DNA of 64,000 nucleotides from Prosthecobacter debontii (GTDB lineage: Bacteria > Verrucomicrobiota > Verrucomicrobiia > Verrucomicrobiales > Verrucomicrobiaceae). Within the stretch, counting starts at the first letter, position 1. Each line of letters opens with the position of its first letter. Below, in pieces: positions 1-64,000 of the stretch. Below the pieces are notes generated by a model. That model had not been told where the DNA came from and made no database searches. It worked only from the letters and a program-made list of their open reading frames with translations. The stretch covers positions 63,603 to 127,602 of the forward strand of contig NZ_FUYE01000004.1 in NCBI RefSeq assembly GCF_900167535.1, given 5' to 3'. The position numbers and the translations under genes were made by a program.

Positions 1-19
1 AGGAGGGACATGACAAGTG

Positions 20-52
20 GCGAGTAGCGTTCGCTTCGCTCAGCATACTCGC
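20..52. repeat. 7-bp inverted repeat
   Basis: Arms GCGAGTA (20-26) and TACTCGC (46-52) are exact reverse complements. They flank a GC-rich stretch made of short GCGTTCGCTTCGC-like runs. It is the first of four palindromes in the first 400 bases. Function unknown. Confidence 0.45.
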
Positions 53-125
53 GCTCCGGTCGGGCGACTGCGTGAGTCCTGGGTATGGAAAGGAGAGTTG
101 AAGACCTTTTTGAGCCAACCTTGGC

Positions 126-146
126 GGCGCGTTGGGACAACGCGCC
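126..146. repeat. Palindrome with GGA loop (REP-like)
   Basis: The arms are GGCGCGTTG (126-134) and CAACGCGCC (138-146), a perfect 9-bp stem closed by the three-base loop GGA. Two further perfect stems with GGA or TCC loops follow at 196-214 and 355-373. A shared loop on different stems suggests a family of REP-like elements. This is a direct sequence observation; biological role is inferred. Confidence 0.6.
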
Positions 147-195
147 CTACCCAAGCATGGCCTCGCGCCTTGAAGGCACGCGGCAGCGACGTGGT

Positions 196-214
196 CCGCA
201 CACTCCGTGTGCGG
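196..214. repeat. 19-bp palindrome, copy 1 (TCC loop)
   Basis: A perfect 8-bp stem, CCGCACAC (196-203) with GTGTGCGG (207-214), surrounds the loop TCC. The same palindrome recurs in the opposite orientation at 355-373 with loop GGA. Bases outside the stem also match the reverse complement of the second copy in part (TGG before the stem, a CCGT-like stretch after it), so the repeat is longer than the stem. Confidence 0.65.
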
Positions 215-354
215 GATACCGTGTCGAAGTCTGAACGAGGTGTGATTTCCTCTGGTCCTGAAGTCTCCCAGACTCGACGGCATGCATTCACCCTGACCAT
301 CCCTCTGCACGACCTCATCGGTTCACCGTCTCGTTTGGCCTGCAGGACGGCTTT

Positions 355-373
355 CCGCACACGGAGTGTGCGG
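355..373. repeat. 19-bp palindrome, copy 2 (GGA loop, inverted)
   Basis: The stem is identical to that at 196-214 but the loop reads GGA, so this is an inverted copy. The two copies bound about 140 bp and could together form a larger cruciform or a REP-doublet-like unit. Confidence 0.65.
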
Positions 374-934
374 GCCACTTTGAGTGGGCAGGCCCCCAGG
401 TGTTGGGTCATCTTGGCCTCATGATTGAGAGGCCAGGATCACAGCAGACGCGGGAAGGGTGCCCTCACGCCTTGTCCTTACATCTTGCCTAACCGTTGAT
501 GTGTAATTGGACTTGCTTGTTGCCCTGTTAATCCATCGGGTGCGGAGAAATGGATGAGGCGTGTTGGAACAGAAATAGAAACCGGGGGGTTGTGGACAAA
601 ATGAAAAAGGATTACAAAAACGGGATAGCGATGAGGAAAACGAGGGTTGAGCCAGAGGAAAGGGAGGAAGTCGGTGGAGTGCCTCGGACATAAAAGCGAG
701 CGATGACGGCTAACGGGGGCCAGTGCCTGATCCAGCGACGTGATACGGGGGGCGGGGGAACGATGCGGTCGGCTGATGAGGGGGAAGGTGGAAGGGGACT
801 ATTTTCGCGAGACAAAACCATCCAGGGGGCTTCCGAAATGCAGCGGGGGGGTGGGAACCGTATTTATTCTTGGGGGCGAATCTCAGGTTGACGCCAGACT
901 TTCAAGAACCATTAACTAGACAACTTTGACTCCC

Positions 935-1780
935 ATGCTTTTCCCACCTCTTGCTGCGGTGTCCGGCCTCCAGTTTGGGCTGGAAAATCTGTCTCTCCCC
1001 AGCTTGGTCATCGCGGGCTTGCTGGCGGTGCTTTCCATGGCGAGCTGGACGGTGCTGATGGCCAAGTGGGCTCTGCTGCGCCGGTCGGCCCGAGAGAATG
1101 GTCTGTTCATGGGCAAATTCCGCGAGAGTCCGCATCCGCTGGCGCTGTATCTGACGCGGGAGCGCATGGTGATGTCGCCGATGTATCATGTGTATCATGA
1201 GGCCTGCCGTGAACTGGCCTTTTATCTGGTGGGGGAAGAGGAGCCAGGGCGCACGTTCAACAGTCGGCTGCAAGGGGCAGGGCGCATCACCTCCTCCCAA
1301 ATGGGCGCGGTGCAGAATGCGATGGAGCGGGCGGTGGTGATGACGGCGAATAAGGCGGAGATGCGCTTGGGGGTGCTCTCCACCGTGCTGGCGGTGGCTC
1401 CGTTTCTGGGCTTGTTCGGCACGGTCTGGGGGCTGCTGGATGTCTTTGCGGTGTTGGCGCAGACGGAGGGCACGGCGGGTCTATCGGCTCTAGCTCCAGG
1501 GATCTGCTCCGCGCTGCTGACGACGCTGCTGGCCATCTTCGTGACGGTGCCGAGCCTGATGGCCTATAACTTTCTGGTGTCGCGGATTCGCAATCTCATC
1601 GTGCGGGTGGAGAACTTTGCCAATGAGCTGAGCGGGATCCTGGACCGACAGTTTGTGGATCATCGCAGCCCGGATGAGTCTCTGCCGAGTCTAGGAGAGA
1701 TGGGCACGCCGATGATGCCGGGCTTCAGCAGCCCGCCTTCCCAAGCTCTGACGCCTCCGGCAAAACTGACCACGGCATGA
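935..1780 (+). CDS. tolQ: TolQ/ExbB/MotA-family proton channel protein
   Basis: This is an inner-membrane subunit of the Tol-Pal motor, which uses the proton motive force to draw in the outer membrane during division. Three membrane segments are visible: one near the N-terminus (about residues 20-45) and two later (about 140-170 and 185-210), the MotA/TolQ/ExbB arrangement. The segment around GLFGTVWGLLDVF is the family's most conserved stretch. I chose ATG at 935; an in-frame TTG at 926 would add three residues, and neither has a strong ribosome binding site. The stop overlaps the tolR start (ATGA). Order tolQ-tolR-tolA-tolB-pal supports TolQ rather than ExbB. The C-terminal tail after the last membrane segment is proline/serine rich. 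Confidence 0.9.
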   Translation: MLFPPLAAVSGLQFGLENLSLPSLVIAGLLAVLSMASWTVLMAKWALLRRSARENGLFMGKFRESPHPLALYLTRERMVMSPMYHVYHEACRELAFYLVGEEEPGRTFNSRLQGAGRITSSQMGAVQNAMERAVVMTANKAEMRLGVLSTVLAVAPFLGLFGTVWGLLDVFAVLAQTEGTAGLSALAPGICSALLTTLLAIFVTVPSLMAYNFLVSRIRNLIVRVENFANELSGILDRQFVDHRSPDESLPSLGEMGTPMMPGFSSPPSQALTPPAKLTTA

Positions 1781-2229
1781 AGCGCATCTCTCAGCGGCAA
1801 CTCCCTGTGTTTGTGAGCCAGATCGGCATCGCGCCTCTGGCGGACCTGGCGTTCATGCTGATGCTGGTGCTGCTGGTGACGGTGCCTCTGCTGCGGCGGG
1901 AGCGGATGAATGTGACTGAGCCGCAACCCACTGGGGAAACGGCACCGGTGGAAGTCGCTGCAACCCTAACGGCACCGACGACACAACTGAAGCTGAAGAT
2001 CTCCTCGGATCAGACGCTGTGGCTGAATGGCATCAAGATCCCTGGGGATCACCTGCTGCAATTGCTGAAGACGGAGATCGCCAAGCATCAGGATAAGGAT
2101 GTGGGCGTGCTGATCGAGATGCCGGAAAACTTTGCCGCCGGACCGCTGGCGCAGCTCATGGATGAAATGCACCGGGCAGGGGTGAAAAAGACAAGCGTGG
2201 TGGTGGTGCCCGCCACGAAGAAACGCTGA
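1777..2229 (+). CDS. tolR: TolR/ExbD-family biopolymer transport protein
   Basis: Partner of TolQ in the proton-driven Tol complex. It has a short cytoplasmic N-terminus, one membrane segment (about residues 17-40) and a periplasmic domain of about 100 residues. The membrane helix carries Asp23 in IAPLADLAFML, the conserved acidic residue that takes part in proton translocation in TolR/ExbD. At 150 residues it has normal family length. The start codon overlaps the tolQ stop by 4 bp, implying translational coupling. Confidence 0.9.
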   Translation: MKRISQRQLPVFVSQIGIAPLADLAFMLMLVLLVTVPLLRRERMNVTEPQPTGETAPVEVAATLTAPTTQLKLKISSDQTLWLNGIKIPGDHLLQLLKTEIAKHQDKDVGVLIEMPENFAAGPLAQLMDEMHRAGVKKTSVVVVPATKKR

Positions 2230-2235
2230 CACGGA

Positions 2236-3252
2236 ATGATGCATGTCTCTATGGCGGCCCGAGCTCCAGCTTCCTCCTCACGACGTCCTCCGCTAGAGCC
2301 GCTGTCTCTGGTGGTGATGGCGGTGATGATGGTTCACCTGCTGGTGGGGCTGGTCTGCTGGACGCTGCTGCCCATGCTGCCTGTGGCCTCGCTCAAACCC
2401 GTGTGGCGGCATGTCCCGTTGTCGTGGAAAAACGACGGGCGCACGTGGTTCGATCCAGGTGAGTTCACCTTGCATCCGGATGTGAAGGTGCCTGCACCTG
2501 CCTCCGCTCCGACTCCGGCGATACCCTCGACACCTCCCCCTGCCTCCCCACCTCCCGCTCCGATGTCTGTGCCCCCAGCAGCGGCAGCCCCTCCGGCGGG
2601 TGTGGGATCTGCCCCGGTGCCCGCGCCGACCGCATCGGTGACACCGAGCGCGGAGTCATCGACGGTAACAACTCCGCCGATGGCGCTCACGCTACCCGCT
2701 GAGGCTTCGGCACCAGAGGCAGGAATTGCTCCGGCGATGGCAGGAACACATGCGCCACTGCCGCAGGACGCAAGCTTGCTGGCAGACACATCGGCTTTGA
2801 AGTCCCCGGCTGCCACCACAACCGCGGCACCTAAAATAACGAACAAGACGATCACACTCTCGCCGATGTCTGATCAAGAGGATGAGGGCGTGGCCAAGAG
2901 AATCGTGCCTGCGACGGAAACCAAGATGCGGCTGGAAGAGAAAGGGAAAGAGCCCACCGGTGGCGCGAATATGGACCCGGTGCTGAAAGCGCTGGAAGTG
3001 GCTTTGAAAAAAGAATGGAATGCACCTGCTCTCCAAGATGTGCCTGCTGCCCAACGCGCCTCGACGCTGAAGGTGACGCTTGGTCGTGACGGGCAAACGC
3101 TTGAGGTGATCATGTCCAAACCTTCAGGCTCTGCCGTGCTGGATCAGTCGGTCATCAATGCGGGGATGCGTGTGAAAAAGATTTCTGAGTCTCTTCCTTC
3201 AAGTTTCCCGAAAGACCGCTACACTGTGGAGGTAACCTTTCATATCGAGTAA
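2236..3252 (+). CDS. tolA: TolA-like periplasm-spanning protein, TonB/TolA C-terminal domain
   Basis: One N-terminal membrane anchor (about residues 20-46) is followed by a long Pro/Ala-rich linker (about 75-240) and a C-terminal globular domain (about 245-338) with the WNAPALQDVP...LKVTLGRDG pattern of TolA/TonB C-termini. This architecture connects the TolQR motor to the outer membrane. The linker is proline-rich as in TonB rather than the helical Ala/Lys/Glu linker of E. coli TolA, so only gene order separates TolA from TonB here. It lies 6 bp after tolR, and its stop codon is directly followed by the tolB ATG. Confidence 0.8.
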   Translation: MMHVSMAARAPASSSRRPPLEPLSLVVMAVMMVHLLVGLVCWTLLPMLPVASLKPVWRHVPLSWKNDGRTWFDPGEFTLHPDVKVPAPASAPTPAIPSTPPPASPPPAPMSVPPAAAAPPAGVGSAPVPAPTASVTPSAESSTVTTPPMALTLPAEASAPEAGIAPAMAGTHAPLPQDASLLADTSALKSPAATTTAAPKITNKTITLSPMSDQEDEGVAKRIVPATETKMRLEEKGKEPTGGANMDPVLKALEVALKKEWNAPALQDVPAAQRASTLKVTLGRDGQTLEVIMSKPSGSAVLDQSVINAGMRVKKISESLPSSFPKDRYTVEVTFHIE

Positions 3253-4452
3253 ATGACTTTTTCGCGCCTCCTCTTCCTGTCTCTGCTGCTGATGATGCAG
3301 CCTATGGCAGAAGCTGTGACTTTGCCCTCCTGGTTGAAGCTGCCGAGGCTGTCTAAAAAAGAGCCTCTGAAGCTGCCGCAGACGAAGGTGCTGGTGGGAG
3401 ACTTCACCGGAGGCACTGGCGAGAGTGCCAAGAAGGCGCTGGTGGATGAACTGACGAGTTCCCGGGAGTTTTTGCTCACGGCGGAGTCGCCAGAGTTTAC
3501 TTTATCCGGCTCGTCCATCGGTGGTCGCGTGACGGGCAAACTGACACGTGCGGATGGTAAGGTGGTCTTAGAGCGAACTTATGCTGCCCCCGGGTTGGAT
3601 GAAAACCTGCGCGGTTTTTCCGATGATGTGATCTATGCCATCACTGGTAGGCCCGGCCTAGCCACCAGCCGCCTTGTTTTCGTCAGCGATCGAACTGGAA
3701 CGAAGCAGATCTACATGTGTGATACCCGGGGCCGGGAGATCCAACAGATCACGCATCACACCTATGGCGCGGTTTCTCCCTCCTTGTCTCCAGATGGGAC
3801 CGCGGTGGCCTACACAGCCTACAGGTCGGGTTTCCCCACGGTGCTGGTGCTGGATCTGGGCCTTGGCTGGGAGCGCACGGTGACGGATACGCCGGGGACG
3901 AGTTTTGGGGCGGCCTTTTCTCCTGAGGGCCAGCGCTTGGCTTTGGTGATGAGCTTTCTGGGCAATCCGGAGATCTTCGTGACGGATCTGAACACCAACA
4001 CGGCCGGTTGCATCAGTGACACGGTGGGAGCCCCCAGCAGTCCCTCCTGGCATCCGGATGGGAAGCAGGTGATCTTTTCTGATGATCGCGGCCGTGGTCC
4101 CCGGCTCTTCATTGCCGAGGTACCTGAGAAAGGGAAGAACGAAGCGCGCCTTTATGTCTGGCACACCGGCTATCGCTTCTGCACGGACCCCGAGTTTTCC
4201 CCCGATGGCAGCAGTGTGGCCTTCACGACGCAGATCGGGGATGAGACGGCGGTGGTGGTGAAAGAGTATCCGCGCGGGACCGTCCGCGTCATCCAGGCTG
4301 AGGGCGCTCAACATCCTTCCTGGAGTCCGAATGGTCGCTATCTCTGCTACTCTCAGCATGGCACGCTGTATGTGCATGATCTGCGCACTTCGCACCGCCG
4401 GGCGGTCCTCACCCAATACGGCACCATTTCTGAACCTCGATGGATGCGATGA
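3253..4452 (+). CDS. tolB: TolB-like periplasmic beta-propeller protein
   Basis: The N-terminal signal peptide is about residues 1-20 (ending near PMAEA). A TolB-type N-terminal domain (about 25-125) precedes a WD40-like/PD40 beta-propeller (about 135-395). Propeller repeats are recognisable by recurring SPSLSPDGTAVAYT, SPSWHPDGKQVIFSD and HPSWSPNGRYLCYSQ strings. TolB is a periplasmic link between Tol and the Pal lipoprotein. Length (399) is slightly short for the family. The ATG follows the tolA stop with no spacer. Confidence 0.88.
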   Translation: MTFSRLLFLSLLLMMQPMAEAVTLPSWLKLPRLSKKEPLKLPQTKVLVGDFTGGTGESAKKALVDELTSSREFLLTAESPEFTLSGSSIGGRVTGKLTRADGKVVLERTYAAPGLDENLRGFSDDVIYAITGRPGLATSRLVFVSDRTGTKQIYMCDTRGREIQQITHHTYGAVSPSLSPDGTAVAYTAYRSGFPTVLVLDLGLGWERTVTDTPGTSFGAAFSPEGQRLALVMSFLGNPEIFVTDLNTNTAGCISDTVGAPSSPSWHPDGKQVIFSDDRGRGPRLFIAEVPEKGKNEARLYVWHTGYRFCTDPEFSPDGSSVAFTTQIGDETAVVVKEYPRGTVRVIQAEGAQHPSWSPNGRYLCYSQHGTLYVHDLRTSHRRAVLTQYGTISEPRWMR

Positions 4453-4916
4453 GACATCCCTTTTTACTTTCCAGTTTTGCTTCAGCCCTCGTCCTAGGGC
4501 TCAGCAGTTGCCAGCAGATGCCACCTCTGTTCCCTGAAGATCAGGCGGACATCGTCTTTGCTCTTGGCGCTCGCGATGGATTTGTGAGTCCTCTCACCAC
4601 GTCTTTAAAGCCCGCCTGCTCGGCTTTGGAGTTTGAGGGAAACAGTTTTTCTTTGAAGGGGGCACATCGAAAGACTCTGAGTGAATTGTCCAAGGATTGG
4701 TCCAGTAGCAAACCGCGCTACCTCGTGGCCGGATATACACAGCCAGATCTCCCCGAGGACTATGCCCGGTCACTCTCGGAACGCCGTGCTCAAGCGGTGC
4801 GCCAAGCGCTGATCGAAAGCGGAGTCGAAGCGACTCATTTGCAGACCGTCGGTTTCGGTCACGACTCCGCGCCTTCCGGACCGACCACCGGCGTGGTGGT
4901 GATCTATCGGCAGTGA
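4449..4916 (+). CDS. pal: Pal-like OmpA-domain lipoprotein
   Basis: A signal peptide with lipobox LSSC (lipidated Cys21 if translation starts at 4449) marks an outer-membrane lipoprotein. The C-terminal half carries the OmpA peptidoglycan-binding signature LSERRAQAVRQALIESGV followed by VGFGHDSAP. Pal anchors the outer membrane to peptidoglycan and is the endpoint of the Tol machine. I preferred ATG 4449 because it gives a 4-bp overlap with the tolB stop; an upstream in-frame ATG at 4440 would add MDA. It is the last gene of the Tol-Pal operon. Confidence 0.85.
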   Translation: MRHPFLLSSFASALVLGLSSCQQMPPLFPEDQADIVFALGARDGFVSPLTTSLKPACSALEFEGNSFSLKGAHRKTLSELSKDWSSSKPRYLVAGYTQPDLPEDYARSLSERRAQAVRQALIESGVEATHLQTVGFGHDSAPSGPTTGVVVIYRQ

Positions 4917-4943
4917 TTGCATACCCGATAGAACGCTGGGAGG

Positions 4944-5007
4944 CCTCAATCAGTAAGTTAAAGGCTCCTGGGTGGAGCCTCAATCATTGATCGTTAAGTT
5001 ACAGGCT
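4944..5007. repeat. Imperfect direct repeat in the pal/smc convergent gap
   Basis: Two related units, 4944-4966 and 4978-5007, both begin CCTCAATCA and end with AAGTTA, one base, then AGGCT; the second has extra bases in the middle. A hairpin, AGGCTCC (4962-4968) with GGAGCCT (4974-4980), bridges them. The two flanking genes converge here, so the structure may act as a bidirectional terminator, although no T-run follows. Confidence 0.5.
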
Positions 5008-5009
5008 GG

Positions 5010-8000
5010 TTAAGAAGACAGTGCTGGTAAACTCGGATTTTCAGTGTCACCACTGGTAATGGGACTGTCAGTCTCGTCGCTGTGCTCATGGTGACTTTCT
5101 TCGGCGGCGACTTCAGCCTCAAGCCTGAGCTCTTCTTGTTTACTCGGCCGTGTGTCTTCCGTGGTCATACGGACACCTACAGGCTTACTCACGCCGAATT
5201 CCTGCATGGAGACGCCATAGATCACATCTGCACGGCTCATGGTCCGTTTGTTATGCGTCACAATGATGAATTGGGAGTTGTCGATGAAGTTGTCCAGCAT
5301 CTTCAAGAAGCGGGAGATGTTGGATTCATCCAGGGGGGCATCAAGCTCGTCCAGCACGCAGAAGGGGCTGGGTTTGACCTGATAGATCGAGAAGAGCAAA
5401 GCGACCGCAGTCATGCTACGCTCGCCACCCGACAGAAGAGAGATGGTTTGCAGTTTTTTGCCTGGGGGTTTGGCGATGATCTCGATGCCTGATTCCAGCG
5501 GATCGGTGTCATCGGTCAGCATCAGATCTGCTTTGGCGGTGGGACCGAAAAGCTCACGGAAGTTGTTGTGGAAGTAGCCACGCACCAACTCGAACGTTTC
5601 GGAGAACATGGCCTTGGTCGTGTCATTGATCTTGGCAATCACCTGAAGCAATTCTTCCTTAGAGTTCACCAAGTCGTTGTGCTGAGTCTCCAGGAAGTTA
5701 TGCCGCTCTTCCAGTTCTTCGAATTCCTGAATGGCATCCAAGTTGACCGGTCCAATGCCCTCCAGTTTTTGGCGCAGTTCACCCACGACCTCGCTGACGA
5801 AGTCCCAATCGGGATGCCCTTCTTCGCCAGGAATCTCAACGCCTTCTAAATCGACATCATCTGCATCCACCACAGGCATTTCACTGGCTTCGATATCCGT
5901 TTCGACCGAGTCGTCCTGAGAGGCAGGTTCCGCATCATCGCTGACACTGAGGCGGGTATCGGGGCCACTCGCTGAAAGGTTGTTGCGACGTTTTTCGCCA
6001 CGCCCACGGTTTTTCTTCTGCTCATTGATGCTGTACATCAAGGCGTGATAGTCGGGCTCAAAGGCGGAGATGTGGAAGGAATAACGCTCCTGAACCTGAG
6101 CGATGAGGTTTTCCAGACGTAGATCCACACGGGTGAGTTGCACCTCGATGCGGTTGCGTGAATCGCTCAAACCGTTGGCTTGTTGGCGGAACTGCATGAG
6201 CTGATTTTCGAGCTCGGTGACACGCTCGAAGGCGGCGGCACGGTCTTCCGTCTTCGTTTGAAGATGTTCTTCGATGGCATTTACCGCTTCATGCTGAGCT
6301 TCCACCTGTTCGCCTAAGCGGGCGTTCTCGCCCATGCTCTGCTCGATACGGCTGCGCCACGTATTGATCTCCACATCGAAGCGCTGGATGGCCGCTTCGA
6401 GTTCATGAAGACGAGTGGCCATGGGAGCTTTTTGCCGTTCCAAGGACTGGAGAGCGCTTTGCTCCAGGGCTAAAGCCGTGCGCAGTTCGTTCAATCGCTC
6501 GCTGGATTCCAATTCTCGGCGAAGGAAGGCTTCCATCTCCACTTCGAGCTCGGCTTCATGAATACGAGCACCTTCGAGTTGTTCTTGAGCCAGACTGGCT
6601 TCCTGCTTTTGCCACTCGATCTGGGCCTCGGCGGCCTGCATGCGGCTGGTGATCTGATTTTGATCCCATTCCACACTTTCCAGCTTGGTGGTGGCTTGTT
6701 GAAGGGCTCGCTGGACGACCGAGAGCTTTCCGGTGAGTTGGGAGAAACCTTCGCGCACACGTTGGCTTTGCTCACGCAAGGTGACTTCCTCACGCTGCAT
6801 GTCTTCGACTTGGAGCTTGAGCTGATCCACGGCCTCTTCTTTTTCTAGGACTCGATACTCCAGGCCTTCCAGTTCGGTCTTCAGGCTGCGCACCTCAGCT
6901 TCGCGGCGGAGCATGGAGGCGGCTTCTTCCTTGGTGGCACCTCCATGGATGATACCGTCGGCTGCGATGAACTCACCTTTGAGCGTTGCCAAGGCTACAT
7001 CTCGCAATTGTTTCTTCAGGCGGATGGCCGTGTGCAGGTCTTCGACGATCAACACATTGTTCAGCAGACGATCCGTCAACTCCTGCACACCTTGCCGAGC
7101 TTTTACCTTATCGACGGCCCAAGCGATCCCACCTTCCGGCACAAGTTGGCGATCCGGGACGGCGCGCATGGTGGCGAAGTCATGGGGAAGGATAGCGGCC
7201 TTGCCAAGCTTGTTGTTGGCCAAGCGGTCTAGCACTTGGGCCGCCAGATCACTGTCTGTGAGTAATACGGCTTGCAGATGATCCCTCAGAGCGGCCTCAA
7301 TCGCGGCGATGAACTGTGGCTCCACTTCGATGGCGGAGCCAAGCAAGCCGCGGACTCCCACGGAAAAGACTTCCGGATTATCCAGTCCTTTCAGCACTTG
7401 TTGAGTGCCTTCGGCGAGCCCTTCGCCTTTCTGTAACAGCTGCTCAATGATCTCGATCCGAGAGCGGCGCTGTGTGGCAGCACGCTGAAGCTCGGTGAGT
7501 TCCTCATTGAGGGCGTCTCTCTGGGAGCGTTTTTCGATGATTTCACGGGCGCAGTTCTTGGCCTTCTCATCGAGTTCATTGCGGGTCTCTTCCAGATCCT
7601 GGATCTCTTTTTGAAGGTTGTCATATTCCAACTGGCTGGCCTCTTTGGCCTGTGCGGAGGTCAGGCGGTCATGGGCCAGGGTTTCGTGTCTCTGACGATC
7701 TGCACCGATTTGGCTGGTCAGGGATTGAGCCCGTGCTTCAGCGGCGGCGATCTGACCTTCAAACTGGCGGATGGATTCACGCACAGTTCGGCGATCACTG
7801 TCCAGGCGGCTGCGATCCGGCAGGATGGAATTGTGGACCGTCAGATGTTCATTGAGAGCTTGTTGCCTTGTCTCAATGTTCTCACGCATCACCTCCAGTT
7901 GTTCATCTGCGCTGATCATTTCCTGGCGCTGCTGCTCCAGATGAATCTGCCCTTGTTGGATCTGCTCTTCATTCTGACGAATGCGGCTTTGCAGTTCCTC

Positions 8001-8933
8001 ATTGCGCTCGTTGTTGAATCCGATGCGGCCTTCAGCCGCTTGAAGCTGGCTGCGGAGTGCTTGTGCCTGCTGCCGTAATTGATTGATCTGGGATTCGACC
8101 GAGTGATAGGCCTCGCGGGTTTCCAGTGCTTCGGCTTCCGTGACTTGCAGACGACTTTGAATCTGGGCGAGCTGCTCCGTCATCATGCGCACATGATTTT
8201 CGGACTCGGCTTTCTCGGCACTGTACTCACTGTATTGTTTGTGCGCGAGATGAGTGTCAAACATACGCACATCATCCAGCAAGGTCTGATAACGTCGTGC
8301 TTTGGAGGCCTGGCGCTGGAGAGATCCCATTTGGCGTTTCACCTCAGCGATCACATCGGCAACGCGGAGCAAGTTGGCCTCGGTGTATTCCAGTTTACGA
8401 AGGGCCTCTTTTTTCTGTCCTTTGAACTTGGTGATGCCCGCCGCTTCCTCGAAAACCATGCGCCGATCTTCTGGCTTCGAACTCAGCAGCATGTCGATCT
8501 GGCCTTGGGCCATGATGGAGTAAGCCTGCCTTCCGATGCCTGTGCCGGAGAACAGATCATGGATGTCCTTCAAACGACAGACGGTGCCATTGAGTCGGTA
8601 TTCGCTGCGGCCATCTCGAAACACTCGGCGGCAAATGGACACTTCATTGTAATCGACTCCCAGGGATTGCTCACAATCAGCCATCGTGAGCACCACCTCA
8701 GCGAGCCCGACGGGTTTGCGTTTATCGGTGCCGTTGAAAATGACGTCAGCCATTTCCTCGCCGCGGAGGGCTTTGGCGGAGGTTTCCCCAAGGACCCATC
8801 GAATGGCATCGACGACGTTGGATTTACCGCAGCCATTGGGGCCGACGATGCCCGTCACGCCTTTGTGAAACTCAAAATGGGTCTTGTCCGCAAAGGACTT
8901 GAAGCCATGAAGGGTGAGACTTTTGAGATACAT
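5010..8933 (-). CDS. smc: Chromosome segregation protein SMC
   Basis: SMC ATPase of the bacterial condensin complex, which compacts and segregates the chromosome with ScpA/ScpB (not in this window). The Walker A motif GPNGCGKS sits at residues 31-38. Long coiled coils flank a hinge at roughly residues 515-670. The C-terminal ATPase half has the ABC signature LLSGGERS and Walker B region FCVLDELDAPLDESN. At 1307 residues it exceeds the usual ~1180. The excess is mainly a charged insert at about residues 970-1040, basic (KKNRGRGEKRR) then acidic (DADDVDLEGVEIPGEE), plus an acidic C-terminal tail of about 50 residues. It converges with pal. Start ATG at 8933 begins the canonical MYLKSLTLHGFKSF. 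Confidence 0.95.
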   Translation of the reverse strand: MYLKSLTLHGFKSFADKTHFEFHKGVTGIVGPNGCGKSNVVDAIRWVLGETSAKALRGEEMADVIFNGTDKRKPVGLAEVVLTMADCEQSLGVDYNEVSICRRVFRDGRSEYRLNGTVCRLKDIHDLFSGTGIGRQAYSIMAQGQIDMLLSSKPEDRRMVFEEAAGITKFKGQKKEALRKLEYTEANLLRVADVIAEVKRQMGSLQRQASKARRYQTLLDDVRMFDTHLAHKQYSEYSAEKAESENHVRMMTEQLAQIQSRLQVTEAEALETREAYHSVESQINQLRQQAQALRSQLQAAEGRIGFNNERNEELQSRIRQNEEQIQQGQIHLEQQRQEMISADEQLEVMRENIETRQQALNEHLTVHNSILPDRSRLDSDRRTVRESIRQFEGQIAAAEARAQSLTSQIGADRQRHETLAHDRLTSAQAKEASQLEYDNLQKEIQDLEETRNELDEKAKNCAREIIEKRSQRDALNEELTELQRAATQRRSRIEIIEQLLQKGEGLAEGTQQVLKGLDNPEVFSVGVRGLLGSAIEVEPQFIAAIEAALRDHLQAVLLTDSDLAAQVLDRLANNKLGKAAILPHDFATMRAVPDRQLVPEGGIAWAVDKVKARQGVQELTDRLLNNVLIVEDLHTAIRLKKQLRDVALATLKGEFIAADGIIHGGATKEEAASMLRREAEVRSLKTELEGLEYRVLEKEEAVDQLKLQVEDMQREEVTLREQSQRVREGFSQLTGKLSVVQRALQQATTKLESVEWDQNQITSRMQAAEAQIEWQKQEASLAQEQLEGARIHEAELEVEMEAFLRRELESSERLNELRTALALEQSALQSLERQKAPMATRLHELEAAIQRFDVEINTWRSRIEQSMGENARLGEQVEAQHEAVNAIEEHLQTKTEDRAAAFERVTELENQLMQFRQQANGLSDSRNRIEVQLTRVDLRLENLIAQVQERYSFHISAFEPDYHALMYSINEQKKNRGRGEKRRNNLSASGPDTRLSVSDDAEPASQDDSVETDIEASEMPVVDADDVDLEGVEIPGEEGHPDWDFVSEVVGELRQKLEGIGPVNLDAIQEFEELEERHNFLETQHNDLVNSKEELLQVIAKINDTTKAMFSETFELVRGYFHNNFRELFGPTAKADLMLTDDTDPLESGIEIIAKPPGKKLQTISLLSGGERSMTAVALLFSIYQVKPSPFCVLDELDAPLDESNISRFLKMLDNFIDNSQFIIVTHNKRTMSRADVIYGVSMQEFGVSKPVGVRMTTEDTRPSKQEELRLEAEVAAEESHHEHSDETDSPITSGDTENPSLPALSS

Positions 8934-9269
8934 GACCGTTCAGAGTGGATTGCCTCTAAGATGCCAGGGATCGCTAGATCAGGGCAAGCACGAACGGTCT
9001 TTTTTCCCATATCTTGTGGTTTATTAAGTTCACTTAAACAAGATATGGGAATCTGAGAGGTCGGGAAATTGTGAATAGGGAGTCTGCTTTGTGAATAATC
9101 ACACTGGCTGACAAAAAAGGAAAGACCTGAACAGCAATGGCCCTTCCATCCTTATCAGGCTCTCTTGAGCGAGAGCACGGGGCAACGGGATCGTTATGGA
9201 ATAACAAACGATGTTGTGCCGTTTTGCCTCTGTTGAAGTCCTGAAGGAACCCCAAGGAAGCCCCGATTG
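8934..9269. other. Intergenic region upstream of smc with long palindrome
   Basis: This 336-bp gap lies between the end of the thioredoxin-like gene and the start of smc, both leftward. It holds the palindrome at 9004-9051 and a smaller hairpin, GCTCTC (9159-9164) with GAGAGC (9171-9176). I see no plausible coding frame and no tRNA. The smc promoter should lie here. Confidence 0.5.
9004..9051. promoter_or_regulatory. 14-bp-arm palindrome upstream of smc
   Basis: Arms TTCCCATATCTTGT (9004-9017) and ACAAGATATGGGAA (9038-9051) are perfect reverse complements. Nested inside is a second stem, TTAAGT (9024-9029) with ACTTAA (9032-9037). It ends 71 bp upstream of the smc start. On the leftward strand the stem is followed by A residues, not T, so it does not look like an intrinsic terminator of the upstream gene. 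An operator or DNA-structural element is more likely. Confidence 0.5.
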
Positions 9270-9941
9270 TCAGTTTGCGGGTGTTGGGCCTGCGGGCGGC
9301 GTGACTGGAGTCGCTGGGGGTATCTCGTTGATGCTGCCCGTTGTTTCACCAGACTTGGTGTGAGAATCCGATGCGGAAGCGTCACTCGCTGGAGAAGCTT
9401 TCGGGAGATTGGGGGTGGCTGGAGATTTTGGCTTGGGCCTCGGCGTTCCTGGCTCTGGCACCTGGGTGGGAGTGGTTTTGCCGGGGTAAGCTTTGGACAA
9501 AACAGTGCCCAGGATCCCAGCAAACTCACGGGCACTGGTGCCGCCGACACTGCTGCCCAATTCCTTGCCTTGTGGGGACAGAAATTGGATGTGCGGGATG
9601 ATGTCCACGTTGTATTTCTGAGCCGCTGAAGCATTGGCTTCCTCATCGATATCCAGATAAGCCCAGACAAATTTGTCATGAAGGGGGGTGACTTCCTTGC
9701 TGGGATACACACTCTTCTTCATGGATTGGCAAGGCACACACCACTTCGCTGAGAAAACGAGGACGATGGGTTTGTTTGCCTTTTTACCAAGATCCAGGGC
9801 GGCCTGATAATTCAGTCCGAACGAGGGGCTGCCTGCTGGAAAAGTGACAGACGGTTTTACGGCCTTTTCGGGTTCATTTTTTGCATCGCAGGAAGTGGCC
9901 AAAAGTGCGAAAGGCAGAAGTAAAGCGAGGGGGTTTTTCAT
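9270..9941 (-). CDS. Thioredoxin-like lipoprotein
   Basis: Probable exported thiol-disulfide protein. The N-terminus (MKNPLALLLPFALLATSC) is a signal peptide with a plausible lipobox, lipidated at Cys18. A thioredoxin fold follows, with redox motif WCVPC at residues 67-71 (FSAKWCVPC) and the cis-proline region VDIIPHIQFLS. The last 60 residues are rich in Pro/Ala/Ser and look like a disordered tail. Start chosen at ATG 9941 because a start 24 bases upstream places eight residues before the signal peptide. The ABC exporter gene ends 32 bp upstream on the same strand, so the two may share a transcript. The substrate is unknown. Confidence 0.8.
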   Translation of the reverse strand: MKNPLALLLPFALLATSCDAKNEPEKAVKPSVTFPAGSPSFGLNYQAALDLGKKANKPIVLVFSAKWCVPCQSMKKSVYPSKEVTPLHDKFVWAYLDIDEEANASAAQKYNVDIIPHIQFLSPQGKELGSSVGGTSAREFAGILGTVLSKAYPGKTTPTQVPEPGTPRPKPKSPATPNLPKASPASDASASDSHTKSGETTGSINEIPPATPVTPPAGPTPAN

Positions 9942-9973
9942 CACGGTACTAATACGAGGAGGCAAGTCGTCGA

Positions 9974-11752
9974 TTATTCCAACTGAAGACGAGCTAGTGT
10001 GCCGTAGAGAGTGCCCGGTTTGCTCACGAGCTCTTCGTGTGTTCCGCGTTCGATGATGGTGCCAGCACTCAAGACTAGGATCTGATCACAACGCCGGACC
10101 GTGGAGAGGCGATGAGCCACGATGATGGATGTGCGGTTTTCCATGAGCTTATCCAGCGCGTCTTGTACGAGGCGTTCGCTTTCCGCATCCAGGCTGCTGG
10201 TCGCCTCGTCGAGAATGAGGATCGCGGGGTCAGCCAGAATGGCTCGTGCGATGGCGATTCGCTGGCGCTGTCCGCCAGAAAGCTGAGTGCCGCGCTCGCC
10301 GACAAGCGTTTCATAGCCCTCGGGGAGCTTCTCAATGAAAAGGTGGGCATTGGCCTTTTTCGCTGCTTCAACGATCTCTTCTTCGGTGGCCTCAGGTTTG
10401 CCGTAAGCGATGTTGTCGCGAATGCTGCCGCCAAAGAGAAGCACTTCTTGAGGCACGAGAGCCAGATTATGGCGGAGTGTGGGGAGGGCCATTTCTGCAA
10501 TGGGCTTCCCATCGATCAAGATGCTGCCACTGGTGGGTTCATAAAAGCGATAGAGCAGGGAAATGGAGGTGGTCTTGCCGCTACCGCTCGGACCGACCAG
10601 TGCGATGCGCTGACCTGCGCTGGCTTTGAGTGAAAAATCGCGCAGCACGGGGGCTTCCGGGCGGGAGGGATAGGCAAAAGCCAAGTTTTGCATCTCGATC
10701 TCGCCGTGGAAACGGACCTTCGGTGCATCTGGAATCTCCGGCTCCGTCGGTTCGAGCAAGATCTCCCGTACACGATCGGTGGCACCGAGGGTGCGCTGGA
10801 GTTGTGTGATGAGTTCAGAAAAGGCCGCGAATGACGAGCCAATCATGCCGCTGAGAGCCGCAAAACGAGAGAGTTGTTCGGCCTGGATTTCTCCGCCGCT
10901 GAGCATCGTAAGAGCTACCCAGGCGACGATGATCAGCGCCAGACTGAAGGCGAAGATGATGAACGAGATGAAGGCCGCACGCGGGGCTGCGGCGCGAATG
11001 GCAGTCTTTAAGAAAGTGCCGAGGTGCTGATTGTAGCGGCCGATCTCGTGCGCCTCATTGGCAAAGGCCTTGACGCTGATGATGCTCTGCAGGCTTTCTT
11101 CCACGATCACTTGAGAGGTCGCCAAGTCATCCTGAGCCTTGCGAGTGAGTTTACGAATTCTCGCGCCAAAGATGGCAATCATGACAATGACCACCGGAAT
11201 GGTGGCAATCATTACCAAAGCCAGTTTGACCGAAATTTGCAGCACGAGCACCAGACAGCCCAGCAGCATGACACTGTGACGGATGAGCATGGGCAGGGTC
11301 ACCACCAAGGTCTCACGCATGGACTCGACATCGTTGGCCAGCCGAGATGCCAGTTCGCCCACACGTCGGGCATTGAGCGTAGACATGGGCAGGCGGATGA
11401 TCCGGCTGAAAGTATCCATCCGTAAGGAAGCCAGAGCGCGCTCGCTGGCCTTAGCAAAGAGCATGATGCGCCAAAAGGCGATGAACGCCTGGGTGCTGAC
11501 GATGGCGATCATGGTCAGGATCGACTGCTTCAATTCCGCCATCCATTCCGGCCCTGTGGCACCGCCAAGACCTTTGCCGGCAACTTCTGCCAGAAGGTTG
11601 ATGAACAGGACCGTTAGCCCGGCGGTCAGGGCGAGGGCAATGAGGGCTGGAATGAAGACATTGAAATGCGGGCGCAGATAGCGCAGGAAAAAAGCGGCAT
11701 CCTTCCAGGCGGAGCGATCCCAGAGCTTTTTGGTCGGAGGGGTTTCTGGCAT
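9974..11752 (-). CDS. ABC exporter, fused permease and ATPase (MsbA-like)
   Basis: A half-transporter of the exporter (type IV) class that would work as a homodimer in the inner membrane. The N-terminal ~330 residues hold about six membrane helices. The C-terminal ATPase has Walker A (GPSGSGKTT), signature (LSGGQRQRIAIARAI), Walker B (ILILDEATSSLD) and the switch His (IVAHRLSTV). MsbA-type lipid flipping is the closest familiar role, but multidrug or peptide export cannot be excluded. ATG 11752 starts MPETPPTKK; a longer reading to 11851 would overlap the divergent gene and add a non-conserved N-terminus. Leftward orientation, upstream of the thioredoxin-like gene. Confidence 0.88.
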   Translation of the reverse strand: MPETPPTKKLWDRSAWKDAAFFLRYLRPHFNVFIPALIALALTAGLTVLFINLLAEVAGKGLGGATGPEWMAELKQSILTMIAIVSTQAFIAFWRIMLFAKASERALASLRMDTFSRIIRLPMSTLNARRVGELASRLANDVESMRETLVVTLPMLIRHSVMLLGCLVLVLQISVKLALVMIATIPVVIVMIAIFGARIRKLTRKAQDDLATSQVIVEESLQSIISVKAFANEAHEIGRYNQHLGTFLKTAIRAAAPRAAFISFIIFAFSLALIIVAWVALTMLSGGEIQAEQLSRFAALSGMIGSSFAAFSELITQLQRTLGATDRVREILLEPTEPEIPDAPKVRFHGEIEMQNLAFAYPSRPEAPVLRDFSLKASAGQRIALVGPSGSGKTTSISLLYRFYEPTSGSILIDGKPIAEMALPTLRHNLALVPQEVLLFGGSIRDNIAYGKPEATEEEIVEAAKKANAHLFIEKLPEGYETLVGERGTQLSGGQRQRIAIARAILADPAILILDEATSSLDAESERLVQDALDKLMENRTSIIVAHRLSTVRRCDQILVLSAGTIIERGTHEELVSKPGTLYGTLARLQLE

Positions 11753-11849
11753 GGGGCGGAGACAGTGGCAGGATGCGGCGGGATGGCAAGAAGGCAGTCG
11801 AAGAGTTGCAACAGAGCCTAGAATGGACGAAACGACAGGTTCGCCTCTC

Positions 11850-13448
11850 ATGCTGCAAGTTTCTCAACTTAAACTCCCCGTGGATCACTCTGAAGCCGAG
11901 CTTCGACAAGCTCTGCTGGATCGCCTTCAGGTGAAAGAAGCCGCCTACACGATCAAGCAGCGAGCGATCGATGCCCGCCGTGGGAGAGTTCACTTCAGCT
12001 ACACGCTCCTCGTCGAGGTGAAACATGAAGCGGACGTCTTGAAGGCCCATCAAGACGATACCCAGATCGTTCCTGCCCCAGATGAAACTTACCGTGAGTT
12101 TGACTCCTGCCGCCATGTTCATGCCGGGGAACGTCCCGTGGTGGTCGGCACTGGGCCTTGTGGCTTGTTTGCAGGGCTATTGCTGGCCCGAGCGGGTTTG
12201 AAACCCATCCTGCTCGAGCGCGGAAAGGCGGCAGGGGATCGAGCCCGCGATGTGACGGGTTTCTGGCGGCGCGGATGGGATTTTAATCCCGAATCCAATG
12301 TTCAATATGGCGAAGGGGGCGCGGGCACCTTCTCCGATGGCAAGCTCTACACCCAGATTCGAGATCGTGAGCATCGCATTCCCTGGATTCTCAAGGAGAT
12401 GGTCGCTGCCGGTGCCCCAGAGGATATCTTGATTAAAGCGCGGCCGCACATTGGCACAGACCGCCTCATCAAAGTGGTGCGGCATATTCGTGAGGAAATC
12501 ATCTCCTTGGGGGGAGAGGTGCGCTTTGGCAGCCGCGTGAGCGATGTGGTCATTGAAAAAGGCAGCCTGAGAGCAGTGGTGCTGGCGGATGGCAGTGTTA
12601 TCGAGGGATCTCCGATCATTTTTGGCATCGGGCACAGTAGCCGGGATACCTTTGCCATGCTTCATGCCCACGGCATACCGTTTGATCCGAAGCCTTTCTC
12701 GGTCGGAGTGCGTATCGAACACCCGCAGCGGCTGGTGGATCAAATGCTCTATGGGAAATGGGCCGGTCATGAGCGTCTGGGCTCGGCGCCTTATAAATTT
12801 GTCGCTCACTGCCGCACTGGGCGCAGCGCTTACAGCTTCTGCATGTGTCCCGGTGGACTTGTCGTCGCAGCCACGTCAGAACCTGGCATGGTGGTGACCA
12901 ATGGCATGAGCAGTTATGCTCGCGCTGAAGCCAATGCCAATGCAGGTTTCATGGTGGAAGTCGGCCCCCAAGATTATGGGGATGCCCATCCTTTGGCGGG
13001 CATCGAATTCCAACGGCAAATCGAGCGCCGTGCCTACGAAACGGGGGGGAGCAACTACCATGCCCCAGCCCAGCTTCTGGGGGATTTCTTGGCGGGGCGT
13101 GCCTCCTCTTCGCAGGGAAGTGTGAAGCCTTCCTATGAGCCCGGAGTGGTCTGGACCGATCTCCGTGAAGTATTGCCAGAGCGGGTCATCGCCACACTCA
13201 AAGAAGCTGTTTCGCACATCAATAAAAGCCTACCGGGTTTTGATCTCGCAGATGCGGTGCTGACTGCCGCAGAGACCCGCAGTTCAGCCCCCGTTCGCAT
13301 TCCACGTGATCCCGTCACCCTGGAGTGTACTTCTCTGAAGAATTTTTACCCTGCTGGGGAAGGAGCTGGCTATGCGGGAGGCATCATTTCAGCCGCAGCG
13401 GATGGCATGCGGGTGGCAGAGGCGGTTTTGAAGGCACGTGTGGGCTAG
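11850..13448 (+). CDS. FAD-dependent oxidoreductase (COG2509-like)
   Basis: A probable soluble flavoprotein of the COG2509 dehydrogenase family, whose substrate is not generally known. An N-terminal ~95-residue alpha/beta domain (LKLPVDHSEAELRQALLDRL) precedes the Rossmann FAD motif VVGTGPCGLFAGLLLARAG (close to GxGxxG). A second family block reads YGEGGAGTFSDGKLYT. The C-terminus has the FAD-contacting NFYPAGEGAGYAGG block. I start at ATG 11850 (MLQVSQLKLP), which fits homolog N-termini; ATG 11823 would add nine residues. The gene is divergent from the ABC exporter. Confidence 0.85.
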   Translation: MLQVSQLKLPVDHSEAELRQALLDRLQVKEAAYTIKQRAIDARRGRVHFSYTLLVEVKHEADVLKAHQDDTQIVPAPDETYREFDSCRHVHAGERPVVVGTGPCGLFAGLLLARAGLKPILLERGKAAGDRARDVTGFWRRGWDFNPESNVQYGEGGAGTFSDGKLYTQIRDREHRIPWILKEMVAAGAPEDILIKARPHIGTDRLIKVVRHIREEIISLGGEVRFGSRVSDVVIEKGSLRAVVLADGSVIEGSPIIFGIGHSSRDTFAMLHAHGIPFDPKPFSVGVRIEHPQRLVDQMLYGKWAGHERLGSAPYKFVAHCRTGRSAYSFCMCPGGLVVAATSEPGMVVTNGMSSYARAEANANAGFMVEVGPQDYGDAHPLAGIEFQRQIERRAYETGGSNYHAPAQLLGDFLAGRASSSQGSVKPSYEPGVVWTDLREVLPERVIATLKEAVSHINKSLPGFDLADAVLTAAETRSSAPVRIPRDPVTLECTSLKNFYPAGEGAGYAGGIISAAADGMRVAEAVLKARVG

Positions 13449-13467
13449 GAAGCATGGGTGATGTCTG

Positions 13468-13623
13468 AGAGGCTGTCTGAAAATAGCCTGACAGCACGTC
13501 CAATTTCAAGGAGCGGCACTTGCCTAGTGCCGTGGGACGCGGTGTAAAGTAAGAACGTGACATTTCCCAAGCCGTGACTTTGGCAAGTCACGCTCCTTGC
13601 GTGGGACTTTTCAGACAGCCTCT
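13468..13623. mobile_element. 156-bp MITE-like inverted-repeat element
   Basis: Terminal inverted repeats of 16 bp are exact: AGAGGCTGTCTGAAAA (13468-13483) and its complement (13608-13623). Inside are a second inverted pair, CAAGGAGCG (13507-13515) with CGCTCCTTG (13591-13599), and two hairpins, GGCACT...AGTGCC (about 13515-13531) and CGTGACTT-TGGC-AAGTCACG (13573-13592). It has no coding capacity. This is the layout of a non-autonomous miniature transposable element or a large REP-type element. It sits between two converging genes, so insertion would be harmless. No transposase is visible in the window. Confidence 0.65.
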
Positions 13624-13629
13624 GAGATG

Positions 13630-14742
13630 TCAATCCCACAGGATTAAGCTACGGGCCACCTCACCACGTTCCAATGCCGCATAGCCTTCGTTGATGTCTT
13701 CCAAGCGATAGGTGCGCGTCAATAATTCATCCAGCATGAGGCTTCCGACCTTGCTCATATCAATCAAATGAGGCAGATCAATCCGAGGTCGAGTGCTGCC
13801 ATAAAGAGTACCCTTGAGGGTTTTCTCGGCATACACCAACTGATTCACATTGATGGCTGCCCGTGCATCTCCGCGGCATATTCCCGAGACGACGCAGGTG
13901 CCGCCCTTTCTGAGACTGTCATAAGCTTGTTCGATAGGTTGAGGTAGCCCGACGGCTTCAAAGGCATAGTCCACTCCGCGTCCGCCAGTAAGATCGCGGA
14001 TGGCTTGCACAGGATCTTGCCGACTGGCATCGATGAAATGGGTCGCTCCCAGGGCTCGCGCATAGCCTTCTTTGATGGCCAGGGTATCCACCGCGATGAT
14101 CTGAGTGCAATGCACGAGGCGTGCTCCCTGAATGATGTTCAACCCGATGCCCCCGCATCCGAAGACGGCCACTTTCGAGCCAGGAGGCACCTGAGCGGCG
14201 TGGATAACCGCCCCAACTCCGGTGATCACACCGCAGCCAATTAAAGCCGCTTTCCACAAGGGAAATTCGGGATCAATCTTGACCACCGCAGCCTCAGGCA
14301 TCGTGGAGAGGCTGCTGAAGGTGGAGACTCCGGCGTAGTGACGAATGCTGTCTCCGCGATGGTTTCGAAATCGTGTTTTTCCATCGGGCATCATGCCGGT
14401 AAAGCGCATCTCGGTGCCCATGTCACAAAGCGCGGGTTTACCCGTAAGGCAGTAGTGACAACGTCCGCAGGAGGCACGCCAGATGGGGATGACATGATCA
14501 CCTGGTTTTACGCTCGTTACTCCTGCACCTACTTCTTCCACAATCCCTGCGCCTTCATGACCGAGAATGATGGGGCAGGGCATGGGTAGATCACCCTTGA
14601 TCACATGAAGGTCACTGTGGCAGATGCCTGCCGCTTTCATCCGCACCATGACCTCGCCTAGTTGCGGAGGAAGGACAGTGACCTCTTCGATAACCATCGG
14701 TTGGCGAGATTCATAAAGAACGGCGGCGGGAGCTGTGCGCAT
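13630..14742 (-). CDS. Zinc-dependent alcohol dehydrogenase (MDR superfamily)
   Basis: A medium-chain NAD(P)-dependent dehydrogenase, probably cytosolic. Catalytic zinc ligands are visible in AAGICHSDLHV (Cys-x-x-Asp region) and GHEGAGIVEEVG (His-Glu). The structural zinc loop has the four-cysteine pattern CGRCHYCLTGKPALC. The Rossmann nucleotide motif is VFGCGGIGLNIIQGARL. It resembles the class III-type long-loop alcohol dehydrogenases; the physiological alcohol is unknown. ATG 14742 (MRTAPAAVLYES) was chosen over an upstream ATG that only adds MYPLL. It is divergent from the esterase gene. Confidence 0.87.
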   Translation of the reverse strand: MRTAPAAVLYESRQPMVIEEVTVLPPQLGEVMVRMKAAGICHSDLHVIKGDLPMPCPIILGHEGAGIVEEVGAGVTSVKPGDHVIPIWRASCGRCHYCLTGKPALCDMGTEMRFTGMMPDGKTRFRNHRGDSIRHYAGVSTFSSLSTMPEAAVVKIDPEFPLWKAALIGCGVITGVGAVIHAAQVPPGSKVAVFGCGGIGLNIIQGARLVHCTQIIAVDTLAIKEGYARALGATHFIDASRQDPVQAIRDLTGGRGVDYAFEAVGLPQPIEQAYDSLRKGGTCVVSGICRGDARAAINVNQLVYAEKTLKGTLYGSTRPRIDLPHLIDMSKVGSLMLDELLTRTYRLEDINEGYAALERGEVARSLILWD

Positions 14743-14837
14743 GAGAAGTGGATACAAGTATATTTGTCTTCCCCCGGTTTCTTCCAGCCCGAACTCTCCT
14801 GAAAGCCATCGTGAGCCTGCACGTTTCCAGCACCATC

Positions 14838-15695
14838 ATGTGGCGTTTCTTTCTCAGCTTAGTCGTTTTGGGTTCTCTTCAGGCCGTCGAGCCGCTGACT
14901 CATGTGTATAAACATGTCGAAGGACGAGACTTAAAGCTCACGATCGTCAATCCACCCGATTGGAGAGCGGAAGCCAAGCTCCCCGCCATGGTGTTTTTCC
15001 ACGGTGGCGGCTGGGTGGGTGGAACACCCACCCAATTCACACAACACAGTGATTATTTATCCACGCGAGGACTTGTCTGCATTCAGGTGGAGTATCGGCT
15101 CCTCAAAGGACAACCCTCGGAGACTCCTCCGCTGGTCTGTGTTCAGGATGCCAAGTCCGCCATGCGTTGGGTGCGGGGGCATGCTGCGGAGTTAGGGATT
15201 GATCCTCATCGCATCGGTGCTGGTGGTGGATCAGCAGGTGGTCACCTTGCGGCTTTCGTCGGTATGGTGGAGGGAAAGGATGACCCTCAAGATAATCTCG
15301 ACATCTCGCCGAAGGCTAACGCATTGGTATTGTTTAACCCGGTCTTCGACAACGGTCCTGATCAAGGCTGGGGGTATGCTCGGGTGAAGTCGCAGTATCG
15401 TGAATTTTCTCCTGCACACAATATTACCGCCGATGATCCTCCCGCGATCATCTTTTTGGGCACGCAGGATAAGCTCATCCCGGTGAGTGTGGTTGAACGG
15501 TTTAAGAGCGGTATGAATAAGGTGGGAGTGCGCTGTGAAGCTCTATTTTATGAAGGGCAAGGCCACGGTTTTTTCAATGCTGGTAAAAACACTGAATTTT
15601 TTCAAAAGACTCTGTTGGCGACCGATCAGTTTTTGGTGTCACTGGGTTGGCTACAGGGCGAGCCGACTCTAAAGGTGTCGGATACTAAGGGGTAG
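14838..15695 (+). CDS. Secreted alpha/beta hydrolase (esterase/lipase)
   Basis: Carboxylester hydrolase of the HSL / acetyl-xylan-esterase-like group. It has an N-terminal signal sequence (MWRFFLSLVVLGSLQA), the oxyanion-hole motif HGGGW and the nucleophile elbow GGGSAGGHLA with the catalytic Ser. The acid is probably the Asp in GTQDKLIPV and the base the His in GQGHGFFN. Verrucomicrobial genes of this kind often act on polysaccharide acyl groups; that role is inferred. ATG 14838 gives a proper signal peptide; a frame open to 14748 would overlap the divergent dehydrogenase start. Confidence 0.82.
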   Translation: MWRFFLSLVVLGSLQAVEPLTHVYKHVEGRDLKLTIVNPPDWRAEAKLPAMVFFHGGGWVGGTPTQFTQHSDYLSTRGLVCIQVEYRLLKGQPSETPPLVCVQDAKSAMRWVRGHAAELGIDPHRIGAGGGSAGGHLAAFVGMVEGKDDPQDNLDISPKANALVLFNPVFDNGPDQGWGYARVKSQYREFSPAHNITADDPPAIIFLGTQDKLIPVSVVERFKSGMNKVGVRCEALFYEGQGHGFFNAGKNTEFFQKTLLATDQFLVSLGWLQGEPTLKVSDTKG

Positions 15696-15751
15696 CCTTG
15701 AGGGAAAGTGGGCAAGCAGATACGAACTCTTGTTTCTGACACGAATTAACT

Positions 15752-18700
15752 TCATGGCAGCACGAGGGAGGGCATGTTCCAAGAAGACTCTCCAGATCGG
15801 GGTTGGATCTTCAGGAAGAAGCAACGTTGAGCGGAGAGTTTGAGTGTGGCTGTGACATCGGAATGAGTTCCTGATTTCGGTGTCCAGACGCCAGCCGCTC
15901 CACTCTGACGTAACCAGTAAACATCATAGGTGCTCGCTCCCGGTGTTTGATCACCGGCCCACAGTTGAAGCTGATCTGAATTGGTCGTGCTGGTGCCAGC
16001 TGTGAACCCATAGGTGGCGGCAAAGTTAAGCTGTTGAGGAGTCGAGTCTACGGGCCACGGTAGCGCCAGGAGGTTGTGAGTTTGATCCAACGGACGCAGG
16101 AAAGCACCGGTGCGAACATGGCCCGTGAGCGTATAGCTGATGGGAAGTGCAGCGATTTTAACCATCACACCCGTCCCTGGTGGAATGATCTTGGTGTCCG
16201 TGGATGGTGCCTTGGCATCGCCGATCGAACGCCACTCATGCCGTGTGGCGGAGAGTTCTAACCACTGAGTCTGCCAGTCTGTCTTATCGAAGAACAGCAC
16301 CTGATCCGCCTGCGGAGAGACCGTTGCTCCCTGCAAAAGTGTTTTTGGGAACACCTGATTCAGAGTCACATGAGGCCTAACAACAATGCGTGCTCCCGCC
16401 AGATCAACAGGCAAAGTGTGCAAAGTTGAAGACGATGAACTGAGATTTAAAGTGAGCGCTGATCCTATGATGCTGAGGATATCAATGCGATGTCCGGCGT
16501 GAGCACCGTCGCGCACTTCTAAATAGCAGGGGATGCCTGCAATCGGTGTGGAGACTGCACCTTGCACCTGGAGTGTATTGGCGCTTGAAACTTCATTCGC
16601 AAAGCCCGCATAAATCGGAGCATTCACCCAGCTCACGCCGATGCTTTGGCTGCCCACTGAGAGAGTGTGGCGTTGCCATGTCTGGGGGGCGCTGGCGGCG
16701 GTGATGCCGCTGCTGTGAGTCACACGCAGGCGGACAATTCCTCGCTCCAAGGATTGATTGGAGAGATGGCTGATGCCAGACCATGTAAGCTGCTCTTCAT
16801 CAGCATTCAGGGGCACTGACGTTGGGGCTAAAGCCACTGGCTGCCAGGTGACCAAATCCTGACTGCTCTCCAATTTAAAACTCACATCGTTAATGAAGCG
16901 TGGATGGACCAGATGGGCATCCACACGTCCTTCAGGTGTGGCTGTCAGCCACCAGCCTGCGTCGTAACTATTGTCATTGTTGAGTGCATACTCGATCAGG
17001 TCATTGACGTCGTCCCCGTCGAAGTCACGATCCTTCGCGTTAGAAGATCCCAGAAGATCCGTTGAGCCATTCGGTGTGCTACCGCCAGTGCTGCCGGTGC
17101 TCGATTGGGTTCCGACGATTTGAACGTTATCAAAGCTTGCGGTGCCGAGTTCAAGAGCCTGGGAAGAGGTGAGCGCCAATCCGACATACAATGTGGCTGG
17201 TATGCCTTCGAGAGAGATCACGCTGACCGTCGTCCAAGAGGTTCCATTGGAGGACGCGTAAGCTGTAAACGTCTCTCCACTGCGCACGAGACGAACCCAG
17301 TTGTTCGGCGCGGGATTCAGCGCAGGGCCTCCGGCGTAGTTGGTCGTGGCATTGGTCACGGATCTCCACACGAAACCGAACCCATTGCCCGCACCTGTGG
17401 GGGTGGTAAACATCGTGGCGTGGCGGGAGCCGCCAGTGAGATTTTCTCGGAACATCACGCCAGCTTTACCCCATGGGTTTTGATTGCTTTGGGCGGTCAC
17501 TCGAGCACGGATTTCACCGTCGCCGGTTAATTGAATGGCTGCGTAGTGCAGGCCATCTTCATTGAAGAAAATGTCAGAGCCACAACCTTTCAGGGTGTAG
17601 CTGCCTGTGCTGCTGCTGAACGTCGTGGAACCCGCCACCTGACCGTTGCCGATGTCGCGTCCTTGCAGGCTCACCACGACGGGTGGCGCGTAGGTCACAG
17701 TCAGGGTGTTGGAGGCCGTGCTCGCGATGGAGCTGCTATTTTGAGCAGCACCTGCGGGCATCGATATATTGACAGCACCTTCCGAGCCTGGAGTAATAGT
17801 GACGCTGTAAGAGGTTCCACTGCCCGCGAGATTTGAAGCCGTTCCATTGGTGACGGTAAAGTCCGTCAAAGCGACGCCTGTTACGCTTTGACTGAACTGT
17901 GCCTGGATCTGAAACGGTCCAGTTTCGACCGATGAGGACGAACTGAGCGTCACTGCCGGAGGGACCGCTGTTTGTGTGCCTACGATTTGAACATTGTCAA
18001 AAGTCGCCGTGCTCAACTGAGTTCGAGATCCTGAGGTTAATGCAAGACCCACATAGAGGTTGGAGGGGAGCCCCGAGAGCGTCACCGAGTTAACCGTCGT
18101 CCAAGAAGTGCCATTGGCGGAAGAGTAGGCGGTGATAAGATTGCCCGAACGAACTAGGCGAACCCAATTGTTAGGCGTTGCATTGAGCGCAGGTCCGGCT
18201 GCATAGCTGGCAGCGGAATTGGCTGTTGGGCGCCAGACCATGCCGAAGCCATTGCCAGCATTGGTGGGAGTGGTGAACATCAATGCGTGACGGGAGCCTC
18301 CTGTCAGATTTTCACGAAACATCACCCCCGCTTTCGCCCATGGGTTAAGGTTCGTCTGGCTGGTAACACGAGCTCGAATTTCGCCGTCACCATTGAGCTG
18401 CGTTAGCGCATATTGGAAGCCATCTTGGCTGAAGAAAATATCTTCTCCCGCCCCCTTGAGGGTATATACGCCGCTGGAGAACTGAGTCGAGCCAGTGACC
18501 TCTACGGTGCCGACATCTTGTCCCTGCAAGGAGACAACGACGGGAGGGGCGTAGTTAACGGTCACGGTATTGGAGGCGGTGTTGCCGAGATTCGCCACAT
18601 TCACAGCGCTCGAGGCAGGTAAACTGACGGTGACGATCCCTGTGGCTGTCGGTGTGATGGTCACGCTGTAATTCGTGCCGCTGCCAGTGAGATTGGAAGC

Positions 18701-21700
18701 CGTGGCGTTTGTGAGCGTAAAATCGGAGGTGGTCAATCCTGTGACTGCTTGAGTAAAGCTAACCTGCACCATGAATGGGCCGGTTTCGATGGATGAAGCT
18801 GCAGTCAATGTCGCAGCAGGAGCAACCGCCACTTGATTGCCGAGGATCTGCACCTGATCAAAAACCGCCGTTGTGCTTTCCTGTGTCTGGCCGGAGGTCG
18901 TGGCTAGACCGATGTAAACCTGAGTGGGCAAGCCGCTCAGTGTTGTACTGCTCACCTGAGTCCAGTTACTACCATCGGCAGAAGCATAACCAGTGAGCAC
19001 ATTGCCGGAACGAGCCAGACGCACCCAGTTGTTGGGAGATGCATTTAAGGAGGGTCCTCCCGCGTAGGTGGTTGTGCCAGCAGTCGCAGTTCGCCATACC
19101 ATGCCAAATCCATTGTTAGCCGCAGGTGGGGTGATGAAAGTGGTCGTGTGACGAGAACTCGCACCGAGCGTTTCGCGGATCATGACGCCGGCCTTGGCCC
19201 ATGGATTGGTATTTCCAAAGCTGCGAACTCGCGCTCGGATTTCCCCATCCCCATTCAGTAGCACTTGGTCAAAATGGAAACCATCTTCATTGAAGAAAAT
19301 ATCATAACCGGAAGCAGTGACTGTGTAAGTGCCCGATGCGGCATCGTAAGTCGTGCTCCCAGCCATTTGCACGCTGCCGATATCTTGACCTGTCAAAGTC
19401 GGTGCAGGGCTCTGGAAGGTGCGAGTCAAGGTATTGGAGATCGCATTTCCTAACCCCGTGCTGTCTTGAGCCCCATTGGCCATTAATGTCACGCTCGCAT
19501 TGGCGCTGGGGGTGAAGGTAAAGCTGTAGGTCACGCCGCTGCCGCTGAGGCCACTCACGGTCCCCCCAGTAACGGTGAGATCTTCCAAAGTGAAGCCTGT
19601 GACAGGGTGACTGAAGGTGGCACTGACCGTGAACGTTGCACTGACGGTCATGGGCGCGTTGCTGGCTAGAACGACGGTGAGCGGTAGCGGGGCACTGGTT
19701 GGAGCATCGTCGATCTGCTGGAGATAGCTGACGAGTTTTGCCAGATCGGTGTCATTGATCGAGAGTCCTTGGTGTGCCCGAACCGCGTCGGACAAGGTCG
19801 CTGCTGACCCATCGTGCAAGTAAGGTGCTGTCGCCCACACGCCTCGCAGCGTCGGCACATCCAAGCCTGTTAATGCGCCGTTCAGACGTTTGCCACTGGC
19901 TGGTTTCAGGGTGCCAATGTCGCGGAAGACATCTCGAGCACTGTTGGTAAAGCCGTTACCACTGTGACAGGAGGCACAGTTTTGTTGGCGAAAGATTTTT
20001 TCTCCTTCCAGGGCGGTGCTGGTGAGTGTCCCATCCGGGTTTCGGTGTGGGCTTTTGGGCTCGCTGGTCAGAGACTTCACATAAGCGGCCAGAGCGTCGA
20101 GATCAGCACTGATTCCGGCTTTGGGATCACCCAGCGGCTGATTGCGTGTGCCTGTATTGAATTGAGTGTCCGTCATTAGACCTGTGCCACCAGCCAGGTT
20201 GCGGATTTGACCTTCGAAATCATGAACTTCATCGAAGTTACCGGACCAATGCAGCATGCCTTGATTGCCATGACCTTTGAGGGTGATGGTGTTGCGCAAA
20301 CCTTCACCAAACCCGGTGAGATCCCAGGTGCGACCATCGTGCCCTCCATCATTGTGACACGTGGCGCAGGAAATGTACTCTTGGAGAGCCAAACGCGTAT
20401 CCAGCGCATCATAGAAGAGTTGTTTGCCTAACAGGATTTGCGGGGTCAGTTTTTCAACCGACACCGTGCTCAGTGTGGCCTGCGCGCTCGGAGGCTGGGT
20501 GCCGCCGCGAATGACGCTTCCCACATCACAGATGCTGAGGGTGCGATCCATGAAGTTCTGGACATAGAGTGTATTGCCATCGGGAGAAATCGCCAATCCC
20601 TGGGGGGCGCGGCCGACACTGAAGCGCATTAGTTCTTCTTTAGACCAAGCATCCACAATCGCGACAGAGCGGCTGGCTTCCAAGGCGACGAAAAGATAAC
20701 CGCCCCAAGGATCAAAGACGGCCGCGCTCGGCATTCCCGCATTATCGAAATCGATTCGACCTGCGGCATCTTCGCTCTGGCTCGTCAGATTGATTCGACT
20801 GGCGATGGCTCGCAGACTTTGATCGTGGTTCAAGCCGACGCCATTGCGTAGAGATCCGCGCTTGATGTTATCCTGCTTGGAGGGAATCCATGCAGAAAGG
20901 CCGTCTGGAGACAAAGCCGGGGAGCCTAGATAATTCGGAATACCTTTGGCGGAAGTCGGTGTGTCTTCAGCCTCGCTGTGTTGCAGGACAATCAAGCGTT
21001 CAATGGCTAGCGAGCTGGCCGTTAGGACCAACACTTCACCTCCTCGTCCTGTCGTATTCGGTGTTGCGGTATTTTCGCCAGGCACCGCCGGTGAAATGAA
21101 ACGACTTACATACAGCCTCGTGCCTGAGGCATCGATGGCCAGATGGCGAGCATGTTGGCCGATGGATTGGCTGCTAACGGTAGCTCCGGTACTTGGGTTG
21201 AGTTTCAGCAGTTGCCCAGTAGCTTCCAAGGCGACAAAGGCTGCTCCACCGTTCGGATCGAAGACTAGACCGAAGGGACGAGATCCACGTGGTAAAGAGA
21301 TCGTTGTGGATACAGCAAAAGAGGTGTTGCTGAGGATGGAAATGGAGGCGCTTTCCGTATTCACCACCCAGACGCGACCATCGAGAGCTTGAGCGATGCT
21401 ACGTGGGGCTGTGCCCACCGTTGTTTCCGCTAATTTGGTGCGCGTGACGGTGTCGAGGACAGTCACACTATCACTATCCGGGTTAACCACCCAGACACGA
21501 TCGTTGCCTGTTGTGCGGTCTTCGAAAAATAGGCTCGAAGACGAAGTTGGTTTTTTAGCGGTTAGCGCTGCATAGACGATTTGGTAAGCACCGGTGCTCG
21601 TGGTTAAGCCTGTGTTGTCAGTAGCGGTGACCGTGATCAAATACCGTCCAGGGTTGGCGAAGGCATGCGTAATGCTGGTGGAACTGCTATAGGCGGTCGT

Positions 21701-24604
21701 TGCGGAGCCATCACCGAAGTCCCACCGATAACGTGGGCTGGCTCCGCCGGTGCTTTGAGCGGTCAAACTGATGGTGCTTGCTGCTAGGGCGGGCTGAGTG
21801 CTGAGCGGCTGGAGGACCAAGGCATTGTTGATGGTCCATGTGAAGCTGATAGGCACTGCGGCGGAGTATCCGTCGGTCACACTGACGGTCGTATTGAATG
21901 TCCCTGCGGTTGTCGGGTTTCCAGTGATGACACCGGTGTTGGTTTGAATGGTCAAACCCGTGGGTAGGCCTACAGCGCTGTAGATCAGAGCATCTTGATT
22001 GGCATCACTCGCGGAGATCGGCATATTGACAGAGACCCCGCGGACGCTGTTTTGGTTGCCAGGGTGGGTGACCACAGGCGCTGTAGGAAGAGCGAAAGCA
22101 TTGCTGAAGAAGCTCCAAGCCAGCACCTCGTGAGTGTTCGTGCTACCACCGGTTGCTCCAGTAAAGCCCACCCAAGCGTTGGCTCCCACCATGGTAGGGA
22201 GGTCAATGTCGTTCAGTGTGAGAACCGCAGCCGCGGGGCGGTCGCTCACAATGCCCTGGGCGAGGTAAATGCGAAGAACGTTTGAAGGGCCGTCATATTC
22301 GATCCAAAGCGTATGAGCACTGCCATTTTCCAGATCGAACGGCGCTGTGTAAGTGCCCAGGTGCGGGGAGATAAAGCCTCGGGTTAACACACCGATGTGA
22401 TTGGCATTCGGATCTGTGCCACTCGCATAAGTATCTAGTTCGATAGCTAAGCTGTTCATAAGCCCTTCGTAGCCTAAGCCTCCCCCTAGACTGCCGACGC
22501 CATTGAGACGATCATTTTGCAATACGAAAGTCATGCCGTCAGCTCCATCACCAGAGCCATTCATGCGAAAGACGAAGCGCGTGGTGAAAGAGGTGCCAGC
22601 GGAAACAGGCAGCGGATTTTTCAAGAATGCAGTGCCTGCGAGGCTGCTGCCATTAGGAGTCAGTTGCAATACGCTACCGTTGACGCTGGCACTGCCATTG
22701 ATCTGAAGACTGGTGGAGCCACCTGTAAAATTGGCAAAATCTTGGCTGATATTCGCAGGGGTGATGGTCCAGGTGAAATCGGCGCTGGCACTGGTCATGC
22801 CGTCCGTAGCAGTCACGCGTGGGTTGTAGGTGCCGATCGTGGTCGGCGAGCCACTGATAATGCCCGTGCTGCTCTGCATGACCAGTCCAGGAGGCAGTGC
22901 CGTGGCGCTGTAAGTCACCGTACCACTGCCAGGAGCCACTCCATACACAGCCAGTGAGACGGCGGCATTCACAGCGCTGTTTTGCACGCCGGGATTGGCA
23001 ATGGTGACGGTGGTGGCTGGGTCCACTTGGATGATGTCAGCTTCGGAATAAGCTCCGTTCGCACCGATGGCAAAAAGCATCCAGTAGCCAGGCGTCATCA
23101 CATAAGGGTTTGCATGCCCGGTGATGGAGTAAATCCCCGGAGAAGTTTCACTGAAGGGGAGGTTCAGGAAACGGAGGTCCGTATTCATCGAGTGTGTCTG
23201 GGAGGACATCTTGATGAAGCTGAATTTAGTGATGCCCGGTGTGGCACGAACCGAGAAGACAGTGCCATTACCGATGTAGGCGGGTGCTTGGCTGATGACG
23301 GGCCTCACCGCATCCGAACCATCTGCGGCAAAGAGCATGGGCGGCGTGTAAAGTTGACCATCCCGATGATCTGCGCTGTTCCCTGAGAGTCCGCCGCCAC
23401 CGGACCACACGCGGCCATCTGGCAACAGGAGGGCGAGTGAGTGATAGTTGCGCGGCACGCTCATATCGGTGACTTCGCGCCACTGTCCGGTAACGGGATT
23501 CCAGATTTCTGGCGAAAGAATGCTCCCCGTGTCATTAAATTTCAGTCCAGAAGTATTGCCTCCGATGACCATGACCTCGCCTGTGGGTAAAATCACCGAG
23601 TTGGCAAACTGTCGTGCATATTTCATCGAGGCCGTTTGCTTGACGACAGGCGTGCCGCTACGGATGTCGATGGTGAAAGCCAGATTGGTGCTGGTTCCGG
23701 TCGAGCTATCACTTGGATTGGAATTTGTGTTGGATGAACCCCCTGCTACAAGGATAAGGCCCTCATCATAGACAGCAAAGCAGCCTTCTTTCGGGTATTG
23801 AACCCCTGGCACGTTCACCCCACTGTAAGTTAGGCTGCCGTTGCCGGATGTGGTGACCCAGTTCATCTGCCGGGTGGGGCCGCCATGGAAGAGACGCCCG
23901 TCTGGGGCGACGACCATCAGGGGGTGCCAGCGAGTCACGTAACCCGGTTGGCTCACCACCGTCGCCCAATTGATTCCGGACAGCCGTCGCCAGCCGCCGG
24001 AGGCTGTCCACTGTTCAGCGGTATTCGTGCCGCCATCACCTGTGACGGTGAAAACACTGCCGTCTGTCAGGGCCACGCTGGTGTTATACCAGCGACCGTC
24101 ATTCATGTTAGCAATGGCTGACCACTGATTAGTTCGCCAGTCAAAGATACTACTGAGGCGAGTCGTGTTGCGACCACCATTGATGATCAGGCGGCCGTCT
24201 TTAAGAAGTGCTGTGCCGCCGCAGAACATATCGTGGCGGGTGTTATTGATTTCGGTAAACACACCGGTTCCTGGGTTCCACACCGCAGCGTAGGTGAATT
24301 CAGCTCCAACAGGGAAGGTGGTTCTTTGATTGGAGGCAAAGGTCAGGAGGCGTCCATCGGGAAGCGTGGCTGCGGTGACAGGAATATGCGGTGTCCAACT
24401 GATCACGGGGCCCCAGACGCCGACCTGACTCCGCTGAGCAGCTGTTGGTGCTGGCCCGGTCTGGACAATGAAAGCGGGTGCCAGAATAGCGGCGTCAGCC
24501 GCGAGTTGATCTGAAAGACCGTGATCATCTCCAGCCTGGCTGAAGGTGGAGAGAAGGAAGCCTAACAAAATGAAGAGCTGGCGAGTCGGGAGGAACTTCG
24601 TCAT
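15752..24604 (-). CDS. Giant secreted galactose-oxidase-type copper radical oxidase with diheme peroxidase domain
   Basis: 2950 residues with a signal peptide (1-24). Residues ~60-530 match the galactose/glyoxal oxidase fold plus its DUF1929-type C-terminal domain. The copper and cofactor residues are in place: Cys128 and Tyr173 (thioether-linked pair), Tyr387-His388 (RNYHSLALLLPDGR) and His471 (THSMNTD). The residue equivalent to the stacking Trp of fungal galactose oxidase is Gly191, so the substrate may differ. Then come putative-Ig domains, a legume-lectin-like domain (~615-830), a PKD domain, a YVTN propeller (~1045-1370) and a diheme peroxidase-like domain with CATCH (~1412) and CASCH (~1541). 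Three tandem ~290-residue units (starting ~1736, 2026, 2311) each join a LamG-like and an Ig-like module. A DRDFDGDDVND calcium-type loop lies at ~2530. Its start overlaps the upstream peroxidase gene by 4 bp. Substrate unknown. Confidence 0.85.
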   Translation of the reverse strand: MTKFLPTRQLFILLGFLLSTFSQAGDDHGLSDQLAADAAILAPAFIVQTGPAPTAAQRSQVGVWGPVISWTPHIPVTAATLPDGRLLTFASNQRTTFPVGAEFTYAAVWNPGTGVFTEINNTRHDMFCGGTALLKDGRLIINGGRNTTRLSSIFDWRTNQWSAIANMNDGRWYNTSVALTDGSVFTVTGDGGTNTAEQWTASGGWRRLSGINWATVVSQPGYVTRWHPLMVVAPDGRLFHGGPTRQMNWVTTSGNGSLTYSGVNVPGVQYPKEGCFAVYDEGLILVAGGSSNTNSNPSDSSTGTSTNLAFTIDIRSGTPVVKQTASMKYARQFANSVILPTGEVMVIGGNTSGLKFNDTGSILSPEIWNPVTGQWREVTDMSVPRNYHSLALLLPDGRVWSGGGGLSGNSADHRDGQLYTPPMLFAADGSDAVRPVISQAPAYIGNGTVFSVRATPGITKFSFIKMSSQTHSMNTDLRFLNLPFSETSPGIYSITGHANPYVMTPGYWMLFAIGANGAYSEADIIQVDPATTVTIANPGVQNSAVNAAVSLAVYGVAPGSGTVTYSATALPPGLVMQSSTGIISGSPTTIGTYNPRVTATDGMTSASADFTWTITPANISQDFANFTGGSTSLQINGSASVNGSVLQLTPNGSSLAGTAFLKNPLPVSAGTSFTTRFVFRMNGSGDGADGMTFVLQNDRLNGVGSLGGGLGYEGLMNSLAIELDTYASGTDPNANHIGVLTRGFISPHLGTYTAPFDLENGSAHTLWIEYDGPSNVLRIYLAQGIVSDRPAAAVLTLNDIDLPTMVGANAWVGFTGATGGSTNTHEVLAWSFFSNAFALPTAPVVTHPGNQNSVRGVSVNMPISASDANQDALIYSAVGLPTGLTIQTNTGVITGNPTTAGTFNTTVSVTDGYSAAVPISFTWTINNALVLQPLSTQPALAASTISLTAQSTGGASPRYRWDFGDGSATTAYSSSTSITHAFANPGRYLITVTATDNTGLTTSTGAYQIVYAALTAKKPTSSSSLFFEDRTTGNDRVWVVNPDSDSVTVLDTVTRTKLAETTVGTAPRSIAQALDGRVWVVNTESASISILSNTSFAVSTTISLPRGSRPFGLVFDPNGGAAFVALEATGQLLKLNPSTGATVSSQSIGQHARHLAIDASGTRLYVSRFISPAVPGENTATPNTTGRGGEVLVLTASSLAIERLIVLQHSEAEDTPTSAKGIPNYLGSPALSPDGLSAWIPSKQDNIKRGSLRNGVGLNHDQSLRAIASRINLTSQSEDAAGRIDFDNAGMPSAAVFDPWGGYLFVALEASRSVAIVDAWSKEELMRFSVGRAPQGLAISPDGNTLYVQNFMDRTLSICDVGSVIRGGTQPPSAQATLSTVSVEKLTPQILLGKQLFYDALDTRLALQEYISCATCHNDGGHDGRTWDLTGFGEGLRNTITLKGHGNQGMLHWSGNFDEVHDFEGQIRNLAGGTGLMTDTQFNTGTRNQPLGDPKAGISADLDALAAYVKSLTSEPKSPHRNPDGTLTSTALEGEKIFRQQNCASCHSGNGFTNSARDVFRDIGTLKPASGKRLNGALTGLDVPTLRGVWATAPYLHDGSAATLSDAVRAHQGLSINDTDLAKLVSYLQQIDDAPTSAPLPLTVVLASNAPMTVSATFTVSATFSHPVTGFTLEDLTVTGGTVSGLSGSGVTYSFTFTPSANASVTLMANGAQDSTGLGNAISNTLTRTFQSPAPTLTGQDIGSVQMAGSTTYDAASGTYTVTASGYDIFFNEDGFHFDQVLLNGDGEIRARVRSFGNTNPWAKAGVMIRETLGASSRHTTTFITPPAANNGFGMVWRTATAGTTTYAGGPSLNASPNNWVRLARSGNVLTGYASADGSNWTQVSSTTLSGLPTQVYIGLATTSGQTQESTTAVFDQVQILGNQVAVAPAATLTAASSIETGPFMVQVSFTQAVTGLTTSDFTLTNATASNLTGSGTNYSVTITPTATGIVTVSLPASSAVNVANLGNTASNTVTVNYAPPVVVSLQGQDVGTVEVTGSTQFSSGVYTLKGAGEDIFFSQDGFQYALTQLNGDGEIRARVTSQTNLNPWAKAGVMFRENLTGGSRHALMFTTPTNAGNGFGMVWRPTANSAASYAAGPALNATPNNWVRLVRSGNLITAYSSANGTSWTTVNSVTLSGLPSNLYVGLALTSGSRTQLSTATFDNVQIVGTQTAVPPAVTLSSSSSVETGPFQIQAQFSQSVTGVALTDFTVTNGTASNLAGSGTSYSVTITPGSEGAVNISMPAGAAQNSSSIASTASNTLTVTYAPPVVVSLQGRDIGNGQVAGSTTFSSSTGSYTLKGCGSDIFFNEDGLHYAAIQLTGDGEIRARVTAQSNQNPWGKAGVMFRENLTGGSRHATMFTTPTGAGNGFGFVWRSVTNATTNYAGGPALNPAPNNWVRLVRSGETFTAYASSNGTSWTTVSVISLEGIPATLYVGLALTSSQALELGTASFDNVQIVGTQSSTGSTGGSTPNGSTDLLGSSNAKDRDFDGDDVNDLIEYALNNDNSYDAGWWLTATPEGRVDAHLVHPRFINDVSFKLESSQDLVTWQPVALAPTSVPLNADEEQLTWSGISHLSNQSLERGIVRLRVTHSSGITAASAPQTWQRHTLSVGSQSIGVSWVNAPIYAGFANEVSSANTLQVQGAVSTPIAGIPCYLEVRDGAHAGHRIDILSIIGSALTLNLSSSSSTLHTLPVDLAGARIVVRPHVTLNQVFPKTLLQGATVSPQADQVLFFDKTDWQTQWLELSATRHEWRSIGDAKAPSTDTKIIPPGTGVMVKIAALPISYTLTGHVRTGAFLRPLDQTHNLLALPWPVDSTPQQLNFAATYGFTAGTSTTNSDQLQLWAGDQTPGASTYDVYWLRQSGAAGVWTPKSGTHSDVTATLKLSAQRCFFLKIQPRSGESSWNMPSLVLP
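17090..19400. repeat. Three tandem ~870-bp intragenic repeats
   Basis: Within the giant oxidase gene, three successive units begin with GQD(I/V)G or GRDIG (about 19395, 18525 and 17670, reading leftward). Each contains NGDGEIRARV-like or TGDGEIRARV-like, NPWAKAGVM-like and NNWVRL segments followed by an Ig-like linker; the last unit lacks the trailing Ig part. Protein and DNA similarity are both high, so the array arose by tandem duplication and may vary in copy number between strains or be mis-assembled from short reads. Confidence 0.75.
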
Positions 24605-26334
24605 GGTGTATGGACAATCTTGGGCTTGGCTGGCGGAGAGACGAACTCTTCGTCTGTGAGGGTCTTGAGGAAGGCAACCAGAGCCCGCTTTTCGTCATCG
24701 GTGAGTCGCAGCCCTTCGACGGGGTGTTTGGCTAGATTGGGATCGAGGGTTTCGCTGCGTTGTACTCCGCTGTTGTAGTGCTCCACCACTTCTTCCAACG
24801 TTTGAAAGCGCCCGTCATGCATGTAGGGAGCTGTGCGGGCGATGTTTCTCAGGCCTGGAGTTTTGAACTTGCCTTTGTCCGCTGGATTTCCTGAGACTCT
24901 CATGCGGCCGACATCGGCGGGTGTCAGATCCAAGCCATTGTTCTTGAACTGGTGATCGGTAAAAAGCGTGCCGCCATGGCAGTGAAAGCAGTCAGCCCCC
25001 CGCAGTCCGCGAGCGGGATCAAACTCTGTGACAAACAACTGCAGACCGCGCTTCTCTTCTTCGGTCATCAGTGCTACCTTACGGGCCGCTTGATCGAATC
25101 GAGAGTCTTGAGAGACTAGAGTTAACAAAAATTGCTCCAGAGCCTTGGCGATCTTCTCGGAGGTGATTTCTTCAGAGTCAAAGGCTCCAGCAAAATCATC
25201 TTTCAAATCAGCGATCTTAGCCGGGACTCGGTCCAGGCTTTCATTCATCTCATGCTTATCTTGGATAGGGAGTAGGACTTGCTCCCTCAGACTGTTCGCG
25301 CGTCCATCCCAGAAGAAGGAGCTACTCCAGGCCAGATTGAACAGGGGCATGGCTTGGCGGGTTCCTTGCTGCCCCTCAGCGCCCAAACTTACTGGGCGTG
25401 AATCGCTAAACGCTAAGCTGCGATCATGGCAGCTCGCGCAGGATTGGGTGTTGTTGATCGATAGACGTGGGTCATGAAACAACTTCTCTCCCAGTGAGAC
25501 TCCCTCTTGAGTGATCGGATTATCGGACGGTAACTGCACTTGGGGTAACCGGCGGCTGATCTTGAGAGGAAGGGGATGGGTGCTAGTCGGTGCGGGCAGC
25601 GCATCATGTGCACTCATGTTTTCCGTCGGCTGATAGAGATCATAGCGCACTGACTCGAGCGAGAATGCCTTGGAAATATTGGCCCGCAGTTTGGGCACCA
25701 GGGGATCTCCGCTGCGGGAATGGGTGCTATGGCCCTCGTTCGCTAAGTCGATGCCCTGAAGGATCTGGGCAGAATCAAGCTGCAATTTGATCGTGACAGG
25801 GCCACCGCCTTGAAAGTCCACTGGGATTTCGACCGGCACCGTGTTGGGACTCTTGGCGAGATGAAAGGAGTAGCCGCTCAGTTCTTTCCCCGGCTGTCTC
25901 CAACGGCCTTCGATCGCCATGTAAACATAGCCCCCCTGCCAACCCCAATGCAGACCGCAGACGTTGGGGTGCAGTGGATGATCTGGCGGCAGAAGGTTTG
26001 GATCCGCTTTATCCTGCGGTTCAGGGACGCCCACGACGAATCGCACAGCTTTGAAGCGAGAGGCGGGGATTCCATCTGCTTGGGCCACGAAACGTTTTTG
26101 CCCCAGGCTGTAATAGGCAAACCAATCCCTCGATTCCAACCATGAGCCGTCTACGTGCTGAAGAGCTAGGCCTGAGACTAGAAAATCCAGTCTCTCCAAA
26201 GACTCCATGTGGGAATCCGCAACGCCCTGAATGAGCGGCTCAGGCTGGATTTCCAAGTGCATCACCTGGGCGTGCAAGACCCCGAGGGAGAGCCCCCCTA
26301 GAGCCAGCAGGTATCGCAAGGCTTGGAACATCAT
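24601..26334 (-). CDS. Diheme peroxidase fused to an MbnP-like copper-protein domain (MbnP-MbnH-like)
   Basis: A 577-residue exported protein (signal peptide ~1-22). Residues ~25-190 resemble the MbnP family: HPN (122-124), LHWGWQGGY (128-136, with Trp130 and Trp132) and an EG pair after it. Residues ~260-560 are a MauG/CcpA/MbnH-type diheme peroxidase with CASCH (299-303), CFHCH (449-453) and the RTAPYMHDGRF segment (around 504-510). In known systems MbnH is a separate diheme enzyme that oxidises a Trp of MbnP to kynurenine, creating a copper site. Here both halves appear in one chain. It overlaps the copper radical oxidase gene by 4 bp (ATGA). The peroxidase assignment is strong; the MbnP assignment rests on motif recall. 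Confidence 0.78.
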   Translation of the reverse strand: MMFQALRYLLALGGLSLGVLHAQVMHLEIQPEPLIQGVADSHMESLERLDFLVSGLALQHVDGSWLESRDWFAYYSLGQKRFVAQADGIPASRFKAVRFVVGVPEPQDKADPNLLPPDHPLHPNVCGLHWGWQGGYVYMAIEGRWRQPGKELSGYSFHLAKSPNTVPVEIPVDFQGGGPVTIKLQLDSAQILQGIDLANEGHSTHSRSGDPLVPKLRANISKAFSLESVRYDLYQPTENMSAHDALPAPTSTHPLPLKISRRLPQVQLPSDNPITQEGVSLGEKLFHDPRLSINNTQSCASCHDRSLAFSDSRPVSLGAEGQQGTRQAMPLFNLAWSSSFFWDGRANSLREQVLLPIQDKHEMNESLDRVPAKIADLKDDFAGAFDSEEITSEKIAKALEQFLLTLVSQDSRFDQAARKVALMTEEEKRGLQLFVTEFDPARGLRGADCFHCHGGTLFTDHQFKNNGLDLTPADVGRMRVSGNPADKGKFKTPGLRNIARTAPYMHDGRFQTLEEVVEHYNSGVQRSETLDPNLAKHPVEGLRLTDDEKRALVAFLKTLTDEEFVSPPAKPKIVHTP

Positions 26335-26467
26335 TGAATTTGATTCTCGAATTTGAAAACAATTGCAATAATGATACGGAATGCTGTGGCTTCTATAGGG
26401 AAGATGTAAAATCCCTGTAAATTTCAGACGGCAATTCGCCTGTGTTGCGGAGGTTTACCTAATGACC
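26335..26467. promoter_or_regulatory. Promoter region of the peroxidase/oxidase operon
   Basis: 133 bp between the regulator stop and the peroxidase start. It is markedly AT-rich just before the start and carries a direct repeat GAATTTGA (26336-26343 and 26349-26356, 13 bp apart). A possible -10-like TATCATTAT reads leftward near 26370. These are candidate operator and promoter elements; I cannot assign a binding protein. No small cysteine-containing peptide gene is present. Confidence 0.35.
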
Positions 26468-27112
26468 TCAAATCGCCGTCAGCGAGAAAATAACCCGCTG
26501 TAGGCCCGATCGTTCTTCTTCCTGTCTCTCTACCGCACAACTCAGGAGGCGTTCCATCATCTCGCATTCGATCTCTCGAATCAGCGGATAAAGCTTCATG
26601 AGTTCCAGATAGGGACAATGGTAATCAACGATTCGGAGGCCACCTGTACCGCTGACTTCCACCACGGACATATTGCCATCCCCGCTGCGGAGTCGGCTCA
26701 AGACCAAAGCCTTGTTTTCCAGTCCCTCTTCCTTTTCCAGGCGTCTGGCATAACGATCCGCTCGCGACGCAAAGAAGGCGTAGAGCAATTTTTCGGGAGC
26801 TGTGGCGCCAAACAATCGTTCTGCATGGAAAAGCATTTCCAGTAAATGCTCGGCGGTTGCTGAAGGAAACAACGGATCCAGTTTATGCGTAAGACGGTAG
26901 ATCTTCTCGGGACGGCCATGCGGGACAGGATGCCTCCAGCTATCCAAGTAGCCCTTCTCTGTGAGGGCGTCACAGTGCTGCTTGACCCCCATGTAACTCA
27001 TCTTCATGACGGCACAGAGCTCCTTTACCGTCATCCCGGGTGACTGCTTCAGATGGAGGATGATATCCACCACGGGACTATGCATGATGTCGCGTAGGAT
27101 GGAGAAAATCAT
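26468..27112 (-). CDS. Winged-helix transcriptional regulator, SufR/DeoR-like with cysteines
   Basis: The N-terminal half is a winged helix-turn-helix (HLKQSPGMTVKELCAVMKMS, then the wing with HGRPEKIYRLT). The C-terminal part carries three cysteines in a SufR-like arrangement, HCPYLELMKLYP ... IEC ... LLSC, which in SufR-type repressors bind an Fe-S cluster. A metal- or redox-sensing regulator of the following copper/heme genes is therefore plausible. I start at ATG 27112 (MIFSILRDIMHS); TTG 27184 and ATG 27085 are alternatives. It stands 73 bp after the beta-repeat gene and 133 bp before the peroxidase, all leftward. The exact family is not certain. Confidence 0.72.
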   Translation of the reverse strand: MIFSILRDIMHSPVVDIILHLKQSPGMTVKELCAVMKMSYMGVKQHCDALTEKGYLDSWRHPVPHGRPEKIYRLTHKLDPLFPSATAEHLLEMLFHAERLFGATAPEKLLYAFFASRADRYARRLEKEEGLENKALVLSRLRSGDGNMSVVEVSGTGGLRIVDYHCPYLELMKLYPLIREIECEMMERLLSCAVERQEEERSGLQRVIFSLTAI

Positions 27113-27185
27113 AATCTGAGAATACGATCCCAAGCAGGGAAGCTTGATGGCTGACCTATTCCACGAGAGCCTTTTACCGATCAAA

Positions 27186-30100
27186 TCAAACTGACAAACG
27201 GCGGCGACGCAAGTTCACAAACGCCAGGGCGAGGAACATCAGCATCGCTCGGCTTGGCTCGGGGACGAGCGCCACTACGACCAAGACGCCATGACTGGCA
27301 AAAAAGCTCGTGTCCCAGACTAGTCCAGAACCCAGGCTTGGAAGGTCAAGGTCATACGCACTGTCGGCGGTCCCATCATGATAGGTATCGCCTAAGTTGC
27401 TGGAGAAGGTGTTGCCCGAGACCGCCGTCCAGTCCAGGAGGTTAAAAATCTGTCCTTCAACAGCCGTGAAACCGGCAGGAACCACTTGGATCTTGCCACC
27501 ATTTTCTTGAGTGATGCTGCCGGTGAGACTGAGTTGGTCATGATTGCCCATGCCTGTCGCGTGGGAGAGCACATAGTTGATGTAGCCTGATGAGCCTGGG
27601 GCATTGCCTCCAAAAGAATCCAGGCTGGTGAAAGTGGCTCCAGTGATCTCAAGACGGGTCACAGAACTGGTCTTCAGCGTCAGACTTTGGGCGATGTTGA
27701 GTCGGGCGAGTCCACCAGCACTTGTGGGGTCACCAGGGCTCAGTGTTCCTCCTGCCGCGATTACGGTGGTTCCGCCCACGGTCCCCGTGCCCCCCAAGGT
27801 GCCGCCACTGACAGTGACGCTCCCTGTCGCGGTGGTTTGATTTCCGTTGATGTAAAGCGTGCCAGCGGTCACACTCGTCGTGCCCGTGTAAGTGTTGGTG
27901 CCACGAAACTCCACCTCGCCAGCCCCATTGAGGATGACTCCGTAGCCATTCCCTCCATCATTGATCGCGCCACTGAGGATCGTGCGTGCTGTGGTGTTTT
28001 GCTGAGTCAGAGTGCGTGTGGCACTAGTGAGGGTGACGTTTCCGGTGAAGGTGAGGGTCTTATCCGTAGAACCTGTTGGGATCGTGGTGTCGGCCTGGAA
28101 TGCCACTGCGTTATGAATCGTGACACTCCCACCGCTGGATGCGCGAATGCTGCCGCCTGCGAGAATTAAGGTGCCTGTGCCAAAGGGACCCGAGGTCGGA
28201 GCGTTGGGGCTTCCCACCGAGCTGGATTGTGGCACCACAGAGGCATAGATGGCCGTGTTGCCTGCATAACTATTCTGCTGATTGATCACAAACAGGCTCG
28301 TGCCAAACAGACTCAAACCTGCTGTTCCCGTAATGGCCGAACTCAAGCTCGTGTTCCCCGAAGTGTAGCTGGTGATGATGCCCTCCTGAGAACCGAAAGC
28401 TAGCGTGCCACCGCTGATGGCGCGTCCTCCGGAGCCTGTGATCAGGATAGCGCCGCTGCTGACCGAGAGAACCTGGCCGCTCGCGATGCTAACATCCGCA
28501 CTTTCTAGAATCAGGGAGTTGATGGCAGTCGTTGAGCCAACTGTGGAGGTCGAGGTGATGCGAGTATTGTGACCTGAGGTGAAGGCATTCAGCGTGAATT
28601 CATCAGTAAGATTGAGGGGACGCAAACCGGTGTCCACATTGTAGGTCACGAACGTATTGGCCGTGCCTGCCGTCCCGACTCCACCGGTGGTGCTGGTGAC
28701 TGCTCCCAAGAGGAAAGGAACAATCTGTGTGTTTTTAGCCGTGCTGATTCCAGTGTTAGTGGCAGCCGTGGTGCCGACGAGAGTTGGGGCATTGGTCACC
28801 AGCAGGCGCGAGATGCTGGCGGTGCTGCTGCTATCTTTCCCCAAAGCGATACCCCGCACGAGGGCGATCCCTCCATTGGCCGCTCGTTGCAGAGTCGTGG
28901 TGGTGAGCGTCGCCGTGTTCGTGCTGCCATAGGTAAGGGTAAGAGTCGAAACCTGCTGGTCAAAGCGCACCGTTCCCAGCGTTTCGGTTGAATTTGTCGT
29001 GGTCTGGTCAGAGCCCAGAAAACTCAGGGCACCACCCTGAAGGCTGACAACGGTGGTGTTGGCGAGGCGATCCGTGGCATTGTTGCTGGCTCCTAGATTG
29101 TTCAGGGAGAGTGTGCCGCCGATCAGATTGATCTGGCTGGTGCCAGAGAGGCGGCCATTGCTACCGAGGGTGCCTGTCGAGCCGCCGATTTGAAGCGTGC
29201 CTGCTCGCACCGTCGTCTCACCGGTATAGCTGCTAGCTCCGATAAGGATTTGAGTGCCAGATCCATCTTTGGCAAAGTGGGTTACGCTAGTGCCATTCGT
29301 AATGGCTCCTGAATAGGTGTAGGTGCTGGCGGAGGAAATCGTCAGCGTCGAGGCTTGCGTGCCGTCATTGGTGACGTTCAACAAGGTGCCGTTGGTATGA
29401 TTATTACTGCTGTCTAGCCCAGAGAGCGTCAGCACATGGCCGAACAAATCCAGCAGCATGGGCATGCTTGCCGCAGGACTGCTGCTGGAGAGCACCGTGA
29501 GGCGGCTGGCGGCGTTGATGGCATTGTCCACACCTACGACCAGCCGGGAGCCCACGGTTCCGCCAGAGGCAAAAAGCTGGGTGGGCCCCGTATAGGTGTT
29601 CACGGCATTGAGGACGGTGGTGGAGTCGTTGGCTCGGTTGAAAAACACGGCCCCACCCGCCGCTCCACTGATGACCCCGGAGAGGATCAGCTTACCACCG
29701 ACTCCACCGCCGAGACGTGCACCGGCGCTGTTAACCACAATATTGCCAGTCCATTCAGCTTCGGCTCCTGTCGCCGTTTGGAGAGCGCCATTGCTGTTCC
29801 CGCCATCACCCGCAATGGCAAGCGCCTCGCCAGTGACCTTGATGCTATTTTGAAGCACGATCCGGCCTGAGGTGACTGAACTGCCCGTGGTGGTGCTGCC
29901 AAACGCGTTGTTGTGAGCCACTTCCAGAACTCCGCCGCTGACCACCACTTCGCCCGTGCTCGTGTTGTTGCCCGAAAGGATGAGGGTGCCTGTGCTGACA
30001 GTTAGGGTTCCGCTTTGGGTGTTGTTGCCTGATAGTGTCAGGGTGCCAGAGCCGCTCTTGGTGAAGTTGAGTGCTGCAGAGCCATCCTGAAGGATACCGC

Positions 30101-31175
30101 TGTAAACGGATGTGGTGCTTTGATTCACCGTCAGAGTGCTGGCCACTGAGCCACTGTTGGTGATGAAACTGCCGCCGTCACTGTTCGCAGAGCGGGTAAG
30201 TTGCCCCACCGTTTGGTTGAATCCAGCGAGGTCGAAGACCGAGGCCTCGGTCGGGCTATTGGCGGAGTCCACATCCAGCACGGTGGTTGTCGGCAGCGCA
30301 TTGGAGGCTCCCAATCGGAGGATGCCTCGAATGATCTGCGTCTGTCCCGAGTAAGTGTTGGACGTGCCGCTGACCACCAACACCCCGGCATCTACTCCCG
30401 TGCCAAAGGCTGAAAGCACCAAGTTACTGCCGCTGATGGGGCCACTGACCGTCAGGTGGCCGCCGACCTCCGTGCCAAACCGGCCTCCAGACACAATGTT
30501 CACCGCACCAGCCCAGGTGGCAGAAGCATCCGCAGCGACGTTGAGAGCCCCTGTGAAGCTGATGCCACTGCCTGCGAGTGTGAGCGATTCCCCCGTGATG
30601 ATGACCCCATCGGCCAGAGTTAATTGTGCTCCTGATGCAATGCTCGTCGAGCCCGTCGTATTGCCTAGAGCGGAGTTATGACTGACCAGGAGACGCCCTG
30701 CGTTGATGGTCACCGCTCCGGAGAAAGCATTGTTGCCTGAGAGTGCCAGCGTTCCATTGCCCGCCTTGGTGATGCCGCCACTGGCGATCGCTTCGCTGAT
30801 CGTGGCGGTATGCGTTGAGGTGGTGACGGTGATGATGCTTGCCGGATTCAGAGTTAGCACACTGTCGTTGTTGGCATCGGCAATCGTGTAGCCATTGCTA
30901 TTGAAAGTGATGTGATTGACCTGCACATCACTGGCCAGTTCCACGGTTTCTCCCGTGCCGCCAAAGATGGCATTGTTGCCATTCGTCCAGCCCACCCCAG
31001 CATCCCAATTGAGCGCACCTAGGCTCCAGTCATTGTTGAGGTTGCCTGGAATCCAATTTTGATCTGATTGCGCCGTTGCCACCTGCGCGTGTCCAACCAG
31101 CAGCGCCAGCACGGCTAAAATCGGTGCAAACCTGAAAGGCTTAAGGACAAGATTTACAGGACAACAGCTTTTCAT
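27186..31175 (-). CDS. Autotransporter-type beta-strand repeat protein with PEP-CTERM signal
   Basis: A 1329-residue secreted surface protein. An N-terminal signal (FAPILAVLALLVGHAQVATA) is followed by many autotransporter-associated beta-strand repeats of the type GNGTLALSGNNAFSGAVTI, predicting a long beta-helix. The C-terminus is a PEP-CTERM sorting tag: VPEPS, a hydrophobic helix, and RRRRL at the end. There is no outer-membrane beta-barrel, so despite the repeat name it is probably exported by the general route and sorted by an exosortase-like enzyme. Composition is rich in Ser/Thr/Gly. Function unknown; adhesion or surface-layer roles are common guesses. Confidence 0.85.
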   Translation of the reverse strand: MKSCCPVNLVLKPFRFAPILAVLALLVGHAQVATAQSDQNWIPGNLNNDWSLGALNWDAGVGWTNGNNAIFGGTGETVELASDVQVNHITFNSNGYTIADANNDSVLTLNPASIITVTTSTHTATISEAIASGGITKAGNGTLALSGNNAFSGAVTINAGRLLVSHNSALGNTTGSTSIASGAQLTLADGVIITGESLTLAGSGISFTGALNVAADASATWAGAVNIVSGGRFGTEVGGHLTVSGPISGSNLVLSAFGTGVDAGVLVVSGTSNTYSGQTQIIRGILRLGASNALPTTTVLDVDSANSPTEASVFDLAGFNQTVGQLTRSANSDGGSFITNSGSVASTLTVNQSTTSVYSGILQDGSAALNFTKSGSGTLTLSGNNTQSGTLTVSTGTLILSGNNTSTGEVVVSGGVLEVAHNNAFGSTTTGSSVTSGRIVLQNSIKVTGEALAIAGDGGNSNGALQTATGAEAEWTGNIVVNSAGARLGGGVGGKLILSGVISGAAGGAVFFNRANDSTTVLNAVNTYTGPTQLFASGGTVGSRLVVGVDNAINAASRLTVLSSSSPAASMPMLLDLFGHVLTLSGLDSSNNHTNGTLLNVTNDGTQASTLTISSASTYTYSGAITNGTSVTHFAKDGSGTQILIGASSYTGETTVRAGTLQIGGSTGTLGSNGRLSGTSQINLIGGTLSLNNLGASNNATDRLANTTVVSLQGGALSFLGSDQTTTNSTETLGTVRFDQQVSTLTLTYGSTNTATLTTTTLQRAANGGIALVRGIALGKDSSSTASISRLLVTNAPTLVGTTAATNTGISTAKNTQIVPFLLGAVTSTTGGVGTAGTANTFVTYNVDTGLRPLNLTDEFTLNAFTSGHNTRITSTSTVGSTTAINSLILESADVSIASGQVLSVSSGAILITGSGGRAISGGTLAFGSQEGIITSYTSGNTSLSSAITGTAGLSLFGTSLFVINQQNSYAGNTAIYASVVPQSSSVGSPNAPTSGPFGTGTLILAGGSIRASSGGSVTIHNAVAFQADTTIPTGSTDKTLTFTGNVTLTSATRTLTQQNTTARTILSGAINDGGNGYGVILNGAGEVEFRGTNTYTGTTSVTAGTLYINGNQTTATGSVTVSGGTLGGTGTVGGTTVIAAGGTLSPGDPTSAGGLARLNIAQSLTLKTSSVTRLEITGATFTSLDSFGGNAPGSSGYINYVLSHATGMGNHDQLSLTGSITQENGGKIQVVPAGFTAVEGQIFNLLDWTAVSGNTFSSNLGDTYHDGTADSAYDLDLPSLGSGLVWDTSFFASHGVLVVVALVPEPSRAMLMFLALAFVNLRRRRLSV

Positions 31176-31299
31176 AGGCAGGGGGAAACGGCGACATTAA
31201 GCTGTTGGATTTTACGGGCCAAGCAGAACATTCCTGCAAACCGAGGGATAAAGATTCTCCCATCCAGTTTCTTTTTTGCAGCGTTTTAAACCTAGACGT

Positions 31300-31329
31300 T
31301 TGACATGCCAAAAAACACGGGCGTAACGT
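31300..31329 (+). promoter_or_regulatory. Candidate sigma-70 promoter for the aminomutase gene
   Basis: TTGACA (31300-31305) and TAACGT (31324-31329) are separated by 18 bp, and the downstream ATG is at 31351. The -35 box is a perfect consensus and the -10 box is only fair. This predicts a short leader. It is a sequence match only. Confidence 0.35.
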
Positions 31330-31350
31330 CCCGAACTTAACGACCATTCA

Positions 31351-32514
31351 ATGCGCACGCCGCCCCCTTTGCTTCCCGAGAAGGAATTTCGTTCTCACGC
31401 CCCGGGCTTCTGGAAAAATAAAAATGTGTCACCTGAGGACTGGAATTCCTCTGCTTGGCAGCTCCGCAACCGCATCACGACCTTAGCAGGTCTGGAAGAA
31501 CACCTCACGCTGACCGATGAAGAGCGTGCGGGGGTTCTCCTCAGTGGCAGCAAGCTGGCCATGGCCATCACGCCGCATTACTTCAATCTCATCGATCCAG
31601 AAGATCCCGAGGACCCCATCCGCCGTCAGGTCGTGCCCCGCATCGAAGAGAGCTGGGAAGATCCTGATGAAATGGCCGATCCCTGTGGCGAGGACAGTCA
31701 CATGCCCGTGCCGGGCCTAGTCCATCGTTATCCAGACCGTGTCCTGTTTCTCGTCACAGATCGCTGTGCCAGCTACTGCCGCTATTGCACCCGCAGTCGT
31801 GTGGTGAGTGGTGTGGGCGAGCAGGAGTTACACACCGATTATGAGGCCGCTTTCCGCTACCTCGAGCGGCACGATGAAGTGCGTGATGTGTTACTGAGCG
31901 GTGGAGATCCGCTCCTGTTTAGTGATGGTAAACTGGAGGCCATTTTAAAGCGGCTTCGCTCCATCAAGCACATTGAGTTTGTGCGTATCGGTAGCCGGGT
32001 GCCGATCTTTCTGCCCCAGCGCATCACCCCTGAGCTTTGCCAGATGCTCGCTCGCTATCACCCCTTGTGGCTGAGCATCCATACCAATCACCCCCGCGAG
32101 CTGACCACGGAAGTCAAAGCTGGCTTGGAAATGCTGGCCAATCACGGTGTGCCGCTGGGGAACCAGAGCGTCTTGCTTCGTGGGGTGAACGATGACGCGG
32201 ATGTCATGAAAGCACTCGTGCAGAAGCTGCTCATGTGCCGTGTGCGCCCCTATTACCTCTATCAGTGCGATCTCATTCAGGGCAGCTCGCACCTGCGTGC
32301 CAGTGTCAGCACGGGCGTGGAGATCATCGAGCAGCTTCGCGGTCACACCACGGGTTACGCCGTGCCTCAGTTCGTCATCGATGCTCCAGGTGGGGGCGGC
32401 AAGGTGCCGGTGAACCCCGACTACGTCCTCTTGCGCGATGAGCAACGCACGCTCATTCGTAATTTTGAGGGTCGCACCTTCGAATATCCAGAACCGGCGA
32501 TGGTTCGGGTCTGA
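31351..32514 (+). CDS. KamA-family radical SAM protein (lysine 2,3-aminomutase-like)
   Basis: The radical SAM cluster motif is CASYCRYC with Cys139, Cys143 and Cys146. The C-terminal APGGGGKVPVNPDYV block carries the PLP-binding lysine (Lys351). Family members convert L-lysine to beta-lysine by a 1,2-amino shift, either free or for EF-P modification (EpmB type). At 387 residues it is closer to KamA length than to short EpmB, but no efp or lysine-fermentation gene is nearby, so the substrate is open. An ABC ATPase gene starts 31 bp later on the same strand. Confidence 0.85.
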   Translation: MRTPPPLLPEKEFRSHAPGFWKNKNVSPEDWNSSAWQLRNRITTLAGLEEHLTLTDEERAGVLLSGSKLAMAITPHYFNLIDPEDPEDPIRRQVVPRIEESWEDPDEMADPCGEDSHMPVPGLVHRYPDRVLFLVTDRCASYCRYCTRSRVVSGVGEQELHTDYEAAFRYLERHDEVRDVLLSGGDPLLFSDGKLEAILKRLRSIKHIEFVRIGSRVPIFLPQRITPELCQMLARYHPLWLSIHTNHPRELTTEVKAGLEMLANHGVPLGNQSVLLRGVNDDADVMKALVQKLLMCRVRPYYLYQCDLIQGSSHLRASVSTGVEIIEQLRGHTTGYAVPQFVIDAPGGGGKVPVNPDYVLLRDEQRTLIRNFEGRTFEYPEPAMVRV

Positions 32515-32545
32515 TGGCAGCGTTTTATGGGCTCCATCCGCTCGC

Positions 32546-33196
32546 ATGCTCGCCCTTCGTGACATTCAATTCCGCTATCCCGCCAGTGATTTCCAACTGG
32601 CGGTGAAACATCTGGAAGTCAGGGCAGGGGAGCCGCTGGCGATTCTCGGGCCCAGTGGTGGTGGGAAAACCACCATCCTCCGCCTGATGACCGGTCTGCT
32701 GTCTCCAGATCACGGCTCGGTGTCTTGTGGCGATACTCAGTTCTCACAACTCACCGCCACGGAGCGTCGGCGTTTTCGTTTGGAAAAAATAGGTTTGGTA
32801 TTTCAGGACTTCGCTTTGCTGGACTACCTCACCGTGGAGGAAAACATTCTCTTGCCATCTCAGTTTCAGCCGGATGATCCCACCCTGCGCGAACGCGCGA
32901 ACGGATTGGCTGAGCAGCTCGAGATTGCTCCGCATTGGCACCGTCTGACCGGTCGGCTCTCGCAGGGGGAGCGGCAGCGCGTGGCCATTGCGCGCGCCCT
33001 CGTGCATCGTCCTGCTTTTGTCTTTGCGGATGAACCCACCGCCTCACTGGATGTCCGGCGTCGCGGAGTGGTGATGGATCTGCTTTTGAACTACGCTCGC
33101 GAGCAGCAGGCTTGTCTGGTCGTCGTTACCCATGACCCTGAACTGATGCCGCTGTTTGCTCAACAACTTCGGGTGGAGGACCTCACCGCCGCATGA
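32546..33196 (+). CDS. ABC transporter ATP-binding protein (LolD/MacB-type)
   Basis: A single nucleotide-binding domain of 216 residues with Walker A GPSGGGKTT, signature LSQGERQRVAIARAL, Walker B AFVFADEPTASLD and a switch His (VVTHDPE). It belongs to the MacB/LolD/FtsE group, which pairs with FtsX-type permeases; such a permease follows with a 4-bp overlap. I use ATG 32546 (MLALRDIQFRYP); longer frames run back into the aminomutase gene. Confidence 0.86.
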   Translation: MLALRDIQFRYPASDFQLAVKHLEVRAGEPLAILGPSGGGKTTILRLMTGLLSPDHGSVSCGDTQFSQLTATERRRFRLEKIGLVFQDFALLDYLTVEENILLPSQFQPDDPTLRERANGLAEQLEIAPHWHRLTGRLSQGERQRVAIARALVHRPAFVFADEPTASLDVRRRGVVMDLLLNYAREQQACLVVVTHDPELMPLFAQQLRVEDLTAA

Positions 33197-34368
33197 GATC
33201 CGCCAGCTTGACCCTCGCTTGGCGTTACGTCGCCCGTCATCGGTTGCAGACCCTCTTATTGGCGGGGGCTTTGGGCGTTGTCCTAGCACTGCCGCTGTGC
33301 ATCCGCGTTACCCTCGCCGCCGCAGAGACCGCCATGCAGGCCAGGGCAGCTGCTACCCCTCAGGTGATCGGAGCCCGTGGCAGTGCGCTAGATCTGATGC
33401 TGGCTGCGCTTTATTTTAAACAGCAGTCACTGCCCATACTGACGCAAAAGACCCTGGAAGACGTTCGGGCCGCGAAGCTCGGCCGGGCCATCCCACTGTA
33501 TCTGCGCTTTCATGCCCAGTCGGCACCCATCGTCGGCACGCAGTTGGATTACTTCGCGTTTCGTCACCTCACCGTCACGCAGGGACGCCTCTTCGGTCGC
33601 TTGGGGGATTGTGTCATCGGAGCTGCCTTGGCTCGTCAGCGCGGGTTGGGGGTCGGGGACAGCCTATTCTCCTCTCAGGAGCAGGTCTTTGACATGGCCG
33701 GCATCTACCCGCTGAAGATGCGCATCACCGGCATCCTGGCGCCGCAGGGAACCGCTGACGACCACGCGGTGTTTGTCGATCTCAAGACCGCCTGGCTGAT
33801 CCAAGGTCTCGCTCATGGTCACGATGACCTCGTCACGCAGGACACCATCCTGACCCAGGAAGCGGGTAACACTGTCGGCAATGCCAGCGTGCGCATGTTC
33901 AATGAAGTGACGGAGAAAAACCTGCCCAGCTTTCACTTCCATGGCGACGCCTCCGCCTATCCCCTCAGCGCCATCCTCGTGGATCCCACGGATGCCAAGG
34001 CTGAGGCCATCCTCGCTGGACGTTATGCCAAGCCTGATCGCCCCGCGCAGCTCATCCGCCCGCTGGATGAATTTCACGCACTGATGCGGACCCTCTTCCA
34101 GGCGGAAACCCTCGCCCTCATTCTGCTCAGCATTCTCGCTACCGCCGCGCTCAGCGTCGCCGCCTTGGTCTTCGCCCTCTCCTTCCGCTTGAGAAAACGC
34201 GAGTTCCTCACCTTGTCCGACCTCGGCATCTCCCATGCCGCCCTGCTCACCACCCAGGCCCTGGAGATCACCCTCGTCGGCACTCTCGCCCTTGGTATCG
34301 CCTCTGTATTGACTCTCCTCGTCTGGCTCAATGCCGACTCTGGCGTGGCCCTGCTGCTGAGGATGTAA
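33193..34368 (+). CDS. FtsX/MacB-like ABC transporter permease
   Basis: An N-terminal helix (about residues 15-42) is followed by a large periplasmic domain of some 240 residues and then two membrane segments near the C-terminus. Family permeases normally have four membrane helices. Here the chain ends right after the third (LLVWLNADSGVALLLRM), so the fourth is missing or very short. It overlaps the ATPase gene by 4 bp and together they would make a mechanotransmission-type transporter. Substrate unknown. Confidence 0.75.
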   Translation: MRSASLTLAWRYVARHRLQTLLLAGALGVVLALPLCIRVTLAAAETAMQARAAATPQVIGARGSALDLMLAALYFKQQSLPILTQKTLEDVRAAKLGRAIPLYLRFHAQSAPIVGTQLDYFAFRHLTVTQGRLFGRLGDCVIGAALARQRGLGVGDSLFSSQEQVFDMAGIYPLKMRITGILAPQGTADDHAVFVDLKTAWLIQGLAHGHDDLVTQDTILTQEAGNTVGNASVRMFNEVTEKNLPSFHFHGDASAYPLSAILVDPTDAKAEAILAGRYAKPDRPAQLIRPLDEFHALMRTLFQAETLALILLSILATAALSVAALVFALSFRLRKREFLTLSDLGISHAALLTTQALEITLVGTLALGIASVLTLLVWLNADSGVALLLRM

Positions 34369-34458
34369 CCGTTAAATGCGATTTATAGCGCTTTGATTAA
34401 AGTGTTGGTTGGTGAAAAAGGAATTGATGGGTGTGTTTTCTTAGCGAGATGTTGGTTG

Positions 34459-35358
34459 ATGAGTTTTTTGGAACAAGTTGGTTTTGGGCTAATATACCCC
34501 GTTGTGTTAGGAGGTGGATTGTTGGCCTTGATTCATTGGAGGCTGAATAGGCGGCCAACAAGGAATCCGCTAGGGGAGGATATTCAACTCAGGCGTCAGC
34601 CCGGAGAGCACTTGCGACTAGAGATAGCGATCCAGATGGAGCGGCTTCTGTGGGCTGTATTTGCGTTGATGCTCTTGCCTCTGGGGGGCTTTTGTGCGGT
34701 GTTGTGGATAACAACTTTTTTGAAAGTTGATGTGCTGGTGAGGCTCGTAGCAAGCGTTGCCGCGTGCTTGTTAGTTATTGCCTGTGTTTATGCTTTGATC
34801 TTGAGGTTTTTTAGTAAGCTTGCCAATTTGAGGCTGGGTTGGTTTGGTGAGCGAGTCGTGGCGGATCAACTGGACGTTCTAAAACAAAAGGGATATGAGA
34901 TTTTTCATGATGTTCCCTGCAAAGGAAGTATGGGCTCGTTTAATCTCGATCACGTCGTCGTGGGAAACGGAATCGTTGTCGTGGTAGAGACGAAGACACG
35001 CCGAAAGCCCAAAGAGAAGGGCTCCCATAAAGTGAGTTATTGTGGTCAAGCTCTTCAGTGGCCTTGGGGACGAAGCACACGAGAGTTAGATCAAGTGGTT
35101 AACAATGCGCAATGGCTACGCCAAGAGTTCAAAAAGAATCTCAACCTAGATGTGACGGTATACGCTGCATTAACGATACCTGGCTGGTATGTGATCGGCG
35201 GACCTCCTCAGGCCCCAGTCCTGGTCGAGAGTTATAAGCGTTTAGCTGGTTTCATTGAGAAGCGTTTTGCTAGACGGATGACGAGTGTGGAAACCGAGCT
35301 TGCTTCTCTACACTTGCACAAGTTAAGCTCCAATGTGGGCTATGCAAATCTGGAGTGA
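34459..35358 (+). CDS. Membrane protein with NERD nuclease-related domain
   Basis: About three membrane segments in the first 130 residues precede a NERD domain that begins at WFGERVVADQLDVLKQKGYE. The nuclease-like core is visible: Asp in FNLDHVVVGNGIVVV, then the ETK of VVVVETKTRR, and a Gln-rich follow-up. NERD domains are distant relatives of restriction-type nucleases and occur in proteins of unknown or defence-linked function. ATG 34459 was preferred to TTG 34393. By eye the gene is AT-richer than its neighbours, suggesting transfer. No partner defence gene is adjacent. Confidence 0.75.
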   Translation: MSFLEQVGFGLIYPVVLGGGLLALIHWRLNRRPTRNPLGEDIQLRRQPGEHLRLEIAIQMERLLWAVFALMLLPLGGFCAVLWITTFLKVDVLVRLVASVAACLLVIACVYALILRFFSKLANLRLGWFGERVVADQLDVLKQKGYEIFHDVPCKGSMGSFNLDHVVVGNGIVVVVETKTRRKPKEKGSHKVSYCGQALQWPWGRSTRELDQVVNNAQWLRQEFKKNLNLDVTVYAALTIPGWYVIGGPPQAPVLVESYKRLAGFIEKRFARRMTSVETELASLHLHKLSSNVGYANLE

Positions 35359-35465
35359 CTTTGCTTCAACGAGCGCGGTCGTGATGCGGAACCGTGCACA
35401 CAATATCTTGATGGTTAGTACCCACAAGGGTGGCATGTCTTTGCCGATATTCACTGTAGAGGCCT

Positions 35466-35996
35466 CTATTTGGACTGACTCGTGGCTGCCAACGCCAAGT
35501 CGTTGGTGAGTTTCTCCATCGTCTTGAACTGGGTTTCACGATCTGTCCAGAAGTCCATGATCTCGCCCTCCCACGTGTAGAGTGTGGCACGATTCGCTGG
35601 GCAATAGAGATAGGCGCACCAGGAGAAATGGGTGGTTAAGCTCATCAGGGCGATAACGGTTTCCGTTTCGGTTTCGCCGTTACGAGGAACCAGAAGATGG
35701 CCTGGGGAATCGATGAGATAACGCATCTCCGAGTTTAGGGCGCGGATGCCCATGATGGCGATCATTTCGCTGGGTGTGTAAAGTCCCCAGTCCGTGATGT
35801 GGGTGAGGGTTTCGGATGCACCAACGATCTGCTCAAGATATTGCCTGAAGAAAGAGTCAATGCCCAGATGGTTCTTGGGGGACTCAAACTGAAGATGGTA
35901 ACGGCTGGAAGATCCCTGAGGGCTTTGATAAGGGGCTTCCGTCGTTTGCCGTTGTCGTAGCCATTGTGAAATCTCGCTTTCCGTTAGGCAGTTCAT
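35466..35996 (-). CDS. Hypothetical protein, 176 residues
   Basis: I do not recognise this family. The protein is soluble-looking with no signal peptide or membrane helix. It is rich in aromatic residues in its second half, including the segment FSWCAYLYCPAN. It lies 32 bp downstream of the LamG-like gene on the same strand, so the two may be co-transcribed. Frame length and codon pattern make it a likely real gene. Confidence 0.6.
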   Translation of the reverse strand: MNCLTESEISQWLRQRQTTEAPYQSPQGSSSRYHLQFESPKNHLGIDSFFRQYLEQIVGASETLTHITDWGLYTPSEMIAIMGIRALNSEMRYLIDSPGHLLVPRNGETETETVIALMSLTTHFSWCAYLYCPANRATLYTWEGEIMDFWTDRETQFKTMEKLTNDLALAATSQSK

Positions 35997-36028
35997 GGTG
36001 AGCCTGTGAATGTATTCTTCAGCCTACC

Positions 36029-37288
36029 TCACTCGCTCTTCACCGGCCTAGCGGCAATCTCCGTCAGCTTTTTGAGTTCGCCTTCACTAAGGGCGCGATC
36101 AAAGACGGCGACACCGCCGATCCAACCGGTGAAGCCGACGCTGCGGCTGCTGTGAATGACGCGGCCAATGGTGAAGGGACCACCACTGGCGGCATCGGCA
36201 AGGCTGTAGAGGTCGTGCGGATACCACCAGGGATTCAGACGTAGGGCCACGAGGTCGCGGGAGACTTCCTGGCCATGACGCAGGGTGACTTCAATCTTGG
36301 TGTAGGGGTATTCGCGCAACTCCACACGTTCGTTAGCAGCCTCACGCAGCACTTGGATGCTGAGGGATTCGGTCTCCGGTGGATTGTAGTATTGATCAGC
36401 CGGGAAGGAGTCGTCTTCGCCTTCTTGTTTGCCGGGGAGCTTGGCATAGTGGCCCTGCATGTAGGCGTTGTAGGCGTAGGAGATGAGCTTGTCTTTCTTG
36501 GGATGGTCAAGCCAGCGATCACCTGAGACGCCATTGAGCCAGCCGATGAGTTGGTCTTTCTCATGATCAAAGGTCATGGCAAAGCACTGCCATGCGGCGT
36601 CGAGTTGTTCGGCGGGTGCGTCAGCGGGGACTGTGGGGGAGATGCCTTCAGAGTTGCTCTTGTGCAGGGCGTATTTGTTCAGGAAGGAACTGGCCCCATT
36701 TTCGGAGACGTGACCGCAAGCGCTGCCTGATTTATTCAAGCCGGCAAAGAGCGCATATTGGCGCTGACCACGCTCCACCTTGGTGATGCTGCTGGTTTCT
36801 TTTTGCTTCAAATCGGTGCCTTCATGCCAGATACCAGCCAGGGCGTGATTGCCACTTTCACGAATGGCCCACACCACGACAGTCACGGACTTTCCAGCGC
36901 CTTTGATATCCAGCGGTGTATCATGGAGGCGGCTGCGTGGTACAAAGAGAAAGGGACGAAAATCGGGATCGGTTTCATTGACGATGCGGATGGCCTGACC
37001 AAACGGACCGCGGCCTAATAAGGGAAAATCGGCATAAGTCGCCTCGCGCCCGGCACCCCAGTAGTCCTTGATATAATTGGCCGCATCGAGAGGGTAATCG
37101 GTGCTGGTTCCAGTGGGCACGTGCGCGGTGAAACGATTTGGCAAGTCAGTCTCCTTCTGCACAAAATCCCAAAAAGCTACCAAGCCTGACATCTCAGTCA
37201 CCGCGGCTACACGTTGAGAGGCGTTATCGTCACCCACGGTTAAACCCGGAAGGATCATAGCCAAAAATAGAGGTGGGAGAAATTTCAT
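36029..37288 (-). CDS. Secreted LamG/concanavalin-like protein
   Basis: A signal peptide (MKFLPPLFLAMILPGLTVG) is followed by about 395 residues with LamG-like features: LVAFWDF near the start, SVTVVVWAIRES in the middle, and GWIGGVAVFDRALSEGELKKL at the end, a typical LamG closing strand-helix. Such single-domain proteins are common in Verrucomicrobiota and Planctomycetota. ATG 37288 is chosen because upstream starts would place 20 residues ahead of the signal peptide. Function unknown; carbohydrate or protein binding is inferred. Confidence 0.7.
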   Translation of the reverse strand: MKFLPPLFLAMILPGLTVGDDNASQRVAAVTEMSGLVAFWDFVQKETDLPNRFTAHVPTGTSTDYPLDAANYIKDYWGAGREATYADFPLLGRGPFGQAIRIVNETDPDFRPFLFVPRSRLHDTPLDIKGAGKSVTVVVWAIRESGNHALAGIWHEGTDLKQKETSSITKVERGQRQYALFAGLNKSGSACGHVSENGASSFLNKYALHKSNSEGISPTVPADAPAEQLDAAWQCFAMTFDHEKDQLIGWLNGVSGDRWLDHPKKDKLISYAYNAYMQGHYAKLPGKQEGEDDSFPADQYYNPPETESLSIQVLREAANERVELREYPYTKIEVTLRHGQEVSRDLVALRLNPWWYPHDLYSLADAASGGPFTIGRVIHSSRSVGFTGWIGGVAVFDRALSEGELKKLTEIAARPVKSE

Positions 37289-37482
37289 GCGAGAGTGGAT
37301 GGAGCAAATCTGCGTGGCCATTTTCACATGGCTAGATCCAGAGATCAAGGCTCAGCCTCAGGGGGCATACGCCTGTCGATGTCGTCAAATATGATCTCGT
37401 GATGCGTTTTTTGTTAGGCTAGGCCCTTGGCCCATGAAGCAACTCGTGGAGATGCTCAACATGGCAGTGGCATCAAGGCACA

Positions 37483-37515
37483 GATCCTCTGACGGGTCCA
37501 ACCAGCCAGAGGATC
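37483..37515 (-). terminator. Hairpin downstream of dabA
   Basis: Arms GATCCTCTG (37483-37491) and CAGAGGATC (37507-37515) are exact complements around a 15-base loop, about 25 bp past the dabA stop. No T-run follows on the leftward strand, so this is a possible but not canonical terminator. Confidence 0.4.
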
Positions 37516-37539
37516 GCATGCGATGTTCGCCGCTTTGTC

Positions 37540-40038
37540 TTAGGATGCCGTCAGTTCCCAAGCTTGGTTCCGGTATTGGTAGATGGCCCTGCCGCTGTCT
37601 TCGAGGACAAAGAGATACAGCCATTCATGTTCGACCAGGTGCCGAACATGGTCATGCTTTTGCAGAACCGCAAAGACGTCACTGCGGGCAGCTTCAATGA
37701 TAACGCTCAACCGGAGAGGTTCATGGACCCAATCGTGGCCATTATGCACGCTTTGTAGGGGCAATCCCGTCTGGAGGTCGCCTCCGTTTCCTTGCTGCAC
37801 ACCGAATGTTCCCACCACATTGTGAGTCACCTTGTTGCCACTGCCCCAGATCCGGTTGTTCACGGTGCTAGCGTAGTATTGGAGATTGATCCAGTTGGCG
37901 ACCACCATGGGAGCCGTCATGATGAGCTCAAGTGTGCTTTTCTGAGGATCGGCATCGGGTGAGTAATCGTGGAGGAAGACTCTTCCTTTGAGGTTCAGAC
38001 GTTGAGTTCTTTCCCTCGGTGCCGCGATGAAGGCTGCGTTGCCTGCTAAGCCCCATTCAGGCCGGACCTGAGACCAATCTTGACTCCGATTGACGATCAG
38101 CCTCTTGAGCAAGTCAGCTTCCTCGTGGCCCAGACCCAGGCTGTTGGCGCGGTCTTCCCGGCACCTCTGGCTTGCCGTATCTAACCATAGTTCCGTCTGC
38201 AAGAGGTAGGTCTGATGACTCCGTGGCACTTCCATTTTATCAAAGAGGGTGATCACGTCAGTGGTGGTGTTGTGGATGGCTGCCATGAAGTGCACATCAT
38301 CCGGGATGTGAATGCCATGTTCCCTCAATCCGTGTCTGACGGGAGCATGATTCAAGATCGCGGCTGCCAACCGCGCATTCGCATCCCCCGCATGGCCTCC
38401 GCACGCACCACAATTCAGACCTGCGGCGTAAGGATTGTTCGTGGTATGGCTGCCGTGACCACAGATCAAAACGAGTGGGGCAAAATTCGAGGTCAACCCC
38501 ATGTTTTTCAGCGCATCATAGGCGAGCTGGATTTGATCATTCAAGGTGATGCCGGTTTGATTGCCTTTGTCTTGCTTGGAAGGCTCTGCTTCGAGCAAAT
38601 TTGGCAGTAAGGTCATCTTGCAGGCGCAGGAACCGGGTTCCTCCTGCTTCATTGCGACGGCCGGGAACGTGTGCTTGGCCATTTGCCAGGCATATCCAAG
38701 GCCGACGCTTTCAACGAAGCTGAAGCAACTGACGGCCGAGTTTTTGAAAGCGCTCCAGGCATGACCTAACCGACGATTTCGTTTCAGCCGGTGGAGTTCT
38801 TGCAGCTCCTGCTCAGGGGTGGCGTCTGGCAGGTACTCCCGGACTTTATACTTGGGGCTCAGAAGCACAGGCACCTGAGAGAGACCTTTTCGATGGCCCA
38901 GAGGGACGTGTTCAATGGGCATGCCAAAGAAGCCGGCAAAGCCGAGCGTCTGAATTTCCTCCGAGACAGACTCCAGAGATCTCCGCATGACCTCAGACCG
39001 CACATCGATGCAAAAGACGGCCTGGAGGGCAGGGCGGACCACCGTGGACTCGGTCTTGAGATTTGCCGATTCCACCAAGTCTGCACACAATGTCCGCTGA
39101 AAACCGATCTCCATCGCTTTCTGCCACATTAGGAGCGGCTTGAGATCTGCATGGGTGCCAGCGTCAGCGAAAGCGTTGAGTTGTGATTGGAAGTCGTTCT
39201 TTAGCGATTCTCCTCCTTGTTTGAGACAGGCACTTTCAAATACCAGCAGAATGGTCAGAAGATCCACTAGCGACTCCTCATGATGGCCATTCCTTGTTCG
39301 CTCCCGAACCAGGTATTGCACATAGCTGCTCCAACCCGGAAGCGTCATCAGCAGGCGATGAAAGTAGTCGCAGAGGCATGCTTCAGGGACATCTAGGTCG
39401 TCAATCAACTCCGCGAGGGCATCGGCGCTGGTCACTGGGAGGGCAGCCACCATCTGCCGGAACGCTGTCAAGCCCAGTAACTCAGGATTGGCATCGATTG
39501 AGGCAGCTTGCTTCCAGGCCAGGTAGAGAGGCTGCTTTTGCCACGGCATTCTCCAGGAGGACTGGCCATGATCGAAATAGGACGCACACCATTTGGACAC
39601 CTCTTCCACCACAGTCAGTCGCCAGGGAGTCGTGCTCTGTTGGCTGGCGAGATCCATGACAGAGTGAAGAAACGTCGTGTCCGCTGGTGACGGACGATTG
39701 ACTGCCTCAATCAATTTCCGGACCTCGTTCATGACCTGCATTTTCGTCCAGTCAGGCTGGCTTTGCTGAACCGCACTGGCGAGATCCTGCACCGTGATCC
39801 GACCATCGGCATGCTGTTTGGCATAGTGGTCTGCAGTCATTAGCATGGAACTGTGAGTGACTTTAGAAATGAGATATGCCACCTCTTCAAAGGGCCGATC
39901 AACCAGTCCGACAAATGGATTGACTGCGACGAAACTTTGGAGAGGCCACAGGGGCGGAATCCGCAGGCAGGCTTGTTTGGCCTGGTGCAAAGCGGCTTCA
40001 TGTGAGGTGGATGGGGAGTCGAGAGAAGCGATGTACAT
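37540..40038 (-). CDS. dabA: DabA, inorganic carbon transport subunit (DUF2309)
   Basis: Cytoplasmic-face subunit of the DAB inorganic carbon accumulation complex, a beta-carbonic-anhydrase-like protein that is thought to hydrate CO2 in one direction when coupled to an ion gradient. The zinc-site residues of DabA are present with expected spacing: Cys343 and Asp345 (FCIDVR), His528 (ICGHGSH) and Cys543 (AGLNCGACGGHAG). Length 832 is normal. ATG 40038 (MYIASLDSPS) is chosen; the frame stays open another 366 bases but would run back into dabB. dabB ends 44 bp upstream and the pair form one operon. Confidence 0.88.
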   Translation of the reverse strand: MYIASLDSPSTSHEAALHQAKQACLRIPPLWPLQSFVAVNPFVGLVDRPFEEVAYLISKVTHSSMLMTADHYAKQHADGRITVQDLASAVQQSQPDWTKMQVMNEVRKLIEAVNRPSPADTTFLHSVMDLASQQSTTPWRLTVVEEVSKWCASYFDHGQSSWRMPWQKQPLYLAWKQAASIDANPELLGLTAFRQMVAALPVTSADALAELIDDLDVPEACLCDYFHRLLMTLPGWSSYVQYLVRERTRNGHHEESLVDLLTILLVFESACLKQGGESLKNDFQSQLNAFADAGTHADLKPLLMWQKAMEIGFQRTLCADLVESANLKTESTVVRPALQAVFCIDVRSEVMRRSLESVSEEIQTLGFAGFFGMPIEHVPLGHRKGLSQVPVLLSPKYKVREYLPDATPEQELQELHRLKRNRRLGHAWSAFKNSAVSCFSFVESVGLGYAWQMAKHTFPAVAMKQEEPGSCACKMTLLPNLLEAEPSKQDKGNQTGITLNDQIQLAYDALKNMGLTSNFAPLVLICGHGSHTTNNPYAAGLNCGACGGHAGDANARLAAAILNHAPVRHGLREHGIHIPDDVHFMAAIHNTTTDVITLFDKMEVPRSHQTYLLQTELWLDTASQRCREDRANSLGLGHEEADLLKRLIVNRSQDWSQVRPEWGLAGNAAFIAAPRERTQRLNLKGRVFLHDYSPDADPQKSTLELIMTAPMVVANWINLQYYASTVNNRIWGSGNKVTHNVVGTFGVQQGNGGDLQTGLPLQSVHNGHDWVHEPLRLSVIIEAARSDVFAVLQKHDHVRHLVEHEWLYLFVLEDSGRAIYQYRNQAWELTAS

Positions 40039-40082
40039 ATGAAGTGGTGAATTTGGAATGTGATTGAAAAAGTCGGACGGAG

Positions 40083-41657
40083 TCAGAGGCCGAGTTTCTG
40101 CGTGAAGCGGTTCAGGTAGGTGCCAAAATAGAAGCCATTGGCGGCGTGCACATAGAGTCTCGAAAACCGAGGATGAGTACCCCAGGCCGGTAGCTGGGCT
40201 TGGAACACCAGGACTGCCAGGAAGAGCAGCATCACTAGGCTCATCAGGATGAAGTCCAAGGCTGTTCTCTCTGGATGATACAACGGCAGGGCTGACTGAA
40301 GAACGGAGCTGAACGCGGCGTGCAGAGTGAAGCAGGTTACTGCAGTCAGACCTGCAATCGCCAGCCCCCAGGTGAGTAACCGCCGTCTCATGGAGCTGCT
40401 CCATAGGGTCCAGAGCAGATGTGCCAGGGCCATTACAAACACGGCTGCCAGCAGGAGTTCACCGGGTGACGCCATCACATGATCGACAAGCAGAAGACAC
40501 GTACCACAGCCGATCATGAGAGCAGCCAGGAGAGCGCCGATGAGGATTTTCGGATGAGCGGCAGGGCGGCTCGTAGGCACCCAGGAGACAGTGGCCTGTC
40601 TCACACTGCTTCCGCTGCTGAGGAAGGCATAGGCCTTGTAGAGCGAGTGAGCGACCACGTGCAACATGGCCAGTGCGAAGGCTCCGAGGCCACACTGGAG
40701 CATCATGAAGCCCATCTGAGAGACGGTGGACCAGGCCAGAGATTTCTTCACGCTGGACTGGGTCATCATGATCACAGATGCGAACAAGGCCGTGAAGGCT
40801 CCGATGAAGGCCAGGGTGTTCAAGGCACCGGGCACCTGGACCAACAAGGGGCTCATCCGCAGGATCAGGTATCCGCCTGCGTTGATGATCCCAGCGTGCA
40901 TGAGAGCTGATACTGGGGTTGGCGTCTCTAGCGTATCAGGCAGCCAGCTGTGGAAAGGAAACTGGGCCGATTTGATGATGGCTGCTGCGACCAGTAAGCC
41001 CGCAATCCAAGGCAATAGAGGCTGCTTTGCAGCCGCCGCTGGAGCCAAGATCACACTGAAGTCCAGGCTCTTGAACTGAAGCCACACCAGGAGCGCAGCG
41101 CTGATCAAGCATGCATCACCCAGACGGCTGATCAGAAATTTTTTCTTCGCCGCCTGCTTGGCACCGGGGCGATCCGGATAGAAGGTTAGAAGCTGGTGGA
41201 GGCATAGGCTGATGGCCATCCAAGAGACGATGAAGAGCAGAAGATTGCCGGAGATCACCAACAAAACGACCGAGCCTTGCGTGGCGCACAACCATTGGAT
41301 AAATCGTTGCTGGCCGGGATCACCCTCCAGGTAGTTTAAAGAAAATCGGGTGACGATATAACCCAGGAAACCGACCAGGCCTAACATGATGCAGGATAAT
41401 GCATCGAGAAGAATGCTCAGTTGCCCCCAGCCCCAGTCCACCAAAACCCACTCCACCGGCCCAGCCATGGCCACGCTGAATCCGGCGAGAGCGGCTGCAA
41501 TCAAAGTGAAAGTGGATAATGTGAGAGCACTGGCTTTAAATTTCCGGCGGTCTGCCAGAAAGCCGTGAAGTAGGGCCAATAGAATGACCCCGAGGGCGAT
41601 AGCCAACTGTGGAGCATAGACAACTTGAGGGTGGAGTAGGGCAAGAAGGGAGTTCAT
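40083..41657 (-). CDS. dabB: DabB, NuoL/Mrp-like cation-translocating membrane subunit
   Basis: A polytopic membrane protein of the complex I antiporter-subunit family (NuoL/MrpA/DabB). The core region contains the conserved lysine-bearing segment KSAQFPFHSWLPD and the following TPVSALMHAG(I)INAGGYL block, hallmarks of this family. Adjacency to dabA identifies it as DabB rather than a respiratory subunit. It would supply the H+ or Na+ coupling for CO2 uptake. At 524 residues it is typical. Divergent from the LysR gene across a 105-bp region with two LysR-type boxes. Confidence 0.88.
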   Translation of the reverse strand: MNSLLALLHPQVVYAPQLAIALGVILLALLHGFLADRRKFKASALTLSTFTLIAAALAGFSVAMAGPVEWVLVDWGWGQLSILLDALSCIMLGLVGFLGYIVTRFSLNYLEGDPGQQRFIQWLCATQGSVVLLVISGNLLLFIVSWMAISLCLHQLLTFYPDRPGAKQAAKKKFLISRLGDACLISAALLVWLQFKSLDFSVILAPAAAAKQPLLPWIAGLLVAAAIIKSAQFPFHSWLPDTLETPTPVSALMHAGIINAGGYLILRMSPLLVQVPGALNTLAFIGAFTALFASVIMMTQSSVKKSLAWSTVSQMGFMMLQCGLGAFALAMLHVVAHSLYKAYAFLSSGSSVRQATVSWVPTSRPAAHPKILIGALLAALMIGCGTCLLLVDHVMASPGELLLAAVFVMALAHLLWTLWSSSMRRRLLTWGLAIAGLTAVTCFTLHAAFSSVLQSALPLYHPERTALDFILMSLVMLLFLAVLVFQAQLPAWGTHPRFSRLYVHAANGFYFGTYLNRFTQKLGL

Positions 41658-41704
41658 AAAGCGAGCTCAGACTCGGTGAGCGCGGCATTCATCACGGATT
41701 GGTT

Positions 41705-41719
41705 GGATTCACTCCAATT
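41705..41719. promoter_or_regulatory. LysR-type box 1 (T-N11-A)
   Basis: The inverted repeat TTGGA-TTCAC-TCCAA spans 15 bp and contains a T-N11-A core (41706 to 41718), the LysR-family binding consensus. It lies between the divergent dabB and lysR starts, near the dabB side. Confidence 0.5.
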
Positions 41720-41737
41720 GATGTTATGATAAAAATC

Positions 41738-41758
41738 GTTCACTTAAATCGAACGAAG
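41738..41758. promoter_or_regulatory. LysR-type box 2 (TC-N9-GA)
   Basis: TCGTTC and GAACGA flank nine bases, giving TC-N9-GA with a T-N11-A core (41742 to 41754). It ends four bases before the lysR ATG, a position suited to autorepression. Confidence 0.5.
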
Positions 41759-41762
41759 AATC

Positions 41763-42653
41763 ATGGCTTTTTTAAACTACCACCATCTCAGATACTTCCG
41801 AGCCATCGCCTTGAGCAGCAGTCTAACTAAAGCTGCCAAACAGCTGGGATTGTCTCAATCGGCATTGAGTGTTCAGCTACGACATCTTGAAGAAAGTCTA
41901 GGCCAAGCATTGTTTGAGCGTCAGCATAAGGCCTTGGTCTTGACCGAGGCGGGTCGCATCGCCTTGCAGTATGCGGACACGATTTTTCAAAGTGGTGAAG
42001 AGTTGATGGACGTGCTTAAAAATCAGGCTTCACGCAGCCGATCCATCTTGCGCGTGGGTGCGGTGGCCAACTTGTCTCGTAATTTTCAGCTCCGTTTTTT
42101 ACAGCCCGTCATCGGTAAAGATGATGTGGAGTTGATTATCCATTCTGGCACGTTGCGCGAGCTGCTCAGTCAGTTGCAGGCTCATACACTGGATGTTGTT
42201 TTGACCAACACCGCCATCCGTCGCGATACGGAAGTGGGATGGCACTGCCATCTATTGGATGAACAGCCGGTCAGCCTTGTCGGTCAGAAAAGACGTGGAA
42301 AACGTAGCTTCCAATTCCCTCACGATCTGAGGACGGTGCCTATCGTTCTTCCAAGTCTCGAGAGCAGTATTCGCTCCGCTTTTGATCTGCGCATGGATCA
42401 ATTGGGCATTCGGCCAATGATTGCCGCCGAAGTAGATGACATGGCAATGCTTCGCTTGATGGCGCGCGAATCACTCGGCGTGACATTGGTGCCCTCAGTC
42501 GTGGTCAAAGATGAACTGGAGAGGGGAGAGCTTGTCGAAAAATATCGTTTCTCAGACATCAAGGAGACCTTCTATGCTATCACCCCCAGTCGGCGTTTCC
42601 CGAACCCAATTCTTCGAATTTTGATGGCGTCACGTGGCCGGAGTGGGAAGTAG
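41763..42653 (+). CDS. LysR-family regulator, NhaR/CbbR-like
   Basis: A 296-residue LysR-type regulator. The N-terminal helix-turn-helix reads SLTKAAKQLGLSQSALSVQLRHLEESLG, followed by the linker helix and a substrate-binding domain (~95-295). The opening NYHHLRYFRAIALSSS resembles NhaR-type regulators that control cation antiporters. Divergent orientation from dabB-dabA and the two T-N11-A boxes between them indicate that it controls that operon and itself. The effector (Na+, pH or a carbon metabolite) is not known. Confidence 0.85.
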   Translation: MAFLNYHHLRYFRAIALSSSLTKAAKQLGLSQSALSVQLRHLEESLGQALFERQHKALVLTEAGRIALQYADTIFQSGEELMDVLKNQASRSRSILRVGAVANLSRNFQLRFLQPVIGKDDVELIIHSGTLRELLSQLQAHTLDVVLTNTAIRRDTEVGWHCHLLDEQPVSLVGQKRRGKRSFQFPHDLRTVPIVLPSLESSIRSAFDLRMDQLGIRPMIAAEVDDMAMLRLMARESLGVTLVPSVVVKDELERGELVEKYRFSDIKETFYAITPSRRFPNPILRILMASRGRSGK

Positions 42654-42789
42654 AGGGATATTTTTGGAAATAACCTCCCCATTTCTTTCCCAAACAAAGA
42701 TCATTGAGCTGTATTTCCGGTGCAATAATGGTGTGCCACGCCTCGTATCACTCCGCTGCTTCGAGTCTTGAGCCATTTTTCCCCCCCTT

Positions 42790-44061
42790 ATGAACCGCCG
42801 CCGCTTCATTCTTCGATCCATCGGTGCCTCTTTGGCGCTGCCGGGTATGCCGTCTCTCATGGCCAAGTCCGTGGGTGGAAACTCGGCGGTGCAAGCTGCC
42901 AAAGGAGCAGGAATGGGGGCCCGTCGTTTTGTGGCGATTGGGAATTTGCTGGGCTACCAGACCAAGCAGCTTTTCCCGACGACAACGGGGCGGCAGTATG
43001 AGAAGACGGCGCTGCTGGAGCCGGTCTGGGATATTCGTGAGAAGATGACCGTGCTGCGCGGTCTCGACCATGGGGTGAAAGGGGGGCATTTTGCGGTGCA
43101 TTCCTTCCTGTCAGGCGTATTGAACTCGGAAGCGCAAAATCGCCCCGATGGCAATGTGACGATTGACCAATTTTTAGCCGACGAAGTAGGCTTCCAGACC
43201 CGTTTTCCTTCACTGACGGTGGGCTCTGAAGGGGGTATCCACGGCGGTTGCCAGATCGCCTGGACGAAGTCAGGCGTGCGTGTGCCCCCGGTGACGAACC
43301 CGGCCGAACTCTTTGAAAAGCTCTTCGTGAGTGATTCCAAGGAACGCCAAGCCCGGCGCCAGGAGGAAAACAAGGTTCAGGGCTCCATCCTGGATTCCGT
43401 TTTAGAGGAAGCTAACCGTCTCTCGCGGAAGGTGAATAAGGAGGACAAGGACAAGCTCGATGAATACCTGACCTCCGTCCGTGACGTGGAAAAGCGCCTG
43501 GAACTGCGTCAGCGCTGGACCAGCCTGCCCAAGCCTCACGCCCCGTTCGAGAAGCCTGCCAATCGCAACGCGGTAGAGGATCTGCCGCTGCTGTATGAGA
43601 TGATTGCATTGGCTCTGCAGACGGACAGCACTCGAATTGCCACCCTGGAGATTGGGGGCGATTTCATGCCGCAGCATCTGGGCATCAAGAAGGATTGGCA
43701 CGGCCTCTCTCACCACGGAAACGATCCTGAATCGATTGCGAGCCTGATCACGCTGGAGCGCTATCAGATCGAGCATTTCGGCAAGTTCGTCGCACGTCTT
43801 TCGAAAATGAACGATGGCGAGAAAACGCTGTTGGACTCCACGACCGTCCTTTTTGGCAGTGGTATGGGCGATGGAAATTCTCACAAGAACTCCGACCTCC
43901 CGATCCTCTTGGCCGGGGGCGGCTACAAGCATGGCGAATTCCGCGAGGTTCCCCGTGAAGGCATCAACAAGGTGCCGCTGTGCAACCTCTTCGTGGACAT
44001 CGCACAGCGTATGGGAGTTGAGGTTGATTCCTTTGGTAGCAGCACAGGCCGCTTTTCCTGA
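42790..44061 (+). CDS. DUF1552 domain-containing protein, Tat-exported
   Basis: Begins with a twin-arginine-type signal (NRRRFILRSIGASLALP), so export of a folded protein is likely. The remainder is the DUF1552 domain typical of Planctomycetota, Verrucomicrobiota and myxobacteria, related to the DUF1501/alkaline-phosphatase-like group. It precedes a DUF1592-type cytochrome by only five bases, the usual pairing. The role of the pair is unknown; links to a periplasmic polymer degradation system have been proposed for relatives. Confidence 0.82.
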   Translation: MNRRRFILRSIGASLALPGMPSLMAKSVGGNSAVQAAKGAGMGARRFVAIGNLLGYQTKQLFPTTTGRQYEKTALLEPVWDIREKMTVLRGLDHGVKGGHFAVHSFLSGVLNSEAQNRPDGNVTIDQFLADEVGFQTRFPSLTVGSEGGIHGGCQIAWTKSGVRVPPVTNPAELFEKLFVSDSKERQARRQEENKVQGSILDSVLEEANRLSRKVNKEDKDKLDEYLTSVRDVEKRLELRQRWTSLPKPHAPFEKPANRNAVEDLPLLYEMIALALQTDSTRIATLEIGGDFMPQHLGIKKDWHGLSHHGNDPESIASLITLERYQIEHFGKFVARLSKMNDGEKTLLDSTTVLFGSGMGDGNSHKNSDLPILLAGGGYKHGEFREVPREGINKVPLCNLFVDIAQRMGVEVDSFGSSTGRFS

Positions 44062-44066
44062 TTTCC

Positions 44067-46571
44067 ATGCCAATTTTTGATCATGCCCGCCTCGCTGTCG
44101 GTCTGTCAGCGATGGCTCTTACCACTGTGGCTTATGCTGAGGAGCCCGCATCCGCCCCGAAAGTGGTGCAGCAGTTTCTCGGCAAATACTGCCTGGAGTG
44201 CCATGATTCCGATGTCCAGAAAGGGGATCGAGAGTTCGAAAGCTTCGCTCTCCCTTTGAAATCGGTCGCTGATCTGATTTCTGCGAAGGATATCATCGAT
44301 CAGGTCACGCTGAAGGAAATGCCGCCGAAGAAGGCGGATCAGCCCAGTGATGAAGAGCGTCTCACTCTCTTGCGCGTGCTCAGGGAAGGGACGGTGGCAG
44401 CTCGCGGCAAGATTGAGAGTTCGGGCTCGCGCACGGTCATGCGTCGGCTGTCGAGCCGTGAGTATGAAAACACCCTCGCAGCTCTTTTTGGCCGACGAGT
44501 GGATACGTTGGGCCTGACGGCAGATTTCCCTAAGGAAAAGACCAGCCGTCATATCGATACCATCGGCAAGTCTTTGGTCACCTCCGGCTTCCTTGTGGAT
44601 CAGTATTTCCAGGCCGCCAACCGCCTCGTGGAGACTCGTCTTGGTAAGCCGGTGATGGAACCCAAAAACTGGCACTTCAATGGGCACTTCATTCAGTATG
44701 AAGAACTGAGTGGCTCACACAAGGCGGCCTTCAACTATCGTTATCTCAATCTCTACGAGCAACCCAACACCGATACTCGACAAGGAGGCTACGGCCACAT
44801 TGAGGACTTTTTGAAAGGGGTGCCTGAATCTGGTTTCTATGATCTCGAGGTGGAAGCGCAGGCTTTACACCGAAACACGCATTTCGATCATGCCATTTTT
44901 GGTATCGATTTCTCTGAACCGTTCATCATCGGGGTAGTGCCTGGTGACATTACCAAGGGGCATATTCATTACCCGCAACCCATCGAGCCTTTGCTCGCTA
45001 GCAGTGTGGTGCCTGATGAAAAACCCACGGTGCTGAAGTTCCGAGTGTGGCTGGAAGCTGGCCAGACGCCCCGCTTCATTTTCCCAAATGGGCCTTATGA
45101 ATCACGAGCTTCGGTGGTCACGATCAACAAGCGCTACAAAGATGAGTTTAAAATCCCTCCAGGCACGTCGGGAGTGAGTCGCACGCATCTGCTTCGTGAT
45201 GGGGATCTGCCGCATATTCGAATCAGTGATATCAAGATCCAGGGCCCCGTGAAAGAAGCTGGAGGCAGTGTGGAGGAGGTCGCGGTCTTCGGCCAAGGCG
45301 GCTTCAATCCTGAGCGTGCTCTCGATCAGCTTTACGCTTTTGCAGAAAAAGCTTACCGCCGCCCGCTAACCGACACGGATCGTGCGCCGATTCAGTCGTT
45401 CTACGACAAGCGTCTCGCAGAAAAAGCGACTCCTCGCCAAGCGGCCTTGGACGCATTGAAGCTCATCCTGTGTTCGCCGTCCTTTCTGTATCTCAGCGAG
45501 ATTACCGATGATGATTCTGCCAAGGCGCTCAAGCCTTACGATCTTGCCACGCGTCTCTCCTATGCCTTATGGGCGGCTCCCCCAGATGCGGCTTTGCTCG
45601 CGACTGCTAAATCTGGCAAAATCACTGAACCTGCAGAATTAAAGAAACAGGTGCAGCGCATGATGGCGGATGAGCGGATAAGCGGCTTCATCCATGGATT
45701 CCTCGATAGTTGGTTAAACCTGCGGGATCTCGGCAGCATGCCACCTCCGCGGGAAACCAATCTCACGTATTATGCCGAGGATCTGCCAGCCTCCATGAAA
45801 CAAGAGGTGAGGCTCTTTTTCAGTGATCTCCTCAAGCGCAATGGCTCGGTAGAAAACTTTCTGGATTCAGACTATTCCTTTGTGGATAAGAAGCTGGCCA
45901 AACTTTACGAACTGCCCGAGCAAAAGACGCTGCGCCTTGCGGACGGTTTTCAAAAAGTGAGTCTGAAGGGGAATGCTCATCGTGGAGGATTACTTGGGAT
46001 GTCGGGCGTGCTCACTGTGAGTGCCAATGGTGTCGAAACTTCGCCCGTGACTCGCGGCGCTTGGGTCAGTGAAAACATTCTGGGCATCCCGCCACCTCCG
46101 CCGCCGGATGTTGTGCCCGCCATTGATGCGGATGTCTCGGGTGCGACGACGATCCGTGAGCGCTTGGCCAAACATCGGGCCGATCCGACCTGCGCGGAGT
46201 GTCACCGCAAAATTGATCCTCTGGGCTTTAGTCTCGAGACCTTCGATCCAATCGGTCGTTGGCGCAGTAACTACGCTAAACCTAAAGGCGGGAAAGCCCC
46301 TGCACCGAAGGTGGACGCCTCAGGGGAATTTCCTTCCGGTGAGACTTATCAAGACTTTGCAGGCTTCAAAAAGATCATTCGTGAAACACGCGAAGACCTC
46401 TTTACCCGCCATCTGATCCGGCAAGTGCTGACCTACGCCAGTGGACGCCATATGGAAGCCTCGGACGATTTTGAACTCGATGAAATCCACCAGGCGGTCA
46501 AAGCGGACAAGCGGGGGCTTCAGACTTTAATTGTGCGTTGCCTAACGAGTGAGATTTTCAGGTCACGATAA
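44067..46571 (+). CDS. DUF1592/DUF1588-family c-type cytochrome
   Basis: An 834-residue exported protein (signal ending near VAYA). Visible domain order is a cytochrome c motif CLECH (42-46), DUF1587 (~125-190), DUF1595 (~415-475), DUF1592 (~490-620), DUF1588 with a second CxxCH, CAECH (709-713, followed by RKIDPLGFSLETFDPIGRWR), and DUF1585 at the C-terminus. This is the standard arrangement of the large planctomycetal/verrucomicrobial cytochromes. It follows the DUF1552 gene almost directly and is surely co-transcribed. Confidence 0.85.
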   Translation: MPIFDHARLAVGLSAMALTTVAYAEEPASAPKVVQQFLGKYCLECHDSDVQKGDREFESFALPLKSVADLISAKDIIDQVTLKEMPPKKADQPSDEERLTLLRVLREGTVAARGKIESSGSRTVMRRLSSREYENTLAALFGRRVDTLGLTADFPKEKTSRHIDTIGKSLVTSGFLVDQYFQAANRLVETRLGKPVMEPKNWHFNGHFIQYEELSGSHKAAFNYRYLNLYEQPNTDTRQGGYGHIEDFLKGVPESGFYDLEVEAQALHRNTHFDHAIFGIDFSEPFIIGVVPGDITKGHIHYPQPIEPLLASSVVPDEKPTVLKFRVWLEAGQTPRFIFPNGPYESRASVVTINKRYKDEFKIPPGTSGVSRTHLLRDGDLPHIRISDIKIQGPVKEAGGSVEEVAVFGQGGFNPERALDQLYAFAEKAYRRPLTDTDRAPIQSFYDKRLAEKATPRQAALDALKLILCSPSFLYLSEITDDDSAKALKPYDLATRLSYALWAAPPDAALLATAKSGKITEPAELKKQVQRMMADERISGFIHGFLDSWLNLRDLGSMPPPRETNLTYYAEDLPASMKQEVRLFFSDLLKRNGSVENFLDSDYSFVDKKLAKLYELPEQKTLRLADGFQKVSLKGNAHRGGLLGMSGVLTVSANGVETSPVTRGAWVSENILGIPPPPPPDVVPAIDADVSGATTIRERLAKHRADPTCAECHRKIDPLGFSLETFDPIGRWRSNYAKPKGGKAPAPKVDASGEFPSGETYQDFAGFKKIIRETREDLFTRHLIRQVLTYASGRHMEASDDFELDEIHQAVKADKRGLQTLIVRCLTSEIFRSR

Positions 46572-47294
46572 GGAGATGTGATTGCAGGGAGGCGAGGCTT
46601 CGAGAGGGTGGTTCATTGGACGATTCCTTGGACCACTCGGCAAATAGGAGGATGCGTAGCGGGTTTTTCAAAGTGGGTTCACCCTTGGCGGACCATTGCC
46701 TAACTCTGTCCGCTCCTTCCCGCTAGGGCCATGTTGATCCGTTGGTTAGGTCGAGGGAGGCTGCGATTTAATCAAGTGAGCCATTTTGAACCGTTTATTG
46801 GCAGGCATGGACACATAAGAAATCAGCCCGTAACACCAGCGACATGTGAAAATGTATCGAAAATGGGCCCAGGGAGGTGCCCAGCTCTTTCACCAGGCTG
46901 AATAGCTGTTGATACTGGGTCGCAGTAGTCTAACGAATAGGAGGTGTGCTGTCGGGAATGATTGGTTTTCAACGCATTTCCTCAACGGCGGTGGCCTGGG
47001 GGCGACCAGTATTGTCCGGTGCCTTGCTAGCCCACGTTGCCGACCGACCGTTTTGCGGATAAGAGAAATGCTGCGTTTGGCGGCAAGATTTGGCGTGGAG
47101 GTCTTGAGCTTGGAAGTCCCCAAAAGGAAGGGCAAAAATGGCCGATTTTGGAAAAAAACTTTGGAGGTCCGAAATGCGTCCAACCCTTGTAAAATCAAGG
47201 CACGGATGACTTTGTGAAATTTTTCACAAATAAGTCTTGCCTCTCTCCGCCCCCCTGCTAAAACACAAGCCGCCGACTCGGCCCGCTATTTGCT
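46572..47294. other. Long intergenic region before the atp operon
   Basis: 723 bp with no believable gene: the open frames on both strands have no domain-like features, and no atpI or atpZ is recognisable. Near the left end is a hairpin, GTGGTTCA (46608-46615) with TGGACCAC (46629-46636, one G-T pair), a possible terminator for the cytochrome gene though without a T-run. The right end holds the palindrome at 47211-47230 and presumably the atp promoter. Confidence 0.55.
47211..47230. promoter_or_regulatory. Palindrome upstream of atpB
   Basis: TTTGTGAAA (47211-47219) and TTTCACAAA (47222-47230) are perfect 9-bp arms with a two-base centre, ending 64 bp before the atpB ATG. The short spacer and position suggest a dimeric-protein operator; TGTGA half-sites also recall Crp/Fnr-type sites, though the spacing differs. 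Confidence 0.45.
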
Positions 47295-48191
47295 ATGGAC
47301 GTAAGTTTCCCTCTATCCTCATCTCCCGTTGTGCTCGCAGAAGTGAGCCGTGCGGCCGTTTCTTTGGTCGGTGAGGAGAGCTTCTGGTCTTTTGTGACAA
47401 ACTCTTGCTTTGTTGCTGGGGTGGTGACGGTTTTGATCGTTTGGTTGGCCAACAAAGCTACGACTCGGATGTCGTTGATTCCTCATCCTTGGCAAAATTT
47501 CTTCGAGTCCATCATTGAGGCTGTGTACAATCAGGTTGAGGCCATTGTGGGTCCTAAGCAGGCTCCTCGTGCATTCCCTCTGCTGGCCACCTTGTTTATT
47601 TTCATTCTTGTCTCCAACTACTTTGGTCTTCTTCCCGGGGTGGGAACGATTGGCTGGGGGCATGGTCACGGCATGTTGAGTCTGGAGCATATCAGTAAAC
47701 CTGTTCTTCGTCCGGCGACGGCTGACTTGAATATGACTTTGGGGATGGCCATCTGCTTTATGTTGGTGTGGCTTTATCTCACCATTCGTGAGTTGGGTGT
47801 TTGGGGATTCATTGTTCACACCTTTGGTCCTAAGGGTGGTGCTAAGGGGGTGATGGGTGTCTTCATTGCTCTCGTTTTCCTTCTCGTGGGGGCGATCGAA
47901 ATTGTTTCGATCATGTTCCGTCCGGGTTCGCTGTCTCTGCGTCTTTTTGGTAACATCTATGCTGGTGAGACTCTGCTTCACACGATGATGACTCTCGGTG
48001 AGATGTTTGGCCTGGGGGCCATTGGCAAGTTCATTATCGCCACGATCGCTCCAATTCCTTTCTACTTCATGGAGTTGCTGGTGGGCTTGTTACAAGCCAG
48101 CGTCTTCACTCTTCTTTGCGCAGTTTATATCCAGCTCTCGACGACTCATGACGAAAATCATGGCGAGGAGCATGGCCACGATCACCATTGA
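47295..48191 (+). CDS. atpB: ATP synthase Fo subunit a
   Basis: Stator subunit a, which provides the two proton half-channels against the c-ring. About six hydrophobic segments are visible, and the essential arginine lies in SLRLFGNIYAGETLL, the family's signature. The C-terminus is His-rich (ENHGEEHGHDHH), a feature seen in relatives but of unclear meaning. It is the first gene of the atp operon, with the long intergenic region before it. Confidence 0.93.
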   Translation: MDVSFPLSSSPVVLAEVSRAAVSLVGEESFWSFVTNSCFVAGVVTVLIVWLANKATTRMSLIPHPWQNFFESIIEAVYNQVEAIVGPKQAPRAFPLLATLFIFILVSNYFGLLPGVGTIGWGHGHGMLSLEHISKPVLRPATADLNMTLGMAICFMLVWLYLTIRELGVWGFIVHTFGPKGGAKGVMGVFIALVFLLVGAIEIVSIMFRPGSLSLRLFGNIYAGETLLHTMMTLGEMFGLGAIGKFIIATIAPIPFYFMELLVGLLQASVFTLLCAVYIQLSTTHDENHGEEHGHDHH

Positions 48192-48272
48192 TGAACCCTT
48201 TGATCATCGGGACCATGCCAAAGAGTGTGGGCGATGATTGAAACAACCAAACATTAAAAGAAGAATAACACT

Positions 48273-48536
48273 ATGATGATGGAACTCATGACGATGGCTC
48301 AGCCTGCCGCTGCTGCCGCTGAAGTCGCTGCTGCTGGCGTGTCCGGTAGCCTTACCTTGGGTCTTGCTGGTGCTGGTGCCGCTCTTGGCATTGGTCTGAT
48401 CGGTGGCAAGGCTGTTGAAGCTGTGGGTCGTAACCCAGGCGCTGCTGGTAGCATCCAGACGCTGGCAATCATCGGCATGGCGCTGGCAGAAGCCGTCGCT
48501 ATTTACGCTCTGATCATCGCTTTCCAGGGCCGTTAA
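48273..48536 (+). CDS. atpE: ATP synthase Fo subunit c
   Basis: An 87-residue hairpin protein of the rotor ring. The conserved loop AVGRNPGAAG joins two helices, and the ion-binding acid is Glu73 in MALAEAVAIYALI. Neighbouring residues are Ala/Val rather than Ser/Thr, and the first helix has Ile where Na+-type rings have Gln, so the ring is probably proton-specific. The N-terminus (about 25 residues before the first helix) is longer than in E. coli. A strong hairpin follows the stop. Confidence 0.93.
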   Translation: MMMELMTMAQPAAAAAEVAAAGVSGSLTLGLAGAGAALGIGLIGGKAVEAVGRNPGAAGSIQTLAIIGMALAEAVAIYALIIAFQGR

Positions 48537-48544
48537 TCCCTCTG

Positions 48545-48574
48545 AGGAGGTGGCGGCACCCACCGCCACCTCCT
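48545..48574 (+). promoter_or_regulatory. Intercistronic hairpin between atpE and atpF
   Basis: Perfect 12-bp arms AGGAGGTGGCGG (48545-48556) and CCGCCACCTCCT (48563-48574) with a six-base loop lie 8 bp past the atpE stop. There is no T-run, so read-through is expected. Such a stem can protect the upstream message and help raise c-subunit output, which is needed in many copies per enzyme. Confidence 0.55.
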
Positions 48575-48598
48575 ATCTCTCACTTTTCGCTTTTTCTC

Positions 48599-49120
48599 AT
48601 GACCACGACCTTCCTCGCCGCCTCCGACATTGCTGAACAGTTTGGCCTTGAGCTTCCCAAACTGATCGCACAAGTCATCATTTTCCTTGTCGTGTTCTAC
48701 GTTCTCAAGACCAAAGCTTTTGGTCCGATCCTGGCTATGCTCGAGCAGCGTCGTCAGCGTATCGCGGACGGTGAATCCAAGCTGGAGAAGATTGCCAAAG
48801 ATCTCGCTGAAGCTGAGAAGAATGCCCAAGCTATTGTCGATAAGGCCAATGCAGACGCCAATCGCCTGATCAAAGAGGCTGGTGATAGCGCCAAGTCGCT
48901 GGCTGAAAAGCGTCAGCAAGAAGCCATTCAAGAAGCTACTCAAATTCTCGCTAAAGCTCGTGAGGTAGCTCAGCTTGAGCATGAGCAGCTCATGGCCCAG
49001 CTCAAGAGCCAGTTTGGCCGCATGGTGTCCGAAGCGACTTCCCGTGTGACTGGTAAGGTGCTAAACACCGACGATCAGGCGCGCATCAACCAGGAGACTA
49101 CCGCTCAGGTAAGCCTGTAA
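48599..49120 (+). CDS. atpF: ATP synthase Fo subunit b
   Basis: Peripheral stalk subunit. One membrane helix (about residues 20-40, LIAQVIIFLVVFYVL) is followed by a long charged coiled coil rich in Ala, Glu and Lys. Length 173 is normal. It lies between atpE and atpH as in most bacterial operons. Confidence 0.92.
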   Translation: MTTTFLAASDIAEQFGLELPKLIAQVIIFLVVFYVLKTKAFGPILAMLEQRRQRIADGESKLEKIAKDLAEAEKNAQAIVDKANADANRLIKEAGDSAKSLAEKRQQEAIQEATQILAKAREVAQLEHEQLMAQLKSQFGRMVSEATSRVTGKVLNTDDQARINQETTAQVSL

Positions 49121-49148
49121 TTCAATTTTCTTCCGCTTCTAACCGAAC

Positions 49149-49544
49149 ATGAAAATCAGCAAGGAAGTCCGCCGCACCGCGCGCCAGCTTTTCCGCGTTT
49201 GCCTGGTCAATGGCAAGCTGGATGAGTCACGTGTGCGCCTCGTGGTGAATCAGATCACCACCTCCAAACCTCGTGGCTATCTGGCCATGTTGGACTCCTT
49301 TGCTGGGCTTGTTCGTCATGAAGTGGAAAGTCAACGTGCTGTGGTGGAAAGCGCCACATTCCTCACGGATGACATTCAATCCAATCTGAAGGCCAGTCTG
49401 TCTGAGAAGTATGGCCGTGAACTCACGCTGGAGTTTCACATCAAACCTGAACTGCTCGGCGGTATCCGCGTGAAAGTCGGCAGTGACGTTTGGGATGGTT
49501 CTGTCAAAGCCCGTCTCGAAGCCCTCAAAGCCAGCCTGTCCTGA
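49149..49544 (+). CDS. atpH: ATP synthase F1 subunit delta
   Basis: The 131-residue protein matches the C-terminal part of the delta/OSCP family (IKPELLGGIRVKVGSDVWDGSVKARLEAL). Typical delta is about 180 residues, so the N-terminal helical domain looks shortened. Its place between atpF and atpA supports the call. Confidence 0.85.
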   Translation: MKISKEVRRTARQLFRVCLVNGKLDESRVRLVVNQITTSKPRGYLAMLDSFAGLVRHEVESQRAVVESATFLTDDIQSNLKASLSEKYGRELTLEFHIKPELLGGIRVKVGSDVWDGSVKARLEALKASLS

Positions 49545-49622
49545 TCAAAAACTGATCTGCCCTTTTAATAAAAGCCGCCTCGCCCCTTAATCCCGTTCAC
49601 CGTTTCTAAATAAAGTCGCACC

Positions 49623-51152
49623 ATGAGCAACATCCTCCAGGAGATCGAATCCCAAATCGCCGGACTTAAAACGGCGGTCACCAAATCCAATGTCGGCGTG
49701 GTCCGCGAGATCGGTGACGGCGCTGCGAAGATCGAAGGCTTGAGCGATGTGATGCTCAACGAAATGATCGAGTTCCCTGGCGGCCTCTATGGTCTGGCCT
49801 TGAACTTGGAAGAAACCGAAGTCGGTTGCGTGCTTCTCGGTTCCTCCGAAGGCATCAAGGCTGGTGACGAAGTCAAGACCACGGGTCGTCTTCTCTCCGT
49901 GCCTGTGGGTAAAGGGCTCCTCGGTCGTGTAGTGAATACTCTCGGTGAAGCTCTGGACGGCAAGGGACCTATCAAAGGCGACGCTCAGTATCCAGTCGAG
50001 AAGATCGCTCCAGGGATCATTACCCGTAAGTCCGTGTCTGTCCCTGTGCAGACGGGCATCATGTCCATCGACGCCATGATTCCGATCGGCCGTGGTCAGC
50101 GTGAGTTGATCATCGGTGACCGCTCCACCGGTAAGACCACCATCGCTGTGGATACCATCATCTCCCAGGCTCAGCAGAATAAAGCGGCTGAGCAGGGTAA
50201 ACTTCAGGGCCACAAGCCTCTGTATTGCATCTACGTCGCCATCGGCCAGAAGCAGTCCAACGTCGCTCGCGTCGTTAAGACTCTCGAAGACGCCGGTGCC
50301 ATGGAATACACCGTTATCGTGAACGCATCTGCTTCCGATAGCGCTGTGAACCAATACCTCGCTCCTTACACCGGTTGCGCCATTGGTGAGTGGTTCATGG
50401 ACCAGGGCATGGACGCCTTGATCGTGTTCGATGACCTTTCCAAGCAGGCTGTGGCCTATCGTCAGGTTTCCCTCGTGCTGAAGCGCCCATCCGGTCGTGA
50501 AGCTTATCCAGGTGACGTGTTCTACCTCCACTCCCGTTTGCTTGAGCGTTCCGCTCGCGTGAATGAGAACTACGGTGGTGGTTCCTTAACCGCTCTGCCG
50601 ATCATTGAAACCCAGGCTGGTGACGTTTCTGCCTACATCCCGACGAACGTGATTTCCATCACGGACGGCCAGATCTTCCTTGAAACCGACTTGTTCTATC
50701 AGGGTATCCGTCCGGCCATCTCCGTGGGTCTCTCCGTTTCCCGTGTGGGTTCTGCCGCTCAGACGAAGGCCATCAAGAAAGTTTCCGGCACCACCAAACT
50801 TGACCTCGCTCAGTTCCGTGAATTAGCTGCCTTCGCCCAGTTCGGTTCCGACCTTGATGCCGCTACTAAAGCCAAGCTTGACCGTGGTGCTCGCATCGTG
50901 GAGCTCTTCAAGCAGCAGCAGTATCAGCCGAAGAGCCTCCCAATCATGGTCATCAGCCTTTACGCCATGCAGAAGGGTTACTTCGACTCCGTGGCCGTGG
51001 ATCGCGTGAAGGAATTCCAGGCCAAACTGGAAACCTACCTCACTGAGCGCAAGACCGCTCTGTTGGACAAGTTGGCCAACGAGAAAGCCTTGGACGGCGT
51101 TGAAGCCGATATCAAGACCGCCCTTGAAGACTTCAAGTCCGCTTGGAAGTAA
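49623..51152 (+). CDS. atpA: ATP synthase F1 subunit alpha
   Basis: Non-catalytic nucleotide-binding subunit of F1. Walker A is GDRSTGKT, and the regulatory-subunit block [17 protein letters not shown] near residue 370 is characteristic. Length (509) is standard. Codons are strongly biased to C and T endings, consistent with high expression. Confidence 0.96.
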
Positions 51153-51194
51153 TTATTCTCGGATCTCCACATCCAAATTTGAAAGCCTAATCAG

Positions 51195-52076
51195 ATGCCC
51201 TCGACCCGCGACATCCGCCGCCGAATCAAATCGGTCAAAAACACGGCCCAGATCACCAAGGCCATGCAGCTCGTCGCGGCTGCGAAGATGAAGAAAGCGC
51301 AGGATCAAGCCGCTAACGGCCGTGCCTACGCCGAGTTGATGAATAAGATCCTCGTCAGCCTCAAGGAGAGCGCTGCGGAAGGCATTCATCCCTACTTCGC
51401 TGACGGCGCTGGAGACAAGACTCTAGTCCTGGTGATCGCCACCGATAAAGGTCTTTGCGGTGCTTTGAATACCAATTTGCTGAAGAAATTGGTCAATACT
51501 CAGTTCGATGGCCCCGTTGAGTTTGTGACCATCGGTCGTAAGGCGACTCAAGGCCTTTCCCGCTTGCGCAAGACTCTGGTGGCTGATTTCCCAATTAAGG
51601 ATCCTGCGAAGTTTGTCGAGATCCGCACGGTGGGTAATTTCATCCAGGAAAGGTTCCGCACGGGTGAATACAAGCAGGTGCTGGTTGCGTTCAACAACTT
51701 CATCAATACCGTTACTCAGGTGCCTTCCATTGAGCAGGTGCTGCCGGTGAATCCGGTGACCCTGGGTGGCAAGCGTAACTTTGATGATACCTCTAAGGAG
51801 ATCAATCCTGCAGACGTCCCGGATTACACCTTCGAGCCAGATGCCAAGACCGTCTTTGAAACGGTGCTGCCGCAGTATGTAAACGGCACCATTTATCAGA
51901 TGCTTCTCGAAGCCCGCGCTTCTGAGCACAGCAGCCGAATGGTGGCCATGAAAAACGCTACCGACAACGCAAAGCAGATGCTCAAAGACCTCAGCCTCGA
52001 ATACAACAAGCTCCGTCAGGCAGCGATCACCAACGAACTCCTCGAGATCACCACCGCCAAGATGGCTCTGGAATAG
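51195..52076 (+). CDS. atpG: ATP synthase F1 subunit gamma
   Basis: Central rotor shaft. Both ends have the conserved helices: RDIRRRIKSVKNTAQITKAM at the start and ASEHSSRMVAMKNATDNA near the C-terminus. Length 293 is normal, and the gene lies between alpha and beta. Confidence 0.94.
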   Translation: MPSTRDIRRRIKSVKNTAQITKAMQLVAAAKMKKAQDQAANGRAYAELMNKILVSLKESAAEGIHPYFADGAGDKTLVLVIATDKGLCGALNTNLLKKLVNTQFDGPVEFVTIGRKATQGLSRLRKTLVADFPIKDPAKFVEIRTVGNFIQERFRTGEYKQVLVAFNNFINTVTQVPSIEQVLPVNPVTLGGKRNFDDTSKEINPADVPDYTFEPDAKTVFETVLPQYVNGTIYQMLLEARASEHSSRMVAMKNATDNAKQMLKDLSLEYNKLRQAAITNELLEITTAKMALE

Positions 52077-53570
<1,494 letters not shown>

Positions 53571-53590
53571 GCCTGCCTGGTCAAGGATTG

Positions 53591-53620
53591 AGGTGGTTCA
53601 ACATCCCCGTGGGGCCACCT
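53591..53620 (+). promoter_or_regulatory. Intercistronic hairpin between atpD and atpC
   Basis: AGGTGG (53591-53596) pairs with CCACCT (53615-53620), enclosing an inner CCCC-GT-GGGG stem (53605-53614) with an eight-base bulge on one side. No T-run follows. It may stabilise or attenuate the message before the epsilon gene. Confidence 0.4.
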
Positions 53621-53665
53621 TGCTCAGCTTGACCTTTTGATCTCTTGACTCTCTGACCTTTTCCC

Positions 53666-54082
53666 ATGCCTCTCAAACTCGAAATCGTTACTCCCGAAGC
53701 ACGCATCTTTTCGGATGAAGTGGACACGGTTGTGCTCCCGGGGTTCGAAGGTGAAATGGGCGTCTTGCCCTCTCACGCTCCTCTGGTAACGACCCTCCAA
53801 GTCGGTGAACTCCGCTACACCAAGGGCGGTAAAACCACGGAATTGGCTGTTGGTGAAGGTTTGGTCGAAGTGACAGGCTCCACCACTCGTGTCCTTACAG
53901 ACATGGCTATCGGCAGCGATGACATTGACGAGAAAGCCGTGGAAGAAGCCCTGGAGCGTGCCAAGCGTGCGCTTGAAGACCTCAAGCAAGGCGAGCAGCA
54001 AAGCGAAGTGGCCGCTGTCATGGCCATGATCCAACGCAGCACAGCTCAGCTTCATCTGAAGCGTAAGCGCAAGACCGTTTAA
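53666..54082 (+). CDS. atpC: ATP synthase F1 subunit epsilon
   Basis: Small regulatory rotor subunit of 138 residues. The N-terminal beta-sandwich has the usual LEIVTPEARIFSDEVDTVVL and GVLPSHAPLVT blocks, followed by a C-terminal helical part rich in Glu and Lys. It is the last gene of the atp operon and is followed by a clear intrinsic terminator. Confidence 0.93.
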   Translation: MPLKLEIVTPEARIFSDEVDTVVLPGFEGEMGVLPSHAPLVTTLQVGELRYTKGGKTTELAVGEGLVEVTGSTTRVLTDMAIGSDDIDEKAVEEALERAKRALEDLKQGEQQSEVAAVMAMIQRSTAQLHLKRKRKTV

Positions 54083-54104
54083 CGAAATTTAGACTCTTTG
54101 TTCA

Positions 54105-54137
54105 GCCCCTATTCGCCGTGCGGATAGGGGCTTTTTT
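54105..54137 (+). terminator. Intrinsic terminator of the atp operon
   Basis: GCCCCTAT (54105-54112) pairs with ATAGGGGC (54124-54131), extended by an inner short stem, and is followed at once by TTTTTT (54132-54137). It lies 22 bp past the atpC stop: a textbook rho-independent terminator. Confidence 0.9.
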
Positions 54138-54406
54138 GTGACGTCGTTGGCTGATTTGGCGGAGGTGACTAGTCCACGCCTGATAAAAGCGCGGTGATGC
54201 TGTTTTGCTGCCCTGCAGTTACTCCACAATATTTAAACCTCGAGTGAAGCGCTTGGTTTGATACTAATAATGCTTCGCCAAACTTGGCACTTTTTGATCT
54301 TGGATTGGCCCGCTTTGACTCAGGAGCGCCCCTGGGGAAGGAATGCGGCAGAATGCCGTAATTAACTTCATTCCACTTTTCATTCCTCACGATTCTGAGT
54401 TTCCGC
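54138..54406. other. Intergenic region before the PSD1 operon
   Basis: About 270 bp between the atp terminator and the next gene. It is AT-richer than the flanking genes and should hold the promoter of the PSD1/DUF1501 operon, but I see no clear -35/-10 pair, RNA gene or reading frame. Confidence 0.5.
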
Positions 54407-57400
54407 ATGTCTTTTCCTCGTCTTCACATCATCCTCAGTCTCCTGGGGAGTTCCGGCGCGCTCTGGGGTGCTGGTCAAGGTCCGGTGGCCTTCAATCAGG
54501 ACATTCGGCCGATTTTGGCGGATGCGTGTTTCCACTGTCATGGTCCAGATCCAGGGACACGGAAAGCGGGGCTCCGTTTGGATACCGAAGCGGGTTTCTT
54601 CACGGCGAAGGAAGGTGAAAGCCCCACCGTCCTCAAGGGGAAACCTGAGGCGAGTCCGCTCTATCAACGTCTGATCACGGAGGACGAAGATGACGTGATG
54701 CCGCCGCTGGAGTCCCACAAGGAACTCAAGCCGGAACAGATCGCTAAAATTCGTACGTGGATTGAAGAAGGCGCTCCTTGGCAACCTCACTGGTCGCTGA
54801 TCAAACCGGAGCGTGCACCTCAACCGGAGGTAAAAGACAAAGCATGGCCCAAAACTCCAGTGGATCGTTTCATTTTGGCGAGTTTGGAAAGAGCTGGACT
54901 CACTCCTGCACCTGAGGCGGAAGCACATGCCCTCATCCGCCGGGTCACTCTGGATCTTACGGGTCTGCCACCCAGCCAGGAGCTTCTCCAGCGCTATCAG
55001 AGCAAGGCAGAGGGAGGACGTCTCCCGGACCTTGTTTACTCGGAGTTGGTGGATGAGCTGCTGAAGCTCCCCGTCTATGGTGAGCATCGTGCGCGCTATT
55101 GGTTGGATGCCGCTCGTTATGGAGATACTCACGGGCTGCATTTCGATAAACCGAGGGAGATGTGGCCCTATCGTGATTGGGTCGTCAGCGCCTTCAATCA
55201 AAACATGCCTTTTGATCGTTTCACGATTGAACAAATCGCCGGTGATCTACTGCCCAAGCCTACTGACGAGCAGTTGATCGCGACAGGATTTCAACGCTGT
55301 AACATCACCACGAATGAAGGCGGCACCATTGATGAAGAAAACTTGGCCAACTACGCGGCGGATCGCGTGCAGACGTTAGGCTGGGTTTACATGGGCCTAA
55401 CCACCAATTGCGCGCAATGTCACGATCATAAATTTGATCCCATTTCGGCACGAGATTACTACTCACTGGCGGCTTTCTTTCGGAACACCACCCAGAAGCC
55501 GAAAGATGGCAACGTGAAGGATGGCAATGGCCCCATTCTCGTTTTGCCCACGGAAAAAGATCGCCCGCGGTGGGATGCCTTGCCGACAGAGATCGCTCAG
55601 GCGAAGACCGAGATGCAGGAAAATCGCAAGTTGGCGGCTCCTGAGTTTGATCAGTGGCTGACTTCAGCGAAGCCCGAGGATCTGGATCAAGATGTCCCTG
55701 CCAAAGGCATGCTCGCGCATGTGCCCTTGAACGAAGGTGTCGGTAGCGAGGTCATCGGCACCTGTGGAGTCTCGCAGAAGTTTCAGGCCCTGGGGCCGAT
55801 CGTGTGGAAGCCGGATGGTAAAATTGGCCCTGCGCCTGTGATGGGGACCAATAGCACGTTTGACATCGGCGACGTGGGCGACTTTGAAAAAGATCAGGCC
55901 TTCAGTTATGGCGCTTGGGTGAGAGCAGGGAAGGTCGGCATGAGCGGGGGCATCCTGGCTCGTATGGATGAAAAGGGAGGTTATCGAGGCTGGGATCTTT
56001 ACCAGAATGACCGCAGCTATTCCGTTCACATCATCAACAACTGGCCTGATGATGCGCTGAAGGTCAGCACTCGCCGCCCCTCGGTTCGCCCGGGTGTCTG
56101 GCAGCATGTTTTTGTGACCTACAATGGCAGTGGTAAAGCCGAAGGCGTGAAGATCTACATTGATGGAGTCGCTCAGGAACTGAAGATCGACACCAATGCC
56201 TTGAAAAACACCATCCGCACGAAAACGCACACCCGCATCGGGCAGCGTAGCCATGTGCAAGTGTTCCATGAAGGCTCAGTGCAAGATGTGCGCATCTATG
56301 ATCGCCAGCTGAGCGCGGCGGAAATCACCACCATTTCAAAGGTGGGACCGCTTCGACTCATGCTGGCAGCTAGTAAGCGTGGTCCAAAGCAGAAAGAAGC
56401 GTTGTTTGAGCACTATCTGGTGACTCGCCATGCAGGTTATCAAAGCGCCAACAATCGTTCCACGAAGCTCGAAGGTGAGCAGGCTGCTATCAAGGCGCGG
56501 AGCCCTATCACTCACATTCAGGAAGAGAAGATGGATACTCAGCCCATGGCGAACATCCTGATGCGTGGCCAATACGATCAGGTGGGTGAGGCTGTGGAGG
56601 CGGCTGTGCCGGTGGCTCTGGGAAAATTGCCTGCAGAGTCACCCAAAAATCGGTTAGGCCTGGCACGTTGGCTGGTGAGCTCTGAGAATACTTTGACGGC
56701 GCGGGTCACAGTCAATCGCATGTGGCAGGAGTTGTTTGGTCGCGGCCTCGTCGTGACCAGCGAAGACTTCGGTATCATGGGCGCTGCCCCCACCCACCCC
56801 GAATTGCTGGACTGGTTGGCGGTGGAGTTCCGTGAAAGCGGTTGGGATGTGAAGCGCTTCTACAAAATGCTGGTCACGTCCTCTGCTTATCGTCAGGCGG
56901 CCACAATCACGCAAGCCAAGTTGGATAAAGATCGGGACAATGCCTTACTCAGTCGCGGTCCTCGCTTCCGCATGGATGCTGAGATGATCCGCGACTACGT
57001 TCTGGCGGCTAGCGGCACTCTGTCTCCTCGCATGGGCGGCCCTGGCACCCTGCCGTATCAACCAGAAAACATCTGGGAGGTGGTCGGGATGGGGACGGAG
57101 AAGTATGTGCAGGACCAAGGCGAAAACCTGTATCGCCGCACCGTGTATAACTTCTGGAAACGCATGGCTCCGCCAGCAAACATGGATGTCTTCAATGCTC
57201 CAAGTCGTGAAGTGAGCTGCGTGCGGCGTGATCGCACCAATACCCCGCTGCAGGCTCTGGTCGTGATGAATGACCCGCAGTTTATTGAGGCCTCACGCAG
57301 CTTGGCTCAGCGTGTCATGAAAGCGGGCGGTGATGACACGGTTAAGCTCAATGCCGTGGCCGAGCGACTGCTCTGCCGTCCTCTTAAAGAGGCCGAGTTG

Positions 57401-57583
57401 GCCATTCTCCAAGCGGGACTCAAAGATCTGCAAGCGCATTATCAAGCTCACGAGGAGGATGCCAAAGCCCTCATTGCTGTGGGTGAAGCTAAACCCGATG
57501 AAAAGCTGCCCGCTGCTGATTTGGCGGCTTGGACGATGGTGACCAGTCAGGTCATGAATCTGGATGAAGTCTTGAACAAGTAA
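54407..57583 (+). CDS. PSD1-type planctomycete cytochrome (PSCyt1-DUF1549-LamG-DUF1553)
   Basis: A 1058-residue exported protein with signal peptide (~1-22). The first domain is planctomycete cytochrome C with CFHCH (41-45) and GPDPGTRKAGLRLD after it. DUF1549 (~145-345) carries a second heme motif, CAQCH (335-339, before DHKFDPI). A LamG-like domain (~470-650, ending IYDRQLSAAEITT) separates it from DUF1553 (~750-1010, with RTNTPLQALVVMNDPQF). The DUF1501 gene follows after 13 bp, the standard partner. The role of such pairs is unknown; polysaccharide or sulfated-glycan metabolism is often suggested from context. Confidence 0.87.
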   Translation: MSFPRLHIILSLLGSSGALWGAGQGPVAFNQDIRPILADACFHCHGPDPGTRKAGLRLDTEAGFFTAKEGESPTVLKGKPEASPLYQRLITEDEDDVMPPLESHKELKPEQIAKIRTWIEEGAPWQPHWSLIKPERAPQPEVKDKAWPKTPVDRFILASLERAGLTPAPEAEAHALIRRVTLDLTGLPPSQELLQRYQSKAEGGRLPDLVYSELVDELLKLPVYGEHRARYWLDAARYGDTHGLHFDKPREMWPYRDWVVSAFNQNMPFDRFTIEQIAGDLLPKPTDEQLIATGFQRCNITTNEGGTIDEENLANYAADRVQTLGWVYMGLTTNCAQCHDHKFDPISARDYYSLAAFFRNTTQKPKDGNVKDGNGPILVLPTEKDRPRWDALPTEIAQAKTEMQENRKLAAPEFDQWLTSAKPEDLDQDVPAKGMLAHVPLNEGVGSEVIGTCGVSQKFQALGPIVWKPDGKIGPAPVMGTNSTFDIGDVGDFEKDQAFSYGAWVRAGKVGMSGGILARMDEKGGYRGWDLYQNDRSYSVHIINNWPDDALKVSTRRPSVRPGVWQHVFVTYNGSGKAEGVKIYIDGVAQELKIDTNALKNTIRTKTHTRIGQRSHVQVFHEGSVQDVRIYDRQLSAAEITTISKVGPLRLMLAASKRGPKQKEALFEHYLVTRHAGYQSANNRSTKLEGEQAAIKARSPITHIQEEKMDTQPMANILMRGQYDQVGEAVEAAVPVALGKLPAESPKNRLGLARWLVSSENTLTARVTVNRMWQELFGRGLVVTSEDFGIMGAAPTHPELLDWLAVEFRESGWDVKRFYKMLVTSSAYRQAATITQAKLDKDRDNALLSRGPRFRMDAEMIRDYVLAASGTLSPRMGGPGTLPYQPENIWEVVGMGTEKYVQDQGENLYRRTVYNFWKRMAPPANMDVFNAPSREVSCVRRDRTNTPLQALVVMNDPQFIEASRSLAQRVMKAGGDDTVKLNAVAERLLCRPLKEAELAILQAGLKDLQAHYQAHEEDAKALIAVGEAKPDEKLPAADLAAWTMVTSQVMNLDEVLNK

Positions 57584-57596
57584 CCTTTTGATCGCC

Positions 57597-59051
57597 ATGA
57601 GCCTTTTTAACGAATGGAATACCTTTGAAACCCGGCGGCAGTTCTTCGCCAAGGGCAAGAACGCCTTGGGTGGTGCTGCACTTTACTCGCTGTTAGGCTC
57701 ATCCTTGCAGCGTTCAGCCTTAGCGGGACAAGGGATGGTGATGCCGCAGTTTGCACCGAAGGCCAAACGGGTGATCTACCTGCACATGGTCGGTGGTCCT
57801 TCGCAGATGGACTTGTTTGATTACAAGCCTGTCATGAAGGATTGGTATGACAAGGACCTCCCTGCCAGCATCCGCAATGGCCAGCGGCTCACCACCATGA
57901 CGAGTGGTCAGGCAAGGTTTCCGATTGCTCCATCGAAGTTCAACTTCGCTCAGTATGGTCAGTGCGGCATGTGGATGAACTCGGACTTGTTGCCACACTT
58001 GTCTCGTCATGCCGATGACATCTGCTGGATGCGTTCTTTACACACGGAGGCCATCAATCACGAGCCTGCCATCTGCGCCATGCAGACGGGGAACCAAATC
58101 ACTGGGCGCCCCTGCCTGGGTTCATGGGCTTCGTATGGACTTGGCTCCATGAACTCGAATCTGCCTACCTTTGTGGTGCTCATCGCGACGCCGACGAATC
58201 GTGAGCAGGAGCAGGCCATCTCCTCTCGCCTTTGGTCCAGTGGTTATTTGCCGGGAGAGCATGCAGGCGTTTCGTTCCGCAGTAAGGGCGATCCCATCCT
58301 TTTCATCAATAACCCGCCAGGGGTGCCTAGCAGCGTGCGGAAGCGCACCATTGAGGGGATGAATGCTCTGAATGAGCTGAACTATCAGCAGGTCGGGGAT
58401 CCTGAGACTCACACACGTATTCAGCAGTATGAAATGGCTTTCCGCATGCAGGCCAGCGTGCCTGAGCTGACGGATATCTCCAAGGAACCCGAGCACATCT
58501 TCAAGCTTTACGGAGATGAAGCTAAAAAGCCCGGCACTTTTGCCAATAGCGTTCTGATGGCCCGTCGCCTCGCAGAGCGTGGGGTCCGCTTTACCCAGAT
58601 CTATCTGAACAACTGGGATCATCATAGCAACGTGGCGGGTCGTATGCCCAGCCAGTGCAAGGACATTGATCAGCCCTGCCATGCCTTGATCGAAGACCTC
58701 AAGCAGCGGGGGATGTTTGAAGATACACTCATCATTTGGGGCGGGGAATTTGGCCGCACCATCTATAGCCAGGGCGGACTGACGAAAGAGAACTATGGTC
58801 GAGATCACCATCCCCGCTGTTTTACCATGTGGATGGCGGGTGGTGGTGCGAAAGGTGGAGCAATCTATGGTGAGACGGACGAGTTTAGCTACAACATCGT
58901 TAAAGACCCGCTCCACATCCGTGACTTCCACGCCACGGTCTTGCACCTGCTTGGTTACGACAGTGACCGCTTCACCTACAAGTTCCAAGGACTCGACCAG
59001 AAGTTGACGGGAGTAGAGCCTGCCAAGGTGGTGCGTGAACTGATTGCCTGA
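57597..59051 (+). CDS. DUF1501 domain-containing protein, Tat-exported
   Basis: The N-terminus has a twin-arginine motif (ETRRQFFAKGKNALGGAAL). The body matches DUF1501, a member of the alkaline-phosphatase-like superfamily, with HMVGGPSQMDLFDYKP near residue 60 and IIWGGEFGRT further on. It pairs with the preceding PSD1 cytochrome. ATG 57597 is chosen over an in-frame TTG at 57588. The catalytic status is unknown. A strong hairpin lies shortly after the stop. Confidence 0.87.
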   Translation: MSLFNEWNTFETRRQFFAKGKNALGGAALYSLLGSSLQRSALAGQGMVMPQFAPKAKRVIYLHMVGGPSQMDLFDYKPVMKDWYDKDLPASIRNGQRLTTMTSGQARFPIAPSKFNFAQYGQCGMWMNSDLLPHLSRHADDICWMRSLHTEAINHEPAICAMQTGNQITGRPCLGSWASYGLGSMNSNLPTFVVLIATPTNREQEQAISSRLWSSGYLPGEHAGVSFRSKGDPILFINNPPGVPSSVRKRTIEGMNALNELNYQQVGDPETHTRIQQYEMAFRMQASVPELTDISKEPEHIFKLYGDEAKKPGTFANSVLMARRLAERGVRFTQIYLNNWDHHSNVAGRMPSQCKDIDQPCHALIEDLKQRGMFEDTLIIWGGEFGRTIYSQGGLTKENYGRDHHPRCFTMWMAGGGAKGGAIYGETDEFSYNIVKDPLHIRDFHATVLHLLGYDSDRFTYKFQGLDQKLTGVEPAKVVRELIA

Positions 59052-59067
59052 TGATTTCATGAGTGCG

Positions 59068-59091
59068 CGTTCTCCCTTTCTTGGGAGAACG
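59068..59091 (+). terminator. Hairpin after the DUF1501 gene
   Basis: CGTTCTCCC (59068-59076) and GGGAGAACG (59083-59091) form a perfect 9-bp stem with a six-base loop, 16 bp past the stop. No T-run follows, so termination efficiency is uncertain. Confidence 0.5.
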
Positions 59092-59225
59092 ACGTGATAC
59101 ATCCACAACAGTGGTGAAGAGCGAACCCTTCTTGTAGCGGAGGACACCATCTGCTCATGATTCACGAGGTCGGGGATGACGGTGCTTCTTGGCTAACCAA
59201 CCCCAAACTGAAAGGAAGAACCATC

Positions 59226-59996
59226 ATGTTGCATCTGGCAAAAAACATCAAAGGGTATCGATTGGACAGTCTGAATGGCGAGATCGGTAAGGCGCGCGAG
59301 TTTTACTTTGATGATCGCTACTGGACCGTTCGCTACCTCGTGGCCGATACCGGAGGCTGGCTGACTGGCAGACAGGTTTTAATCTCCCCCTATGCCCTCG
59401 TGGGGGCTCTGGCAGATGAGGAGAGAATCGAAGTCAATCTTACCAAGCAGCAGATCGAAGACAGCCCCTCGTTGGATTCGGACAAGCCTGTTTCTCGTCA
59501 ATTTGAGGAGAGCTACTATGGCTACTACGGTTGGCCTGTTTATTGGGCGGGCATGGACGCCTGGGGGTATTCCCCCTACCTACTTCGTGATCCAGAGGAA
59601 TGGGTGCGCTCACCCGCCAAAGAAAAGGCCTGGGACCCGCATCTGCGTAGCAGTCGCGAAGTCACCGGGTATCCCATCGAGGCGAAGGATGGTGAAATCG
59701 GTCATGTGGAGGATTTCCTCATTGATGATGTCGAGTGGACGATCCGCTACCTCGTCGTCGATACACGAAACTGGTGGCCAGGGAAAAAAGTCCTCATCGC
59801 TCCTGACTGGATTGAACGCGTGAGTTGGACGGACCATCAGGTGACCGTGAATCTGACCCGTGAAGCGATCAAGAATTCACCCGAATTTTACGAGGACGCC
59901 TTGCCTAGCCGTACGGACGAGGCTGCCCTTCACCGTCACTATGACCGTCCAGGCTACTGGGATCGCCAGCCCTCAGTTCCCTCCCAGATTGTGTGA
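59226..59996 (+). CDS. Tandem PRC-barrel domain protein
   Basis: 256 residues with two PRC-barrel domains: the first at about 5-85 (GYRLDSLNGEIGKAREFYFD, RYLVADTGGW), the second at about 140-225 (GYPIEAKDGEIGHVEDFLID, RYLVVDTRNWWPGKKVLIAP). A linker rich in Tyr and Trp joins them. PRC barrels occur in ribosome maturation and photosynthetic reaction centre H subunits; free tandem versions are thought to be stress-associated, but the role is unknown. ATG 59226 has a ribosome binding site (AAAGGAAG) at suitable distance, unlike the longer frame starting at 59157. Confidence 0.8.
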   Translation: MLHLAKNIKGYRLDSLNGEIGKAREFYFDDRYWTVRYLVADTGGWLTGRQVLISPYALVGALADEERIEVNLTKQQIEDSPSLDSDKPVSRQFEESYYGYYGWPVYWAGMDAWGYSPYLLRDPEEWVRSPAKEKAWDPHLRSSREVTGYPIEAKDGEIGHVEDFLIDDVEWTIRYLVVDTRNWWPGKKVLIAPDWIERVSWTDHQVTVNLTREAIKNSPEFYEDALPSRTDEAALHRHYDRPGYWDRQPSVPSQIV

Positions 59997-60128
59997 GCCC
60001 CATCTGGCTAAAGGGGCACCGCAGGTCCCTACGGTGATTTATCTCATGGAAAGCATGCAAGCTTTTCATGCCCCTGATGCGCACATCACAGTTGCACCCT
60101 GGCAGCGTCCATGCTCCTTAGGCGCTCC

Positions 60129-61697
60129 ATGAGCACCACAAGCAGCCACTGGGATCGCTTCCAGAAATTCTTCGTCCGTTACCCACAGATCGGTTTCTCC
60201 ATCGACATCAGTCGCATGTCCTTCGAGGAGAGTTTGTTTGAGACGCAAGCTCCTGCGATTGAAAAAGCCTTCGCGGCCATGAAGGAATTGGAGGCGGGGG
60301 CCATCGCTAACCCCGATGAAGGCCGCATGGTAGGACATTACTGGCTGCGCAATTCTTCGCTCGCTCCAGCCGAGCTTAGGGCGGAGATTGATGGCACCCT
60401 GGACGCCACGCTGGACTTTGCCGCCGACGTTCACGCAGGCAAGATCTTGGCGGCCAACGGGCAGAAATTTACCCGTGTTCTCGTCGTCGGTATCGGCGGG
60501 TCTGCTCTCGGACCTCAACTGGTTGCCCAGGCCATCACACCGGCCAATCCTCCGTTGGCCATTGATTTCTTCGACAATACCGATCCTGATGGCATGGACC
60601 GCATCGTCGCTCAGATGGGCGATGAAATCGCGACGACATTGACGTTGGTGATCTCGAAGTCGGGCGGCACCAAGGAGACCCGTAATGGCATGCTGGAAGC
60701 AGAGGCTGCTTACAAGGCCAAAGGGCTTGAGTTTGCCAAGCACGCCGTCGCAGTCACGGGATTGGGTAGTGAATTGGATAAGCACGCCATTGCCCAAGGG
60801 TGGCTGACCCGCTTCCCTATGTGGGACTGGGTCGGTGGACGCACCAGTGTAATGAGTGCCGTAGGCACCATCGCCGCAGCCCTTCAGGGGGTGGACGTTC
60901 GTCAATTCCTGGCTGGCGCTGCTGCCATGGATGAAGAAACCCGGACTCGTCCGGCTCGTGAAAACGCTGCGATGTTGCTCGCCCTCATGTGGTTCAGTGC
61001 CGGCAAGGGCAAGGGAGCCAAGGATATGGTGGTGCTGCCTTACAAAGACCGCCTGGTCTTGTTCAGCAAATACCTTCAGCAGCTCGTCATGGAATCGCTC
61101 GGGAAAGAGCACGACCTCGACGGCAATGTGGTCAATCAGGGGATCGCGGTTTATGGTAACAAAGGCTCCACCGATCAGCACGCCTATGTGCAGCAGCTTC
61201 GTGATGGCGTGAATAACTTCTTTGTGACCTTCATTCAGGTGGCAAAGGCGAGGGACACCGCCGGTTTTGAAGTGGAGCCCGGCTTCACCAGCGGAGATTA
61301 TCTCCAGGGCTTCCTGCGGGGCACCCGTGCCGCTTTGGCGGAAAAAGGTCGTGAATCCATTACCCTCAGCGTGGAGGAAGTCAGTGCCTTCACCCTCGGT
61401 TTGCTGATTGGTCTCTTTGAACGTGCCGTGGGCTACTACGCGACGCTCGTGAACGTGAACGCCTACCATCAGCCAGGTGTGGAGGCTGGTAAGAAAGCGG
61501 CTACCACTTTCCTGAAGCAGATGGGTGAGGTCCTCTCTGCCCTCTCGGGAGCTGGGCTGACGGCCGATGAATTGGGAGCAAAATTGAACGTGGATGCCGA
61601 GGATGCTTGGCACATGGCCAGCCACTTGGCTGCCAACGGTAAAGCAAAGATTGTTCCTGGGGAGACGCCGGCGGCCGACCGATTCAGTGCAGTTTAA
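60129..61697 (+). CDS. pgi: Glucose-6-phosphate isomerase
   Basis: Interconverts glucose-6-phosphate and fructose-6-phosphate in glycolysis and gluconeogenesis. Recognisable blocks are [11 protein letters not shown], the phosphate-binding [26 protein letters not shown] and [14 protein letters not shown], which together cover the family signatures. Length of about 522 residues is normal. ATG 60129 ([11 protein letters not shown]) is chosen; an upstream ATG adds six residues. Single-gene unit followed by a weak hairpin. Confidence 0.93.
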
Positions 61698-61701
61698 AGG
61701 A

Positions 61702-61722
61702 TTCCGCTATTGCCAAGCGGAA
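61702..61722 (+). terminator. Hairpin after pgi
   Basis: TTCCGCT (61702-61708) and AGCGGAA (61716-61722) form a 7-bp stem 4 bp after the pgi stop; a short TTTT follows a few bases later. A weak terminator candidate. Confidence 0.4.
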
Positions 61723-61763
61723 AGCGGCGTTTTATCCAGTAGGGAGTCCGCCAACTCCCCCCT

Positions 61764-62114
61764 ATGGACGATCGCTTTCCGCTTCAATATCAGATCATCT
61801 GCATCGTCTTAACGGCGCTGTTTGTATGGTCCTTCGTCATTTCGCGGGAGCCCCGGCAATGGCGGCGCCTCTATCAGTCCCACTTTTGCAAAGCGGAAGA
61901 CTTTTCAGTCAATAAGAACAAGGCGATCGACGAGCGCCTGAAAAAGATCGGCATCATCGTCTCCATGTTTTTTCTGGTGGCTGATGTCGGTTTTTTCCTC
62001 TGGGGCGCTTCGCACCAGGATCGCATGAAAAATGAGTCGATGAGCCAGGACGAGCGCTTAAAGCTGGAAGAGCTCAAGAAGATCCGCAACGCGACGCAAT
62101 CCATCGCCCGCTAA
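61764..62114 (+). CDS. Small membrane protein, function unknown
   Basis: 116 residues with two hydrophobic segments (about 9-26, IICIVLTALFVWSFVIS, and about 70-88, IGIIVSMFFLVADVGFFLWG) separated by a basic stretch. I do not recognise the family. It precedes the nucleoside transporter by 54 bp on the same strand and may share its transcript. Confidence 0.55.
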   Translation: MDDRFPLQYQIICIVLTALFVWSFVISREPRQWRRLYQSHFCKAEDFSVNKNKAIDERLKKIGIIVSMFFLVADVGFFLWGASHQDRMKNESMSQDERLKLEELKKIRNATQSIAR

Positions 62115-62168
62115 CAAAAGCTTTGCTCTCCCGGCGCGATTTCTGCGAGACTGGCTGCGCACAATCCA

Positions 62169-63422
62169 ATGTCCGCAGCCACTGCTTTCCTGGGTCTCGT
62201 CGTTTTTATCCTTCTCGCATGGATTTTATCCTCCCAACGGCGGCTATTTCCCTGGCGGACAGTCATCGCGGGATTGGGGCTGCAATTTCTCTTGGGATGG
62301 TTGATTTTAGGCACCCAAGCCGGGGCATGGTTTTTCAATCAGCTTGATGGAGTCTTCAAAAAGCTTCTGAGCTTTGCCAATGAAGGGGTGAGTTTGGTGT
62401 TCGGACCCCTTGCCAATACGGAGGTTTTGGCTCGGTCGTGGGGACCGGAAAACACCTTCGTGTTTGTGGTCACAGTGACGGGCACGATCATTCTCGTTTC
62501 AGCCATTTCCTCGGCGCTGTATCATTATGGCATCCTCCAGAGGGTGGTTCGTTTAATGGCCTGGGGGATGCGGCGACTGATGGGCACCAGTGGCAGTGAA
62601 AGCCTCGCTTCCGCGGCCAACGTGTTCATGGGGCAAAGTGAAGCCCCCTTAGTGATCAAGCCCTATCTAGCCAGCATGACCCGGAGTGAACTCATGGCGC
62701 TGATGACGGGGGGCATGGCGACGATTGCTGGTGGCGTCATGGCGGCCTATGTATCTTTTGGAATTTCGGCGGGTCACTTGCTCACCGCTTCCTTCATGAG
62801 TGCTCCCGCTGCGCTGATGATGGCCAAGATTCTTTTGCCGGAAACGCAAGTCAGTGAGACCGCTCACGGGGCAGATCGCTCGCCACCACGCGAGTCAGTG
62901 AATGGCATTGATGCCATTTGCATCGGGGCAGGGGATGGCATGAAGCTGGCGATCAATGTGATGGCCATGCTCATTGCTTTTGTCTCCATGGTGGCTTTGG
63001 CGAATTATTTGTTATCCTTGGGACTTGGGGTCGTCGGAATCACTGATGCACACCCCCTTCAAACCGTGCTCGGTTGGATCAATGCGCCTTTCGCTTGGCT
63101 CATGGGCATCCCTTGGAAAGATTGTCAGGTGGTCGGCTCGATTCTCGGGGAGCGCATCGTCTTGAATGAGTTTGTCAGTTATCTCAACCTGAGCCAGCTC
63201 AGCCAAAAGGGCGTGGCCTTGGATGTACGCAGCCAGACGATAGCGACCTATGCTCTCTGTGGATTTGCGAATTTCTCCAGCATCGCCATTCAGATCGGCG
63301 GTATCAGTGCCTTAGTGCCGAGTCGCCGTGAGGAATTGGCAAAGCTGGGGGGAAAGTCGATGATCGGTGGTTTGCTAGCCTGTTATTCCACCGCATGTGT
63401 GGCGGCAATCATCATGCCTTAA
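62169..63422 (+). CDS. Concentrative nucleoside transporter (NupC/CNT family)
   Basis: A polytopic inner-membrane symporter of 417 residues for nucleosides, driven by H+ or Na+. The CNT hallmark GQSEAPLVIKPYL is present (residues ~157-170), as are GISAGHLLTASFMSAPAAL and the later CGFANFSSIAIQIGG block. The substrate range cannot be read from sequence. It converges with the DUF58 gene, with only 14 bp between the stops. Confidence 0.9.
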   Translation: MSAATAFLGLVVFILLAWILSSQRRLFPWRTVIAGLGLQFLLGWLILGTQAGAWFFNQLDGVFKKLLSFANEGVSLVFGPLANTEVLARSWGPENTFVFVVTVTGTIILVSAISSALYHYGILQRVVRLMAWGMRRLMGTSGSESLASAANVFMGQSEAPLVIKPYLASMTRSELMALMTGGMATIAGGVMAAYVSFGISAGHLLTASFMSAPAALMMAKILLPETQVSETAHGADRSPPRESVNGIDAICIGAGDGMKLAINVMAMLIAFVSMVALANYLLSLGLGVVGITDAHPLQTVLGWINAPFAWLMGIPWKDCQVVGSILGERIVLNEFVSYLNLSQLSQKGVALDVRSQTIATYALCGFANFSSIAIQIGGISALVPSRREELAKLGGKSMIGGLLACYSTACVAAIIMP

Positions 63423-63436
63423 GGGTTGGGATTCGA

Positions 63437-64000
63437 TCAAATGCGACCAGATGCTTTGAGATCAAGATACTGATTCGCCAATGCGATAGGCAGATTTTGA
63501 GCCGTTTCATCCACGGTGAAAATGCGATTGGCGCGCAAGGAGTGCAATAGGTGGTTTCGCTGCTCATTGTAATGGCAAAGCGCACCATAGGCTGCGGCAT
63601 CCTGCAGGTTGGCGATGGGTTTGTCCGCGCGAGTTTCTAGCTCAGCCTCGCGGAGCGTGGCCACCAGCACGAGATGCCGTTTTTGCAGAAGCTTCACCGC
63701 TTTGGTCAGGTGGCTGGTGTCTTCCGTGCGCAGATTGGTGAGCAAGATAATCAGTGCCCGGCGTTTTTGCAGGGCCATCACTCGTTCGGCGGCTTCGATG
63801 AAGTCGCTCGGTTCGGTGGTGGTCTCGTAGTCGTAAAGATGGTTCAGCAACTTCGGCATGGCCGGAGCTCCTTTGACAGGTTTGAGCCAGCGCTGTGCGC
63901 CCCCAAAACCCGTGACGCCCACTTCATCCCCCTGACGGAGCGCAATGAAGGCGATCAGCAGCATGGCATTGAGACAATGATCGAATTGGGTGAGCTCACC
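63437..64000 (-). CDS. DUF58 / vWA-like protein, C-terminal part
   Basis: The frame is open to the right edge, so the N-terminus lies outside the window; about 187 residues are visible. The first visible part, QFDHCLNAMLLIAFIALRQGDEVGV, is the DUF58 core (the family usually has a D-x-x-L-N-x-x-x-x-L pattern and GD(R/E)VG), followed by an E(A)AERVMALQKRRALIILLTNL strand-helix of the von Willebrand A-like fold. Such proteins usually accompany MoxR ATPases in membrane-linked complexes. Confidence 0.75.
   Translation of the reverse strand, partial: GELTQFDHCLNAMLLIAFIALRQGDEVGVTGFGGAQRWLKPVKGAPAMPKLLNHLYDYETTTEPSDFIEAAERVMALQKRRALIILLTNLRTEDTSHLTKAVKLLQKRHLVLVATLREAELETRADKPIANLQDAAAYGALCHYNEQRNHLLHSLRANRIFTVDETAQNLPIALANQYLDLKASGRI

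Follow-up and report, generated by a model that had tools for sequence, protein, structure and literature searches.

Why a copper radical oxidase and a diheme domain should share one polypeptide chain is the question raised by a giant gene in the window analysed here, a 64,000-nucleotide stretch of Prosthecobacter debontii DNA. On the minus strand, 24604..15752 is a single uninterrupted open reading frame (ORF) of 2950 amino acids. A sequence-only reading had reported a chain of this length at 15752-24604, without its strand, and had read it as a galactose-oxidase-type enzyme joined to a diheme peroxidase. We consider it close to certain that the protein is a fusion of a copper oxidase and a diheme domain with conserved copper ligands. 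What the two halves do for one another is a matter of more graded confidence.

Architecture of the Giant Protein

The modules assigned along the translated ORF are as follows.

24533..24604, minus strand: N-terminal hydrophobic segment, aa 1-24, read by eye from the translation as a probable export signal
23018..24439, minus strand: copper radical oxidase domain with galactose-oxidase fold, aa 56-529 (9g43, E 5.8e-98; 1gof, E 8.2e-61)
23024..23305, minus strand: GO-like_E_set (PF09118), aa 434-527 (Pfam, 58.5 bits, cut-off 25)
22097..22741, minus strand: legume-lectin-like domain, aa 622-836 (PF00139, E 1.1e-34)
Minus strand: He_PIG, two stretches, the better at aa 842-926 (profile searches)
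21581..21784, minus strand: PKD domain, aa 941-1008 (Pfam)
20510..21559, minus strand: YVTN-type beta-propeller, aa about 1016-1365 (AF2 model and structure matches)
19676..20455, minus strand: diheme domain of the CCP/MauG superfamily, aa 1384-1643 (PF03150, Cytochrom_C, PDB sequence matches)
17117..19678, minus strand: three Big_12 plus DUF1349 units, aa 1643-2496 (Pfam)

The C-terminal part after aa 2496 matched no named family in Pfam, NCBIfam or PDB sequence searches. The whole chain contains 10 Cys and exactly two CxxCH motifs, and the lectin-like modules that had been claimed for it are present as the legume lectin domain and three DUF1349 stretches. This ORF is the sole GO-like_E_set match of the source genome (56 contigs). 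Scans for promoters (5 sites against a mean of 5.8 in shuffles) and for terminators (5 sites against a mean of 10.6) showed no excess.

The Copper Site and Its Likely Substrate

In PDB sequence searches, matches to galactose oxidase spanned aa 61-527 for 9g43 and aa 56-527 for 1gof. Together with PF09118, which we take to be the former DUF1929 and which scored above its cut-off when this proposed check was run, they delimit the kelch propeller and C-terminal E-set of AA5-like oxidases. The Cys-Tyr cofactor residues and the Tyr/His/His copper ligands of these enzymes lie at the following positions, with conservation counted over the 68 rows that were not classed as non-fused.

24221..24223, minus strand: Cys128, thioether partner of Tyr173 (Cys in 66/68 rows, Ala in 2/68)
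24086..24091, minus strand: Trp172-Tyr173, stacking Trp at the GlxA/aldehyde-oxidase position and cross-linked Tyr (both 68/68)
23441..23446, minus strand: Tyr387-His388, copper ligands (each 68/68)
23192..23194, minus strand: His471, copper ligand (67/68, one gap)

All five cofactor residues named by the sequence-only reading were found at the numbers it gave. They are invariant across the seven closest sequences, and the set is complete in 65 of the 68 rows, the exceptions being L085 and L096, where Cys is replaced by Ala, and L081, whose frame stops before the last His. The loss of the cross-linking Cys in L085 and L096 could be taken to mean that the domain is a kelch protein lacking a functional copper site, an outcome that would have been fatal to the oxidase reading. 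Against this, the copper ligands are conserved, the full set of five is present in the window protein as well as in those 65 rows, and the match to the solved galactose oxidase 9g43 reaches E 6e-98; we find a dead copper site scarcely credible.

The stacking residue, on the other hand, had been misread. It had been claimed that Gly replaces the usual stacking Trp, and hence that the substrate may be new. This assignment is rejected by the alignment to 9g43, by comparison with GlxA, by the account of stacking residues in PMC13094651, and by the presence of Trp172 in 68 of 68 rows. The Gly preceding the cross-linked Tyr in 9g43 aligns with Trp172. For GlxA, structure 4unm likewise shows a Trp preceding the cross-linked Tyr, and chain 5lxz an Ala, presumably as the Trp288 variant. 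The galactose-oxidase stacking residue is numbered Trp290 (PMC13094651); in the window protein its column ('HAW' in 9g43) is occupied by Leu229 ('WHPL'), and 61 of the 68 rows have Phe, Leu or Tyr there. W509 of the aldehyde oxidase FgrAldOx and W288 of GlxA are described as stacking from the position held here by Trp172, in a flipped orientation, and a link between a stacking Trp at this position and aldehyde oxidation has been suggested (PMC13094651). Trp172 thus occupies the place of a second-sphere stacking aromatic. Because it sits at the GlxA/aldehyde-oxidase position and the Gly claim was wrong, the guess at the substrate shifts from something new to small aldehydes, which on this residue pattern would be the likely class.

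The Propeller-Diheme Half

The heme-binding residues were compared across 46 sequences, comprising the window protein and 45 of the 58 available propeller-diheme pieces.

20354..20368, minus strand: first heme motif CATCH, aa 1413-1417 (both Cys and His 46/46)
19964..19978, minus strand: second heme motif CASCH, aa 1543-1547 (both Cys and His 46/46)
19772..19774, minus strand: His1611, at the position of the CCP Met or MauG Tyr294 ligand of the C-terminal heme (His in 45/46)

The two CxxCH motifs predicted from the sequence are confirmed as the only pair in the chain, and they lie inside a CCP-type domain, as in bacterial diheme CCP, and not outside a peroxidase fold, as had been allowed for. 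The CCP/MauG profile search, another of the proposed checks, gave PF03150 over aa 1389-1462 (43.4 bits, cut-off 25.6), a match to the N-terminal half of the model, and Cytochrom_C over aa 1533-1631 (31.9 bits, cut-off 21.3). For the diheme domain alone, the best three PDB matches were 3o5c (E 7e-17), 1iqc (E 1.5e-16) and 5c2v_C (E 3e-15), scores that, like that of the oxidase domain, lie well beyond what chance would give. The NCBIfam models for CCP (41.9 bits against a cut-off of 150) and MauG (41.8 bits against 443.85) fell far short. The claim of a diheme peroxidase therefore holds for a diheme domain of the CCP/MauG superfamily and is weaker for the name peroxidase, given a His at the ligand position and NCBIfam scores below cut-off.

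His1611 aligns with the C-terminal-half Met of 3o5c and 1iqc, which we take to be the heme ligand. Neither that Met, expected of CCP, nor the Tyr of MauG and MbnH is found at this position of the in-cis domain, which is His in 45 of 46 sequences; the exception, L096, has Met as judged by motif spacing. Furthermore, the match to 3orv (MauG Y294H) extends to query residue 237 where that to wild-type 3l4m ends at 233, which fits His1611 standing at the MauG Tyr294 position. In BthA Y463H, as in MauG Y294H, the near-infrared bis-Fe(IV) feature is lost, and H2O2 reduction is retained in BthA Y463H (PMC6405878). By analogy with that variant, the His at the ligand position makes MauG-type chemistry of the in-cis domain unlikely and leaves peroxide reduction possible. 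Residues His1452, Trp1453, Glu1459, Asp1462 and Glu1464 are each present in 46 of 46 sequences.

The domain might conceivably act like MauG, as a maturase of the Cys-Tyr cofactor; its superfamily membership and the presence of that cofactor in the same chain could be taken that way. The Cys-Tyr cross-link of galactose oxidase, however, forms with copper alone. Moreover, His stands where MauG and BthA need Tyr for bis-Fe(IV) (PMC6405878), and we judge a maturase very unlikely.

The AF2 model of the propeller and diheme domain (aa about 1016-1643) has a mean pLDDT of 90.3 and a pTM of 0.91. Its propeller superposes on 1l0q_A (Z 37.4, rmsd 1.6, 283 aligned) and on hydrazine synthase 5c2v_B (Z 35.8, rmsd 1.9, 305 aligned). 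Propellers fill the structure matches listed for this model, and the 50 listed include no diheme chain except 6rtd, so that the comparison barely probes the diheme fold. That entry, NirN, aligns among the matches listed as a propeller protein.

The resemblance of the module to hydrazine synthase beta/gamma and to RoxA-like cytochromes raises a second possibility, in which the diheme half would serve as an outlet for electrons, passing them from the reduced copper site through the hemes to an outside acceptor, and the enzyme would be a dehydrogenase that makes little H2O2. That 45 of 46 sequences have His at the ligand position of the C-terminal heme would suit such a role, as would the recurrence of the propeller-diheme module without an oxidase. 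Yet a Trp and acidic residues close to the motif of the N-terminal heme are invariant (46/46), and copper radical oxidases react fast with O2; overall we think an electron outlet rather unlikely.

Recurrence and Spread of the Fusion

A search of 387 genomes from the phylum at E 0.001 gave oxidase-domain matches in 14, made up of seven long relatives, one fragment at a contig end (G285) and six weak matches to kelch-type repeats. In all six intact relatives besides the window protein, oxidase, propeller and diheme domain share one ORF, and in all six an MbnP-MbnH ORF lies directly upstream. A wider scan of named genomes yielded 80 loci (80 of 86 tblastn relatives retained); it used two peptide patterns from close relatives, so its counts are lower bounds that favour relatives of this type, and at least two paralogues, those on L168 and L169, escaped it. 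With fusion called by HMMs built from seven sequences, 69 loci could be evaluated, the oxidase ORF of the other 11 leaving the locus before any diheme match: 57 are fused, 2 are split into adjacent ORFs and 10 are non-fused (L081, L104, L107, L108, L109, L112, L114, L116, L117 and L118). Thus the survey for the same fusion that had been called for bears out the central claim of one chain with both domains, recurring in many genomes, even if kinship among the genomes limits the weight of all counts of fusions and MbnP genes.

Most of the non-fused oxidases belong to myxobacteria, Chloroflexi and Acidobacteria; L081 is a frame that ends early, followed by the contig end. By record titles, fused loci occur in Verrucomicrobiota, Gammaproteobacteria, Anaerolineales, Rhodothermales, Trueperaceae, Blastocatellia and Myxococcota, although most of those outside Verrucomicrobiota stem from metagenome bins and may be mislabelled. 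The gammaproteobacterial fusions include that of a named strain, Leucothrix pacifica (L086). A separate CCP/MauG-type gene adjoins the fusion in three gammaproteobacterial loci (L086, L093 and L097). Chance or artefact as the origin of the fusion is ruled out by the recurrence of the architecture in 57 of 69 loci.

In a tree of the oxidase domains, the fused rows fall in one branch (SH-aLRT 90) together with the non-fused L104 and the broken L081; this tree and that of MbnP-MbnH below come from quick searches without bootstrap and were midpoint-rooted for drawing. GO-like_E_set, PKD and CCP_MauG were each found in 20 of 20 full-length fusions scanned, among which other modules vary (PA14, for example, in 10), and the spacer between oxidase and propeller ranges from about 170 to about 965 residues.

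The propeller-diheme module also occurs without the oxidase. Its profile gave near-full-length matches in 5 of 194 genomes of the phylum; two of these genomes, that of the window and G187, encode the oxidase fusion, and G023, G066 and G189 together encode five proteins with Big_5, PKD, propeller and diheme domains and no oxidase match. One of these, in G066, has a stop inside the match, three of the five carry LVIVD repeats, and two of the N-terminal parts, compared with the PDB, gave only PKD-type matches or none. Weaker, mostly partial matches in 70 further genomes bring the number to 75 of 194. The oxidase-less proteins indicate that the module is not dedicated to a copper oxidase and is portable.

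This portability opens a third possibility, namely that the two halves are merely tethered, the propeller-diheme part being a general surface module with the oxidase as one of several passengers. A similar module in five oxidase-less proteins of three genomes agrees with it, and so does the wide range of the spacer. What speaks against it is that the pairing is kept in 57 of the 69 evaluable loci over several phyla, and that L096, alone among rows with a full diheme domain in having lost Cys128, also has Met for His at the heme ligand position, though this is a single case. We regard simple tethering as unlikely.

The Upstream MbnP-MbnH Gene

Directly upstream lies a gene absent from the sequence-only reading.

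24601..26334, minus strand: gene of 577 aa, MbnP-type domain fused to an MbnH-type diheme enzyme (4-bp overlap with the oxidase start)
25723..26202, minus strand: MbnP-type domain, aa 45-204 (PF20243, 71.6 bits, cut-off 27)
24628..25530, minus strand: MbnH-type diheme domain, aa 269-569 (TIGR04039, 244.9 bits, below the cut-off of 362.85)

It is the only MbnP match in the source genome. The MbnP equivalog TIGR04052 was not reached (37.8 bits against 140), nor was the MbnH equivalog TIGR04039, and a sequence profile of the MbnP half matched 7l6g at E 0.045 only. In the AF2 model (mean pLDDT 82.8), residues 1-205 superpose on MbnP 7l6g (Z 15.9, rmsd 3.1, 190 aligned) and residues 230-545 on MbnH 6e1c (Z 28.7, rmsd 2.2, 301 aligned), and the gene is placed in the MbnP family by both its PF20243 gathering score and this fold. 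Over 30 sequences (the window protein and all 29 MbnP-MbnH pieces), His129, Trp130, His158 and His205 of the MbnP half are invariant and are candidate copper-binding or kynurenine residues. The MbnH half has the two CxxCH motifs and the Tyr of MbnH-like enzymes, with both motifs and Tyr520, at the MauG Tyr294 position, in 30 of 30.

An MbnP-MbnH gene stands beside the oxidase at 32 of the 80 loci, and the record titles of all 32 are, we assume, those of Verrucomicrobiota members; it does so at none of the non-Verrucomicrobiota loci in this set. At 25 of the 32 MbnP is matched and the fusion is evaluable, with a 4-bp overlap in 16 of these; two (L055 and L058) retain just a truncated MbnH where the contig ends, and five (L040, L081, L089, L095 and L110) have a cut or broken oxidase ORF. 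In the sample of 387 genomes, MbnP occurs in 22, including all seven with an intact oxidase gene and 15 without an intact oxidase match; G285, with its contig-end oxidase fragment, has no MbnP match. MbnP was also sought elsewhere in 24 genomes, comprising 22 of the 30 listed as fusion loci without MbnP plus L104 and L107 (L044, L055, L058, L068, L074, L077, L080 and L106 were left out), and was present in 10 of 10 Verrucomicrobiota and 3 of 14 others. Since only 3 of 14 non-Verrucomicrobiota genomes have it, none adjacent to the oxidase, the oxidase family as a whole does not need MbnP-MbnH.

Three of those ten verrucomicrobial genes adjoin a second oxidase copy (L168, L169 and L156, the MbnP of the last being identical to the gene beside L063), and in L167 and L172-L175 no oxidase follows the MbnP gene. 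The 32 oxidase-linked and 10 'elsewhere' rows form one branch of 42 in the MbnP-MbnH tree (SH-aLRT 84). MbnP and MbnH lie in one frame in 17 of 18 regions with further MbnP genes (L146 broken); L139 gave no match, probably lost at ORF selection. Other MbnP-MbnH genes adjoin YHYH-type genes (7 of 10 chosen neighbours scanned).

A Proposed Mechanism

We propose a combined mechanism, towards and away from which we lean equally, of an exported oxidase with a heme redox partner in cis and a copper supply from MbnP-MbnH. The N-terminal domain would bind one copper through Tyr173 (cross-linked to Cys128), Tyr387, His388 and His471, with Trp172 presumably stacking on the cofactor as in GlxA and the AA5_1 aldehyde oxidases. 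Judging from these residues, it would turn over an aldehyde hydrate or a primary alcohol to give H2O2, and the substrate would probably be attached to a glycan bound by the lectin-type modules, or set free from it. The propeller-diheme half would act as the redox partner: peroxide may react at the N-terminal heme, the C-terminal, probably bis-His, heme may carry electrons, and the heme pair could restore the active radical by re-oxidising the resting Cu(II)-Tyr form, which is inactive, or consume H2O2, or do both. There is precedent for the former in a fungal copper radical oxidase whose tandem heme peroxidase, with EPR support, activates it by taking one electron from its non-radical copper form (PMC9770985).

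MbnP-MbnH, in what the gene overlap suggests is the same operon, would capture copper for the oxidase, and MbnH may use H2O2 to make kynurenine from a Trp of its own MbnP half. A more elaborate version, in which H2O2 from the oxidase drives the MbnH half, the resulting MbnP kynurenine copper site loads the oxidase, and the in-cis diheme domain keeps the radical active, we put forward as a tentative possibility. If that version is correct, the MbnP-MbnH pair gains a defined client enzyme; the presumed shared operon makes the oxidase a candidate client for this copper-kynurenine pair. Moreover, full activity of copper radical oxidases in vitro needs added peroxidase (PMC9770985), and a natural heme partner in cis would show a possible bacterial solution to activation and offer a single-chain biocatalyst.

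Comparison With Known Systems

A search of the open-licence literature, preprints excepted, found no paper title naming an oxidase-diheme fusion, and GlxA orthologues have been surveyed in a paper whose main text contains neither 'verrucomicro' nor 'cytochrome' (PMC3543389). A bacterial AA5 fusion does appear, by title, among the works cited in PMC11267884: the AA5-CE3 protein of Burkholderia pseudomallei, whose partner is of esterase type and not a heme domain. The highest-scoring relatives, galactose oxidase 9g43/9g8h and the fungal 1gof, likewise combine kelch propeller, E-set and the five cofactor residues. The matched galactose oxidase chains lack a heme domain, unlike the window protein; at the positions of its Trp172 and Leu229, 9g43 carries Gly (preceding the cross-linked Tyr) and Trp (the Trp290 column). 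Streptomyces GlxA and the fungal AA5_1 enzyme FgrAldOx, by the account in PMC13094651, share the stacking Trp directly before the cross-linked Tyr, whereas the window protein scores only 145.8 bits against the GlxA equivalog NF052501 (NCBIfam cut-off 800). The fungal AlcOx with its tandem peroxidase resembles the present case in pairing a copper radical oxidase with a heme enzyme, but consists of two proteins with a class II peroxidase, in contrast to a c-type diheme domain in the same chain (PMC9770985).

On the heme side, bacterial diheme CCP, MauG and MbnH share with the giant protein the two CxxCH motifs, a Trp aligned with the FWDG-motif Trp and a PYxHDG-type motif, and differ from it at the ligand position of the C-terminal heme, where it has His. 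A YVTN propeller with a diheme domain is also found in hydrazine synthase beta and gamma, as in the beta-gamma fusion of NCBIfam (NF052342), of whose 1250-bit cut-off the window protein reaches 69.3. For the upstream gene, MbnP and MbnH were called 'mysterious partners' of unclear role in 2013 (PMC3621798), and the same open-licence literature yielded no later work on MbnP. MbnP/MbnH of Methylosinus trichosporium, which we take to be the source of 6e1c, are the closest point of reference. The window's version differs in being one fused protein that does not reach the equivalog cut-offs, and shares with them both folds (7l6g, Z 15.9; 6e1c, Z 28.7), the WxW motif and a Tyr at the ligand position.

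Genes Upstream of the MbnP-MbnH Gene

In this region the window encodes:

26468-27184, minus strand, winged-helix regulator, separated from the MbnP-MbnH gene by 133 bases
27186-31175, minus strand, protein of 1329 aa that contains autotransporter-type repeats and carries a PEP-CTERM sorting signal (Pfam and NCBIfam searches)

Relatives of the regulator, with 77-81% identity to the window copy, are found at three loci from the genome scans. In L032 and L033 the relative lies upstream of MbnP-MbnH; in L039 it stands at the far end of the locus.

Variation in Domain Architecture and Gene Neighborhood

A propeller-diheme module similar to that of the main protein occurs without the copper oxidase in five long proteins (L202-L206, from genomes G189, G023, and G066), where it is joined to Big_5, PKD, and an N-terminal part that contains LVIVD repeats or matches no named family. 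In the gammaproteobacterial fusions L086, L093, and L097, a separate CCP/MauG-type diheme gene adjoins the oxidase-diheme fusion. No MbnP match was found at these three loci; the L097 genome has MbnP at another place.

In the family alignment, Ala replaces the cross-linking Cys of the oxidase domain in L096 and L085, both from Thiotrichaceae. Of the two, L096 alone has a full diheme domain. L096 also has Met, not His, at the C-terminal heme ligand position, a single case of paired change (Cys to Ala in the oxidase, His to Met at the heme ligand position).

YHYH (PF14240) genes adjoin MbnP-MbnH fusion genes at seven loci (L130, L131, L132, L134, L135, L138, and L142); four of the YHYH genes carry a fused sulfatase domain. 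YHYH proteins are possibly a further client of MbnP-MbnH.
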